From Darksidea phi (lineage: Eukaryota > Ascomycota > Dothideomycetes > Pleosporales > Lentitheciaceae), in the NCBI GenBank assembly GCA_030770425.1, contig JASJFT010000170.1, positions 1 through 64,000 on the forward strand: a DNA stretch of 64,000 nt, read 5' to 3'. Positions within the stretch are counted from its first letter, which is position 1, and every line of letters starts with the position of its first letter. Shown piece by piece: positions 1 through 64,000 of this stretch. Made by a program: the position numbers and the translations under genes. The notes below the pieces were generated by a model. That model was not told the origin of the DNA. It saw only the letters and a program-made list of their open reading frames with translations, and made no database searches.

Positions 1-290
1 TGTACAAACTCCTACTGTGTTTCGTGCGGACCTTCTGAAGAGACTCCCACTATGCAAATCCAAATCAAATCAAATAATAAAGGGTTTTTAAACCTTATGA
101 TATTTTTCTAGTTTCTATAGTAGGCTAAGTAAAAGGAATTATATAGTATTATCCTAGGTATATAGCTTCGCTAACTCGTTAAAACTTAAGAGCCTTATTT
201 ATTACCTGGATTTAGAAGAAGAAGTATATATGTTATATTAGTAAATGGGATAACATTTTGAAGTATTTCGTAGACCGTCCCAAAATACTT
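1..290. other. AT-rich non-coding block
   Basis: From about position 60 onward this stretch is dominated by A and T, with many TATA/TTAA words and no coding frame. It abuts the point where the neighbouring FAD-oxidase pseudogene loses its C-terminal half. That pattern fits a repeat that was mutated by RIP (repeat-induced C-to-T change), but no repeat family is recognisable. RIP is an inference. Confidence 0.5.
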
Positions 291-1440
291 CTCTTACGAC
301 GTTTCCACCTGTCTTGCAATTGAGGCTGACGTTATGATGGGCATCCCGGGATGTGCGCGGATAAACATTGAAGTAACAACGCCAAAAGTGCTACCTTCGC
401 CACCTCGAAGTGCCCAGTAGAGGTCCGAATTCGAGCCAGTCGATGCAGTTACAAAACGTCCATCGGCTGCAACGACTTCAAGCGCCTCAACGTTGTCGGC
501 AGCCATTCCATAGTATCCACTCATCCGCGTATGTCACCACCGGCGACGTAGCCACCGGCATAGCCAACACTCTCACAAATTCCTCCAAGCGCTGTGACCT
601 CGTACTTTTCCGCTGCTTGGTATACTTCTCGTAGTGTCACTCCAGCACCGAGGTTTGGTGCTGAACCCCCATACCCAGAGTCGCTCTTGTAATTCTCGAT
701 AAAGTCGATAGTCTTGAGATTGCGTCCAGATGCTCAGAGCTTCGGCGCCGAAGGACTTCCCAAGGTAGTCATGGCCGGTGTTCTTGATAACAAGTCGCAT
801 ATGAGCATTCCGAGCAAAATTCAGCGTGAGCTAGATATGCGCTACTGGAGACACGTTGACGGTATAAGCTGCGTAGGGACCTAGCAAACAGGTACCGTTC
901 GGTCTATTAAATGCAAGAAATGTATCGACTTGGAAGATAGGCCACATGTTAGATGTTGGATCCGCTTCACTATCGCGATGTCAGTATAATGCAAGGATGC
1001 AAGGTTTTGAAACAAGGAATCCATACCGTAGGTACGGATTCGTAAAGTTCTTTGTGATAGCGACGCACTTCGCTCACATCGTACAGACTCCAGTTCTTGT
1101 AACATGACTCTGCGAGAGGAATTGTCCGAGTGAGGGCGCCATCGATCAATTCATCGAACCGATCCCAAGTTGCCTCTGACGACCAATCATCACCTCCCGG
1201 GAAGGTCTTGCAATCGCCACTCCTTGGTAAGAGCGCAAAGCCAACGGCGCCGTCACCCGAACCAACCAACTTCTGGTCAAGCGAAAGTCGAGCAATTGCC
1301 TGGTCTGTAAGCTGCTTTTTCTTGTACTCGAACAAATACGCATTTGAAGGAGTGCTCAAGATGACAGGAACGGTGATGCTTCCACGCATGATGGCTAAAG
1401 CAATGAGAATGCGAACCGCGTTGGTAAGGGGGGCGGTCAT
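291..1440 (-). pseudogene. Truncated, frameshifted berberine-bridge-like FAD-linked oxidase
   Basis: Three frame-separated blocks read in order match an FAD-binding PCMH-type (BBE-like) oxidase. The first runs from the ATG at 1440: a hydrophobic leader (MTAPLTNAVRILIALAIM), then CKTFPG, then a block ending near SCYKNWSLYD. The second, around 800-600, has [15 protein letters not shown], the conserved flavin-domain segment. The third, 524-294, has AADNVEALEVV, WALRGGEGSTFG and VVTS. Between blocks the frame changes at least twice and stop codons intervene, one of them (context HI-stop-LTLN) explainable as CAG to TAG. The frame ends at about 294, where AT-rich DNA begins, so the substrate domain and the C-terminal BBE domain are missing. 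Such enzymes are usually secreted flavoproteins of secondary metabolism. Here the gene cannot make a working product. Family assignment is firm; the exact original exon structure is not. Confidence 0.8.
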
Positions 1441-2794
1441 AGTGTCAGAAGGCTCAAGAGCTCCTCATATCAACATGAAGTTTTCTGGTCGCCTAACAAC
1501 TACTTGTTCACCCCACATATCTTATGTAATTGGAGACGGACGCCACATTTGCACGTCAATTTCAACAGGCGAGGGAGACGATGGAAGTGTTGCTGGTTTG
1601 GCAGCTTGCCCTATCGGGTTCAGCTGCAGTTCGGAGGTACTGTGCGAATGCGAATTTCTGGAAGATGAACGGCTAGCGGGGTGTATTTATAAGCCTGCAA
1701 AGGCCTGGCGTGCGCACAGCTTTCTCTGTTGCTCCACGAGACTGGCCAATTACGTGGATCTACTTCCATGGTAATTTATGCAAGGCCGCTCCCCGTGTCA
1801 GCAGCCACCATCCGATTGATCGGTATTGCATGTCCTCTTATTTTAATCCCCGGATTCCGAACGATGCCATATGATATTCCGGTGACGGGGATTGTTCAGT
1901 CGCGAGACAAATTTTGAAATGTATAACACACTTTGAACACACCTTACCTACACCAACACCAACACCATCATCTAGTACCACATCTCATGCGGCCCCCTGC
2001 AACCCCTCCTCGGGTCTTCACAACATCGTGCAGGATCATCACCTTAGGATCTCTCCCCCGAGTTTTCCCACTAAATCAGTCTCCACCGCCAAGTTTGCCT
2101 GAACCAACAAGAACACGGCTCGTCTGTCGACCCACACCGTGCTCATCTTTCCACCTTCTCCCCCTGAAAAGAACGCCCCGCGCAGAGCTTATTGGTAGCA
2201 TGGTCTTAGTCGCATCCTCCCTCAACCATATTTTCTGGCAAGGTTGTTCTGGTGGCATATGCAGCCTAAGCGCTGATATTGCTCAGGGATCGTTCATAGT
2301 GCGTTCGGCGTTCGTGCGCCAGTATTATTTCATTATAGTTGAGTTCGGGGAACGCAGGAATGTTTTCTGCTGGTTTTCTCGGTTCTTTTCCTTACCCCAC
2401 GTTTTGGCACTTCGAGACTTGTGGCTTGATGTAGATCTCCTTCCTCAGCTTCAGACTAGCGGTAACGGGTATCGATGATAGCTCCGCCACCATTAGTGTA
2501 GAAGAAGGTTAAACCGAGGAAAAGGTCTGCTCAGAAGAATGGGATCCGGGATCGAAAGTACACCGGAGGGGCCGCGAGCTGAAGAGCAGAGGCGTCTTGG
2601 TACCAGTATGACACATGCGTCGTCCCATGAAAAGGTGAAGGCATGAGATGTGTCTTGGGATGTGCCTAAATTAAACGAGACAACGAGGATTATTTCCGCG
2701 TCTAGGCCTGCTAAGCTGCATGCGAGATTCCATCGGGTCTTTTTGCTGTGTTTAAGAGCGGGCGAGACTGACACCGGCGTTCAGAGATGCTGAA
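1441..2794. other. Intergenic, no supported gene
   Basis: Contains the upstream region of the FAD-oxidase pseudogene and the 3' flank of the rhodopsin-domain gene. The open frames on either strand (for example plus 1933-2478) have no recognisable motif, biased composition or splice-linked continuation. Confidence 0.5.
1683..1691 (-). promoter_or_regulatory. TATA-like box of the FAD-oxidase pseudogene
   Basis: Reads TATAAATAC on the minus strand, about 245 bp upstream of the ATG at 1440. It is plausible as a relic core promoter, with no other support. Confidence 0.3.
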
Positions 2795-4169
2795 CTATCC
2801 TGGACTATCATAACGAACCTTGTGGAGCGTTATATTTTGTCCATCCCCACCAAACTCGTTCGAATTATTGAACCCACGTATAGCCGCGACACTCGTAATC
2901 CTCACAATCTTGCCATTCGCATCTTCGATAAATTCCTCGTCTGGTAGAATTTCCGCAGTGCTTCGCCCGTCATCCACATATTTGCCATCTCCGGTCCTAC
3001 TCTCATTGCTATAGATTGTGGGCAGTATATAATCCTGTGGACGCGTGTCGGTGGCGCCGAGGCGCTCGAGGATACGTTGTGGAAGAACTTTCTTGAGGAG
3101 ATTATCAAATGTACGACGGAGCGGCGGTAAACACGCGACGATGATGCAGATCGAGTTTTCCGACGTGCTGAGAGAAGTGGTGGTGACGGAGACGTAGAGA
3201 TTGTCTTTTATGCCATAAAAGCTTCGCTGGAGTTGAGCAAAATGGATGGGTTTGGCGATGGAAACCCCAGTACCGCTGATTTGCGTTAGATAATGCTTGA
3301 GGTGCATACAATACTAAGGCAAAGGTCTGAACACACTACTACTCTCGGTAGTGTACCCAGACTTGCGTAAGTGCATTGTACACTTAGTAAAGAGCTTACA
3401 GAAGTGCCGTGAGAAACACTAGTCTCACACCCCACCGCGTGTATGTGCTAACTCGAATTTGTCGTAGATAGATGATGGGGGCTGCGGCGTACAGGAGATC
3501 GGTCAAGACATTAGTACTGCTTTGGATATAAGTGATATAAGTGTGGATTATTAAAGGCCAACACTTCCTGTCGTCTGGCTTGATGGAGCGATCCCACCTG
3601 GCCGACACTGGCGTACAAGCTGCCCAATGGGAGAGCATTGGAAGTATGAAGTTGCATATGCAGATCAAGACAATGGAAGCGATGATGATGTAGCGATAGG
3701 TTTTTGAGAAGTTGAGGGCGAGGAGATAGGCGCAGATGGAGAGTTTGGCGAAGAACATGGCATACATGTTCAGTGCTCCCCCAATATGCTGGAGGAAGAA
3801 GACTCGATTTCGAACTTCGAAGGTAACAGAAGGGTCGGCATCGACGCGTCCTTCGCCCGAAAAAGCAGAGACAAGAAGATATGCGTGACCGGCAAGTGCT
3901 GTGATCTGGGTGCGGGTCAGAAAATTTTTACAGCATATTCAACAGAGCGCTACACATACGAGGGCCAGTATGATCCAATAGTCGCTCCAACCTATGGGGA
4001 GGTCAACGTAAGTGGTCTCGAGGGATGGACTACAATTACCCATTTTTGGACTGATTCTAAACCTAACAATCAGCCTCCACACTGCGAAGAACGTCATCAG
4101 AATAGTGGCGGTGATGTTGATGCCTTTCGCTGTGTCGGAACGATTGGGGTATGACTGAGAAGCTGCCAT
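2795..4169 (-). CDS. Rhodopsin-domain (SAT4-like) integral membrane protein
   Basis: Four exons on the minus strand: 4169-4040, 3991-3960, 3905-3400, 3275-2795. The introns are 48, 54 and 124 bp, all GT...AG; the last has CTAAC just before CAG. The exon sum is 1149 bp, giving 382 residues with one continuous frame. The product has an N-terminal exoplasmic start and about seven hydrophobic segments. Family landmarks are GWSDYWIILAL, a FFAKLSICAYLLAL helix, RCW-like 'RKCWP' after a PxSARWD segment, NVLTDLLYAAAPIIYLR, and IIVACLPPLRRTFD before a cytosolic tail. This matches the fungal rhodopsin-like/SAT4 family (PF20684 as I recall), which is very large in Pezizomycotina and of mostly unknown function. 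A ligand or signalling role is not shown. The second gene of this family sits at 62.1-64 kb. Confidence 0.85.
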
Positions 4170-5696
4170 GGTGCGCCGTTGTCATTCTAAGCCGTGACGG
4201 CAGACAGGAATGCCGTAGTACAGTGTCGTGAGAAAGACACTAGGGCCCACAGGAAGTTCCCAGAACCGGACGGTTGGACTCTTAAGCGATAAAAGCTGTT
4301 GCTATGGCGCAGTTCGCATTGGACCCGAGTCATGGGCTCGGACTTTGCGCTGAGATGACACGAGAGAATGCATGCTGGTAGCCTAGTGGCCCAGTGCCAC
4401 AGCAGGGCGCAAGGAATGTGACAGGATGTTGAATTCAGCTATAGGCCGCCAAATATAAAATCCGCGACGCGGGTGGCAGCGTGATCAAGACGTCGGGACG
4501 CACAGGATCGACCGCTGAGTGGAGAGAAACGACGGGGCGTACCGGGGCGAACCCGGGCGGACCTTGACAAAGAGCCTAATTCCCGAAGTATTGAACGAGT
4601 CTGTAAAGAGGCGGCGCGGCTGAGCGTGCGCTGGTCGTGATGCTGACCATGAGCTGACAGGAGCCGTGTTCTCGCATCGCTTACATGCGACTGAGAGACG
4701 AAGAACGCAAAAGGAGTGTTGTTGTTAATCCTGAAAACTCTCAAGGCATGTTGGAACATGTGTACGAGATGGGGGTGATATAGGGTGGGGTAAGGAGGAA
4801 TCGTCAGGGCCGATGCGAAAAGTGTCGGCATCTGACTTGCCTTTGATTGGCTGCGTTGCATGAACCACCCGGTCCACTCCGAATACGAGAGCGGAAGGTC
4901 CGATCCGCTCACACGCCGATGAGCAGCTTGCTTGAATTTGGAAATTGCGGTCGGTGCACCGACTTTATTTTCACCTACAGCAACCATATCTCCGCTGTCC
5001 TAGCTCTATATCTGTGTCAGCCTCCAGTTATCGCAGAGGTCCCTTCGATAATCTCCTCTCCCATGGTATCACTACGTGTAGGTTTCAAGAAACTTACGCA
5101 GCAGCAAAATAAACAGCACCGAACTAGGTTAATGTAGGAAACAGCGATGCTCTACGTACTACACCAAGTTTAGGCTTTCACCAATTTGATCAACCGGTGT
5201 ACGACTATTAGACCACGGCGATCAAAGCTTAATTCTTGGATTGGGGAAGGGCCAACGGACTATCTTGCTTCAAAGAATGGGAAATGAGCTATGTCTCTGT
5301 AATGCGATGGGAGCGGGTGCCGTTGCATCCTCTTTTGTATCCGCCGCCTGCTATTGGAGACTGAGCTGGGCACAGTACACTGAAGAAAAACAGGGAACTC
5401 TTTACTTTATTGATTTTGTTCGAGCGCCATAACCGTTCTGCCCAGCGCGGTGGCCTTCATGTCCATTGGTCCGCAGTCAGAGAACGACAAGTGGCATGCA
5501 GTACTTTAAAAGTTACCAGAAATATGCACGGTATAGCTCAAAGAATGTGGGAGAAGTCACGATGATTGCAGATGTTCCATCTGAATTTTTTTTTTTTTTT
5601 GAACTAGCATACCATACCATAACGATCCCCAGGCAACAGCGCAATCAGCATCAAAACATCACAGCAAGAACAAACAGACGCTAGAACCCTTACACC
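4170..5696. other. Intergenic, no supported gene
   Basis: One ATG-initiated open frame (minus 4987-4439, 182 codons) has no recognisable motif and is Arg/Ser-rich as in chance frames. A run of about 15 T at 5587 lies upstream of the next gene. Nothing else is recognisable. Confidence 0.5.
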
Positions 5697-7019
5697 ATGG
5701 CGCTGATTAACGCTCAACCTCGCTCGTCGGATTCAAATATGGATTTCGAGCATACGGCAACGATGAAGGAGTTGCAGGAGATGACTATTTCGGAGAAGGT
5801 AAGGAATGCGCGCCTACACGGCTACGTATAGTGCTAATAGAAGACAGGAGTATGAAAGTCCGCACAAACAGCCAGCATTCTCGTTTGCATTGCCGGCTCG
5901 AACACCGCCATCGACTGCTCTCTCGCCAGCACCACGTAGTACCTCGAAAGCCGAGCAGCAGGGAAAGCGAGAGAAAATTGATGTGTTTAAGGATGAGGTA
6001 CGACTGCCTTCGGATACGGTTCGATGGGTCGGTTTGACAGTGAACAGGTCCGGGGAAATTTTCCGGCGTGGAGAGCATCGCAGCAGCAAATCGACTGCAA
6101 GCGGGCTTTGAACGCGAAGTCGGTGATAGCAATGGAGGAACGAAGCTCACGTCTGCATTCTCGATCCAAATCGGATTCCGCCGCGGCTGCCCGACCTGCG
6201 CTTACGCCGCGGAGTGTAGGGGATGAGAAGGCCCCGATAAACACCGTGCCCTTCCAGACCAACACGTTATGTAGCATGCGACAAGACCTCATCCAGCAGC
6301 TCAAGCATTTCTCCGAGCAAAGAGCAGAGCTCATGCAAAAAATGCAAACACTCGATCGGCAGGAGAATCGTGTTCTGGCTCAACTCATGGGTATAGAGTC
6401 GCGTGCGGAGCCCCTCCAACCTCGCCTAACCTGTTCCGCTAGCGCTATAACCGCGCCTCCGCTGTCCAGAGTCGACACTGTGCCCCTTGTCCTTCCCATG
6501 CCCGTAGTAGACTTCACATCATCGCAACCTGAGAAGACCACTCACAAATCTCTTCCCCCAAAGGCACAACCGCATGGGCCCGCCTCTGCATCTTCGAAGT
6601 CAACTCCCTCGGCTACAGAACTTCGCACACCACGCACGTCGGACCGCATCGCATTTGCTGAAAGAACGGCGCACGGGACTTCCAAGGCGACGCCGTTACA
6701 CGCTGTGCAAGATGCGGAAGCCTCGCCCATGATGCTAGGATATGAGACTGATGAGATTGTGACCGAAAATGAGCATTTCAATATCGGTGTCACGCCGTTG
6801 AGACGGACGAGATCAATGCGCGTTCCGATGAAGTTTGGCGACAATGAAAGAAGTGGGACTAGAAATGATGAACGAGGGTACAGAACGGAGAGGATGGCCA
6901 CACCAGCCGTTCGACCTACTGATAAGATCAGACGGGTCGATACGCCTGCAAGGACGCCAGGCTTATCGAAGTTTTACGAGGTGCCGCACACGGTTGCGCG
7001 GAAGAGATGGGCATTTTAA
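5697..7019 (+). CDS. Unknown protein with central coiled coil, 3 exons
   Basis: Exons 5697-5798, 5848-5997 and 6048-7019, with introns of 49 and 50 bp that both restore one frame (1224 bp, 407 residues). The start ATG is in a good context (ACCATGG). The N-terminus is short and charged (MDFEHTATMKELQEM), followed by a Pro/Ser-rich stretch. VRGNFPAWRASQQQ then begins a basic segment. A heptad-like helix near residues 165-200 (LIQQLKHFSEQRAELMQKMQ) suggests a coiled coil. The C-terminal third is Ser/Thr/Pro/Arg-rich, with LGYETDE and RTRSMRVPMKF. There is no signal peptide or membrane helix. I do not recognise the family. The composition suggests a nuclear or cytoskeletal scaffold, but that is a guess. 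Confidence 0.7.
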
Positions 7020-7679
7020 ACCCCGGGACGATTGTGCTAGCATCGCCAAGGTCTGCTAAAACGTAGGCTATCCTGTGAAGACTCATCCGAAGAGCCTTTT
7101 GACCGTCTTCTAACTACCAAAGTAAAATGGTTATGCGGCAGTCCTACTCTTCGTTCTTCGTACGTACGGATACAAACGTTGATATTCCAAAGTGTTTTTT
7201 AATATGCGTACTTTTATGTAACACTTTTATACTGCTCTGGTCGCGTGAACCATTGTAGGCCTGGTGCCATTAAGTTGTTGCGAGCTGAAGTGCGCACAAG
7301 TGTCTGCCCCGATCTACGACGCATCATCTTTCAACATTTGTTATGATAACGCTGGCTCAGCAGGACTATTCAAGCATCAAGAAACTTATACTACAGTATC
7401 AATAGCACGCGCACTAGGATGCAATCCCCTATCAAAATTGCGATATTGGCGCCCACCGGCGCGCTCGATGGCCCATAGCTTATTCTATTTCAAGCCTTCG
7501 TCTCGGCCACCGCTCGGCGCGACATCTGAGCGATGGGCTCGACCGTACTTAATCGAGTCAAGACGGCATTTTCCTTGGCTAGAGATCCCAGATCTCTCGC
7601 CTCACGACGTCGTATTTGCTGGCGTGGCTCCCAAAGACCTGGCATCGCTGCATAACGAAGCCAATGACCTTGGTGCACT
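7020..7679. other. Intergenic, no supported gene
   Basis: The first 200 bp is the AT-leaning 3' flank of the coiled-coil gene. A 143-codon open frame (plus 7264-7695) lacks motifs and has Cys/Ser/Arg-rich chance composition. It may overlap relic 5' sequence of the NLR pseudogene, but I could not align it to anything. Confidence 0.4.
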
Positions 7680-10600
7680 ATGGCCAACGCAGTAGAAGAT
7701 TACACGAAGGAGATGGGAAAGAGGATGGATCACTTGCGGGCGCAAAGTATAAGCGACGTAATGATGGTGACTGAGGGCAGTCTAGAAGCTTTTGGACGGT
7801 TCCGACATCATGAGGGCAAAGTGGACAAGGTCCGGTCTGCCTTTTCGCGCCATCTGAAAGATATGTAGAGGGTCGTCAATTGCCTCGAAACGATCGGTAC
7901 TACTACCGGGGCCTTCCCGTCTGCCATGCTGTAAGCATTGTTTTCATTGCAGGTGGGCATCTACTTACGGTAAGTGCACTCGTGTAGTGTTTAGCTATTC
8001 CTTGAACAGTTCGTAGACCTTTGCTAGGGTTAAAGCCGGCTACGAGGGAGTGGAAGCATTTTTCGAGCAGCTTTCAATACTCGAAAACCGGGCAGATCCC
8101 GGGTCGTCGGCGGTGGCAATTATGCATGTATTCTTGGCAAGGCCCTCCATCCGTGGCCTGATACAAGCTATAATAAAGGAGGAGCGGTTCAGTGGATCGT
8201 TGCCGCTCAAAGGTAGACCTGTGATTTGCTGACTGCGCAACTACAGCAATGGCTCAACATCCTCTGAACCTTGAGGATCAAGACCTCGCCGCGGCGTATG
8301 CCACCATACAAGCTTCGACCAAAGATCTGGGTGCGACTGCGGGATACGCGAGCTATAGTACTATCAAAATTACACAGGAAAGCGTGGGAGAAATCCACGA
8401 CAAGGTCGACGAACTGGACAAGAATATCCGACAATTTCTTTCAAAATCGACAGAAAGCGTGCAGGCTATCTATGCCAGCAATCTCAACTTGGAAGTGCAA
8501 ATTTCCGATGGATTTGTCTCCATGCAAGCCAAATAAGACGAGAGCTACGTCATGCAGATGCCCTCGGTCAACAGCAGGAGCGATCCTGCGGGTGGTAGAG
8601 AGTAGGAACGTGGATCAGCAAGCATCGAAGGCGAGGGGAAAAATGGGTGTTGGCGACAGCCAAGGGCAGGCATTAGGTAGGATACCAACAAATTTCGAGG
8701 AAAACAAGCTTTACACCAGTTTTGGACAAGGACCGGCGACGAACCGGGTCAAAGACGATACCATCGGCCAGGCATTTCTTCAAGGCACCACTATTTGGCC
8801 GGCAGAAGAACAATACGCCAACTCTTGGCTCAATGGCAATATACCGCTGCTCTGGATCCCCGGGTCCAGACAGCATGGACAAGTCTTTCGTAGCCCATTC
8901 ATTGGTTCGAAAGCTACGTCCGCGCGATAGTGAACGCTCAAATCACGCCTACTTCTACTCCCGATCGGACATGAACTGCTCAGGGGGAATGCAGGATGCC
9001 TTTACATACCGTGCGGTGCGAGTAGCCTAGTCCAACAGCCATTACGCAGACCTCCTTGCTACTTAGCTGAGAGATGATGCCGCCGAACCGAAAGATGTTT
9101 ATTACAGTGCGAATCGCTGTGACATGTAGATGTGAAGAGCTGAACTGAGTTGATGGTAATAGCGCTGTAGAAGAGCTGCTTATATACATGTATGAGAAGT
9201 ATATACCGGGGTAGCGATATGAGCTAGCCTGATAACATTCTTACATAGAAATGGTTTTCTGTTTTCCGAAACGGGTCGCAGAGCATGGACCGCGTATATT
9301 TCGTATTCAACGGAATGAATGAGTTTGTAGACGCGGAAAAAAAAATAATAAAAAAAATTAAATTCCTGCTAACTTTTCTCGAAGACGTGAGACGGGAGAA
9401 AGCGACTATTCCTGTATTGATAACGAGCAGACCAGAAGTCTGTACGGCTCATTGAGCACCTGGCCCCTTCGATCTTCAATCTCACTAAAGAGAAGCTTGC
9501 TTCCGACCTCAAAACGCTCGTCAAGCATCGCGTGGGGACGTTGTCTTGCTCGAGGAAATTCAGATCGACGGTCAAGAAGGCGGTCTTATGCGAGGTTGTC
9601 AGGCATACCGATTATAAGTAAAATATGTCCGCATTGGTGCACCAACGGTCATGGTATAAGTAGGAACACCGACTGTACACATCCAGCGGAACCTAGGAAA
9701 ATATGTTCGGAGGAGATTTCACCCCATGCATACTACCAGAACAAGTGGTTGATATGAAGACTACCAAGCTTGTCTGTCTGCTCAGTCCGATTTCGAACGC
9801 TAGCACGCACACATATGGCCAAGTAATGTACCTACCAAACTAGACACGTTATATGTCGAATACATGTTGCGAAGGGTGTCCGATCTAGAACGTGAGAACG
9901 TGGTGCTAAGACCTTAAGTAACATGTCTATAACTCTACTCGAACTCAACAAGCTATTACTTGACGAGTGCGGACGGGACCGATCGATCGATCCGCCGATA
10001 TAATTTCATACGCTCAAGCCTCTCTCTCCGCTTGGCTGCCATTTTCAAAACAGGTACTCTCCCTCCGCTATGGCTGGGAAATTGTAAAGGCCGCTTTGCC
10101 GGACACGGAGACCACGCTCGATCTTGAGGGCGAGATCATAAGGCAACAATCATCTCGGTAAGTGCATCGTTCTGAAATCTATGGACTGTTCTAGATAGAA
10201 GGCACTGTACTTGGATTTCCTAGGAGGGGGCAACATGTGTCGTCGCGCCCGCTGCTGTCGTCTAGAATCCTCGAGCTTTGGCAAATAAGTCTCATTGACG
10301 AGGAGCGGATCGGAGATACCGAGCTCGTTATGGGCGAGGATGAGGGTGATGAGGCTGCATTGCAGGTTGAGGAGCCCACGTCTTTGAATCAATCAAGTAG
10401 TTGACGTTGACGTTTCAAGAACAGTCTCTACGGCATTACTTCCAAACTTCTTCAACAGGGTCCGACGGCACGAAGGTTCTGCGAATGCCAGCATGTGACG
10501 CTCCCGTGCTGGTTCTCACCCTGTGCGCGACATGGTGAGAGGAATAGGAAAAGCGGACAACAAAGGGCATTTTTATTCATTGATAGGTCACTGGCGAGAG

Positions 10601-10936
10601 CATTCTCTCACACTCTCAGTCGAAGACGCTTCCGACTCCCTCGTTAGCCATGTGGTTAGTTCGCTTCATTGCATTCTTAGCAGTGCCCATGACCATCTGG
10701 ATCTGTTCTGGGAACCGCAGTTATACGCCCCGAGATCTCCAGACACAACTCAATGGTACAACAGGGTCGTTCTTCGGGCTCGCAAGTCCCTGTTCCATTC
10801 CAAAGGATCGAGAACGCCCAAAGTCAGGCACTGGGCTGCCGGCATGAACGCAGAAAATGTTAATTGTTTTGAATTTGCACAGTGGGACTCTCTTTTGCAA
10901 GGTCCGCACGAAGCAGTACGAGGTTGTACCCAGTAG
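7680..10936 (+). pseudogene. Decayed NLR-like STAND NTPase gene (N-terminal helical domain + NACHT)
   Basis: A series of short blocks on the plus strand, in changing frames, follows the order of a fungal NLR-like protein. 7680-7865 (VEDYTKEMGKRMDHL, FGRFRHHEGKVDKVRSAF), about 8033-8230 (YEGVEAFFEQL) and 8249-8533 resemble the helical 'Goodbye-type' N-terminal domain. About 8800-8960 has NSWLNGNIPLLWI followed, in another frame, by KSFVAHSLVRKL and AYFY, the position of a NACHT/AAA Walker A. 9370-9600 has PVLITSRPEV and DLKTLVKHRVGTL. 9862-10158 has LRRVSDLEREN, LLELNKLLLDEC and AWLPFSKQ. 10258-10400 has SSRILELWQ and an acidic run, and 10411-10500 has TFQEQSLRHYF. In-frame stops (for example at 7866) and frameshifts separate blocks, and the Walker A itself is ruined. 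Some joints may be genuine introns. Family known for heterokaryon incompatibility and immune-like sensing; this copy should be dead. Confidence 0.7.
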
Positions 10937-12299
10937 AGGGGCTGCTATAGCCACACCTTATACACGATAATAGAGCTGTAGAGCTGTACACAGTAACACC
11001 GACGAGGCGATGTTTCGAACATGGAACATTGAGCATTGAGCATTGAGGCGACGAGCAGTGACATGTGCTGCCGAGCCGCAGAGCGTTGGGGACTCCAACA
11101 GCGGTAGCGAGCTCAAATAGCGTACTCGGCGCAATACTCGATTCTTGATCGCTCCATAGGTCCTAAACGGTACATGGCCACTACCTGGCGGACGATGCAG
11201 TCGATGACGATGACGAGCCGCTAGACGATCCAGAAGCTGCTCTACAGTATGAGAAGGTGGAAGCGAGGGATCACAGTAGTGCACTTGAACCAACGGCGCG
11301 AAAGCCTGGCGTCCCCAACGACAGCAACGCAAGTGACGCCTCCGCAGATAACTCTCATGGTCGGAGCGACATACACGAACCGCCACTCTGGGAAAGCGAC
11401 GAGGATGGATATCTATGGGGACGAAGGGCTGGGGCATCAAGAATGAGGTTATTGGGATTGGTGAAGAGGAGCTGCTGGTGATGGATGGATTCGTGGCTTG
11501 AAGGAGGTCAGATGGAAGAAGGCTTGGGAGAGGGATTGGCTGGCACATGGTGGGATGGATGACAGTGACGAGGCGTGATTAGGCCGTTTGAGGTTTTCGC
11601 ACACTGCCCAGCGTCATCCTTCGGCTTACATGCCACCCCCCTAATGCCATGCTGGGCGAGATGACGTGGGTGGAATGATGGTTTTGGAAGTGCTTGTGGA
11701 ATCATGACGATTTGGGTTTGTGCAAACTCCGTGGGTTGGTCGAGCCGAGTCCTGCATGTCTTGGACGTAACGATGTGTGCATGCAGCGCATCCGTGCCCT
11801 CGGGGCTGTGTACCAGGCACGATTCGCCAGAGCTGACGCCTCGATGCTGTGATGGCGTTTTCTCGCTACGGAAGTGACCGGGAGCTGCATGTTACGGTAG
11901 ATGAGCCTATCTGTGCCGGTGATGGGGGGCCGGCCGTGTTGCGAGGCTTCCATCCCTCTAGCCATGCTTGTAACTAGCAAGCCGCCCACGTGATTCCGGA
12001 CGAATTCAGAGACATGCATCGACTAGTCTTCTGAAGCCCTGTAGTTGGAGTGAAAACGGCAGCGTTCGTCGTCCGGGGGGGGCAAGCGAGGGTGGTGCAA
12101 AGGTGCAAGCACGAAACGGACCATGGACCGGCTAGAGATTGCGGTGAAGCTGGCCAAGAAACAATGCACTCAAAAGCGAAACGACTGCAGAGAGAATCCT
12201 TACGGGAATAGCGCACGACGTCGCTCTCGTAGCCGGGAGTAAGCCTCGCTCGCCAGCACCGGCCACGGTCGTGCTGAGCCATGGCCTGGGTCGATCCCG
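10937..12299. other. Intergenic, one coding-like fragment
   Basis: Contains the acidic coding-like frame described separately (11172-11481). The remaining sequence has no recognisable gene. A short direct repeat (ACATTGAGC/GCATTGAGC, GCATTGAGG) lies near 11025-11050. Confidence 0.4.
11172..11481 (+). other. Possible exon or gene remnant, acidic
   Basis: One plus frame stays open for about 100 codons with protein-like composition: ADDAVDDDDEPLDDPEAALQ, then Ser/Asp-rich, then WESDEDGYLWGRR, ending at TGA near 11479-11481. No ATG, partner exon or known family could be fixed. The antisense frame is also open (196 codons) but Pro/Arg/His-rich, as expected for the shadow of an acidic sequence. 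This could be the last part of the NLR pseudogene or an independent relic. Confidence 0.25.
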
Positions 12300-14305
12300 A
12301 TCCCTATCTCCTATCTGCATAGTAGATCCAAGCCTGCGCAACATGGGACAGGGCAGTGAGCGACACGGCCGGTGACTCTTCTGCTGCTGCCCAAGGTTGT
12401 CTGACCACCCTCGGCCGCTCCACGGTGACATATGCCAGCCATCTGAGGGTGCAATGACGACGGTAAAAATAGACGAAGCAGCAAGATGACGGCGTAAGCT
12501 GGATGCAAGCAACGGCGAGTGGAGCGTGCATGTCCGCGGAGAGGGGAGAGGCGGGCCGACATCAGCGGCTTCACCGTCCACGGGCCGGGCGGTGAGCACG
12601 GCGAGGGAAGGAGAGCAGCACGGTGCTGATGGACGGGGTTGAGAAGGAAGGGCGAAGGGGGCCGGGCTGTGTGGAATGGCGTGATGGCGTGCTGCAGGTC
12701 AGCCTGTCGAAGGGCGTGGGCGAGGTGTGAGGTGCGAGGTGGTTTGCGGAGGGGAGTGTGGGGGTGGGGAAGCTGCCTTCTTAACATGGGCCCTTCTCGA
12801 GTCAGAGGGGGAGGGGAGGGGGAGGAGAGGGGGAGGAGAGGGGATGGTTGGCGACGGCGAGGACGAGGTGTCAGCCATGGAGCAAGCGGCACGAGAGAGT
12901 CGCACGCCTCACGACAACGAGGGCCACCGGTTCGCGCCAAGGATGCTGATGTCCCGTGCAGCCCTATCGCGAGAGGCGGACACCGATAGAATCTGACATG
13001 AGGATCTGACAGGCGGTGGCACGTGGCAGCGTCGAGTCGAGCGGAAAGCTTATGTGCACGACTACGCGCACGACTGTGTGCGACTTCAGGGCACGACGCG
13101 GCGCCGGCCACGCACGGGGCTTGGCCGAGGCAGACGGTCAGCGGCAGGTTCCAGGTCCCGTTCCAGGCTGAAGCTGCGAGCACGCACGTCGGCGGCCAAT
13201 GTGCCGGCAGCGAAGTCCGACCGCGTCCATGCTGCAGGGCCGCCATCTACTGCGTGTGTAAGCCGAGCGGCCTTCCATCGCCGCACCGCCGCATCGCTGC
13301 ATCGCTGCGTCGCCGCGTCTCTGCGTCTCTGCATCCCGTCCGCTGCCACGCCCATCGGCACGGCGAGCGGCCGGCCCGGCTGCGAGGGCTTCGGCACGCC
13401 ACACGGCTCGCGTCCGGGCTGCTCGGGGCAGCGTGGCGCCGAGAGCCGCTCGGGACGCCCGTATTTCACGTCCTGCGACCCGGCCGCCTGGATACGTGCC
13501 CAGAGGTGCAGCAATCCTGCGGAGGAGCGCGCTGCTCTCTGCTCGTGCTCTGCTTGGGCGGTTCGCGCGCGATGCGGTGCCGCTGCCCGCGCCCATTGGC
13601 GTGCCTTGAGCGCGTCGGGGCAGCGTCGCAGAGGCACGGCGCGGCGAGGCTGCGTGCTGCACCGAGGCGTCTGCACTGCGGAGCTCCTCGTCCTCGTCTC
13701 CTCGTCCCCGTCTCCTCGTCGCCCGTCCCCCGTCCTGTCTCCCCCCCCCTCGTCCGCCTCGTCGCCTCAGCGCCCTCCGTCGCGTGTTTATCCGCAACCC
13801 GCTCGACGCGGACGCCATATGCAGTAGAGGCCTGGCAGCGCTGGCAGCATCGCGCCCGTGCGCCCTCGCCCGCGCCCATTGGCCGGGGAAGACGCAGCGC
13901 AGGCCGATGGCAGGCACCCCCAGCACCCTCCCCAGCACCCCCCGGCGCGTCTTGGCGCCGCCTGCGATTCTGTGCAAAACTTCGGCGTCTCGCTGAGCTC
14001 GCTCCAGGTCCTCCCATGTCCCCCTCTTCTCGATGTGATCCTCTTCTGCTCCGTCCATGTTCTGCATTGATGCTTGACGGCCGTCCTCACGACTAACGGC
14101 CGCCCTCCTGCCCCCCCCTCCGCCCCTCCGCCCCGAGCCACCCTCCTCCCACCCCCCCGGAGCGCCCTGCGCGACCGCCAGCAGCCGAGCGACAGCCGAG
14201 CGAGCTGCATCGTCCCTCCCCCCTCCTCCTCCAAGGCCCGTCGTCAACCGCACCACCCAGAGCTCCCCCCTCGGCGACTACGCCGCACCGGCCCCGGCCG
14301 CCCCC
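12300..14305. other. GC-rich gene-free island with overlapping long open frames
   Basis: The base composition shifts sharply to G+C with purine/pyrimidine runs (CCTC, GGGGAGG). Because stop codons are rare at this composition, long frames appear on both strands at once (plus 13023-14096, 357 codons; minus 14256-13138, 372 codons; minus 13246-12311, 311 codons). All are Arg/Ala/Gly/Pro-rich, none has a recognisable domain, and they overlap each other antisense. I treat the region as non-coding or a long GC-rich upstream region of the gene at 14306. Confidence 0.45.
13281..13336. repeat. 8-bp imperfect tandem repeat, 7 units
   Basis: Seven consecutive octamers of the form CYGCRTCB (for example CCGCATCG, CTGCATCG, CTGCGTCG, CCGCGTCT, CTGCGTCT), plus a first unit CCGCACCG. 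A minisatellite inside the GC-rich island. Confidence 0.7.
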
Positions 14306-15118
14306 ATGGCCGCGCTGAAGAGCGATTCCACCCTCCGCGACGCGAAAGCCGACGACGCTGCTCCCTCGCGCCCCTCCCCCCTGGCGCGGGTGATGCGCGA
14401 GTGGGAGGAGCTGGCGCGGGCCTACGAGACGGGCCTGCTGCGCTCGCTGGAGGACGCCGGGGACGAGCACCAGCACGCAGACGGCCACAGGGCCCCGCGG
14501 CGGGACGGCATACGGCAAGAGGCCTCGCGTCTGGCCATCGCCGACATCAACACCAGGTACACCCGCAAGCACATCGCCCGGTCGCTGCACCACGCCGAGT
14601 CGCTGGGCCGCCGCGCCGAAGACCGATTGCACGCCGCCCTCGACAGCGGCCGCCCGGGCGACGACGAGGAGCTGCGTAGCATACATAATGGTTATTTCTG
14701 CTTATACTCGGCTCAACTGTATAATATGCTTGGCCAACCCCCTAACCTCCGCTTCGGCACCCTCCGCTTCCACCAGCACGCCACCCACCCCGACACCCCC
14801 GCCTGGATATCCCTCGAGCTCGCCCTGGCTTCGTCCTTCTTCGTCGCCGACTCCATGGAGACGATGCCCTACCACGCCTTCAAGGTGCCCCAGACTCCCT
14901 CCCTGCAGAACCGCGGCATCCTGAGCCGGAAGCCTGAGGACAACGGCGCCTTTCCCGTCTTCGACTCGTGGCTGCTGTTTACCTTCCTCGGCCATGGCTA
15001 TCTGAAGCTCGAGGTGCCCATCGAGATGTGCGCCGATGTCTACGGCGGCCCGTTACGCGGCCGAGAGAATGAAGACATCCACTTCTGGGGCATCTTCATC
15101 GAGGATGAGGCGCCATAG
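14306..15118 (+). CDS. Unknown protein with C-terminal FLGxGYL module (copy 1)
   Basis: Single exon of 270 residues, starting at ATG in context CCCCCATGG. The N-terminal half is helical and charged (REWEELARAYETGLLRSL; SRLAIADINTRYTRKHIA), with no signal peptide. The C-terminal half begins with GYFCLYSAQLYNML (about residue 129) and contains PYHAFKVP, then FLGHGYLKLEVP (from residue 227) and IHFWGIFIED at the end. The same ordered motifs occur in the genes at 33384-35453 and 37999-38913, with 33-34 residues between FLG and the final aromatic/Gly strand. Codons 127-140 are conspicuously AT-richer than the GC-rich flanks. I do not recognise the family, and function is unknown. Confidence 0.7.
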   Translation: MAALKSDSTLRDAKADDAAPSRPSPLARVMREWEELARAYETGLLRSLEDAGDEHQHADGHRAPRRDGIRQEASRLAIADINTRYTRKHIARSLHHAESLGRRAEDRLHAALDSGRPGDDEELRSIHNGYFCLYSAQLYNMLGQPPNLRFGTLRFHQHATHPDTPAWISLELALASSFFVADSMETMPYHAFKVPQTPSLQNRGILSRKPEDNGAFPVFDSWLLFTFLGHGYLKLEVPIEMCADVYGGPLRGRENEDIHFWGIFIEDEAP

Positions 15119-15848
15119 CCCCTTGCTTTGCTTTGCCATGCCGTGCTTTGCTTTGCTTTGCTTTACATCTGGTTTGGATTGCGCGGGTAGACGGGGCTTG
15201 CTTTGGAGTTGGGCGCATGGCTTGCCCGGGCTGGATGGTTCTGGTTGCTAGCCCGGCGCGGACAAAGAGTGCTGGACCAGCGCACTCACGACTGACGAAT
15301 TTCCTTGGCTTCTTCTCTTCTAATACGCCCGAGCTGCCGAATGCGCTCTAGGCCTTGTTGGAGCCCTCGGCTCGTTTTTTCTTTCTTCCTTGTAGTTTGG
15401 CGGCATACGCATTGCATTTTGGATACTGTCGAAAAGGAGGGAAATGGGGGTGAGGACATGGGACGGACGGCAAGAGCAGAACACAAGGGCAGGTACATGA
15501 AAAAGCAGCAAGAGAAGCGTAGATTTTGGTTACCTCTCCTTTTTCTTTCTTTCTCTGTACAGGCAGTCATCACTCTAGATGAACAATTACACCGTGTTTC
15601 ACCTCCGCAGGTGTGTGCTTTGCTTGCTGATTTGACTCTTTCGCCCACTTTCACAGTTTCCTCGACGCTCACGGAGAGACGTGGAGCTAGTGTAAGTGAA
15701 GAGTTGCAGCCTGCCATTTAGAGTTGACTTCACTCCAGTTCTGACAACAAAATTCCCACTCCCCAACGTCAACGAGTCCCAACTCCACCACCACACAACA
15801 CGTCACGAAAACCACAATTCCTCTACCTCTACAACACCATACCACACC
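15119..15848. other. Intergenic region
   Basis: Holds the CTTTG microsatellite and the upstream region of the gene at 15849. No coding frame is supported. A pyrimidine/CA-rich leader (CACCACCACACAACACG) directly precedes the next start codon, as is common in fungal 5' UTRs. Confidence 0.5.
15122..15165. repeat. CTTTG pentanucleotide microsatellite
   Basis: Repeats of CTTTG/GCTTT with one interruption (CCATGCCGTG), just 3' of the gene ending at 15118. Confidence 0.8.
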
Positions 15849-17031
15849 ATGGAAGACTCCACAATGACCGACGTCGACATCGACATGGCTTCCGTTCCCG
15901 TCCACGCCCCCGTTCCCGCTCCCATCCACACCGCCACCACCACGACGCCCGGCCCCGTCCACGCCGAGCCCTCTTCCACGCCCACACTCCGCCGGGCAAA
16001 AGCCGTCGATCCTAATAAGGAGGCTGCCATGGTTCTGAAGTATCGTGGTAGAGCGGGGCGCAAGAAGGAGCGACGAGCTAGAATTGCCGAGGCGAGGCTT
16101 TGGGTTGAGCAGCGGAGGGAGGAGAAGAGGGTTGCGGGGTTGCTTGAGGGGTTTGGGCTTGCTGGGGGAGATGGGGTTGAGGGGGAGGGTAGGGATCAGG
16201 GGAAGGGGAAGGGGAAGGGTAAGTGTTGAGTTTTGTGGTTTGTGTTTTTTTTTGGAGAGTTTTTGGGTTTTTGGGTTTTTGCGTAGGTGACAGAGGTGTA
16301 AGTCTGTGAGGTACTGATCATGGTGGTAGAGAGAGAGGAGGGTGCCGTCGAGGACGATGAAGATTGGGACATGGCGCCGGGCGGAGAGAAGGCGGTTTCT
16401 TCGGCTGATGGCTTTGGCCTTGGAAAAAGTATGTTATCCCCTTCCCTTCCCCCTTCTTCGTCCCCATTTCCTACCCCCTCCCCTCCCCTCCCCTCCCCTT
16501 CCCTTTCTCCTTCTCTTCCCCTTTGTCTAGCCCACCCCACTAACGCCCCCACCACCAGAGGCAACAGAACCAGACCCACTCCACACCGAATCCCTAAACG
16601 AATACATCCACCTCCACGCCCCACCCCCAACCTTCGTGTCCTCCCTAAAACGCTCCTTCCTCGCAGCCAAAGAGCCCTCGACCAAGGAATCCCGCCAAGA
16701 ACGCGCCAGAGCGCTCCAGCTCCAGGCGCAGACGGCCGCCGCAGCCCGCAGGGGCCAGACGCTCGACGACTATCTCGCCTGCAGGGAGCATGCGAAGGAG
16801 CGCCGGAAGCAGGCCTTGGCGAAGAGGGAGAAGGCTAGGGCGGACAGGGAGGCGCGGGGTGGAGGCGGTGAGGCGCGGGAGGAGGGGGAGGGGGAGGAGT
16901 GGCGATTGGCGCCGGGTGAGAGGTTCTCGGTGCCGGGTTTTGGCGCTGGGCTGCCTGGCTTGGGGGAGGTGGAGTTTGGCGCTGGGATGGGTGGGAGTGA
17001 AGGTGGAGGTGGAGGTGGAGGTGGGTTGTAG
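15849..17031 (+). CDS. Unknown highly charged protein, 3 exons
   Basis: Exons 15849-16218, 16330-16428 and 16559-17031. Both introns are phase 1, GT...AG (GTAAGT...GGTAG with CTGAT; GTATGT...CACCAG), and join one frame of 942 bp, 313 residues. The start is ACACCATGG. The protein starts acidic (MTDVDIDMASV), becomes Pro/Thr-rich, then basic (RKKERRARIAEARLWVEQRREEKR) and acidic again (EDDEDWDMAPGGEK). It ends with a long charged helix (KERRKQALAKREKARADREAR) and a Gly tail (GGGGGGGL). Intron 2 has a CCCTCC polypyrimidine run. There is no membrane or secretion signal. I do not recognise the family; it may be a nuclear, intrinsically disordered protein. Confidence 0.75.
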
Positions 17032-17707
17032 AGTGGCGGGATTGTGGTGCGTGATGAGCGGTGGGATTTGGTGGGCCGTGGGCGGTGGAGTCCTTATCAG
17101 GGGGTCAATTAGGCCGCTTGTGGTGGATGTGCATGTAGCTTACGTGAATAATTGACTTTGCTGCATCGCTTGGTTGTTGTTATTGCTCTTGTTTTGCCTT
17201 GGTTCCTCGCTATGAATGATTGATATGGCTATGCGCTCCTTTCCATACACTTACTTATCTTCCGACTCACGCTAGCACCCTCTTCTCACTTTTTAATCAA
17301 CTTCCCTAACAGAATGTACGACAGTACAAGGAGAGAGGGGGAGGGGGAGATGGGAGCGTGGAGAACACACTAGGGATGGGGTAGGTCTTAGGCAGGTAGC
17401 CTACGCTCGTGATCAGACAATGAATGATGTTAACATGGGACTGTCTATTAGAGAACACAGACCCGAACGAATGACATTTATAAACATTGTCAAGGACAAT
17501 CCATCTTTTCATAAACTATCAGAGTGAGGGCTCAGGATGAATCACTGTGAGGAAAATAGAAGTGAAGATTGCGGTTGATTGCGAAAGCTCTGTATGAGAG
17601 CAGCTTATATAGAACAGAATGAGGCGTAGCAGCCAGGAGCAGTCATGTGACCTGATCTGGTGTGCGAGCTAGCCTGGTATAAACGCTCATGCCGTTGTTC
17701 GCGCTCC
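17032..17707. other. Intergenic between convergent genes
   Basis: 3' flanks of two genes facing each other. No supported coding frame. Confidence 0.5.
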
Positions 17708-20700
17708 TCACACAACACCCACCATCTCCAACAACTCCCCGACCTCCTCAAGCACCTCCTGGACATCCCTCCCCGCATCAACAGGCACTACATCTGTCTC
17801 CATGACGCCTGGTTCCTCTCTGATCGCCAGCTGGCTCTCCACCATACCCTCCTTCATGTAATGCTCTCCCCTCCCTTGGATTCTCCTCACCAACTCGTCC
17901 TTCTCAATCTGCAAGTCTAAAAACGAAATGGCAACGCCGTCATGCTCGCGTTGCAGCTCGCGGAAGCGGTCTCGATACGCCCTTTTCAGCGCAGAGCACG
18001 ATACGAAGACTTTGTCGTGGCTGAGATGGGTAATAGTTTCGAGGGCGCGCTGCTTGAGGCGGTCTAGCCATGGCGCGCGATCGGTGTCTCCGAGGGGTGT
18101 GCCGGCGGCCATGAGGGAGACGGCGTCGGGACTGTGTAGCTCGTCGCCTTCGATGAAGGGCGCTTTGAACGTTGCGCTGAGGTGTTTGGCAATGGTGGAC
18201 TTGCCGCTGCCGCAGGGTCCGGCAAGAACGATGACCTGCTTCTTTGGAGGTTCTGCCGTTGATGGTTTCCATGAGTCGGTTTGGAACCGCTTGATGAAGG
18301 TTTTGACGAACGCTGCGTCAAGGGTAGGTGCATTTTCTAGAGAAGTTGACAAGGACCGTGCAAGGCTGGTTTCATATGTTCGCGATGGAGCGAATGTATC
18401 CTTGTCGTACTTGGAAGCAAAGAAGTCGACGAGCTTGATAGGCGGATTCGAAACAGCGTCTTCGTTCGACGCGCGGAGCCTCTTCACCCATTCTTTTGGC
18501 TCGAGCTCTTCAAAATCTAAGCCAGCTTGCCGCAGCGCGGGTAGGAGATCATCCGACCATGAAAAGGTCTTCGCGTTCGTGACATTGACGACGATGGATC
18601 CTGCATCGGAAAGCGAGATCTCCGTCACTGCCTTTGCCATGACATCGACGGGCGTCCAACTGGGCGACTCTTGCAGCTTCGGCAGCGCCCCGATGGTGAT
18701 GGCGGACTGCAGCATAAGCGGGATGGCCTCCGTGTCGTTCCACACGCCATGAACGGTGTCGGCCACGATCTGCCCAACACGTAGCACCCTAGCTTTGATA
18801 CCGGTTTTAGCCGCCGCCGCCATGCATATATGCTCAGCGACACATTTGCTTTGGGCATATCCCATGCCTTGCGCCCAGTCCAGTTCCGCAAGCCGCTCAG
18901 GCGTGGGGGCTTCAGGACATTTCGAGACCGTGCTGACGGACGAGCAGAAATCGAAAGAAGCAGGCTCCGATGAAGGCACCGCGAGGCAAAGGTTGAGAAG
19001 ATGTCGAACGCCGGCTATACAATCCTTCTCGAACGAAACGAGGCTTTTGTTGAAGTTCACGCTCCATGCGCAGTGGATGACGGCCACCAGATTCTTTGCG
19101 ATGGCCCGGTGTGTCTGACTGTTCAGCCCGAGGTAGGAATCCGACAGATCAGCGGCCAGGGCGTGGATCTTCCTGCGTGCTGTAAGCGACAACAGGTGAA
19201 AGATCTTGCGCTGGAAGAGGGATTGGCGAAGACGGCGTGCTGCATCTTTGTTGTCCTTCGCCCGTACTAGACAGTGGACGGTTCCAACGTCGGGGCGGGC
19301 TACGAGTTGGGCGAGAACATGAGCGCCGAGCGACCCTGTAGCTCCTGTAAGAACGACATCTGTTCTCGGGGCCGGCTTGAAGTTGCCGTATCGCTCGATG
19401 AGGTCCTGCATCTGTGTGGTGATCGATGCCTGTTCTTCATCTTGCCCTGTTCGCAGACTGTGCAGATGTGCGCTGAGTGCTGCAATGGACGGATACTCAA
19501 AGACGACATTCTGGCCAAGCTTGTTGCTACCAACATCGACTGTCTTTAAGATCTCAGTGCGTATTTGGATGGACTGAAGGGAGTCGAGGCCAAGAGAGAA
19601 AAGGTCCGCTGTCCTCTCGATGTTGCTAGCTTGCGGCAAGATCTTCGTCAAGGTACCGCGCACGAAGCTTTCCAGTTCAGGGAGTGTAAACGGACGAAGC
19701 TCGCCATGCGCTGTTGCAGTTTGATCATATGCGTTCTCGATCTCAGTGGCGAACTGGTGGTAAAACGCCTGCCTGACCACACTTCCCTTATCGGTTCGCG
19801 GAAACGGACAATTGTGGGGAAGAATCACGACCATGTCGCGCGATATCCTTGCGTACGCTTCGGCGATCCGATTTGCCTCTTCGAAGATGGGCCATATCTG
19901 GTCGACAATCTCAGGTGGCGACATGCCCTCAACAGCTGGACTTGGGACGACGAGTACACCCAGGTACGGGCGACCAGAGCCAAAGACTACGGCCTCCGTC
20001 ACAGCTTTGTTGGATCGTATTCTGCCTTCCATCATGACGGGGTTGAACTTCTCACCATTCACCAAGGCGATGGTATCATCGAGGCGCGCGATGTATTTCC
20101 ATGCTTTTTCAATCGTTGGGTGGGGCTCGAACATATCCTTCGTTGCATAGCTGCCGTCTGGTTGATTAGAGGCAACCTTGGCTGGCCAGCCGGGTAAGAC
20201 GGTGCACTCGTACAGATTGGGCCCGCACGGTATCCACCGGAGGAACGGGGAAAGTTTCGGCGTCTCTCGGACGTAATTCCAGTCCTTGTCACTCGCAGGC
20301 CGGAAAGATGTCATGAGTTGACCGACTTCAGTGCTGCCATGGAATTAGCACATCTTCACCCATTCTAGTTATAAATGACTCACGCTCCGTAATGGCCAAC
20401 GAGATTGACGCCCTTCTCCACTAGCAAGTCGCCCAGAGTATCTGGGCACGCACTACCGCCATACATGACGACCTTCAGTTGCTTCAGCAAATCGATGCCC
20501 TCATTTGTTTCGGCAAGCAACTTGAGGGCATACGGTACCCCATAGAAGATTTCGAAATTGTGCTTCTTCAATATTGTCACCAGATACGCTTGTGTGAGCG
20601 GGAGGTCCGCATTATAGATGTGAATTGATTTCCCGCTGTAGATAGCGCGAAAGAAGTTGCAGATGCCGTGGTTATGGTACAGCGGGAGGGTGATGAAGGC

Positions 20701-21469
20701 CCTCATTTCCATGCTTACGGAGTAGTTGGCGATGGCGCTCTTCTGTGGTTGGTATATGGGCTTTGGTAAGCCCGTTGAGCCTGGCTCGGAGCGATCAGTT
20801 GGAGCTAGATATCTTTAAAGTAGGCTGCGTACCGCTAGAGTGAATGATGTAAATGTTATTCGATGCCTCGATTGCTGGATCGAGCTGATAATCCATGCGA
20901 GTATCTGCATGGACGTCGATCGGGAAATTGTAGGTGCCGCTTCCTGCCATCTCGCTAATGTGCAAAAAGGGTTGATTTGCTTGGGCTTCGGCCGCCATCT
21001 GTAGCAGCTTCGTGTCTGCAAGGAGATAGGTAGCCCCGGTTGTTCTGATCAGCGATTCGACGGCCAACTGGGATATTCTTGTCGACAAGAACAATACTGT
21101 GTGACCCAGCTTGGTGAGAGCTAGCATTGTGATAAGGTAATCGAAGTTGCTCGGCCCGAGAAGCGCGACTGTGGTAGGCTTTTCTCTTGAACTGCTTCTC
21201 GTCGGAATGAAAGTTTGGTAGTGTCGTGCAACACGATACGCAAACACATCGAGTTGTTGCATCGAATAGTCGACAAATTCGACGCCCGAGCTAGGGTATG
21301 ATACAATCGTGGCATGAGGGTTGACGCGCGCACGATGCCGTATCAGCGCGTCGACTGTCTGTATATTGGTGTCATCGAGCTGTTGCATGTTTTGCCGCAC
21401 ATTTGATTGCACAGTCTGTGGTAGAGACTGAGGTGGAGCTGCCGGTACGGTCATCTGTATCGGCGCCAT
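17708..21469 (-). CDS. NRPS-like adenylation-carrier-thioester reductase fused to a gluconokinase-like domain
   Basis: Exons 21469-20833, 20780-20384 and 20333-17708; introns 52 and 50 bp. The sum is 3660 bp, giving 1219 residues. The start is the first ATG (MAPIQMTVP); the open frame further upstream begins at GTG. Domains are as follows. Adenylation, about 40-540, has IIHSSGSTGLPKP spanning the first splice site, HYGATEVGQL spanning the second, and RLDDTIALVNGEKFNP. Carrier, about 565-640, has LFSLGLDSLQ with Ser596 as the phosphopantetheine site. NAD(P)-dependent thioester reductase, about 670-1030, has TGATGSLG at 674-681, FCSSVS, and YAQSK with Tyr837 and Lys841. After a short linker (residues 1034-1042) a complete P-loop kinase follows: GPCGSGKST at 1050-1058, EGDELHSPD, AAGTPLGDTDRAPWL, SCSALKRAYRD and GRGEHYMKEG. 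These are the signature motifs of gluconate kinases. No stop or intron separates the two parts. NRPS-like A-T-R enzymes reduce carboxylic acids to aldehydes; the kinase role here is unknown. Confidence 0.9.
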
Positions 21470-21731
21470 GACTCTGGTAGGGTGTTGGATAAAGAGGACG
21501 AGGTCGTAAGAGTGTAAAGACTGAAATGAGCGTTTGACACATCGCGATAGATGTTCCTTTAGTACTAAGCTAAGTATGGAGAAGCAGTTGCACACAGCGG
21601 CTATCCGCGAGGAAGAACCGTAGAATGAAGAGGTGTGTATTGCAGGGTTCCTGCATATCCGGGCCTAGCTAAGCAGCGCCGGATTTTCAACCGATTTGTC
21701 CGGTTTATAATCCGATGAGATCCGGGCGCGC

Positions 21732-21787
21732 TGGCCATCCGATCGGGGCTGAAACCTCCGCATAATTCTGCTCAGATGGCCATCCGA
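21732..21787. repeat. Direct repeat TGGCCATCCGA, two copies
   Basis: Identical 11-mers at 21732-21742 and 21777-21787, 45 bp apart (about four helical turns), inside the shared promoter. A candidate operator for the neighbouring Zn2Cys6 regulator. Confidence 0.5.
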
Positions 21788-21919
21788 GGTAATCTGCTTC
21801 GAGCAATAGTAGATTTCCCCACGTAGTCAAAGCGCAAGCTGATCTGGACCCTGGTATTAGCATGTGGTTCTCCGGAAGCCACGCTCCGTCTTTCCGTGTT
21901 GCCGCGCCCTCAGATCGAG

Positions 21920-21926
21920 TATAAAG
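21920..21926 (+). promoter_or_regulatory. TATA box of the MFS gene
   Basis: TATAAAG, 90 bp upstream of the ATG at 22016; the spacing is reasonable for a fungal core promoter. Confidence 0.45.
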
Positions 21927-22015
21927 CATCGGTCGCAGTGGGGTTGACAGGGACCATCACAAGGGCTCTTTTCACCCTTTAGTCTTCGTTTATCAATTTC
22001 CTATCGGTCATCCTG

Positions 22016-23835
22016 ATGACTCCGTCGATAGACAAGAACGAGATTCAGCATGTCGACGAAACAGCCGACTCTGTCCAAACATCTAAACCGCATCAAATCG
22101 TCCAGATTGACAACTTTCAAGTTCTTGGCCTTGATTCAGAGGATGCCGACTTCTACATCAACTACCCGGAGGAGAAGAGGAAGCGAGTGATCCACAAGGT
22201 AGATCTGTCTATCTCCGCGACTCACTGTCGCATCGCGCCAACATCACCTAGGTGGACATTCGTCTTGTGCCGATGCTGGCAATTCTCTACCTTATCTCGC
22301 ATATCGACCGAGCAAACATTGGGGTGAGTAGCAGCCTCATATTCCATTTGAGCCTGGCTAACACGACACAGAATGCCAAGATCGAAGGCATGGTCGAAGA
22401 TCTCGGACTCGACGGCGTGCAATGGAACGTCGCCTTGTCCGTGTTCTTCGTGCCCTACATTCTACTAGAAGTTCCGTCAAACATGTTGCTGAAGAGATTC
22501 AAGCGACCATCGTACTACCTCGGTATACTTATTGTTTGCTGGGGCATCGTGATGATGATGATGGGGGTGGTCAAGAACTTCACCGGGCTAGTAATCACTC
22601 GCATTCTTCTTGGAGTGTTCGAGTAAGCTCACAACCGCCCGCACGTCTGAGCAGCTGCTTACTGGACTCCAGGGCGGGATTCTTTCCAGGTGCCGTGTAT
22701 CTATGTGCGTACTGGTACATGCCAAGGGACCTCGCAACCAGAATCTCCTACTTTTACTGCGCATCGGCGCTTTCTGGTGCCTTCTCTGGTCTCCTGGCCG
22801 CGGCTATAGCGAAGATGGTAAGATATTAACGTATGAACGGTGTGTGAGACATCCGCTGACTGTATACGCTTAGGATAGCCTAGGCGGATACGAGGGCTGG
22901 CGCTGGATCTTCCTGCTCGAAGGTATTGTTACCGTTCTCCTCGGAGTGGCATGCTTTTTCTTGTTGATTGATTCACCGGCATTGAGTGGTAGATGGCTCA
23001 AACCTGATGAAATTCGCTTCCTCGAGCTGCAGAGATTCATCAAGGACGGCGGCAAGTTCACGGAGGAGAAGGAGGTCCACTTGCAGTGGAAAGACTTGAA
23101 GATGGTGCTTTGTAACTGGCGTCTGTATATGCAGGCATACATATTGCTTTGCATTTCAGCATGTTCATACGGTAGGCGATTCAAGTCAACTTGAATAATC
23201 AAGGCTAACCTGGAGCAGGAACAAAGTTTACCCTGCCCACGATTACGAAAGGGATGGGATTCACCAATACTAACGCGCAGCTAATGACCGTTCCTCCGTA
23301 TGTTGCAGGAGCCATCAGTTCGATTTTCTTCGCAAGGCTCTCTGATCGGTTTTACTGGCGTCTTCCGTTCGTTGCGATCCCATTGTGCTGCATCTGGATC
23401 GGCTATGCCATCATCACCTCCTTCGACGGCAACCTCAGAGCGAACTTCGGTCCCGCTTTCTTCGCTATCATCTTGACTTGCATAGGCATTTACCCTGTTC
23501 AACCTGCCGGAAGTTCGTGGGCGGCCAACAACCTTGCTCCATCATCTCGACGTGCCATTGGTGTTGCGTTCAACATCTGTGTTGGCAACATCGGTGGCGT
23601 TGTGGGGTCTTATATGTATCTGGAGTCCGAAAAGCCCAAATACTATACTGGATTCGGTCTATCGCTCGCCTTTGGCGCCACGGGTTTCATTGCCTCCTTC
23701 TTGTTGGAGCTGTCATACAAGTGGGGGAATACGAGGAAGGCAAGGCTGACCGAAGACGAGGTGAGGGCCCAGTACACCGACGAGGAACTGTTGAGCATGG
23801 GCGACAAGTCGCCATTGTTCCGATACACACTCTAA
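22016..23835 (+). CDS. MFS permease, DAL5/TNA1-like anion:cation symporter family
   Basis: Six exons: 22016-22198, 22252-22323, 22372-22622, 22673-22817, 22874-23171, 23219-23835. The introns are 47-56 bp and every junction keeps the frame (1566 bp, 521 residues). The N-terminal cytosolic tail is followed by RLVPMLAILYLISHIDRANIGNAK, the hallmark of the allantoate/nicotinate permease group. Then come WNVALSVFFVPYILLEVPSNMLLKRF, GVFEAGFFPGAVYLCAYWY, a cytosolic central loop, GYEGWRWIFLLEGI, and six further helices with FFARLSDRFYWR and AGSSWAANN. It ends ELLSMGDKSPLFRYTL. These carriers import organic anions and vitamins at the plasma membrane; the substrate here is unknown. Divergent transcription from the NRPS-like gene and closeness to a regulator suggest a cluster transporter. 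Confidence 0.9.
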
Positions 23836-23962
23836 GCTCAGTAGCTGAGCTGTTGTGGTGCCTTTTGAGGGAAAGATGAATAGTGAGCGGTGTATGTATA
23901 GGCACACATCATCGAAACGGTTAAGGAGTGCAGCGATAAACATCGCACAGTACTGTCCGTAG

Positions 23963-26131
23963 TTAAGATACATCGTTCATCCATGCAAGAGTCATATTAT
24001 CAGACTCTGGAAACGGCGCGAACGCAGAGGAGTCCAACTGAAGCCAATCAATAGTCTGCCAGTCATCTAGGAAGTTTTGTAATCCTGGTGCAGCAGTGTC
24101 GATAGGGCTTCCGAACAGCGGCTGCCACATCGGTATAGCCGCATCCGGGCCATGCTCTAGGTGATCATCCATCAAGTCTTGATTGCCGCCAACGGGAGCT
24201 GCGGATGATGCTGGCATCATATGCGCTTGCTCTAGTATAGGTCTCGCCGTCTTTCTTTTGGCCTCAGCCCGAAGCTCTTGTAGAATGATGCTGTATCTAC
24301 GCGATGGGGAATTGGAAGCAGTTGCTTGCGCAAGATGTTGTAGGCAACGTTCAGCTTGGTCAAGGATGGTGCGGCGCTCGTCTAGTGTGGTGCTGTTGTT
24401 GCTTTCTTGTATGGCCCACACGTAGACGATCACCAAGGCGCAGAAGCAGACATAGTGCGTCCACCAGAAGGCATGAAATAGACGTCCTTCTCGGGCCATG
24501 CGATCAACAGCTTCCAGTACAGACTGCGCAGCTGAAATGCACTCAGAGCGGCCTTCCCTTGCTAGACTTCCCAACTCGTTATTGTTGCGTGTTGTGCTCT
24601 TCAATAGAAACGGACGGTGAGCTAGCATAACGGCATGGCAGTAAGATAGCTTCAAAGCTGTAGCTTGTCGTCGGAAACTGGGGATGAGGCTGCTGGGGTT
24701 GATGGCGCCAAGGAAAGGTGGCAGCAATGCTCTCCACTGGCGTAGTTCGGCACCTAGCCGGTGAGACGCTGCAAGACGCACATGATCCGGTACTAGTTTG
24801 ATGGAGTATACTTGACGCGAGATTTTCTCAGCGATCTGAGCGAGCTTGGCGTGAAACACCAGCGAGTCGATGTGGCAGTCGTCAGTGCCGCTTAGCTGCG
24901 GACCAGAGCTCGTCATGTCTTCATCGTTGACCGAATCTGGAAAATCTTGATCGATGTCGTCGTCGTGGTAATGTTGCGGACGCCCAAATATTACACCGAG
25001 GTACTTGTCGAGCGTATAAGCAACCCAAAATACTCGCTTCCTGCATTGTTCCTCGATATAGTCGCGTCTGTGGGATGTTGGTGGCCGCTTGCGATCATCT
25101 CTTCGATGGAGACCAAGCGCTGAGATGATCTGTAGAGTATGACCGAAGGTATACCAGGCTTGATTGAAGCGAGATGACATTAAGAGATAAAGCACCTGGA
25201 TAAGTCGCGATTGGGCCGACTCTAATCTGGCAATACCGGTCTCCCCTTCGGTGAGACGGGAAGACTCGCAAAATAGCTCGTCGCTCAATGACTGCACTGC
25301 GTCTTCGTCTTCCTCTGCATTGACGGGGGACACACTGCTACTGCCTCGTGCCTTTTCCTCGTGGAAAGAGGCAACGGCAAGCACTGATAGCACGACGGCA
25401 GCCTTTGCGTGTCCAAGTCCGAAGGACAAGGGCCGGTTGAGTTGAGCATTTTGCGAGACTTGGTCGAGCCACGATTCCACGGTGGTCCTATGAAGGAGTC
25501 TGTATGTCGCGATGCAGACGTCGAAGTACATGGTGAGCAGGCCGCGGCTCTTGCTCAGGGATGGCATTCGCATCTGCCCCGTTTGCTGGAATGGCTTGTC
25601 GCCGGCGCACGCAAGAAGCTGGTTGTCCTCGACAGATCCCGGCTGGCCGTTTATAACTTGGCTGTTTTCGTTGTTTGAAATCCGGCGCCATGCACGATGC
25701 AGAAAAGAAAGACCAGACGTCGGGTCTGCGTACTGGCCAGCGACCTCTAGGCCTGGCGAGCCGCAAGTCGCAACATCTTGCGCCGTTTCACTGCCCCTGG
25801 ATCGCGGTGCTATCGATGGAGCACCCCGTGCGCGAGGTTGCTCGGCGCCCGTATGTTCGATGCGGCGCGGTGATGGTGCCTTTCCTCGCGAGTAGACAGC
25901 CTCATATCGACACTGCAGTCCTCGGCGGTTGCAGCTGGCGCATGGCTGCTCACCCGAGCACTTCGATTTCTTTGCCTTGCAGATGTCGCAAGCCCTCGTT
26001 ACCCTAATTTTCTGCCGGCTCCGCTTCTGCGGGATCAAACTGCCGCCAAGTTGTGACTGTAAACCCGGGACGGAGGCGATGGCGAGTCCGTGGGGCGATG
26101 CATGCTGCTGTGCGAAGGGTTCCGTGGCCAT
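23963..26131 (-). CDS. Zn(II)2Cys6 transcription factor with fungal_trans domain
   Basis: Intronless, 722 residues, starting at the ATG at 26131 in perfect context (GCCATGG). The open frame extends to 26284 but begins there with GTG, so I use the ATG. The zinc cluster RACDICKAKKSKC...CASCNRRGLQC places six cysteines at 48, 51, 58, 64, 67 and 74 with spacing C-x2-C-x6-C-x5-C-x2-C-x6-C. A basic linker (YSRGKAPSPRR) follows. The middle homology region has TYRLLHRTTVESWL, KRVFWVAYTLDKYLGVIFGRP, YCHAVMLAHRPFLL and WWTHYVCFCALVIVYVWAI, as in fungal-specific transcription factor domains. The C-terminus is acidic/aromatic (FLDDWQTIDWLQLDSS), a likely activation region. It lies between the MFS and aldo/keto reductase genes, so a pathway-specific regulator is the natural reading (inference). 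Confidence 0.9.
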   Translation of the reverse strand: MATEPFAQQHASPHGLAIASVPGLQSQLGGSLIPQKRSRQKIRVTRACDICKAKKSKCSGEQPCASCNRRGLQCRYEAVYSRGKAPSPRRIEHTGAEQPRARGAPSIAPRSRGSETAQDVATCGSPGLEVAGQYADPTSGLSFLHRAWRRISNNENSQVINGQPGSVEDNQLLACAGDKPFQQTGQMRMPSLSKSRGLLTMYFDVCIATYRLLHRTTVESWLDQVSQNAQLNRPLSFGLGHAKAAVVLSVLAVASFHEEKARGSSSVSPVNAEEDEDAVQSLSDELFCESSRLTEGETGIARLESAQSRLIQVLYLLMSSRFNQAWYTFGHTLQIISALGLHRRDDRKRPPTSHRRDYIEEQCRKRVFWVAYTLDKYLGVIFGRPQHYHDDDIDQDFPDSVNDEDMTSSGPQLSGTDDCHIDSLVFHAKLAQIAEKISRQVYSIKLVPDHVRLAASHRLGAELRQWRALLPPFLGAINPSSLIPSFRRQATALKLSYCHAVMLAHRPFLLKSTTRNNNELGSLAREGRSECISAAQSVLEAVDRMAREGRLFHAFWWTHYVCFCALVIVYVWAIQESNNSTTLDERRTILDQAERCLQHLAQATASNSPSRRYSIILQELRAEAKRKTARPILEQAHMMPASSAAPVGGNQDLMDDHLEHGPDAAIPMWQPLFGSPIDTAAPGLQNFLDDWQTIDWLQLDSSAFAPFPESDNMTLAWMNDVS

Positions 26132-26413
26132 GGCGGACACGCAGAGGCAAAATCCGGGGATGGAGGAAACCTGGGGACGGGAGATGGAACGAATAAGAGC
26201 GGTTTCCGGCAGAGGCGGGGTAGCGGCAGTGGAGCGCTCCTGCCATCCCGATATTTCCGCCCCGGCCGTCGCACCTTCCGCCACTCCATTTCCGTGCCTA
26301 CCAACAATGGAGTGGAGTACTCATGGCCATCACAATGTCCTCGATTGTCCTTGGAACGACCGTCTGCTTCACTTCACATCTTTCCCACACCTTGACCGCA
26401 CTTCATCGGAACC
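26132..26413. promoter_or_regulatory. Divergent intergenic region, regulator and aldo/keto reductase
   Basis: Only 282 bp separate the two start codons, so both genes must share promoter sequence and 5' UTR space. No clear TATA box is visible. Confidence 0.4.
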
Positions 26414-27437
26414 ATGCCTATCGCCACACATTTCACCCTCAATACGGGCGCTCAGATACCTGCTGTCGGCTTTGGCACATGGCAGGCGAAGCCCGGCGAA
26501 GTCGAGCACGCCGTGGAGACTGCACTCAAAGCTGGATACCGTCACCTCGACTGCGCTGCCATCTATCGAAACGAAGTGGAAGTAGGTGTTGGCATTCAAA
26601 GAAGCGGCGTTCCTCGTTCCGACATCTTCATCACTAGCAAGTTGTGGAACACCAAGCACGCGCCAGAAGATGTAGAGGCAGCGCTCGACAGGAGCCTGCA
26701 GGACCTCGGGGTTGAGTATCTTGATCTTTTCCTGATGCATTGGCCTGTGTAAGTCAGAGTATCCTCACCGGACCGTCTCATGTATTCATACGCGCAGTGC
26801 ATTTAATGGCAAGAGTGGCAAATGGTTCCCATTGCGCCAAAACGGCGTCTTCGACCTCACCAACATCGACCCCGCCATAACCTACAAGGCCATGGAAAAG
26901 CTCCTCTCAACCGGCAAAGTCCGCGCAATCGGTGTCTCAAATTTCACCATCAACCGACTCACCGACCTGCTCTCTAAGACGACTGTTGTGCCTGCTGTCA
27001 ATCAGGTCGAAGCGCATCCCTACCTTCAACAGCCCGCGCTCTTTGACTTCTGCAAGAGCAAGGGTATCATCATCGAAGCTTACTCGCCGCTCGGTAACAA
27101 CCAAACAGGTGAGCCACGCACAGTCGACGATGCGCTCGTTGGTGTACTCGGACGGAGGCTAGGTATGGACGGTGGGCAGTTGCTGGCGAGCTGGGGCATT
27201 CAGCGCGGTACTGTCGTGTTGCCGAAGAGTGTAACACCGAGCAGGATAAAGAGCAATCTGCAGGTCAAGGAACTCCCGAACCATGCATTTGAAGAGCTTA
27301 ATGCATTGGAGAGGCACAAAAGGTTTAATGTGCAGTCGCGTTGGGGTTTCGATATTTTCGAGGAGCTTGGAGAGGAGAAGGTGAAGAAGATCGCGGAGGA
27401 CTGCGCAGAGGAGAATCTAGAGAGGTTCACTATATAG
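26414..27437 (+). CDS. Aldo/keto reductase
   Basis: Exons 26414-26748 and 26798-27437 with one 49-bp intron (GTAAGT...GCGCAG). 975 bp, 324 residues. A standard (alpha/beta)8 NADPH-dependent carbonyl reductase: VGFGTWQ at the N-terminus and the complete catalytic tetrad Asp46, Tyr51 (DCAAIYRNE), Lys76 (TSKLW) and His109 (LMHWP). It also has [24 protein letters not shown] and the cofactor-clamp region [15 protein letters not shown]. The length is typical. It reduces aldehydes or ketones to alcohols, or the reverse. Beside an enzyme that should release an aldehyde, reduction of that product is a fair hypothesis. It is transcribed divergently from the regulator. Confidence 0.92.
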
Positions 27438-28105
27438 TTGGGAGAGAGTTAAGTTGATAGAATTCTTAAAACATTTACGCGTCGGCGTACGAAACAAATG
27501 TACAGCATCTGTCCGGTGATGTGGCCAGTTGTCGGGTCGAGATGTGGCCGAGCCGCTAGAATCTGATTATTACTTGATAGCGTTGGGCTATTTTGACTAC
27601 AAATGCAATGATTCTGACCGAACATTTTGAAAGATGGTTGCATGTCTTGTCCAACGTACCAAGCAAATTTTCTAATAGATGTACACAATATGTCAACGTC
27701 GCGAAGCACCACTCGTTGCATCCACAAAGGTAAGCCTTGTATAAGGAAACAAACTCTTTCTTTGTGTCTTTTTATTGGATTCAGATGTTGGGTTCGGAAT
27801 CTTCCCACAGACCAGAAAAGCGGTGAGAACTCGCAGTGAATAACCAGGCACGTGACCGCGCGTCACCGCTGAAACCGATAAGTTTCTTTTGATCCGCACC
27901 ACTTTTGAATCAATACGCGGTCTCACCTTAACATACACAAATAGAGGTGCGCTCTCAAGGTATTTGGGTCCCCCACTTCCGTAAACAAGACTGCGATTGC
28001 GAAACATAGCCTCCGCTGCTTCACCGCGCAAACTCGGACTTACGTGTGTATAGCATTAACTATCTCGGCGAGCAGGTGAGATCCTGTACCATACGCCCAA
28101 CTGCA
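27438..28105. other. Intergenic region
   Basis: 3' flank of the aldo/keto reductase and the upstream region of the next gene. The open frames present are motif-free. The sequence around 28060-28085 (ATCTCGGCGAGCAGGTGAGAT) could hold a 5' UTR splice donor. Confidence 0.4.
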
Positions 28106-29917
28106 ATGGAGAACATGCAGTCCAACGCTACGCCCTTCTTCCCGCCCGAGATGCAGGGTAGCCAGCAAATCGACCACCCGAACCTCCAGCAGTCCAATCC
28201 GAACGGCCAGCGAAGCCATGGCCATGGAAACAATGGTCGCGGGCGCGGAAACTCCAAAGGCAAGAACAAGCGTGGAGGAAAGGCCAACAATGGCGCTACT
28301 AACAGTCGTGCCCAAGGCTATCCTGGAGGCGGATATGTCCAGCAACCCCAGTCGGTGTCCAATGACGTGAACTGGACACAGATGCCTGCTGGCTATGGTA
28401 TGGCAAACACCACGATGCCTTTCCCGCCACCAGTAGCACCTGTCGGTATGGTCTCAGGCCTGAATGCTCCCTTCACTGGCACGCCACCGATGCCAATGGC
28501 TCGCATGAGCAGCTTCGGTAGTGTTGGAGTTTCGGGTTCGCGATCCAGCAGCTACACTACCAACCCCTCTCCTCGCCAATTCACTCCGACGCTACACGCA
28601 CCGACTCCGCAGCGCCATGCAAAGATCGTGAACAACCCTTACAATTTGACGGCGAACAATGCGGGACCGCCTAAGCCGATGAGTGTTGCGCCGACGTATT
28701 CCGCGACACCGTCGATGCTGAACGTACCGAAGCGAAACGTGTCTGAAGGCGCTCGTGCGGCCTCTGTCGATATCTCCGGTGTTACTTCGACCATTACTTT
28801 TAACCCGGATAGGCAGAACACTGGCGAGAAAGATGAGGAGAAGCGGGAGCCGCATAACCCATACGCGGATTACAGCGCTCTCCAGCACCTTGCGGCCTTG
28901 TCCGCCACTGCCCGACACAGCATGATGGAACCCCTCGCCGACCATCGTACAGCGCACCTCGAAGCCCAAGAAGCCATCACGGTCAGGCGCACCGAGATCC
29001 TCAATGTCCTCGGTAACTATATCTCCTCCGAGCGCCGCCACGAGAGCTGCGCTCGCGAGTACCAAGACCTAGTCGCCACGAACCTTGAGCTCGCAGTGAA
29101 GCACCCTCCTGGTGATAGCAAAGATAAGCACCTGCAAGCCGCGGCGTATAGTATGCGCAAGGCATCCGAGCACTCTACAAAAGCTTTGGATTATTGTGTT
29201 AGTGTGGCTAGGTATAAAGATATGTTGGAAGAATTGAACAGAGAGGCTGTGAAGGCGTTGGAGAAGTGGTATGAGGGGATGCACAAGGAGATCGTGAGGG
29301 TGCTTGAGAGTGCAGTGGCGCCGATCGAGAAGGAGGATGAGCAGCGGAGTCAGAGGGGGATGAAGGAGTGGCAGGAGAGATTCGATGCTAATCTTGCAAG
29401 CCAGAAGACAGAGAAGGAGGAGCTGAAGATGAAGCTGACTGATGAGAGCAAGAAGGCGAATGAGGGTGTCAAGATGGACAGCCGCCAGAGCTCAGTGGTC
29501 GATACCGATGTCAAGGCAGCTGACCTGACGACGGGCGAAGACAAATCGTCCTTCCAGAAGGCAACAGCTGAGCCGTCTAGAGATGGCAAAGGCCATCTAG
29601 ACGAGGGCCAGCAAACCTCTAATGCTGCTTTCGCCAATACTGAGCAACCCGACGCCGCTGCTAAACCTAAGAAAAAGAACAACAAATCCAAGGCCTCCAG
29701 GAAGAAGAAAGGCGGCATGGACTCCGGGACATCTTCCTCAGCCGCCTTGAACGAGCTCAAGGACAACAAGGGCCCGGAGAACAAGGTCTCGGAGAACAAG
29801 GTCCCGGAGAAGAAGGGCAGTGTCGACTCCCGCGCTTCATCAACTGCACCCAAGAATGAGAAGAGGGACCAGGGCCAAATCCGGAGTCAGGAGAAGGCGC
29901 AGGGTGGTAAGACTTAG
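28106..29917 (+). CDS. Unknown low-complexity protein with RG-rich N-terminus and Lys-rich tail
   Basis: The intronless open frame begins at GTG (28046), so the first ATG at 28106 is used: 603 residues. The N-terminal 250 residues are Asn/Gln/Gly/Pro-rich with a basic RG segment (NNGRGRGNSKGKNKRGGKAN), typical of RNA-associated disordered regions. A helical middle (about 265-450) contains HPYADYSAL-like 'HNPYADYSALQHLAAL', RRTEILNVLGNYISSERRH and long Glu/Lys-rich stretches with coiled-coil character. The tail is Lys-rich (KPKKKNNKSKASRKKKGG) and includes a short triple repeat (ENKVSENKVPEKK). No secretion or membrane signal. I do not recognise the family; an RNA- or ribosome-associated role is a guess from composition. 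Confidence 0.75.
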   Translation: MENMQSNATPFFPPEMQGSQQIDHPNLQQSNPNGQRSHGHGNNGRGRGNSKGKNKRGGKANNGATNSRAQGYPGGGYVQQPQSVSNDVNWTQMPAGYGMANTTMPFPPPVAPVGMVSGLNAPFTGTPPMPMARMSSFGSVGVSGSRSSSYTTNPSPRQFTPTLHAPTPQRHAKIVNNPYNLTANNAGPPKPMSVAPTYSATPSMLNVPKRNVSEGARAASVDISGVTSTITFNPDRQNTGEKDEEKREPHNPYADYSALQHLAALSATARHSMMEPLADHRTAHLEAQEAITVRRTEILNVLGNYISSERRHESCAREYQDLVATNLELAVKHPPGDSKDKHLQAAAYSMRKASEHSTKALDYCVSVARYKDMLEELNREAVKALEKWYEGMHKEIVRVLESAVAPIEKEDEQRSQRGMKEWQERFDANLASQKTEKEELKMKLTDESKKANEGVKMDSRQSSVVDTDVKAADLTTGEDKSSFQKATAEPSRDGKGHLDEGQQTSNAAFANTEQPDAAAKPKKKNNKSKASRKKKGGMDSGTSSSAALNELKDNKGPENKVSENKVPEKKGSVDSRASSTAPKNEKRDQGQIRSQEKAQGGKT

Positions 29918-30771
29918 GGGGCTTGTTTACAGCGCGCTTCTTCCTGAGAAGAACCGGCGAGCATGATCAACAGGTTCGCAGAGCTGCATTGCTTCATCTT
30001 CAATGTTGCAGAGCACTTCTAGTGATAATGTTGATGGTTTTCGCATATGGGTTGGTTAGGTGGCGTTCGGACCGAATCCTGGATAGATTAGATGAATAGG
30101 CCCGAGCACAATGGGTATACTAGACAGCAATGCCGTAATTATGATGGTGACAGCTGAAGTTGCTAAACAGGTGCGAGTCTTAGAGGTGGTTTGGAGGAAA
30201 TGGCGACATGACTTGTGATTTAATGCAGTCGCTGAGGTTGTTGTGATGGAAAGCACGCATTGGTTGATTGGCCTACCAAGTACTCGGCCGCCGTCAACGA
30301 GACTCCTCAATGCCAACCATGACCGGGGCCATCAAGCAAACAGAGACTTCCATCAAAATCGAACCCCTCGGATATTATACTCTCGTCGCAATGCTTCTCT
30401 TTGACAGTCTAGCCATGGCATCAGCTTGCTCGTCGCGTCGCGTCTCGCGTGTCGCAATGTCGACCAAACCTTCCAACGCACATATAATGAACTTACGACA
30501 TGATCATCGTGCGATCGTGAGAGTGATAAAATTCGCATGATGTAGGTTTTCGAAACAATGGACGTTGAGATGGTGCTGCTTCTGTTGCTGAGCGTTGGAG
30601 ATGTGGGGTCTACTCCGCATTGTGGGGAAGGCGACCCCTGCATATCTAGGTCCGAGTCTGCAGCTTGCCGTGTCTTTCTCCCATATAGGCCTTACGATTC
30701 CATGTATTTATCTAACTCCTTAGGAAATTATAAGCTTATCTGAAAGTCTTGCCGTTTTATCAACTGCCACA
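29918..30771. other. Intergenic region
   Basis: No supported gene. The short open frames lack motifs. The last 100 bp before 30772 is AT-leaning with TATTTATCTAAC, the probable leader of the VAO-type gene. Confidence 0.5.
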
Positions 30772-32622
30772 ATGCCTCCATCTCTAGCGTACAAGAACAC
30801 TGAGTACCAATCCACCCACTACAACCTCTTCAAGGACTCCATCACCGTTCCGCTCAAATCCGTACTGCCGCCAGGTGTAACGCGCTATGCCTTCGACGCC
30901 GCCATATTGCAGTACATGGCCATCGTTGGCTATGAACAGGTTCTCCTTGGCGATGCCCTGACCGAATACATTGATCCGTATGAGCTAGGTGCTGAAGAGG
31001 GAATCAGAAAAATGCCCAGTGCAGCAGTACGACCAAAGAACGTGGAAGAGATGAGAAGAGTATTAGCGGTTTGCAATGAATACACGATCCCGGTATGGAC
31101 GTTCTCGAGAGGGAAGAATCTAGGATATGGAGGACCTGCACCACGGGTTAACGGCTCGGTGGCGCTGGATCTGCATCGGATGGATAAGATTATTGAAGTC
31201 AATGAAGAGTATGCTTACGCTGTTGTTGAGCCCGGTGTTACCTTTACGGAGCTGTACGAGTACTGTGTCGCGCACAAGCTCAAAGTATGGCCTTCTGTGC
31301 CTTCGCTGGGTTGGGGATCAGTCGTAGGGAATACGCTGGACCGGGGCACGGGCTTCACGCCGACGGCAACGCACCATCAGCATATCTGCGGCCTAGAAGC
31401 TATGCTTGCAAACGGCGAGCTTGTACGGACAGGCCAGTTCGCCGTCTCTGGTTCGCCTTCCTCTCACCTCTCCAAGTTCACATTCGGGCCCAGTATCGAG
31501 GGGCTCTTCCTTCAGTCTAACCTCGGCGTCGTCACCAAGCTCGGGATATGGCTCACCCCCGCTCCGCAAGCGTTCATGTCCTGCTCCTTCGACATGCCTG
31601 ATTTTGAAGACCTGGAGACGATCGTCGATGTGTTCGGTCCGCTGCGGCGAGATGGCTTACTCCCCAACACAGTCTACGTCTCCAATATCACCGAGTGGAT
31701 TAGCATGGTCGGCCAGCGCGACGAGTTATGGCCGCAACCGGGTCCCATACCCGAGTGGCGCTTGAAGGAACTCCAGGCACAACTCAACTTCGGATACTGG
31801 AATGCGAAATTTGGGCTGTATGGGGCTACAGATGTGGTGCAGGCGCATTTCAACGAGTTGAAGAAAATTGTGGCCAAAAAGCTGCCGAAGGGACGACTCA
31901 ACGGCGAGATCTTCAGCGCTGGAGAGGGAGAGACTTTAGATCCTGCGTCGATTCCTGATCCCCACGGTGGATTCTTCGTCGGTGTCCCAAGCTTGTGGAG
32001 TCTGCCGATGGTGAAATTTCGACTACCAAAGGACGGGGGCGGGATAGGTGCGCATTACGATTACAGTCCGATCATACCGTCGAATGGGAAGGCTGTTCTG
32101 GAATGGGTAAGGACAGCGAAAAAGTACGTTCCGATCATTCTCTTTTTCTTCTTACAACATAGCCATGTATGATGATACGTGTGAAGCTAACCGCAAACCC
32201 AGAATTACCGAAGCCGAAAACTTCGACCTCTTCTGCGACTTTTTCATGCACGAGCGCCACGTCATTTTCGTCAACATGATGTCCTTTGACAAAACCAACG
32301 TCGCACACCGGCAAGCTGTGCAAACAATCTTCCGCAATCTGTTTGAGGAGGGCAAGAAGAGGGGGTATAGCAAGTATAGGAGTCATATAAATACCATGGG
32401 TCAGTCCATTCAATCCGGCTCCTCTTATACTAAGACTAGCACATGCTGATGGGGTTTATAGATCTCGTGGCGTCACTGTATGATTTCAATGATCATGCAT
32501 ACCGGAGGTTCGTAGAGACCATCAAGGATGCGTTGGATCCAAAGGGTATTTTGAGTCCGGGGAAGCAGGGTATCTGGCCAAAGAGGTTCAGAGAGAATGA
32601 GAAATTGAAGGCGCATTTGTAG
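30772..32622 (+). CDS. Vanillyl-alcohol oxidase family flavoenzyme
   Basis: Exons 30772-32123, 32203-32399 and 32462-32622; introns 79 and 62 bp. 1710 bp, 569 residues, close to the 560 of Penicillium VAO. PCMH-type FAD domain: FSRGKNLGYGGPAPRV, YAVVEPGVTF, LANGELVRTG, IEGLFLQSNLGVVTKLGIWL. C-terminal cap: FGLYGATDVV, GVPSLW, GAHYDYSPI, KYRSHI, DALDPKGILSPGKQGIWP. Aligned from memory with VAO, the flavin-linking His422 matches His428. Phenolate-binding Tyr108, Tyr503 and Arg504 match Tyr119, Tyr509 and Arg510, while Tyr187 is Phe195 and catalytic Asp170 is Ser178. VAO enzymes oxidise para-substituted phenols such as 4-hydroxybenzyl alcohols, making H2O2. The changed residues suggest altered substrate or rate. 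There is no obvious signal peptide; VAO itself is peroxisomal/cytosolic. It could serve the neighbouring cluster, but one unrelated gene lies between. Confidence 0.92.
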
Positions 32623-33383
32623 AAATGGGGAGTTCTGTCAGTGTATTGTGTATTAGGATGCTATTATCTTGCCTTGGCCATACGAAGGCTTCTGCGATGG
32701 CATGTCAAACGCGTGTCTTCTTGCTTGAGCGAGAAAGTGGGGCAGGGTCCGTGCCCGTGGCTTTCTCGTCATCTCAGTGAGCTCTCACTTCGACTGCATC
32801 AATATCCATCGATCCGCTTTTTTTCTTCGTCGGATCATGAACAATGGTCGTGCATTCGTCCGTAGCTCATCACCCCAGATGGGAGAGCTGCGTGGCGCGC
32901 TTGCGCTGCCTGTTTGCTGCACTCCGCTCAGACGCTTGTGCGGTGTTTGCCATACACACATCATGTCACCTTCACCGCGAGGTGATGAATCGACAGATAT
33001 GAGCTGTTTCAATCCTAATGAATACGTTTTCACGTGCTCACTTGCGGAAAAACACTTGTTTTCACTCAGCGTGGGTTTGTTTACAACCGAAAGCGCTGTC
33101 GACTGACTGCAAGTTTCCTCCCTCCCTCCTACCGACTCTGCACCGCGACGCATCTTTTGTTGCGGATTTAGTGCTCTACAAGGTGAGTACGTCTATTTGG
33201 CGCCGACACCAGCGACTGCGACCTGACACGTCGTTTTCTAAAGCGCGTTGCGCCTTTCGCGTCAGGTAGTCTCTAATTGGTCCGTGTGTGTCGACGGGCC
33301 TCGGTGTGCGCCTCCTTTGGACGGAGACGGAAGCGAGAAGCTGTGACAGAATACGAAATAGGGGATAAGGAGGCATTGTCACC
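32623..33383. other. Intergenic region
   Basis: Upstream region of the gene at 33384. A CACGTG E-box lies at about 33031, and an imperfect inverted repeat (TCACCTTCACCGCGAGGTGA) near 32965. No coding frame is supported. Confidence 0.4.
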
Positions 33384-35453
33384 ATGCCGCCGAAGGGCTT
33401 GTACTCAATGGGGCGCCATCACCTCTACGGCGGACAGATGGCGCGCCGCTCTTTCAACTCGAATGATTTCCAAACCGTTCCCAAACCCGAGAAGCCGACT
33501 GAGGCCGGCATTGCTGCGGGCCAGACCCTGGATGGAGCGAACGATACTGCGCGAGAAGGCGAGAGGCAGCGCAAGGAGAAGAAAAAGAAGAAAAGAAAAT
33601 CGTTGAGTGAAGAGACAGGCCAGGACGCAAGTGGTGCCATCCAATCCTTGACAGCGACGCCAAACGTCTCTGAGTCCAAGAAAAAGCGCAAGAAGGCGAA
33701 GAAGGAAGAGGCGGGAGCGATTCAGCAACTTCAAACTTCCGAGGGTCGCAAGAAGAAGCGTAAGAGAGAGAGCGAGGCTTATGTGGAGACGCCCACTGCT
33801 GTATACGATAACATAGCCAACAGTAGCTTTGTTGTTGGCGAAGACCTGGTAGACAACGTGATGGCTTCACTCAACGGTCTTGTGGCGCCCGGCACACAAT
33901 CATTTGAGACGCCGCAAACTCCAGAGAAGCCCTCCAAAAGGAAGAAGAAGAAGTCGAGCAGGAAGAGTCAGGATGTTCACGGCGATGATCACCAGACACA
34001 TGGCGAGATAGTTGAGGACGGAGAGGCTCCTAATGCTGATAAGTCGAAGGAGAAGAAGCACAAGAAGAGAAAGAATAAGACTGCGCAACAGCAAGACGAT
34101 AAGCCACTTTCCACGACTACGACGCCTAGAAAGACACCTATTCCGCCTCCCCAGCTGTCGCAGCTCCCTTCCACCAACTCGGCCGTTCTTGTTCCAGAGA
34201 CGCCACCCTCTAAAGCTGCGAGCAAGGTCAAGCTACAGTGGAAGAGCCCCGTACCATTTCCGCAGTTGGGGTCAGCCCGCGATACCACCAGGCAACGTAA
34301 GCCGTCGAGGAAAGAGTCTGTAACTGTGCTTCTCTCCACGCCAACATCAGTTGGAGATGCGCGGACGCCAAAATCCGCTCCTTCGGTACCTACCAACGGT
34401 ATATCTAGACCAAGTGTTCCAAATGCATTGACTGGTGCGAACTTGAGCAAGCATACAAGACCATCGCTTAAGGAGGCTAAGCCAAAGCCGCGTTCTCGGC
34501 GGGCCGTATCTACCGTAACGTCACAACCAGAGTCGAGTTCGACGCCAAGCATCATCGATGCATTTGCTCGCATTAGCAAGCCATACACGCGTTCCGGCGC
34601 AGAAGTCGATCCATTTGTCTTACCAGAGGCCAAGGTGAAAGAGTGCCGGGAGATACATCAAGAGGCATCAATGAACGTCTTCAACGAGAAGTTCCATGAC
34701 CTGCAAAAAGCTGTCAATTTCTCAGAAGAGCTGAGTTACCTCGAACAGTCTATAGCATGGGATGTCGACAATGCATCTAATCAGTTGCCATGTCTGGGCA
34801 CAGTGACTGGCTGCACCGCCAAGAAGGAAGAGATCCTCCGTCTTAGCAAAGAAGAGGACCTCAATATTCTAAGGCACCTAGATACCGAAGGTGGTGATCT
34901 AGACGTCCTTAAAGATGCCACTGATCAGGCCCGCCTGGCCGACGAGCTATTGATGTTGTCGCTCAAGGCGCGTGTGCCTGTTCCCATTGGCCGCCTTGAG
35001 GGGATATGGACATTGTATTGCCCGAAATACGCCGAGACTCACTTCGACAGGTACGGCTATGGTCAGCGCACGCTTACCATCTCTTCAATAGCTGGCTTCA
35101 AGCACCAGAACTCGTACACGGCTCGCCTCAACATCCCACCGCGATCCATGTCGTACTCGATCCTCGCATTCTCTACGCCACCGCACGCATCGTTCCGCAC
35201 GACCACCGTTAAGACAGCTGCGGAAGGCTATACGATGGACATAGTATTCCTAGGGAATGGCTACTTACAGCTCCGGGTTGACTTGAATCTGCTGCTAAAG
35301 GGGAAGGCGACCGGGGAGGTTGAAGGTAGGAAGGTTCATATGGAGTTCATTGGTGTGCATGAGAAGGCCGTGAAGTGGTTCGAGAAGAGGAATGAGTTAG
35401 AGGAGGAGGCAAAGAAGCTGTTCGCCAAGTATGATGGCGGCGGCGATGAGTGA
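33384..35453 (+). CDS. Lys-rich nuclear-type protein with C-terminal FLGxGYL module (copy 2)
   Basis: Single exon of 689 residues, starting ACCATGCCG. The first two thirds are disordered, with at least five basic clusters of nuclear/nucleolar type (KEKKKKKRKS, KKKRKKAKKEE, RKKKRKRES, KRKKKKSSRK, KEKKHKKRKNK) separated by Ser/Thr/Pro-rich stretches. A helical acidic segment follows (about 430-530; ELSYLEQSIAWDVD, KEEDLNILRHLD). From residue 540 comes the module shared with the genes at 14306 and 37999: GIWTLYCPKY, ILAFSTPP, FLGNGYLQLRVD (from 622) and VHMEFIGV (652 onward), then a charged helix to the end. Family not recognised; nuclear location inferred from composition. Confidence 0.8.
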   Translation: MPPKGLYSMGRHHLYGGQMARRSFNSNDFQTVPKPEKPTEAGIAAGQTLDGANDTAREGERQRKEKKKKKRKSLSEETGQDASGAIQSLTATPNVSESKKKRKKAKKEEAGAIQQLQTSEGRKKKRKRESEAYVETPTAVYDNIANSSFVVGEDLVDNVMASLNGLVAPGTQSFETPQTPEKPSKRKKKKSSRKSQDVHGDDHQTHGEIVEDGEAPNADKSKEKKHKKRKNKTAQQQDDKPLSTTTTPRKTPIPPPQLSQLPSTNSAVLVPETPPSKAASKVKLQWKSPVPFPQLGSARDTTRQRKPSRKESVTVLLSTPTSVGDARTPKSAPSVPTNGISRPSVPNALTGANLSKHTRPSLKEAKPKPRSRRAVSTVTSQPESSSTPSIIDAFARISKPYTRSGAEVDPFVLPEAKVKECREIHQEASMNVFNEKFHDLQKAVNFSEELSYLEQSIAWDVDNASNQLPCLGTVTGCTAKKEEILRLSKEEDLNILRHLDTEGGDLDVLKDATDQARLADELLMLSLKARVPVPIGRLEGIWTLYCPKYAETHFDRYGYGQRTLTISSIAGFKHQNSYTARLNIPPRSMSYSILAFSTPPHASFRTTTVKTAAEGYTMDIVFLGNGYLQLRVDLNLLLKGKATGEVEGRKVHMEFIGVHEKAVKWFEKRNELEEEAKKLFAKYDGGGDE

Positions 35454-36602
35454 GCGTTTGCGTGGCGGCAATGGCTTCTTCCACAGCGTTGGCTACGCGC
35501 CGCCCGATTGGTCTTGCTGCCTCTATGGGATTCGTCTGAGGCTGTTCACGATCTGAATTAGTTAGCTGCACAAGCACATGTCGGAACCGGCCTGGAAGTG
35601 GGGGCGATGATAGAGTTTCGTCCACCTGCATTGCAATACTGGTGGCTAATGTAGCGGGGCAGAAACTTTCCTTGGCTTAGACACTTTAACCATGCTATAT
35701 AATATGTTTCGCTCCTTCGATACGAGTCTTGCATGTCTCTGTACTCGGGTCCTTCTCCTCTACTTCGATTTGTGTTTGGCCTGTGCTTCACAGTTGTTTC
35801 AGGAAGGCCCGTGCATGGGCCTAAATCCATAGTTCGAAAAATTGCTGACGCATAGGACTGGAAGCGGGATAGACAACATTTGATGTACACGTATTCGTAA
35901 TGCTTCTTTCTTGGATACGAGAAAGTCAGTGTCATGTGCACTTGATCGGACTGTCAGTAGTGGCTAGTGCGTGCCTAGACCTCGAAGTCATTGAATATTC
36001 TATGCGCCCACAGGAATTTGCTTTTATAATCAGGAATCACGCCAACTACCTGTGGTTAAGTATGGCCCCCAAACCACCCTAACACCGACTCTAACACCGA
36101 CTTAGCTATCAAGAACGAGCAGAGTTGTAATTAATCAAGAATACTTCCATGTGTTTTTATGACTCCTGCGCCGGGACCCACAGTGAGTCCACCATGCTAC
36201 CCCATTGCACACCTCATTTGCTTCCCTCTTCTTGCGCTCCGCTTCGTTTATTGGCCTAGCACTTGTGGAAACCGTCTCAGTCTTTCTCAAGGGCAAATCG
36301 AAGATTTTCAGCGTCAGGTATAGGCGCGGAATTTAGCGATTCCAAGCGGCCAAGGCGCAAGCGTAACAGGGGGATCCCTTTAGCCTTGCTTGGGGGCCAA
36401 AAACCAACCCTCTGAGTCGGCGTTCTATTTATGCAATGGGCTGGTATAAGGATGCGGATAATTCCGATAATTCCGGCGACTCTTATATATAGTCCAGACG
36501 CTACATTCGTAAAGCTTGAGAAGGGTTGTCGACCACACAGTCGCCGCACCTGCTGTCCGCATTAACATCGCTCTTCCGCCCGCAAGACTGAAAGCATCCA
36601 AA
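35454..36602. other. Intergenic region
   Basis: 3' flank of the Lys-rich gene and upstream region of the membrane-protein gene. Contains a short direct repeat ACACCGACT...ACACCGACT near 36083-36104 and the TATA box at 36484. No supported gene. Confidence 0.5.
36484..36491 (+). promoter_or_regulatory. TATA box
   Basis: TATATATA, 112 bp upstream of the ATG at 36603, in a leader with no other ATG. Confidence 0.45.
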
Positions 36603-37655
36603 ATGGCGCCTCGCTTCTCACCACCAACGACGCTCCTACCAATCGCCCTCCTCTTCACCCTCCTCCCCCTCCTCGCCAGCGCCGATGGCGAAACAGGCGG
36701 CCGCCGCATGGACACCGGTCAATGTCCCCCCAACACAGAAGCTACCCTCGTCTACTCGCCCTTCAAACCCTACTTTACCTGGTTCCACGGTGACGTACAG
36801 AAATGCTGGGTCATAGCAGACTGTCTGTTTGAAGCTGCGGGCGAATCTCGGAAACAACAGTTCGCCGCCACAGCCCTCGTTATGGGCCTTATTCCATTGA
36901 CATTGAAAGATATCGCGTGGCCGGAGAGAAGGATAATATATGTAACGAAGCGAGTGAACTGGATTGTGGAAGTCTTGGTGTTGGCGTTGGGATTGGTGCC
37001 ATTTGAGACCGGGAACAGGAATGAGACGAGGGTCAAGAATAGAGCGAACAACATGATTGCTAAGAAGGCATGGACACTTAGTCGCGGGTCTATTATCGTT
37101 GTCATTGCGGGGCTCTGGGCGTCGCTTATCGCCAGCTACGTTGGCCTAACTTTTATGGAAGTCTACAGCAAGCGCAGCGCCCTCGGCTGCCCTTTCCCCC
37201 TCATCATACCAACCTGGTATATAATCGCTCTCTTGCCAGCTTCCATCCACGCACTCTTCGCCTCCTTACGGCGCCGGCGCGACCAAAAACTACCAGAGCG
37301 CCTCCAGCATGTCGATCCCAACGCGCCCCTCACGAAGAACGGCTTCAGGGTGCCGATGCCGCCGGAAAAGGATCAAGAGCGTAAGAGGAAGATCATTTCG
37401 GCGGTGCAGGGCGCGGATGAAGACTGGCCTGTACAGATGGCATGGAGTGTGTATTATATTGCCGGTACACTTGTCTTTACGAGTATCATGGCAGTCACAG
37501 TTGTAGAGCTCGTTTGTTGGGTGGTGCTGGGGTTTGCAGTTACGGGGTCCAGTAAGGTGCTGGCTTTCTTCCTGTGTTTGGTTTTTGAAAAGACTGGGGA
37601 TGATGTGGAGGGGTCTGAAGAGTCATCTGAGATGGCGGGGGCGATGAGAGATTGA
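36603..37655 (+). CDS. Unknown multi-pass membrane protein with signal peptide
   Basis: 350 residues from the ATG at 36603. The open frame reaches 36516 but starts there with TTG. The N-terminus is a clear signal sequence (LLPIALLFTLLPLLASA) followed by a luminal/extracellular Cys-containing loop (TGQCPPN, FTWFHGDVQKCWVIADCLFE). Hydrophobic segments follow at about 100-115 (ALVMGLIPLTL), 130-150 (WIVEVLVLALGLVPF), 170-195 (IIVVIAGLWASLIASYVGL), 210-230 (IIPTWYIIALLPASIHALF) and 290-330 (VYYIAGTLVFTSIMAVTVVELVCWVVLGF). A basic cytosolic loop (SLRRRRDQKLPERL) lies between the last two. The C-terminus is acidic. I do not recognise a named family. Confidence 0.75.
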   Translation: MAPRFSPPTTLLPIALLFTLLPLLASADGETGGRRMDTGQCPPNTEATLVYSPFKPYFTWFHGDVQKCWVIADCLFEAAGESRKQQFAATALVMGLIPLTLKDIAWPERRIIYVTKRVNWIVEVLVLALGLVPFETGNRNETRVKNRANNMIAKKAWTLSRGSIIVVIAGLWASLIASYVGLTFMEVYSKRSALGCPFPLIIPTWYIIALLPASIHALFASLRRRRDQKLPERLQHVDPNAPLTKNGFRVPMPPEKDQERKRKIISAVQGADEDWPVQMAWSVYYIAGTLVFTSIMAVTVVELVCWVVLGFAVTGSSKVLAFFLCLVFEKTGDDVEGSEESSEMAGAMRD

Positions 37656-37998
37656 TTGTTGAAAGAATTGATGGAGACGAGAGTACGTTTATGATCGTAT
37701 GGACTTCATGTTTTGCATAATTTGCGTTTGATATATTCCATTTGTACTTGCGCTCTTCGATGGTTATCCCTTCCACTCTCCTAGACCTCATATTCTCACG
37801 TCCTTCGATACCTTGATGCTCCAATAAACGCGAAGAATATATCCTCAATTGTTTTGTAGATAGGCTGCATGAGAGGGAGTATTTGAAGGCTTTTTTCCGT
37901 TCCCTGTCCTTACAATAAACCATGATTGGTAAGACTCATCTTGAGAGATCCAACGAATACATGTCGCCTGGCTGATCATATCGCTCCCGACAGGTACG
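37656..37998. other. Intergenic between convergent genes
   Basis: AT-leaning 3' flanks of the membrane-protein gene and the gene on the minus strand. Nothing recognisable. Confidence 0.5.
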
Positions 37999-38913
37999 TC
38001 AGTCGCTTTCGCCCTCGCCCTCGCCCTCGCCCCGCCTACTTTGCACTCCAATGAACTCAATCGTATTATCCCCATACCCTCTCTCGCTCCGTATTCCCAG
38101 GGCATGCACGATCACCCACATTGGCAAAACGACCTTTAAGCATCCAACACCTAGAAATGTAAACTGGGCGTCGAACATGGCGCCATCCTCCGCCTCCGCA
38201 AGGACCGTAACCGGCTCGCTTGATGGATATTTCGGTATGTCCATAACGTTGGTTTGGATGGTGACGTCGCCAATGACCATTCCCGCGCAAAATCGCCACT
38301 GTTTCTTACCGCGCGGGTCGACGTAGGATTCTCCACGCTGGAAAAGCAAGCCCAGTCGTTGATGGTCGCGCAGGATGTTAGCGCCCAGGCACATCTGGTT
38401 GAACCAGTGAGAGTAAAGGTCCCAGTGACCTTGGCGAATGTGGCGGAGGCGTGTTTGCTGGCCCTGTTTGATGATGTCTTCTGCCGTCCTTGCGCGTGTT
38501 TCTGCCTCCAAGACTGCGGATTCGGGTGTAGCGCTCGTGGCGCCATCGTCCGCGTCTGATTGGATATCACCATCGTGCCCTTCCGTTTTGACCTCCGATT
38601 CGATATATTTTACGCCGCTCCGTTCCGTATCTGCAACTAGCTCTGAGAAAGGTGACGCATCATTGCTTGTGTGCTCTGCGTTGGTATCGGCAGCCAATGA
38701 GGGATGCGGGAGGTCATCGCGTGCTCTCTCCTCGCTCTCTGCACCGTGTTGTCGCAGCCTCTTCGCAAGCTTCTTTTTCTTTTTCTCTTTCGCAAACTTC
38801 TTCGTTCTAGTGATCAGACTCCATGTTAGCCTCTGCGGCGTGTCCAGTTCATGCTTAGGTGAAGGGTTTAGGCGATTGGTTCGCCGGTCTTGCTGTGCGC
38901 TCAGCTTCGCCAT
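37999..38913 (-). CDS. Unknown protein with C-terminal FLGxGxL module (copy 3)
   Basis: 304 residues from the first ATG at 38913; the open frame further upstream starts at GTG. Basic N-terminus (KKFAKEKKKKKLAKRLRQ, likely nuclear), then an acidic disordered stretch (about 60-140). The module starts at residue 162: GHWDLYSHWFNQMCLG, then WRFCAGMVIG, VTVLAEAEDG, FLGVGCLKVVLP (from 253) and IEFIGVQ, with a GEGEGEGE tail. Motif order and the 33-residue FLG-to-EFIGV spacing match the genes at 14306 and 33384, and the LYS..xN..LG start is closest to the 14306 copy. An upstream exon cannot be excluded. Function unknown. Confidence 0.7.
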   Translation of the reverse strand: MAKLSAQQDRRTNRLNPSPKHELDTPQRLTWSLITRTKKFAKEKKKKKLAKRLRQHGAESEERARDDLPHPSLAADTNAEHTSNDASPFSELVADTERSGVKYIESEVKTEGHDGDIQSDADDGATSATPESAVLEAETRARTAEDIIKQGQQTRLRHIRQGHWDLYSHWFNQMCLGANILRDHQRLGLLFQRGESYVDPRGKKQWRFCAGMVIGDVTIQTNVMDIPKYPSSEPVTVLAEAEDGAMFDAQFTFLGVGCLKVVLPMWVIVHALGIRSERGYGDNTIEFIGVQSRRGEGEGEGESD

Positions 38914-39540
38914 CCTGTCCTCCGACGCGGCTGCAAAGCGGCTTTTTGGCACATGAGGTGGGTGCACAAGAGTTCTGTAGCTGTTCTATACTGGGGATAT
39001 AAGGCTCTAGCGGCTTGGCAGGCAAGAGAAGCATTGTAACGTACTGCAATAAACTGCTGGTGCAAAAACTGATTCAACGGTGCCCTGTAGTGAAGGATCT
39101 CAAAAGTGCGCTCTCGTCAACTATCAGTACAATTGAATCACAAGAGAAGGAGGCAGCGGATGCTAGGAGTGGAGAACATACAGTCGGTTCATTCAGGGCT
39201 TATATGGTAATGATTGGTGTGGGAAGCTGTCTAGGTTTCTGAGCAATGAGATCAACTTAACATTCAGATATATATGGGTAAGACTTATGAAGATACCGGA
39301 AGTGCTATCTGCCCATAAGATGTACATATGCATCTGTACATACATTACATTCAGCCTATAGTGAGTTAGGCATATGCATGTGAGGAGAAGAGACCGTCCA
39401 GTCTCGTGACCAACAGGTGAACCGCTTGTTTCTCTATCTCGTTCAGCAATGAGCCACCTAATAAGATGCATTACTAAGCTCCATTTGAATCGCTGTTCCC
39501 TTATGGTCACCCACTTAAAATGTCCACTGGCCTGGCCTCC
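38914..39540. other. Intergenic region
   Basis: Lies between two minus-strand genes. Rich in CATATG/TACATA words around 39300-39380. No supported gene. Confidence 0.5.
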
Positions 39541-40104
39541 CTAAGACCGAAGGAGTTGATCGCGCTCAGCTTCCACCCTCTTTAGCCGCATAATCAACTC
39601 ATTGTTCTCCCGATTCAGTTCAGCATTTTTCTTCTTTTCCTCCTTCAATTCCTCCCACAACTTCTTGAACCTGCTCTCTGTAACCATCCGCTCCGGCCTC
39701 CTCAGCATCTTCTCCTCAAGCGTCGGCTCAGGCGCCGCAATCATCTCCTCATACCCTTTAATCATGAAATCCATATCGACTCCCTGCTCCAGAGCTTCTT
39801 TAATGGCGTCGCGCAGCTCGTCCAAGCAGCTTTGCATTTTCGGCGGAATGCCCTTCTTGGCTTTAAGGTCTTGGAGGCGTTTGCGGAGCGCTTCTTCGAG
39901 TTTTTGGAGCTCTCGGTATTGCTTGGAAGGGTCGTCGCTTGTCTCGGCCTGTTTGACGCATTGCGGAAGGAGACCGAAGGTGGTGTGGACACGCATGTAG
40001 GCCACGTTGGTTGTGTTCTCAGGTGGGAGGACGTCGACCATGTCATCTAGGATTGCTTTGATGCCGATGTGGCCCCGGCGGGGGGTAGTGTTTGTCCCCA
40101 TCAT
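39541..40104 (-). CDS. Small coiled-coil protein, unknown
   Basis: 187 residues from the first ATG at 40104; the frame is open to 40176 but begins with GTG. An upstream exon encoding part of that extension is possible. After a short N-terminal segment (HIGIKAILDDMVDVLPPENT) the rest is strongly helical: YRELQKLEEALRKRLQDLK, LDELRDAIKEALEQG, and a C-terminal coiled coil (KKLWEELKEEKKKNAELNRE...RLKRVEAERDQLL). There is no membrane or secretion signal. Looks like a structural or adaptor protein; family not recognised. Confidence 0.65.
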   Translation of the reverse strand: MMGTNTTPRRGHIGIKAILDDMVDVLPPENTTNVAYMRVHTTFGLLPQCVKQAETSDDPSKQYRELQKLEEALRKRLQDLKAKKGIPPKMQSCLDELRDAIKEALEQGVDMDFMIKGYEEMIAAPEPTLEEKMLRRPERMVTESRFKKLWEELKEEKKKNAELNRENNELIMRLKRVEAERDQLLRS

Positions 40105-40310
40105 TGCGTGTTTCAGTTCTAGAGGGTTAGATCGTGCAGTAGAGTAGAGCCGGCTGCGATCTCCTTTGAGCGGCACCGAGGGCTAATGAGTGGTAAATCA
40201 ATACGCGAGGATGATGATAGCGTTTATGAGAGCGAAATGATTGAGGAATTTAAATTTCATTCGCGAAGTGTACATGCGCAATTCAGCGTGCAAAGTGGTG
40301 ACACGGCTGA

Positions 40311-40318
40311 TGACGTCA
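40311..40318. promoter_or_regulatory. CRE palindrome TGACGTCA
   Basis: Perfect ATF/CREB-type site about 207 bp upstream of the coiled-coil gene's ATG (40104). In fungi such sites bind bZIP factors of the Atf1 type. A single match could be chance. Confidence 0.35.
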
Positions 40319-41950
40319 CTTTTCCGCCGCTAGAGTGTCCCATCCCACTGTGGTACGAACGTTCGGTTTTCTGATAAGATATCATCCACCCGTTTGACTA
40401 TGGCTTTGATTTCACCTTGCCCCGGTACCGAGATTCTAAACACGAACCCCCTCATCTGCCTACACCGGTCCGGCCACGACGATTTTATGAGGGTTACTTC
40501 GCGAAGCCCGAACACGGTATCTTCATTACCGTGTGTAGCAAGCTGGTCTTATGAGAAACTTTTCTGACCAAAATCTAAACCATTTACAACAGGCCAAGAC
40601 GTGGCACATAAACGTAGGCTTCCATTCGATATCCTCTTACACAAGAGATCACAGGACGTAACCCCGTATTTCATATCTATGCCCGCCTCGCAGTGCGGTT
40701 CTGAAAGAGCCTCGAACTTCTTTATTGATAATATCGGAACAAGCTTCTCACCACTACCATAAGCAACTTAGTTATAGACCATTAGTTAGCCCGTCAATCT
40801 ATCGCGCTTCCAAGACCAATAGCGACATGTAGCAATCAGGGACCATGGCCGCAATCGCACCGAACAAGCCCCCTCCACCTCGAGCGCCCCGAAAAATCGA
40901 CTGCGCACATAGTTTTCACGTGCTGCAAACATGACTGTAGATACGTCACCCACGAAAACTTATTGTCCGATATGCGGACACGTCATGAGCCATTACTGAT
41001 ATTGGGGTCGGGTTGGTGGGATCACTCATGTCCTTGAGAAGCTTCGGGATCGGGGGCGCGCCGAAATTTCTCAAACACACTGCTATCATGGGCCCGCGTA
41101 GATTGGAATGGAACTCTTTACCCCGGTACAACGTGATGGACTCATGCCGTGCATTGTGCGATGTAGTTCATTCAGCGGCAACGATACTAAACTCCGCGAT
41201 CCTCCCTTAGAAGGCGAGTTGAGTTAGATAGCTACTAGAAGACTCTGTAATGTTACGTCCGGAGGAGGTACGCTGTCTCTGTTCCCGACCTATTATCCTT
41301 CCCGCGACGCGACCGGCCTGCCCCACTCAGTTGCCGATCGGTCACCAACGGAATGGCCCGCCTGTGACGACAACACTCTGTCGCCCTTTTCCTATAGGAT
41401 TTGTGTACGAGACTGTTGCAATCAAGGTTTCACTCGCTTGGGTGTTTGCTCGTCATGAGGCCCATTCGCTAAAAGTGTTGTTGATCGTAGACGGCTGTAA
41501 CAACCATGGCACTTTGTCGCTAATCTGAATGGAAGACCATTTACCCTAGCTCGGAAGCAGTGTACCTATTGCTCAAGTATAATATGCCGCCATATCACAC
41601 TAAATTTACTCAATGTTACTACGGCTATACATAAAATTGACAGCCTGTATTGCTGGCCGTTGTGAAAATTTCTGTGCCACAAAAAGATAAGTTTGCGACA
41701 GATCTACCGGCTAATCGAGTTGGACACCAACAAAGCGCATGCAGTACCCGTGGATGTCACGCGCCTCACGTTACTAGCCTATTGCAACATGCCGGGTGTA
41801 GCGTGCAGTGTCACTCCGCTACCAATGTTTGCTATATAATTGAACGGGAAAACATACTGGCAATTTACAACAGCGTTACTCAGGGCTATGAGGATGTTGC
41901 GCCTGATATCACGTCAATGTGACGGGAGCTTGCTCTGGAGGCTGGACGAG

Positions 41951-41957
41951 TATATAG
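41951..41957 (+). promoter_or_regulatory. TATA box of the TTNTD-repeat gene
   Basis: TATATAG, 117 bp upstream of the ATG at 42068. Confidence 0.45.
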
Positions 41958-42067
41958 TGGAGCTCGTCTGCTACGTTTATCAACATCGCCATCGTTAAAT
42001 TAAGACTTTCACCCTTCTTCATTCATACACTTGACGAGAAATACTACCAGCTTCTCTCATATTAGCC

Positions 42068-42712
42068 ATGCAGCTCGCCGCTCTTCTCGCCCTCCTTCCT
42101 CTCACCCTCGCGGCCGCCATACCCGTCGTGAATACCGATATCGCCATACCCATGAGTGAGGATGCGATGGCCTCCGACCTGGTGGGCGCTAGTATGATGG
42201 ACGCCAACATGGCGACCACAACCGACACCACCAATACCGACACCACCAATACCGACACCACCAATACCGACACCACCAATACCGACACCACCAATACCGA
42301 CACCAATACCAACATCGATACCACCAATACTAACACCGACACCACCGATACCAACATCGATACCACCGATACCAACGTCGATACCAACACCGACACGACC
42401 GAGACGATCGATACGACCGATACCAACACCGACACCACCACTGACATGGGTATGGCGAAGATCAAGCGTGACACGGATATGGCGATGAAGGGAGACACAG
42501 CCAGCACCTCCGATCTGAACACCGACATGGACAATGCCAGCAATTTGGACACGACCACCGACATGGACAATGCCAGCAATTTGGACACGACCACCGATAT
42601 GGACTCCGAGATGGACACGAACGCCGACCCAGGAATGGGCCTTAACATGGACGCGAACGAGAAAATGGACAACAATGGCGACATGGTTACCGATGCCGTC
42701 ATGAATGTCTAA
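42068..42712 (+). CDS. Secreted TTNTD-repeat protein
   Basis: 214 residues, intronless, ATG after GCC. A signal peptide of about 17 residues (MQLAALLALLPLTLAAA) precedes a mature chain made almost entirely of Asp, Thr, Asn, Met and Ser, with no cysteine. Five exact copies of the pentapeptide TTNTD-type unit (encoded by a 15-bp repeat) run into degenerate TDTN/IDTT units to about residue 125. KIKR at 131-134 is a potential Kex2 cleavage site that would split the chain. Then comes a duplicated 12-residue unit (MDNASNLDTTTD, with an NAS glycosylation sequon). Very acidic with many O-glycosylation targets. The function is unknown; a cell-wall-associated or secreted repeat protein is the natural class. 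Confidence 0.75.
   Translation: MQLAALLALLPLTLAAAIPVVNTDIAIPMSEDAMASDLVGASMMDANMATTTDTTNTDTTNTDTTNTDTTNTDTTNTDTNTNIDTTNTNTDTTDTNIDTTDTNVDTNTDTTETIDTTDTNTDTTTDMGMAKIKRDTDMAMKGDTASTSDLNTDMDNASNLDTTTDMDNASNLDTTTDMDSEMDTNADPGMGLNMDANEKMDNNGDMVTDAVMNV
42221..42295. repeat. 15-bp minisatellite, 5 identical copies
   Basis: ACCGACACCACCAAT repeated five times without a mismatch, then degenerate copies. In frame within the secreted-protein gene, so copy-number change adds or removes five residues without a frameshift. Confidence 0.95.
42521..42592. repeat. 36-bp direct repeat, 2 copies
   Basis: Two near-identical 36-bp units starting ACCGACATGGACAATG at 42521 and 42557, followed by a partial third (ACCGATATGGAC). 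Encodes the duplicated MDNASNLDTTTD unit. Confidence 0.9.
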
Positions 42713-43351
42713 GCGATGGCAAGGTTTATCGGTAAGTTCTTTAGTGTTTCCTTTCGATTCGGATTGTGAATTGGGTTTGATGGAAGGTAAACTGCAAGCG
42801 CTGGGCATTGAGCTGACAATAGTAAAGTGAACTGGGTACGAAGTGCACGAAAGATTGCTGGAGAGTCATGGTGCTTTACGATGGGGTTTGGGGTGTGAGA
42901 AGGCTAGTCTGCGGCAAGGCTGATGGGTCGGGAGAACAAAGACGGAGAGGCACACTCGTTTAAACTCGAACATCTCTAGCTTTCTGAAGAATGATATACA
43001 TTTGATATCTATCGTTTTCGCTCATACAATGCAATGTTTTCCTATGTTGTTGACGCGGTCTTGGCTGTTGGCAGTAAGAGTGCTGCTGCGCTTTGCACCA
43101 ACGGAGTTCTATGAGGTCTCATTCATCCCCGTCCACTAACCCTCCATTTCCACCGAAAGAAGTCTTACAGGATGCCGCCTCTTTCGTCGACCGAGAAGCG
43201 CAACTTAGTCAAGGGCGCAAACTCCGCAAAGATATACACCCCGTCTATCTGGCGGGTCGCGAGTGCTGGGAGTACTATCAACGCCGGCTCTTTTGTTTTA
43301 TAACCGGTGTAGTTGTTGCTTCGGTATGCCGTCTAAAAGTGACGCGCTGCC
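42713..43351. other. Intergenic between convergent genes
   Basis: No supported gene. The antisense frames running from here into the TTNTD gene (minus 42808-42062) are open only because of the 3-bp-phased repeats. Confidence 0.5.
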
Positions 43352-44179
43352 TCAGTCCTCCAAAAATGCCTCCCACAGAGCCTTCTGCTCTCTAAAGTCC
43401 TCATCCTCCACCAGCCCCCTAAACTTCGCCTCCGCGCCTAATACACCCACGTATTCTTCCTCCCCCTCTTCTTCCCCATCCATACTCCCATCGCCATCTC
43501 TCTCTTTGTCTAAAGCATCAAGCAATGTCTCCCCCGCTCTCTCCAGCTCCTCAATCCTCTCATTCGCCAAAGCAAGCGCTTCAAGTAGTGCATCCTCCCG
43601 CCCTTTCTTATTACAAACGTGCGCTCTCATAGTCGCCTTCAGCCTCAAATTATGCTGGTGTACCTTGCTCTTTGCACGGTCACTCTTGTGGAGGCGCATG
43701 ATGGTACGGTTTGCTTCGCTGCATTGGTTGGCGAGGGTGTCGTATTTGTCGGTCAGCTCTCTGAACCGTGTGAAAAGGGTCTTGCCCGTGGAGAGGGCAT
43801 CGGTGAGACAGGCCTTTAGATCGATATTGCGAGAGGTTAGGTTTGCGATGGTTCGGGTGTGGGTCTTGTTCTCGCGTTCGAGGGCGGTGAGCTGGCGTTC
43901 TTTCTTTAGGGAGTGGATACGCCAGTGGTTGCGGCCGTTTCGTAATTGTTCGGCTTGAGCTTGTGCTTGCAGTGAAGACGGATCAAACTTCGGTTGTGGC
44001 TGCGTCGGGATGGCGGACTCTGAGGACCATGATTGCTCGCCCAGGCCTGCGTTCAGAGTCTGTGGTTGTGTAGATGCAGACTCAGAGACGCGTCGCCCAA
44101 GAGGATTTGGGAGACGTTCCTCTACGCTACCAGGCGAGTAGCTGCGTCGAGAACCAGTATCGATACTCACAGCAACCAT
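43352..44179 (-). CDS. Coiled-coil protein, unknown
   Basis: 275 residues from the ATG at 44179, intronless. Ser/Pro-rich N-terminus (SRRSYSPGSVEERLPNPLGRR), then long helices from about residue 75: LKKERQLTALERENKTHTRT, TRFRELTDKYDTLANQC, ALLEALALANERIEELERAGETLLDAL. The C-terminal acidic stretch (DGEEEGEEEYVG) ends in FREQKALWEAFLED. No secretion or membrane segment. Similar in style to, but not alignable with, the coiled-coil protein at 39541. Family unknown. Confidence 0.7.
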   Translation of the reverse strand: MVAVSIDTGSRRSYSPGSVEERLPNPLGRRVSESASTQPQTLNAGLGEQSWSSESAIPTQPQPKFDPSSLQAQAQAEQLRNGRNHWRIHSLKKERQLTALERENKTHTRTIANLTSRNIDLKACLTDALSTGKTLFTRFRELTDKYDTLANQCSEANRTIMRLHKSDRAKSKVHQHNLRLKATMRAHVCNKKGREDALLEALALANERIEELERAGETLLDALDKERDGDGSMDGEEEGEEEYVGVLGAEAKFRGLVEDEDFREQKALWEAFLED

Positions 44180-44655
44180 AGTTATATGGTAGGGTAGAAA
44201 TAAAAGCTTCGAAGTGGCTTTAGGATGTGGCGCGAGATTGCAGAGGCAACGGAGCGGAAGTGTGAATTAAGCACAAGGAAAGTTGTACCGACAATATAAG
44301 GTTTTGTTGACAGTGTAGGATTGCCTTAACAATGTAAAGTTAGAGAGACTCCTACGTCACGTGTGAGAAAACGCGCTAAGTTGCTGTGCTAGTGCGGGGT
44401 ACGAAACCAAATGTGAATATTGAGGGAGGAAGTAGAATTGAACATACGATGCAGGGGCTTAGCTGGAATGCGCGAAGGTTTTGAAGGTAGTGAAAACGTA
44501 GTTTTACTGTCAGCCAGAGTCCAACTTCACCGTAAGCAAATGTTCCTTCGCTATTATAAACAAAGATGATTGACAATGTATCTGCAAATAAATAAAGATT
44601 TCCGATGTCCTCGTGGTTGAGCGTAGGCCTAAATACACCTAATCTAAAGAGCTAG
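44180..44655. other. Intergenic region
   Basis: Upstream region of the coiled-coil gene and 3' flank of the surface-protein gene; AT-leaning. No supported gene. Confidence 0.5.
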
Positions 44656-45404
44656 TTACAGAGCCAGCACCGCAGCGTAAAGTCCAGCAGCACCACCAAC
44701 AAAAGCCACAGCACCAGTCGGCAGAGGTCCCGAGGCAGCAAAACCAGACTTTGGAGTCGAGGGAGCATTAACCACAGTTGCTTGTGCAAAGGCGGTGGCT
44801 GAGTCTAAGTCGGTCGACTTTCCGGTCGTGGTGGAGGTAGTTGCGTCGGTAGATCGATCTTTGCCTTCTACTCCTACCGTACAGGTGATGTCTGCAGTTT
44901 TCAGCTCGCCGGCCCACTTGCAGTCCCCGGTGTAGGTGAAAGCCCCTTCGGTGAGAGGATCGGTGGCGTGGAAGTTCCAGGTCTCAGCGCCTTGGATGAG
45001 CGTGTAATCTATGCATGTTTGGGAGCTCTCTTGACGACGTAGGCGTGCAGCTGCGGTTGTAGCTGCCGGGGACGAGATTGGCGTCAGTTCAATATCATTG
45101 GAGGTTCTTGAGGGTGAGTTGGTTGCCGATTCTGGAGAAGGGCTAGGAGTTGCTAGCCAAAGTTAGTGACTAGAGAAACGCTGCTTAGAAGAAACTTACG
45201 CGTCGCAGTCTCTTTTCCTTGGGAGAAACCTGAGGTTGTACTGTTGCTTGGTGGCGAGGGACAAATTTTCTCGTATGTGGTGGCTTTGTCATCGGCACCT
45301 TTATAAGTGATTGTTGCAGTCGGCTCGAGCGGGTTGATGACGGTGATGACTGATTGGGCGACGGCCGCCCCGACGAATAGTACGCCAAAACTCGCTGAAC
45401 GCAT
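44656..45404 (-). CDS. Secreted Ser/Thr-rich protein, probable GPI-anchored surface protein
   Basis: Two exons, 45404-45200 and 45152-44656, with a 47-bp intron (GTAAGT...GGCTAG). 702 bp, 233 residues. The second exon contains most of the protein and has no ATG-led long frame, so it is easily missed. Signal peptide MRSASFGVLFVGAAVAQ, then VITVINPLEPTATITYKG. After the splice site a TPSPSPESATNSPSRTS linker leads to a possible Kex2 site (RLRRQE) and a compact domain with three Cys (QTCIDYTL, GDCKWAG, ITCTVG). Then a Thr/Ser stretch (DATTSTTTGKSTD) and a C-terminal hydrophobic tail (GAVAFVGGAAGLYAAVLAL) preceded by small residues, the layout of a GPI signal. The function is unknown; cell-wall location is inferred. 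Confidence 0.8.
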
Positions 45405-46120
45405 GATGGGAAATGAAGATACAGTATATTTTGAAATGCTGAATGAATGCAGTTGAGTTGTTGGGTCCAAGATGTTATCGAAGGAAAGATGTTAGGAACG
45501 ATTCAGAAACCCGTTGCATGTACCGTTGTATATTAACACAATACGCCCGTGGATGGCCTTATCCAAAACGCCGGGCGATAGCTGACAACTAGGCCACCAG
45601 CCGGTATACAAAAGACAGCCCCGATGCCACAGTCCCCTGAGGCTCTGAGGGCGGAAGGTGGCGCTTGCTGTGTCAGCCGTGCATTATCCGCCCTGTTTCG
45701 GTTCTGGCCGCCTGAAGACCGGTGAGCATATTTCCGCTTTATTGGCCCGACGTCCTGAAGTTTAGATTTACAGCATGGACACTGTTTTAGTTCGCACCGA
45801 AGGACGATGCTCTAGACCGTTTTTAGTTAGTGTTGCGTTACGACCCCCGACGACTGAGCCTTGGTGCTCGCCTAAATTCGCGAATGCCGCCGCACGATCC
45901 TCGAAAGCGAGGCTGAACCACTATCGAAACTATTGCTTTATCAGAAAATGGATAACTTGCCAAGGATCATTCAGGGGAGATGTTCAAGCTATTTCGGCGA
46001 GCATGGAAAATGGTAAGCGTCCTGTAGTGGCTTATGTATGTTATCGGAGGCGGTCGAGAAAGAAGGCGGCTACAAATAAAGGCTACAAGTATATTTCCAG
46101 CACCAACAGTACTACGGTTC
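45405..46120. other. Intergenic; start of gene-poor region
   Basis: Upstream region of the surface-protein gene. An ATG frame 45775-46209 (144 codons) reads straight into the hairpin/transposon-end sequence and an A-rich tract, so I do not accept it as a gene. Confidence 0.45.
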
Positions 46121-46200
46121 CAGTCCCCCCTAAATTAGGGGGCCCAGATTGGCACGCAATTAGGGGGGGCGGGGCCCTAATTTTATTAAAAAAAAATAAA
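46121..46200. mobile_element. Possible transposon terminus with nested inverted repeats
   Basis: CCCCCTAA at 46126-46133 pairs with TTAGGGGG at 46135-46142. AATTAGGG..CCC (46133-46145) also pairs with GGGCCCTAATT at 46172-46182, followed directly by an A-rich tract (46186-46215). Two overlapping hairpins with G/C arms beside an A-tract look like the end of a DNA transposon or MITE, but the partner end is not found in this window. Confidence 0.35.
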
Positions 46201-46326
46201 AAAAAATAAAAGAGATACTAAAAACGTTTCTATTTTTAGTATTTTTCTTTATAAATTATTAGAAATATTTAAAAATAACTAATTACATAAGAAGCTAACA
46301 GCTAGGGTAGGATAAGCTTACTAGTA

Positions 46327-46441
46327 GAGCTCAGCAGCTAGCCTATATCGAGCTTAGTAGCTAGCTAATGCAGAGCTTAGTAGCTGGCTGATATCGAGCT
46401 CAGCGGCTGGCTGATATCAAGCTTAGTAGCTAGGTCGTTAG
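46327..46441. repeat. 23-bp tandem repeat, 5 units
   Basis: Five consecutive 23-mers of the form RAGCTYAGYRGCTRGCTRATRTC (starts 46327, 46350, 46373, 46396 and 46419), with substitutions among copies. There are no unique spacers between units. The units are rich in AGCT/TAGC words, and ATATC occurs at the end of three units. Lies in AT-rich DNA just after the possible transposon end. Confidence 0.9.
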
Positions 46442-49400
46442 GTGGTATTTGATAAAAGTTGGTGTAAGAGATGTGGATTGGTTAGGCAGAAGGTCTTGCC
46501 TATATAGTAACTAGCGCTAGCACAGACCCCAAACAGTGGCCGCATAGCTACTTCCGCCAACAGTATTAAGGGGCGCGCGGGTGTTCGCGGGTATTTACAT
46601 ACTAATATGATAGGGATGCTCGGAACCGTAGTGAGTTACCCCTGTGAGTGTACCGATCTTGCTAATACGCGGTGAGGTTAATGATGATCCATTGTCGATT
46701 CCCATGTGTGCTTGGGGATTCCTCTGCGCCCCGCTTCTCTATCCGACTCCCCGCTCGATCTTCTTGATGTATGCCACTAATAAAGAATCGCTATTGTTTT
46801 CGGCTTAGGCCACTTGCAGAACCGATGTCCCGTCCTTGTGCGCGGAGGCGGCATAGTGGTTCACACCCCTCGTCTGGCGCTTTCCTTCACGGGGCATGTC
46901 ACTTGCGATGAGATTCAAGGTCGAACATGGCTGGCAAGTCCGAAGCCTCATCTTTGCCAAAGTAGCGCCTTTGCCGCGATCACTGCTGCCGCTCTTCTCT
47001 TCCATGAAGTCCAGACTAGCAACAAGAGAAATGAGACCCGTCGAAAGTAAATGCGGTAAAATGGTCGCCGAGGAGACGCAGTGAACACTTTGCCGTGCAC
47101 TGTAAAACAAGGTTAGCTACACTTTCACAACCTTCCCATCTTACTATCACCAGATAGTGTAGGCACTACCGGGAAGCCTATTCAGTGAGACTTCCATCTA
47201 TGCGCTGTCATTGGGTTACCCACTCACTACTCCTTATCTACTAGTTTGGAAACAAGATTGTCTGAGCATTCTTTTCAGGGTTACGCAATCCTCAAAACAC
47301 GAAATTCCACAATGCTTGATTGGATATCTTCTAGATTAACCTAAAAAGATAGCGAGAACATAAAAACAATCTGGATAATGAGAGTGAGCACAGCGCTAGA
47401 CGACTCTACGCTTGCGCACCAGGCTCACCGCCTTATCTAATATCGAACTTTCTCCTCCCTTGCAGGTCTACAGCCAATACAATCTTTTGCCATGGCATCC
47501 ACCTTTCTCGCTATTTCTATGGACGATGATACGACTCAGTTGTCGATGCCTTCGCGTTGACTTGTCCAGTAAGGGGATATTGTTGTGTGAAATTGAATGC
47601 AAACGCCGCCTACGCAATCTCAGAGAGCACACTGATAGATTCAAAGGACGTTGAACGCATCGAACCCTCTCACTGCCTCTTATTTCAATTTTTGAGTGGT
47701 AGAGATCGTAGAACCTTGCATAAGCGAGGCATCCGGACTCGGTAGCTATCAGGGAGACGACCCTTATACAGATTCAGGTTTCGCTCGTCCTAGTCGTAGA
47801 GAATATGCGAGCTTTAAACATATCCAGCAGCAGCAAAAACCCTTCAATACAAATCTATAGCAAAGGGCGTATCATTAAAGAAAATTCTGCTGTTTGAAGC
47901 TTTTCGTATCTACTGTTCAGACACAGTGAACCCAATAAGCACGACGACTTCGTAGAGAACCATCAGTGATGTAGTTCTGCAGGCTTCTTGTCAAGAAGCG
48001 GGAGCCACCCTTTGCTAGGACTTGTGTCTCATCCCACGTCTCGACTGAGTAGTATGAGATCCTTAGCACCCAACTTCAAGGTGATACAAGACTTGTATTT
48101 CATTATCTATTGGTGCCTTCACACCCCGAGGAACTCCTCCGTATCCAAGGCTTGCCCCAGCATAAAGAATCCCGACTTCAACCTTGAAATTCACATTAAC
48201 CAAGCGAGCTTTACACTTGAAGCTCCACGTACATTCCCATTCCCATGAATTACTTCGCCAGCTTGATTCACCATCAGTCCGTAACGTTCAAGTGGGGAAC
48301 CCTAGCGGGTTTGACACTGAACTCACAGCCCCAGGATTAAGATATCCGGCATTGGTACTACTCCGGAGCTCTCTAGACAGACCGAGAAGAACCGGCGGAT
48401 GACTAGCGCCTTGTAGCTGATTTAATTCTCCAAAACTCTTGTATGTTACTCGCTGCGCCGTCTTAAAGCACTAATTTACTCGTGCCGCGGTCAAGACCAT
48501 GTACCCCAGTCCTTAATCTTTTGCAGGGAAACTCCGCCGTCAGCCAAGTCGCTCCTTTGGGACCCTTTTTTGCGCCGAGTTTGCAGTGCATTTGTTAGGT
48601 TAATATGCGATTACGGATGTTGCACCTCAAAGACTGGAAGAGTAGGCAAAGAAGTGTCATCCATGCTAGTTCTCGTCCTGTAATGAACTTCAAGCTCTGA
48701 AGTCGTGCTGTTTTACCATCCTCTTCCCGCAATAGTAATATCGGTGCTCTTTTTGCTGTTGATACCACCCATCTCACACGGACTCGGCTAGAACTCTGGG
48801 GTGTGGGGCCCGCTAATCATGCCGATCTTACCAAATCACCGCCTTATCAAACTTTTCCAATATTCCTTTCCAAGACCAGGTTGATCCGAAGTACATGATT
48901 CCACGTGAATAGTCTTCCTATTCAAGAAGTTTTGCGGACTTTGTGTCGATTACTGTGCCGTATAAGGGGTCATCCATGGAGCGAAGTTATTGAAATGCCT
49001 AAACGAGAGATAGCCGGGAGAGTATCCAATCAGAGTGGGGCGGGAAGGTCATGTGGGTGGAAAGTGGGTTTAGGGGAAAGGATGTTCCTTCCACAGCTTG
49101 TGGAGTTCGAGAAGACGGACTACAGAGTTTTCGTCCAGTGTTGTTCTCGGCACGGAACGCTCTGGAAGCCCTCGCGAGCTGTTCTCACTTTGCTTCTATT
49201 TCTCGGTAGTCCTCGTAACTTCTCGTATTACCCAACCGATCCGCAGCCGCTTATACGAGTCTCCGGATTCAGAGTTCTAGAACACGTGGTATTCTCAATT
49301 TCGCCCTGTACTACTTACCATTGTCTAGTAAATGGTATAGTCGCGTAGTGAAATGTGGAGCCTTCTTCGGCTTCTTGAACGCTGGAAACGTTCCTTTGTA

Positions 49401-51146
49401 GCGACACCTGGGGCCATTTCTACTTGGTGAAGTCACATGGCATTGTAAAGGTGAATACCCACGTTATCCATGGTCTTTAGCCCTACAGCTCTACCTCGTG
49501 TGACAAAACTGTCGTGCGCACCAGTCCCCATCTTTACGCCCTTCTACCTTTGACAACCTCTTCGAAATGCTCAAGACAGAATTTTCCTCCAATAAAACAT
49601 TCAACTATTCATTTCTACCAGTCCAACCTTAGAGCGCTCACGCCTCCTTTCCACAGCTTCGTCGCGAACATAGCGGTTTCGATCGTGTGCGCGCCGTATA
49701 GGTTGCATCCGGACAACTGCTTCGCAAACCACCGGCGAGCGGGGAAAGAGCTGGTCGTAGAGAAGAGAGCCAGGGGCAATGATGCGCTTGTTGGCGGAAA
49801 GCGCCATGACGATACCACAGATTATAATGGGTCCGCGGAGATGGCGGGGCGGGAGGGTGTAAGGAACAAGCGCGGTAGATCTGGGGGCCGTCATAGACGG
49901 CTGAAAAGGATTAGGGGAAGACCAGGATAGCTTAAGTCGTCGGAATGAGAAATGGCTAGATTTGTAAGTTGATGGGAGAGTTACGACCTGGGTAGGGATA
50001 TAAGGTTGATGCGAGTCATGTGTTAGATTAAATGCCTCGGTACATGACAGTGCTATCGATTTCCCCCACCAGACCATCGCAAGCAAAGATAGTGAAGATG
50101 CAAATCGAGAATTTTGGGCACTTTGGTTTAGCTTTGATTAATGAGAGCAGAACGAGGACAAATGCAGGCTCAGCGTCAGGGTCTAGATTTTGTTGTCGTT
50201 GATGTGGGCGGATGCTACGCAGTTGGTGTTTTAGGCGACGATATTGAGATTCAGCCATTTCAACCACAGACGAACTCCCCTCCTGTTCACCGTCTGTGCG
50301 TAACTTTCCCAAAACGGTAATTCTATAACAGTGTCGACCACTGGAACCACTGCGAACATTGGATAATGCAGGGGCTATACATTGACGTCTAATCACGTGC
50401 CTTGGGGTGCGCGACGAGCGGCTACGGTTGTGTTTTTATTGGTTAATGCAAGTCGCCTGCAGTGCACGGTGTCATGCGGAGCGGGGTAGACAGATGCGTG
50501 GACAAGGGAGGAGACGGATTGTGAACATAGGCCTAAGGAGAGCGGAAAGCAAAGTCGTGAAAAGGTTGTACGAACAAAACGCATAGATGTATGGTGGAGA
50601 TGACACGACTGAGCGCCCCGCCTTAAAAGGTGATAACGTGGTTGTGTCTTAGTCTGAGACGGTGCATATTTGGAAGCTGTGTAACGCAAACATTGAAACG
50701 AGAAAGAAATCGAACAGACCGATCTTCTATTTCTAGAAATCAGCAGTTTTTGCCCTTTGGAGGAAGATGGATACGCCGGAGACGATTTACAAGTGACCAC
50801 CGTAACTGTGCCGTCGGACGAGGGACGAACATTGTGTCCCGTACTTACATTCTATAGAACACAGAGCCCATTTACTTCATGCATAATACGCTGAGGCAGG
50901 GTTGCTCGCGACATGCATCATGCCCTCTTTCATGAGGCTCGGGCCGTTGCCCTCGCAGTCATGCCTTGATGTGAACCTTAGGCAATGACTGCAGCCAACA
51001 ACCTTCTTGCGTTTCAAGGTATTCGAGATGAAACACCTTATTGTGCCACCTTTTTGGGTTATTCTGTGGGTTGACGACGCGATGGCTGCTACACAGTCGA
51101 TACTCTGAGGCAGGAAAACTCTCTTGATATTTACCTATGCCTGCAC
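46442..51146. other. 4.7-kb gene-poor stretch
   Basis: No frame longer than about 160 codons, none with a recognisable domain, and no convincing splice-linked model. Small ATG frames at 46814, 48905, 49514 and minus 50396-50028 all lack motifs. The composition is near average, unlike the AT blocks, so this may be old decayed sequence. A short gene or long non-coding RNA cannot be excluded by reading alone. Confidence 0.45.
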
Positions 51147-52164
51147 CTACTCCTTCGCTTGAGGGAGCCTGCTAGCCTCAACAACAGCATCAATAAAAGC
51201 CTGCGGCCTCTCCTGCAGAAAATTATGGCCCGCGCCCTCAACCTGCCAGTACACTCGATCTCCTATAAAGAACTTCGCCATACTACCTCCAATCGTAGAA
51301 GGAAAGTTGTGATCAGCGGTCCCATCCAGCGTTACCATCGGTACGCTGATCGCCGGCTGCTTCAGCAGAATACTCTCAATTCCCGCATAATCCGGGTCTC
51401 CAGGTGCGTATAGCAGGCGGTGTTGATATACATGTCTCACGATAGCCACATAGTCTGGATTGATGATCGTCTGTACGGCGCGATCAAGCTCGACCTTCGT
51501 GAAGTTCCACTCCGGCGAATTGCGCGTCCACACCACCCGCGCGATCTCCTTTGGATTGTGCAGCAATACTTGCTCTCCTCGTGGTATGAGAAAGTACAAT
51601 TAGTACCAGAATCCGCTCTCAATCCTTGGATCCAACGGCTCCCACGTCACCTCAAATTTTGGATCTGATACCTGTTCACGCTAACGAGCCCGTTGCATCA
51701 CTCCGGCCACAGCGCAGCAGGTTCGCATGCACCTCGTCCGCCCCAATCATAGCCTGCGAAGATGGCGGAGGGGATAGAGAACGCTTCAAGGAGCTCGGTG
51801 ACGTCGTAGCTGAGGGCTGCTTGTTCGCCCGGGCGGAAAGTTTTGGGGGATAGAAAGGCGGTGGGGCCGTTACCGCGAAGGTAAGGTACGATGAGACGAT
51901 AGTTCAGAGCGGCAAGATTGGGGACGACAGACATGTATGAGTGGATGTCGTAGGGCCAGCCATGAAGGAGAAGGACCGGTTGACCATCAGTCGGACCAGC
52001 TTCGTACTAGGCGATTCGAAGGCGGGAGGTGTTTACAAGTTTAAGAGGTTCAAGACGAGGGATCTGTGGTATGGTGGATTTACACTCGGTTGGGTAATGG
52101 ATTGACAATGCAAAAGACTGGGTAGAATCGCTGTGAGGGTGATGAATCTCTGGAGGAGTTTCAT
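51147..52164 (-). pseudogene. Secreted-type alpha/beta hydrolase (epoxide-hydrolase-like), inactivated
   Basis: Begins at ATG 52164 with a signal-like start (MKLLQRFITLTAILPSLLHC). After a frame change near 52095 it reads through IPRLEPLKLVNTSRLRIA and LLLHGWPYDIHSY (oxyanion HGWP), RLIVPYLRGNGPT, IFAGYDWGGR (nucleophile Asp in GxDxG), CNGLVSVNRY, SGFWY and VVWTRNSPEW. It ends with VTLDGTADHNFP (acid) and GAGHNFLQERPQAF (catalytic His). Three premature stops lie in otherwise aligned sequence: TAG after RLRIA, TGA after LWPE, and TAA after SGFWY. The residues expected there (Gln, Arg, Gln) would each be a single C-to-T change away. A further frameshift sits near 51665. Family and inactivation are clear; RIP as the cause is inference. 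Confidence 0.85.
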
Positions 52165-54131
52165 ATTGTTCTATGTTGACCTCGAGTGGGCATCAAAAAC
52201 AGATTTTGCTTCTTGGTAGGTGGTCCTAAGTATTTGTTGCCTATACAGCGTTAGCCTGGCGCTCGGGGACTTAACCGCTGTGTTTAAGTACATGTACCCG
52301 ATTGCCTTTCTCTTTCGACTAGCTGCAACGGTGTTTAACTTTTGATTTTTCTTCTCGCGCACTCTCCTCCTTGTTCTTTGTAGCCAATGCTTTCTCTGCC
52401 TTCCGCAGAAGCTCGCGGGTTCTAGTACGTTCACTTAATGCTGCCTAGCTTATCGTCCGCGGTACCTCGCTCCTTATGTAGTGCGGCATTCTGGCGACTT
52501 AGGCGATAGTTTTCTCCAGGTGAATCAAGCAAATTGAGCGGGCGTCGGCGGTGGAAGCTTGTGCCAGGGTGGGGCTGGGGCTATGTACGTTATCAGAGTT
52601 GGCTGGTTCGGAAGAAGAGGAGGTACGTGAGATGTCGGAGGGATGTCATCCCGTTTGGGTAGTGAGTGCGTATTCAATTTGGCCCCAGTATTGGTGTCTG
52701 AATTAGGGGCGGGATTACCCCGAAGAGGTAAATCGTGCATGTTGAATGGCGATCACTTATGCCGCATCAGGAGAGGCAACAGAAAGCATTAACAATTTAT
52801 TCGTAGCAGAACTGACACCCACGCTAGAGTATTTTATTCCGATTTTGTTTTGAGCTCGGAAAAGTTGCTTCGTGGAGTTAGCTATCATGACGTCACCGTG
52901 ACGCCTCGAGAGGCAACGAACGTGAAAGTGGCGAATACTCGTTGCCGACAAACTAGCCTATGAAACCGAACAGTAATGTGATGCTTGCGTTCTACATAGT
53001 CTTCTTTCTTCCTCAAAGTGTAACCGAAGGGGCTCAATTCAATGGAAAAAGTTGTCACCGTTCATAATTCTTTCTGAACGCTGGCCTGATACTTGACTCT
53101 GTGAGGTTCGCTTGTGGAGGGGCCGAGAATAGCTAGTACTTGTCTAGTATCCATGGTTATTCCACGTCCGAGCACGGTGGCACTTGAATTTCGGCCTAGA
53201 GAAACGGTGTGTGCAGAACGCTGAATGCTACCTCGGAAATTAATTTATTATAAGGGGATAGGTTCTTTTTAGAACTATATAGAAGATTATATATATAATT
53301 AACTTTAATAGTACTTAGAGAATAAATAGACTAATAGGAAGTTAACTTTCTATAAAGTAGCTACTATCTAACTAGCTACTAAAGTGGAATATTGAGCTAC
53401 TAGGAAACTAAAGAATTATATAATAATAACTCTATAAATTATAGAGCGAAATAGATCTAGCTTATTTAATGATATTATTAGAATATATTATAGAGAAATG
53501 TTGTATAGCTACGCTAGTATAGGACGATTACTTTTGGTGATTAGTGATACTCGATTGGTTTTGTCCCTTCATCTCTTAATAGTCCGCCGTACTGGTGTTT
53601 TTTATTATCAGCACCTGAGCTGCCCGGCACATGTTTTGCCTCCACGCGTGCGCTCCCTTCTCATCCCAACTAACCTCGTGTCCTCATCAGAACACCTTAC
53701 AGCTTGGATTCGCTGTAAGCCACACCTTATTACGAAAAGGAAATGCAGTGTCAGGCATTGATCAACGGCTAACGCATAGGAGCCACGGTGGTTAGGCCGC
53801 CAGCAAATCATCGCGATTGCGCAGGCTTGGTATGAGCTAGTTGCCTGCTCCGATCACGTCTCACTCGCGCGAAAATTCATCCGGAACTGGTACATGTTTG
53901 GATTCAGATACTTACATCTTGTATCGACCTTGCGGCGCTCGTTCCAGATTCGAGTTATTGGTTCAGATGGCCGATGCACCAACGAAACTCGGCCCAAACA
54001 ACCGGCCGGACAAGATCAGAGTCAGTAGCAATTACACTTTCCTTGACTGCTTCAGCACTAACAGAGCATAGTTGCCGGGATGGGGCATCCCTTGCGCTAG
54101 CTTGCGCACCCAGACGCAACAGCTTACTGCT
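52165..54131. other. Gene-poor stretch with AT-rich block and CRE site
   Basis: A very AT-rich block (about 53237-53500, with TATATATAATTAA and many TAATA words) resembles the one at the left edge of the window. A TGACGTCA palindrome lies at 52889-52896. No coding frame is supported; the frame at 53841 is motif-free. Confidence 0.5.
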
Positions 54132-55945
54132 ATGGGCGGACAGGACCACCCAAAACTGACATTGCGCGAACGATGCATGTTGCATTTCATTGACCAAATC
54201 ACAGATAAGCCAATGTGGACTCAGAAGGTTTTTGATGAAGAGATTGTCGGTCAATGGAAAAAGGAAGCATGTACTAAGCGTTGGTATGAGGAATGGGAGG
54301 ATGTACAGGAGGATGAACTGAGCGATGGAGATGGGGATTGGGACGAAGATTTTACAGAAGAAATGTTCACCTTTGTGAGTCGATCTAACGACTATGCAAT
54401 GCATGTGCTAATCAGTTCATAGTGCATCCAGGAGGTCCGAGAGAAGGCTGCATTGTACGAGAAGTTCTCTATAATCCCGGTGTTCGACGTGGCATCGTGT
54501 GTGTTGAAATCCGATAGCGCCATCCCACCAAATCTTAAACAAGAACTCCGGAGCGCTGTTGCCCGCCTCGAAGATGTCCCCGATGGATACAAGGATTGGC
54601 GCCCGGGCTCCGATGGAAGAGTGCTTGATCTCGTAGATCCATCGCTCTTCCACTTGCATATGGTCGGTCAAGAATCCTGCCCAATTCAACGATCGATTTG
54701 GAGAACTGCCTTCAAAGTATCGGTGAAGGTAATACCATACCAAGCCCAATGGAGGAATGGAATATCTATCGCCATGACCGCTTCATCTCCTACCGCTTCC
54801 AGTGGTTACCATGCAATGTCTCTTTTCCCAATGGACTCGCAAAGATTGATTTATACATCAACAATCTCCATCCCCGCGACCATCGAGACCTCTATCACGT
54901 CGTAGAGAAAGTCATCGACAAGGCTGTGCCGTTCTGGAACATCATGTGCCAGTCTCATCGCAATGGCCGTATCACTAGAGATCCGAGGATATGCCGTCCA
55001 CTACGAGACCCGAGGATATGCCTTCCACTACGAGACATCTATGCAAGTTGCCTCGAGGATCGGAACCTAATTCAGATACCGGAAGCCCCAGTTGGCAACG
55101 ACTCACGGGTTATCGACAAAGGCGGGCCTGGAGAATTCGACCAGCTTATGTTGAAGAGTGAGGACATCGAGGATAAGTTCGCCTTCCTCGGTAACGGAGA
55201 TAAGAACCTCCAAGTCATCGTCAAGCTTGCGAACATCTTACTCACGCCCGACAAGCCAGATTACGACTGCAACGATTGGTAAGTGATTCCAGCTGTACCT
55301 GTGCGTATGGTTACGAGAAACGTGTAGGGGGAAATCGCTAATGTCTCGTTCTCGTTTAGGCATCTCGACGGCCACCTCAATGAGCACATAGTCTCCACGG
55401 CCATTTACTACTACGTCAACGAGAACATTACCGACTCTCGTCTTGACTTCTGCACCAACTTCAACAATGATATTTCGGAATCGCAAACTTGGAGTCTCGA
55501 CCAGCCCAGCCCAGAAGATTTCGACGAGATTTTCGGCTCCCGTCGGGCCGTCATGGACATCGGTTCCGTCCTCGCGCGTGAAGACCGCTTCATCGTTTTC
55601 CCCAATAACTTTGGGCACCGCGTAGGCACATTCAAGCTCGCCGACCCTACCAAACCTGGACATCGGAAGATTCTAGCGCTGTTGTTGGTAGCGCCCGAGG
55701 ATCCAGTTATCTCGACGGCCAATGTGCCACCACAGAGGATGGATTGGTGGCTGAGGGAGCTACCAATTAAGGAGACGCGGCTGCGGGCTCTGCCGGTAGA
55801 GCTACTTGAAATGGTTGTCGAGGGCGCGGGGTTTCCGATTTCGATGAAGGAGGCGAAGACAATCAGACAGAAGCTAGTGGAAGAAGCAGCCCCGATGAAC
55901 ATGGGAGCAAAAGATTGTATCGCTAGAAAGTATCTCACTCGGTGA
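54132..55945 (+). pseudogene. DUF4246 protein gene with a single frameshift
   Basis: Exons 54132-54374, 54423-55278 and 55360-55945; introns 48 and 81 bp. Characteristic DUF4246 segments are present: TLRERCMLHFIDQITDKP at the N-terminus, VLKSDSAIPP, WRPGSDGRVLDLVDPSLF, QWLPCNVSF, LQVIVKLANILLTP, HLDGHLNEHIVSTAIYYY, NITDSRL and ADPTKPGHRKILALLLV. Around 54655-54660 the frame slips: DPSLFHL is in one frame, but YGRSRILPN and ENCLQSIGEG continue in the next. The coding length is 1685 bp, one base short of a multiple of three, so a one-base deletion explains everything. A 27-bp tandem duplication at 54983-55036 adds nine residues. Otherwise the gene looks intact, so it may be recently broken, or the slip may be an assembly error. 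DUF4246 function is unknown. Confidence 0.85.
54983..55036. repeat. 27-bp tandem duplication in the DUF4246 gene
   Basis: CCGAGGATATGCC(G/T)TCCACTACGAGAC-type unit twice in a row with one mismatch; adds nine codons in frame (DPRIC(R/L)PLR). Confidence 0.9.
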
Positions 55946-56799
55946 TAAGCATTAAAGTAAGCTTCAGCCTGTTATACACCTATAGTTTCCCCTTGCTGAA
56001 GAGTATAAGTCCCGGTCGCGCATTAGCCCTCGAAACTCAGCTTCCAGAGCTAAAACTGCGAATTCATTGCTGCATGAAGGCTATCAGAGAATGTGCAAGT
56101 ATCAAGATAGCCCCTTTCGTAACCGATCTAGTTCATCGCTATCTCTTCTCGAGAGTAATCAACACGAAAGCGCATGCCGCTTAATGCCCATATGCAAGTA
56201 TTCTGCCCATGCACGCCCATCTCAAGCCCTCAGATCAATCATACGGTTACCAGGGGTATCAACGTGTCTTAGCACCATGCATTTTTTGGTGCGCTTCAAT
56301 TGATCTATGTTCATTTAGAGCCCGGAGACGTCCTTATAGCTGGCATTGTACAAGCCGACTGCGGCCATGCCACCTTGCGCCAACATTATTATCGACGCTC
56401 AATTGTCTAGCTAATCCAAACATATCGCACCAGCCTTTCCTAGCATTCCTGTTGCTATTAACGTTGCCTAGAGCTTTTGTTTAGCATGCACGCTGGCGAC
56501 GAGCATAGCGAGGATGAACGCGGACTCGACGATAAATGATTGCTGCGGAAAGAAGAGAGAAGCTGAAAGATTAGGTAGCAAGGCTATTGTCCCTCTTCTC
56601 AGGATTCGCTCTCAGGACGCTTTTCGAGCGCATGCCAACGTCGGGATCGAGAACTGCGCATGTGCATGCGAACAACGAGATCATGATGGCGCCGTTTGGT
56701 ATGTCCTACGCGGAACTTCGGAATACACCATCGCTGAATCACCCATGTAACGGAGCCGAATCTGAAGATTATCTTTCAGCCCAATGAGACGTTTGAGTG
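55946..56799. other. Intergenic region
   Basis: 3' flank of the DUF4246 gene. An unassigned frame at 56514-56750 might include relic N-terminal sequence of the UstYa-like pseudogene downstream, but no motif supports it. Confidence 0.4.
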
Positions 56800-57252
56800 T
56801 GCGACGCCTGGCCGGACGCTGATGCGCTTTGGGAGGCGCTTACACCTAGTATGCTATCACTTTTCCCAGGCCAGAGTCATTTCAGCATTCCACCAGATAA
56901 ACTGTCTCATACTTCCACCTTGTAGCACTTACAGCTTATGCTACCTTGTCCCACCTCTTTCTCGCTGTGCTTAGAATAACCTCTGCAAATCTCTCTACGA
57001 CTCTGTAGCCAACGAACCCGGCTTCACCCACCGCATATCTCAACTAGAACACCACTGGTGCCCTGCTTCGACTACCTGCGCCAATCCCTTATGTGTAATG
57101 CGGAAGTTGCGCTTGTGACGCTGGAGGTGGGTGAGGGGCGGATTGTAGGAAGTGTGGATGGATGGGGTACGGAGCATATATGTAGGAACTGGGAGGGATT
57201 GAAGGATTGGGCTGAGGGAGGGAGAGGGACGGATGACGAGAGGATAGATTAG
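56800..57252 (+). pseudogene. UstYa/DUF3328-family remnant
   Basis: Blocks in shifting frames: DALWEAL (about 56825-56845), NNLCKSLYDSV and HRISQLEHHW (about 56972-57056), then after a frame change CFDYLRQSLMC, GSVDGWGTEHICRNWEGLKDW and TAG at 57250-57252. UstYa-type proteins have two HxxHC motifs followed by RQSLMC and a CRNW/CRDW segment. Here the first HxxHC region is unreadable (stops) and the second is split by the frame slip. UstYa proteins act as oxidases/cyclases in ribosomal-peptide and other fungal pathways. This copy appears dead; its 5' end is not resolved. Confidence 0.65.
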
Positions 57253-58749
57253 AGTCTATGGCATCAATTATATGGTTTTTGACATGGTCTTTTCATATTT
57301 GGTTGCGCTTGTTCGGTGTGGGATAGATGCGAGGTGCGATGCGCCTTCCATTCACGACATCGGCCAGCGAGGTCAACGAACATACAAACGCCTCGTATTC
57401 GAAATCCAGCTCAGTCCGCTCTAGCGAATCCTCTTGCTCTCTGTTCTCTGCCCTCTTTACAGCGACATTCGCTCGAAAACATCGTCAGACGCGCAAACCT
57501 CAATACTCCTATGTTCAACGCTGCCAGCCAATCAAACATCTTACTAGACTTTGGTCTCGAGTACGGCTCTCCTACCTCACCGTCGTGCCCTCGCAACCAA
57601 TATTGGTCGCAAATCCCGAGCCCAAACCCGCACTTTCTACTGCGAACGCGCCGAACTGCCCAAATCTATTCGCTACGTAACTCTATCCGTCATTCAAGCG
57701 CTAGGAAAAGGTTGGGATCCGACCCAAATAACCCCGGAGGTTTCTAAGCAAGCGGCGGTCCGTCCGTCTCGCCGTGAAAGCAATCGACCACCCATTCCAC
57801 AAATGTCCCCAGGAGGATGCGGACAGTGGAAAAGTCGACGTTGGAAGTTATGGGAATGTGCCAAAGAATCCGGAACCAGCATGGCAGGTACAGAAGGCGA
57901 GGAACACCTATGGGAGGAAGGTGAAGACCGAGGAGATAGACATGGATATGGAGGCTTCTGGTGTTGACGAAGAGAGTGAAGACGGCCCCAAGGAAACGAT
58001 CTCGACATCAAGATAGCGCAGTTATTCCGCACAAAAGAGTACACAATGGATATTAACAGGAAAACGAAACCAGGGCGGTGAAAATGGAGCGACCACTGTC
58101 CAGCGCGCCGAGCTCACTTCGGAATCATACAGCGCCTGCCGCCCTTAGTCACAATAACAACAGGCCGTCTATTCTTGTCAATCCGTAGGGCGTGCATTGT
58201 TTTAGACATTTGTTCGAAACGGACTCGTCCCCTCAAATGTGGGATGATGGTCCGACTGGAGAGGGGCGGAGAGTGTACAGAAAGCGAGAGAAGGATTAAA
58301 GTAAAAAAGATGCGAAAGTCTGCTACTTTGCGCGACGAGAGGCAGCAGTTGAGGCATGGACAGGAGCAGAGCATGGTCCCAGAAGGTAGTACGTGCTCAG
58401 AAAGGAGCTGGACGAAGAGAGTAAAAAGGTGCCCAAGAAGACATTCCTCAAATAGACTAATGGGGAACTTGGAGCGGAAATGAGAGAGGAGGTATTTACT
58501 AGCTTTAGCAGATATAAGTAAGCTCGCCGTTCGGGAATGGAGCTTAAGGCGAAGTTTGACGAGGGTATGAAGCATGCCTCAATAACTGAGCATGGGGCAT
58601 ATGAAACGATGTTGTAGAATGGCCGGGTGAAACCATCGGAATCTACACAATGCTGAAGAATGGCGGGGGTAAATTTACTACATTACGAAAGGCACGCGCC
58701 GCCATACCGTAACGAGAACTTCACTTGCACATATTGAAACACGAAGCGA
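57253..58749. other. Unresolved region, possible small hypothetical gene
   Basis: An ATG frame at 57327-57680 (117 codons, Ser-rich) and a separate protein-like frame ending at 58016 (acidic; VDVGSYGNVPKNPEPAW, EEIDMDMEASGVDEESED) could be two exons of one gene, but I found no frame-consistent splice pair I would defend. 58114-58575 is open on the minus strand without motifs. Confidence that something is encoded at 57.7-58.0 kb is low. Confidence 0.25.
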
Positions 58750-59562
58750 ATGAGCTTCACCAAACCCTTGGATAGTACGGAGTCACAAAAGTCTGCGTTC
58801 GAGTATTCACTGATCCACAGTAAATCGGTCATTGGAAGAAGTATATCTGCCCCGCAGGCACATCACAACCCCCAACCGAAGGTGCTCATAAACGCAAGAA
58901 TGCGCAGGTCAATCTTCCTAGCTTTCGCCAGTGCACGAATACCCGCCTGGATAATCAAAATGCTACCCATCGAGCCCGATGCCCACTCGTTCACCAGACC
59001 GAAGTATCGGCCAAACGCATCATTCGCACCATAGCACGCGAAGTTCTCAGCTCTGCCCTCTAGCTTCGTCGAACTCTACAAATTTTCCCAGCCCGACATC
59101 GTTGCCCTCTCCCACTACGGAGATGTTGCTATACCATGGCTGTGCGATATACAGGCCTCCTTGCACGACTATCCCGATAGCACATTGGAGCTTTTACATC
59201 AGTGGCTTGTTTCTCTGGTCGGGCATCGCCGAATTGTGCTCATCAAGCTCATCGAAATCAGGGACAAGGCCAGGATGGTGATTGGGACGGAGGGAGCGCG
59301 GCGAGCATTGATGAGCGAGCGGACGGTCGTTCAACCGGGAGAGGTGTGGGATGTAGAGGTGTGGGAAAAGTTGGATAGGCTGTTAAGGAGATTAGATGGG
59401 AGGATCGGTGGTGGCCTGCATGATGTTTGGGATAGTTTAGAAAAGTTAGCAGGCGTTTTGGAGAAAGTGCGCGGCTGGGCGGTAGTCCATAATGTAGACT
59501 TGGGTGAGGAGTGGAGGCGATTCGTGGATGGCGGGATAACCTCTCATGCGACAAGCAGTTAA
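58750..59562 (+). pseudogene. Broken unknown gene
   Basis: From ATG 58750 one frame is open to a TAG at 59032-59034 and then continues in the same frame to 59562. The second part is clearly protein-like: FVELYKFSQPDIVALSHYGD, LLHQWLVSLVGHRRIVLIKL, VWEKLDRLLRRLDGRIGGGL, WAVVHNVDLGEEWRRFVDGG. Just upstream of 59050 the best-looking frame is another one (SAKRIIRTIAREVLSSAL), suggesting a frameshift or an unrecognised intron. Mostly helical, no secretion signal. The family is unknown; it could be a real spliced gene that I failed to model. Confidence 0.4.
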
Positions 59563-60228
59563 CAAGTTGTAATGAGTTGTTCCGACAGGCAGGTTTCAAT
59601 GATGTTGTGCATTGGGCAATAATTACTACCGTTACCGTGGTAGATATGTGAAACAACCGTTCATTTAGAGTGCGGCGCAGCGGTACCGTCCGACAACGCT
59701 AGTACGCTCAGTAAGCCTGTGACATCACGGATCGTCTTTCATGCACCCCACATTCGGCTGCTGATAGTTTTAGGAGATCCGCAATGGGTGGGGCGTCGTA
59801 TGCTGACGCCAGCATTAAACATATGTAGCCACGTTCCAAGGAAACGTTTTTACCAACGGTGGAAAAGTCCCTATATACTTTCGGTATAGCTTGGCAGCAC
59901 GGATACCGAGAGAAGAGTAGATCCAGTGCGGTTACATGTGATCTGATCCTCCATGGGGTAAGCATAGGAACGTAGAAGGGCCCACATGACAGCACGAGCT
60001 CGTATTGGGATCAAGTTGCAAGACATTATGACGAGCAGTGCCTTCACTTGGACGAACCGAAAATAGAATGGGATGCCGGTAACGATATAAAAACGACCTT
60101 CGTCGTCAAGGAAAGACCGCACAGTCATCAGCCCGTCGTCTTCTAAACACCACTAGTTCACACTTCAGCATATCAGGTCGGATACACACACACGCGGCCG
60201 TTCTACACCGCTCACTCCAACCATCAAA
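59563..60228. other. Intergenic region
   Basis: Upstream region of the small secreted protein gene, including its TATA box. Otherwise nothing recognisable. Confidence 0.5.
60086..60093 (+). promoter_or_regulatory. TATA box of the small secreted protein gene
   Basis: TATAAAAA, 143 bp upstream of the ATG at 60229, followed by a CA-rich leader (ACACACACACGCGG). Confidence 0.5.
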
Positions 60229-60752
60229 ATGCTTTCCAAGATCGCCGCCCTCGCCCTTCTCTCCGCTACGGCACTCGCAGCCCCAGCGCCAGCCGCATCC
60301 TCCAGCGCCCCCTACAGCTGGTCCGTCACCGACTACAGCAGCACCTGCACCGCAGCAACCTGCTTCTACGGCTTCAACGTATCCGGGCCCACTGGCCCCT
60401 CCGGCGAGCCCTCCTTCACCGCGACCGGCTGCTCCGGCCGATACCCAGACCAACAAGACTTCAAGTCTTGCGCTGAAGTCGGCATCGATCTTCCCGGCGA
60501 CGTGCAGATACTGGAGCAGGGCGTGCAGGAAGCCGGCAAGGCGATCGTGTTCGTGCAGTTGAGCTGGAAGAAGTGAGTTACCTTGGAGCGTTAGGGTTGT
60601 TGAGAGGGATTATTCGCTAACGTGTGTGCTTTAGGGATAATGTCAAGTATACTCTGACGGGCAACCAGACTGTGGCACATACTGGTCTGGGAGGACCGAT
60701 CGGGTTCGAGATCGTGCCGAATGCTATTACTGGTGTTCCGGATAAGATGTAA
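60229..60752 (+). CDS. Small secreted four-cysteine protein, AA1-like candidate effector
   Basis: Exons 60229-60572 and 60635-60752; one 62-bp intron (GTGAGT...TTTAG). 462 bp, 153 residues. Signal peptide MLSKIAALALLSATALA, a short Ala/Pro/Ser pro-region, then a compact domain beginning YSWSVTDYSSTC. Cysteines at 40, 45, 68 and 81, enough for two disulfides. NVSG and NQT sequons, and a beta-rich second half (KYTLTGNQTVAHTG, GFEIVPNAI). Size, start motif (W-x-V-x-x-Y) and cysteine pattern resemble small secreted proteins of the Alt a 1/AA1-like group of Pezizomycotina. That link is from general resemblance, not a computed match. Role unknown; such proteins are often expressed in contact with plants. 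Confidence 0.8.
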
Positions 60753-62076
60753 GAGTGTGGACTGATGAGCGGCAACAATCATGGTGGTTTGATTAGAAGA
60801 TGTGTGTATAACTCGTAATACTACGACGCTATCGGACTCAATGCAATTTGATTGGAGGATTGTACCTACTACGTACTGTTTAGCTACTAATTTGCGCTCG
60901 CATGGTCCAATTAAAGTGCTGACATCTGGCTCTTTGCAACCTACTTAGGCTTATGATCGCGTAGTATAACCAAACTTGGTAATATTGACATACATATTTC
61001 CACTGAAGCGTGCTCCACTTAATTAATCCCATATTTCAGCAAAGGATCTTGAACCAGGAGGTACGGTGCACAGAGCGTATGCGAATTAGCACTAGATCCC
61101 TCACCCATCACGTTTAACCCTACAACCACTACTTAAGCCTTGCCGATTTAAACAAATCTAAACGCCTACTACTACGTTTCCAACCCATCCATTACCCTCA
61201 TCTTTTGCTCAACCCCCGCATGACCACGGATTGGTCCCGTAGCTATAGAAAAAGTAGGTGGTGTGGAAGGGCCATTGACACCGAACTTTCTCCCATGCCG
61301 CTCCTACACATCTTTCCAAAACTGTCTACTAAGGAATCGACATGGATGCGAACCATCGAGTCCGTAGTGCTGATAAGCACAGCGACGCACCTACCCGGGA
61401 AAATAACTACCAACACTTCTTCCCTGCACGAGCTCCGCCGATGTTTCTCCTCCGTCTTTAGATCCCCAATCGTCGTCGGGTAATATCTTCGGTACCAACC
61501 TGCGTCTAATACTAGCACGGTCCACCATGCAAACTCCACGTGGGCGTACGCCCGATCCTGCTGATGAAAGTACCCGATCCTACACCCAATCTAGCACTAG
61601 CCGAAGCTGCAATGGGGGAAGGAGTACACGACCGTGCCTCTCCGTAGCGCTACCCTCTGATTGATGACTTTCGGACGCATGCTTTTGCGCTTGTGCGATC
61701 GTTGGGCGGGGAGCGTAGACTCCCCATTCGCTAATGTCGGGACTGCTGCGGTGAGTTCGGTCACGATGTGCATTGTCCTAACTGCGCGCCGGTTCCAGGG
61801 ATCGATGAGAAACGTACACGCGGGAGCAGGGTACCAGTACTGCTCGGAGAATGCGAAGATGAAAGTATTAAACATTTCAATTGGGTTCGGATGCGCTCTG
61901 CTGCGCTGCGCTGCGCGCTGCATGACGCTTCCCGGGGGCCATGTAGTCCGTCTAGCCCGATTCCTATCCATCTAAAAGGCGCCATATTGGTATCTCAAAC
62001 ACGCGCTCTAAAGTATACAAAGAAAGACGATTCTAAGGGGAGCCAAGGAGAGAAATGAGTAGAGTATGGCTCACTT
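60753..62076. other. Intergenic region
   Basis: Motif-free frames only (for example 61205-61483, and overlapping frames at 61.6-62.0 kb on both strands). A short GCTGCGCT(GCGCTGCGC) run lies at about 61900-61920. Confidence 0.5.
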
Positions 62077-64000
62077 CTATCTCCCCTCATCACTAACGCT
62101 AACCACCGTCTTGGTGACGGCGATGCCCCCAAGCCCCAGGCCCAACCCACCATTCAACCTCCCTTCACTCTCGCCCTCGCCGTCTGTCCGCGCAACAACA
62201 CTACCCCCGTACGCAACCTCCCCGTACCTCGCCTTCTTCTTCTCTTTGGCTTTCTCGCCTGAATTTCGCTTCCCCTTCTCCATCGCTTTGTTCTTGATCT
62301 GCTGTTGTTTCATGAGGGATTCCCAGCGGTCGGCACCCGCGGAGGCTTTGTATGCGTAATCGGAAGAGGCGTTGGAGAAGGTGATGTCGGGAACGGAACG
62401 GGGTGGTGAGCGGGCGGCGGCTTTACCGGTGTTGTCTTTGGTCGAGGACGGGATTGTGGTGTTGCTGTTGGGTGAGGCTACGACGGGAGTCGGCGCTCTC
62501 ATCGGGGTGGGAGCCCTCATGCTCACCGAGCTCTTTCTCTCCACCAACTGATCGGTCGCGGCAATACTCGGACTCGCCTTCGCGTTCATGACGTCCAGCT
62601 CGGTTTCTTGCCCCTGCAACATCTTTTCCACGCTGTCGCCACTCATACTCGTATCTGATCGCTTCTGGCCCATGATGAACGATATCCGGCTTCCCTTCAT
62701 ACCAGTGGTAGTGTGCTCTTTGTCAGCAGCGGATGGGCCTCGAGACGTGCTCGGCCAGCGCCCACGGCCGATGGTCATCTTGTTTGCGTAGTGCAAATTT
62801 TCAGGGTCACCGCTGCGGTTGGATTTGCTGCTGCCGGCGAAGTACGAGGTTATGCCGTGGCCGAGGAAGCGGAAGAGCGGCCGCCAGGTGGGCATGCAGG
62901 CGACCATGACGGCGGCGCTAGATTCGATGGTACTGAGGATGGCAATGGGTACAAAGTCCCCTTTGGTAATATGAGCGATTGGCCTAGGATGCGGAGAACG
63001 GTTGTAGGCGAGGACTTACAAGTCGGATCTACGGTCTCGACCTTTTTCGCATAAAGAAGCCGCACAACGCTGATCACACAGACGATGGTGCCCACGAGGA
63101 AGAGGGAGCACACGGACAATTTGGTCCGTTTGTCGAGTTGGAGGCTCAGCACGACGGGGATCGGAAGGGCAAGGATATATATGTCGCTTGTTATGTTTAT
63201 GACGCCGAATGCGATGATTGCTGTTCCCATTAGCCTTCTATCTTGGGGCTAGTATTCGGAAGGGAAGTAACGGACCGGCTTTAAAATTAAGACAGTACAT
63301 CTTCACGCCCGGCGGCGGCTCGGTCCATAGGCTAGAGATCGGTACGCACTGGAAGATGTAGACGAAGACGGGTGGGATGGCTGATAAGAAGACGAAGATA
63401 GCTGAGATCCAGACGGTAGGCATAAACCAGCCACCCGTGCGAGAGAAGAGGCGGCTATAGAGGCTCAGAACGGAGAGTTTGGCGAAGGGGATGGAGAGGT
63501 TGTAGAAGGTTTGTGCTGTCAGAGTGACCTGTTGATGTCAGCGGAGTGCTTAGAGTTAGAATTCGTGTTCTTACCAAAGTAAAGCTTCTCGGATCGTTCA
63601 TTAAGATGCTGTGTGCTCCCATGCCGTATTTAGTGCTGGTAACGAGACACGTTACATGCCCTAATACGCATAACTGATGATAGTTAGGCTCAGATCTTCA
63701 ACACTGTAAATGACAATAATGGTGGCATTTCGCGCGCATTCATAGCACCGAGCTATGATGGCATGTCACTATCCTGCCAATGACATTCCAACCCGACGAC
63801 AATGTTCGTTTCTGTGTCCCCTCCGGCTCCGCAACCCCCAATCTGATCACGATAGGCTCTTGGGAAGGGAAGGTAAATAACTTACTGCCGCGCAAAATAT
63901 CAACCAGTCGTCTAGCCCTAGATGTGTTCCTATCTTTATCCTCGCCCCAAACCGCAGTGCCACTGATACGAACGCGACAACCAAAAAAGCCACGTTCGTT
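62077..64000 (-). CDS. Rhodopsin-domain (SAT4-like) integral membrane protein, partial
   Basis: The 5' end runs off the window. Exons on the minus strand: at least 64000-63886, then 63673-63575, 63528-63276, 63220-63020 and 62960-62077, with introns of 212, 46, 55 and 59 bp. Each junction keeps the frame. The joined product has the expected order: GLDDWLIFCAA, TKYGMGAHS, AQTFYNLSIPFAKLSVLSLYSRLF, WISAIFVFLSAIPPVFVYIFQC, MYCLN, INITSDIYILALPIPVVLSLQL, FLVGTIVCVISVVRLLYA, VDPTWDFVPIAILSTIESSAAVMVACMPTWRPLF. A long cytosolic tail follows (about 270 residues), Ser/Lys-rich with a MRAPTP repeat. The donor at 63275 (GTCCGT) and the acceptor at 62961 (AAAG) are weaker than the rest, but the protein alignment requires them. 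Same family as the gene at 2795-4169, though the two are clearly diverged. Confidence 0.85.

Follow-up and report, generated by a model that had tools for sequence, protein, structure and literature searches.

Fungal ATRR enzymes have the domain order A-T-R1-R2, and the NPS10 type is tied to them. ATRR-type enzymes are NRPS-like proteins of glycine betaine metabolism (PMC11050029). Like the protein described here, they carry one extra C-terminal catalytic domain behind an A-T-R core; in their case a second reductase takes the place that the kinase has here. An assignment of our protein to the NPS10 type was considered and set aside; the words 'kinase' and 'gluconokinase' are absent from the accessible part of PMC2823734. 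The fungal A-T-R carboxylate reductases, such as the Neurospora crassa CAR, share with our protein the order adenylation (A), carrier (T) and reductase (R), and differ from it in the kinase. The R domain of A-T-R enzymes requires NADPH, and 'kinase' is a word absent from the main text of a 2022 survey that covers 84 fungal carboxylate reductases from seven clades (PMC9605436). The GntK/IdnK-type gluconokinases (1knq and the free fungal enzymes) resemble the C-terminal part of our protein in fold, P-loop and most conserved residues. The kinase studied here differs from them in being fused to a reductase, in having both Asn47 and Leu141 (E. coli GntK numbering) changed, and in falling on a separate branch of the kinase tree.

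The combined architecture has been in print since 2014. AFLA_054270 of Aspergillus flavus (1251 amino acids) was tabulated as 'A-T-R-gntK' in SMURF cluster 18, where a transcription factor also appears; A. oryzae and A. parasiticus have counterparts, and the RPKM values are 0.0-0.3 over four species or strains (PMC4073137, Table 2). By the table row alone, the domain order and the length of about 1200-1250 amino acids are as in our protein; that row gives no function, product or activity. An earlier note on this DNA, which knew of no described enzyme with this architecture, was mistaken on this point: databases also already label such proteins 'gluconokinase', 'Adenylate-forming reductase Nps11' or 'nrps-like protein', and records of the family are filed as 'male sterility protein' as well. 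Neither a functional study of an A-T-R-gntK fusion nor a paper on paired acid reduction and phosphorylation by one such enzyme was found in the searchable literature, most subscription journals lying outside it.

The window, that is the whole stretch of DNA that was analyzed, comprises 64,000 nucleotides of a Darksidea phi contig (JASJFT010000170.1). Its fused gene and the genes beside it are listed in Table 1.

Table 1. Features of the fused gene and its neighborhood, in window coordinates.
Feature	Position	Strand	Basis
Three-exon gene, 1219 amino acids plus stop, two short introns	21469..17708	-	predicted gene model
Exon 1: N-terminal adenylation domain (AMP-binding)	20833..21469	-	gene model; PF00501 match to enclosing ORF 20795-21664
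Intron 1, 52 bp, GT..AG	20781..20832	-	splicing restores HSSGSTGLPKP
Exon 2: remainder of adenylation core	20384..20780	-	gene model
Intron 2, 50 bp, GT..AG, GCTAAT branch-like site	20334..20383	-	splicing restores HYGATEVGQL
Exon 3: last part of A domain, then T, R, linker and kinase within a single open frame including stop	17708..20333	-	
AMP-binding_C_3, C-terminal adenylation part	19718..20080	-	E 2e-45 (Pfam)
PP-binding carrier domain (GLDSLQ)	19463..19663	-	E 1.1e-7 (Pfam)
NAD_binding_4 thioester reductase, TGATGSLG and YAQSK	18626..19351	-	E 8e-47 (Pfam)
Linker, end of R (..FQTDSW) to kinase, without methionine	18245..18268	-	
GntK/IdnK-type P-loop kinase domain	17741..18232	-	NCBIfam; sequence and structure matches
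MFS permease exons, divergent from fused gene	22016-23835	+	
Zn2Cys6/Fungal_trans regulator	23963-26320	-	
Aldo/keto reductase	26396-27437	+	
635-amino-acid open frame between aldo/keto reductase and FAD oxidase, no Pfam match	28010-29917	+	
FAD_binding_4 oxidase	30724-32172	+	

Both splice joins were picked by eye, using GT..AG borders and the conserved AMP-binding motifs, and the resulting exon/intron model agrees with the coordinates and the 1219-residue length given in the earlier note. Reductase and kinase are encoded in the single exon 3, in which the reading frame from the first ATG is 868 amino acids long. A chance open frame is ruled out by the odds, about 2e-15 for 876 open codons at the exon's base composition (about 1e-3 for the last 178 alone), and by the retention of the fusion in relatives.

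The order of the adenylation, carrier and NAD_binding_4 reductase domains matches that of fungal A-T-R carboxylate reductases. The carrier serine (GLDSLQ) and the TGxTGxxG and YxxxK motifs of the reductase are all present (residues 593, 674 and 837), and the core residues are invariant in a 35-row alignment. In the structure predicted for exon 3 (mean pLDDT 85.1, pTM 0.65), the R domain matches that of the Neurospora crassa carboxylate reductase (8aep, 26% identity), and the reductase also matches MxaA (4u7w). The substrate of the A domain leans weakly towards an acid other than an amino acid, because in eight of the nine whole family members scanned with NCBIfam, TIGR01733 for amino-acid adenylation (65-83 bits) scores lower than the best model of an acyl-CoA ligase, all of these scores being far below the models' own cut-offs. 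The exception is P0103, with the amino-acid model slightly higher (80.3 versus 78.8 bits); of the window gene itself, exon 3 was scanned.

The C-terminal domain scores 153.1 bits against TIGR01313, the NCBIfam model of GntK/IdnK-type gluconokinases (cut-off 113.75). Three solved gluconokinase-type proteins were matched by its sequence (1knq, 3t61 and 4eun), and the fold in the exon 3 model agrees with two of them, at TM 0.87 for 1knq (by target length), which we take to be the E. coli gluconokinase, and 0.80 for 3t61. Comparison with a library of viral structures gave nothing of use. Averaged over blocks of ten residues, model confidence is 76-93 pLDDT across the kinase and 60 in the linker block (residues 681-690 of the model).

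The fusion of an acid reductase and a kinase is real, and it is widespread in filamentous fungi. When relatives were sought with the A-T-R part, with no selection for a kinase, 106 of the best 120 of 1420 matches also carried a near-complete kinase match, so that the in-frame fusion proposed in the earlier note is borne out and the homologues are not always two separate genes; conservation in this many fungi argues that the fusion is not an annotation slip. A search with the kinase part considered candidates of 477-1519 amino acids (best 120 of 128 listed), and free kinases could not appear in it because of this length range. The listed matches of both searches together form a family of 157 proteins. 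Fusions are listed from Cucurbitaria (Pleosporales, Dothideomycetes), Colletotrichum (Sordariomycetes) and Cadophora (Leotiomycetes), that is from three classes, and also from Verticillium, Microdochium, Chaetomidium and Trichoderma.

The other 14 of the 120 listed A-T-R relatives lack all or part of the kinase. The match is without the P-loop part in one (P0152), three end shortly after the P-loop (P0127, P0131 and P0136), and ten have no kinase match at all. These ten are two Boeremia exigua proteins, five named records of 1041-1075 amino acids (two from Biscogniauxia and one each from Camillea, Pseudomassariella and a Xylariaceae species) and three metagenome ORFs, whose ends near the junction could be intron or assembly effects. 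The named kinase-less relatives (P0124, P0128, P0135, P0137, P0143, P0146 and P0147) span 1017-1075 amino acids. Biscogniauxia belongs to the Xylariales and Pseudomassariella to the Amphisphaeriales, both within the Xylariomycetidae. With the kinase missing, shortened or altered in several relatives, the A-T-R part can evidently dispense with it.

In a tree of kinase sequences (55 of the 144 listed fused kinases, 28 of the 112 listed free fungal ones and 17 bacterial), the fused kinases sampled group on a single branch with an SH-aLRT support of 96, the free fungal ones on another with 99 and the bacterial ones on a third with 89. In the A-T-R tree (48 of 139 rows, midpoint rooting only), rows with no kinase or with a multiply changed one are scattered among kinase-bearing rows, and this interspersion suggests one gain of the kinase followed by several losses.

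Domain content and residue patterns incline us, a little short of an even chance, towards an old bifunctional enzyme of filamentous fungi that would reduce an acid and add phosphate to a hydroxyl group on some related compound, gluconate being an improbable acceptor. The A domain would activate a carboxylic acid with ATP and the phosphopantetheine carrier would retain it as a thioester, which the R domain with NADPH would convert to the aldehyde or on to the alcohol. The GntK-type kinase would then use ATP to phosphorylate a hydroxyl on the substrate, the product or a partner compound of the same pathway. Reduction would thereby be coupled to phosphorylation, with both halves serving one pathway; a tailoring or coupling role for the kinase, as the earlier note proposed, is plausible. 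More tentatively, a carboxylate reductase with its own kinase, its acceptor being other than gluconate, may act twice on one molecule, by reduction and by phosphorylation, and so yield a phosphorylated aldehyde or alcohol. If the kinase does act on the substrate or product of the reductase, fungal carboxylate reductases would gain phosphorylation as a further reaction, and the fusion would point to a metabolite common to many filamentous fungi. The kinase-less relatives offer a natural comparison. In public databases this widespread fusion, whose active-site residues are conserved, meanwhile goes by 'gluconokinase' or 'male sterility protein'.

It is unlikely that the kinase serves chiefly as a structural or regulatory element (for ATP sensing, stability or docking), with catalysis secondary or lost. 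Its absence or alteration in several relatives would fit such a role, as would its lower conservation: over 73 members of 1150-1300 amino acids, mean identity to the window protein is 52% in the kinase, 65% in R and 73% in A. The kinase residues argue the other way. We tested 13 positions chosen as catalytic or GntK-typical (Lys21, Gly39, Asp40, His43, Arg62, Trp65, Ser88, Leu90, Arg95, Arg120, Arg124, His127 and Gln137, with Tyr also accepted at 43), and 125 of the 144 listed fused kinases, from three classes and with the window protein among them, keep all 13, which would be unexpected for a pseudo-kinase. The set of 144 consists of the 147 family proteins with a kinase match, minus the four short matches (P0127, P0131, P0136 and P0152), plus the window protein. 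Among the remaining 19 are proteins from Trichoderma in which several of the residues are altered. In three Trichoderma proteins (P0112, P0113 and P0115) and in P0151 from Trichoderma aethiopicum, two to four of the 13 residues are changed, and in these the kinase is possibly decaying.

A kinase that is still a gluconokinase would make 6-phosphogluconate, from which 6-phosphogluconate dehydrogenase would supply the reductase with NADPH. We judge this quite improbable, even though the R domain needs that cofactor and the TIGR01313 score, the fold and the 13 tested residues all agree with it. Against the equivalog gluconokinase models the domain reaches 106.5 bits, far from the cut-off of 265, though these models were built on bacterial proteins. 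The earlier note saw every gluconate-kinase signature in the domain, and all the motifs that it quoted are indeed in the translation, but two positions shared by nearly all the free gluconokinases in the comparison are changed. Asn47 is found in none of the 144 listed fused kinases (Ala in 118, Ser in 17, Asp in 7 and His in 2), compared with 111 of 112 listed free fungal ones and, in two bacterial sets, 17 of 17 and 24 of 28. Leu141 survives in 8 of the 144 but in every free row, 112 fungal and, in the two bacterial sets, 17 and 28. Both are lost in 136 of the 144 listed fused kinases and in none of the 157 free ones (0 of 112 fungal, 0 of 45 bacterial); the window protein has Ala at the first position and Arg at the second. 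Positions 47 and 141 may contact the acceptor, which has likely shifted away from gluconate; a literature search for residues that bind gluconate yielded no source on their placement.

The free fungal rows in this comparison are the best 120 of 6160 matches, minus three of the fused type and six shorter than 180 amino acids, plus the copy from the window genome. The first bacterial set (n = 17) holds 16 of 19 loci that could be parsed by motif, together with 1knq; the wider control holds 28 parsed of the 30 best loci above the family cut-off in 120 genomes of one phylum, and one gene (L018 in one set, L033 in the other) is counted twice among the 45 rows. Because the bacterial rows were parsed by their P-loop and acidic-GD-xx-H motifs, the conservation of these two motifs there is partly by construction. 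To call Asn47 invariant across gluconokinases would be too strong, as 4 of the 28 wider bacterial rows lack it, and for the same reason its loss alone is no proof of a new acceptor.

The gluconokinase reading is further weakened by the existence of a separate gluconokinase gene. A six-frame search of the window genome found only one other gene of the kinase family, a free gluconokinase in two exon pieces on a different contig. Among the matches listed, at least 12 species, matched by species name and not by strain, have both a kinase-bearing fused protein and a free gluconokinase: Ophiobolus disseminans, Bimuria novae-zelandiae, Periconia macrospinosa, P. digitata, Curvularia kusanoi, C. clavata, Macroventuria anomochaeta, Ascochyta clinopodiicola, Stagonosporopsis vannaccii, Didymella pomorum, Dendryphion nanum and Pleomassaria siparia. 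In these fungi the free gene is another candidate for the ordinary gluconokinase job. Within this group the fused kinase has changes at 7 of the 13 tested residues in Bimuria, at one in Pleomassaria and at one in P. macrospinosa.

We give little weight to the proposal that the joined halves serve unrelated steps and gain nothing from the fusion except co-expression. A linker that varies from 14 to 32 residues between the Trp and the P-loop (119 members) and is modeled with low confidence would be compatible with it. The presence of the join in three fungal classes speaks against it, though unjoined neighbors can also be co-regulated.

An annotation or assembly artifact, in which two adjacent genes were read through as one, has next to no credibility: three proteins (P0122, P0123 and P0253) do end or begin at the junction, but the read-through is contradicted by the single exon, by the same join in 106 of the 120 best-listed relatives, and by the lack of a start codon for the kinase, the nearest methionines being residues 910 and 1086 with none between, so that no ATG beyond residue 910 could initiate an intact kinase, whose P-loop starts at 1050. 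P0253 itself is a metagenome ORF with a fused-type kinase and only the tail of a reductase, a split or frameshifted copy; since its contig is 264,848 bases long, split copies may occur.

Returning to the bifunctional enzyme that we favor, its gene may be part of a pathway cluster with the neighboring permease, regulator, aldo/keto reductase and FAD oxidase. The MFS permease is divergent and its first ATG (assumed at 22016) lies about 546 bp from the start of the fused gene, and the two may therefore be driven from one promoter region. Elsewhere in the window, two adjacent frames at 54629-55945 on the plus strand match DUF4246 and are probably two exons of one gene.
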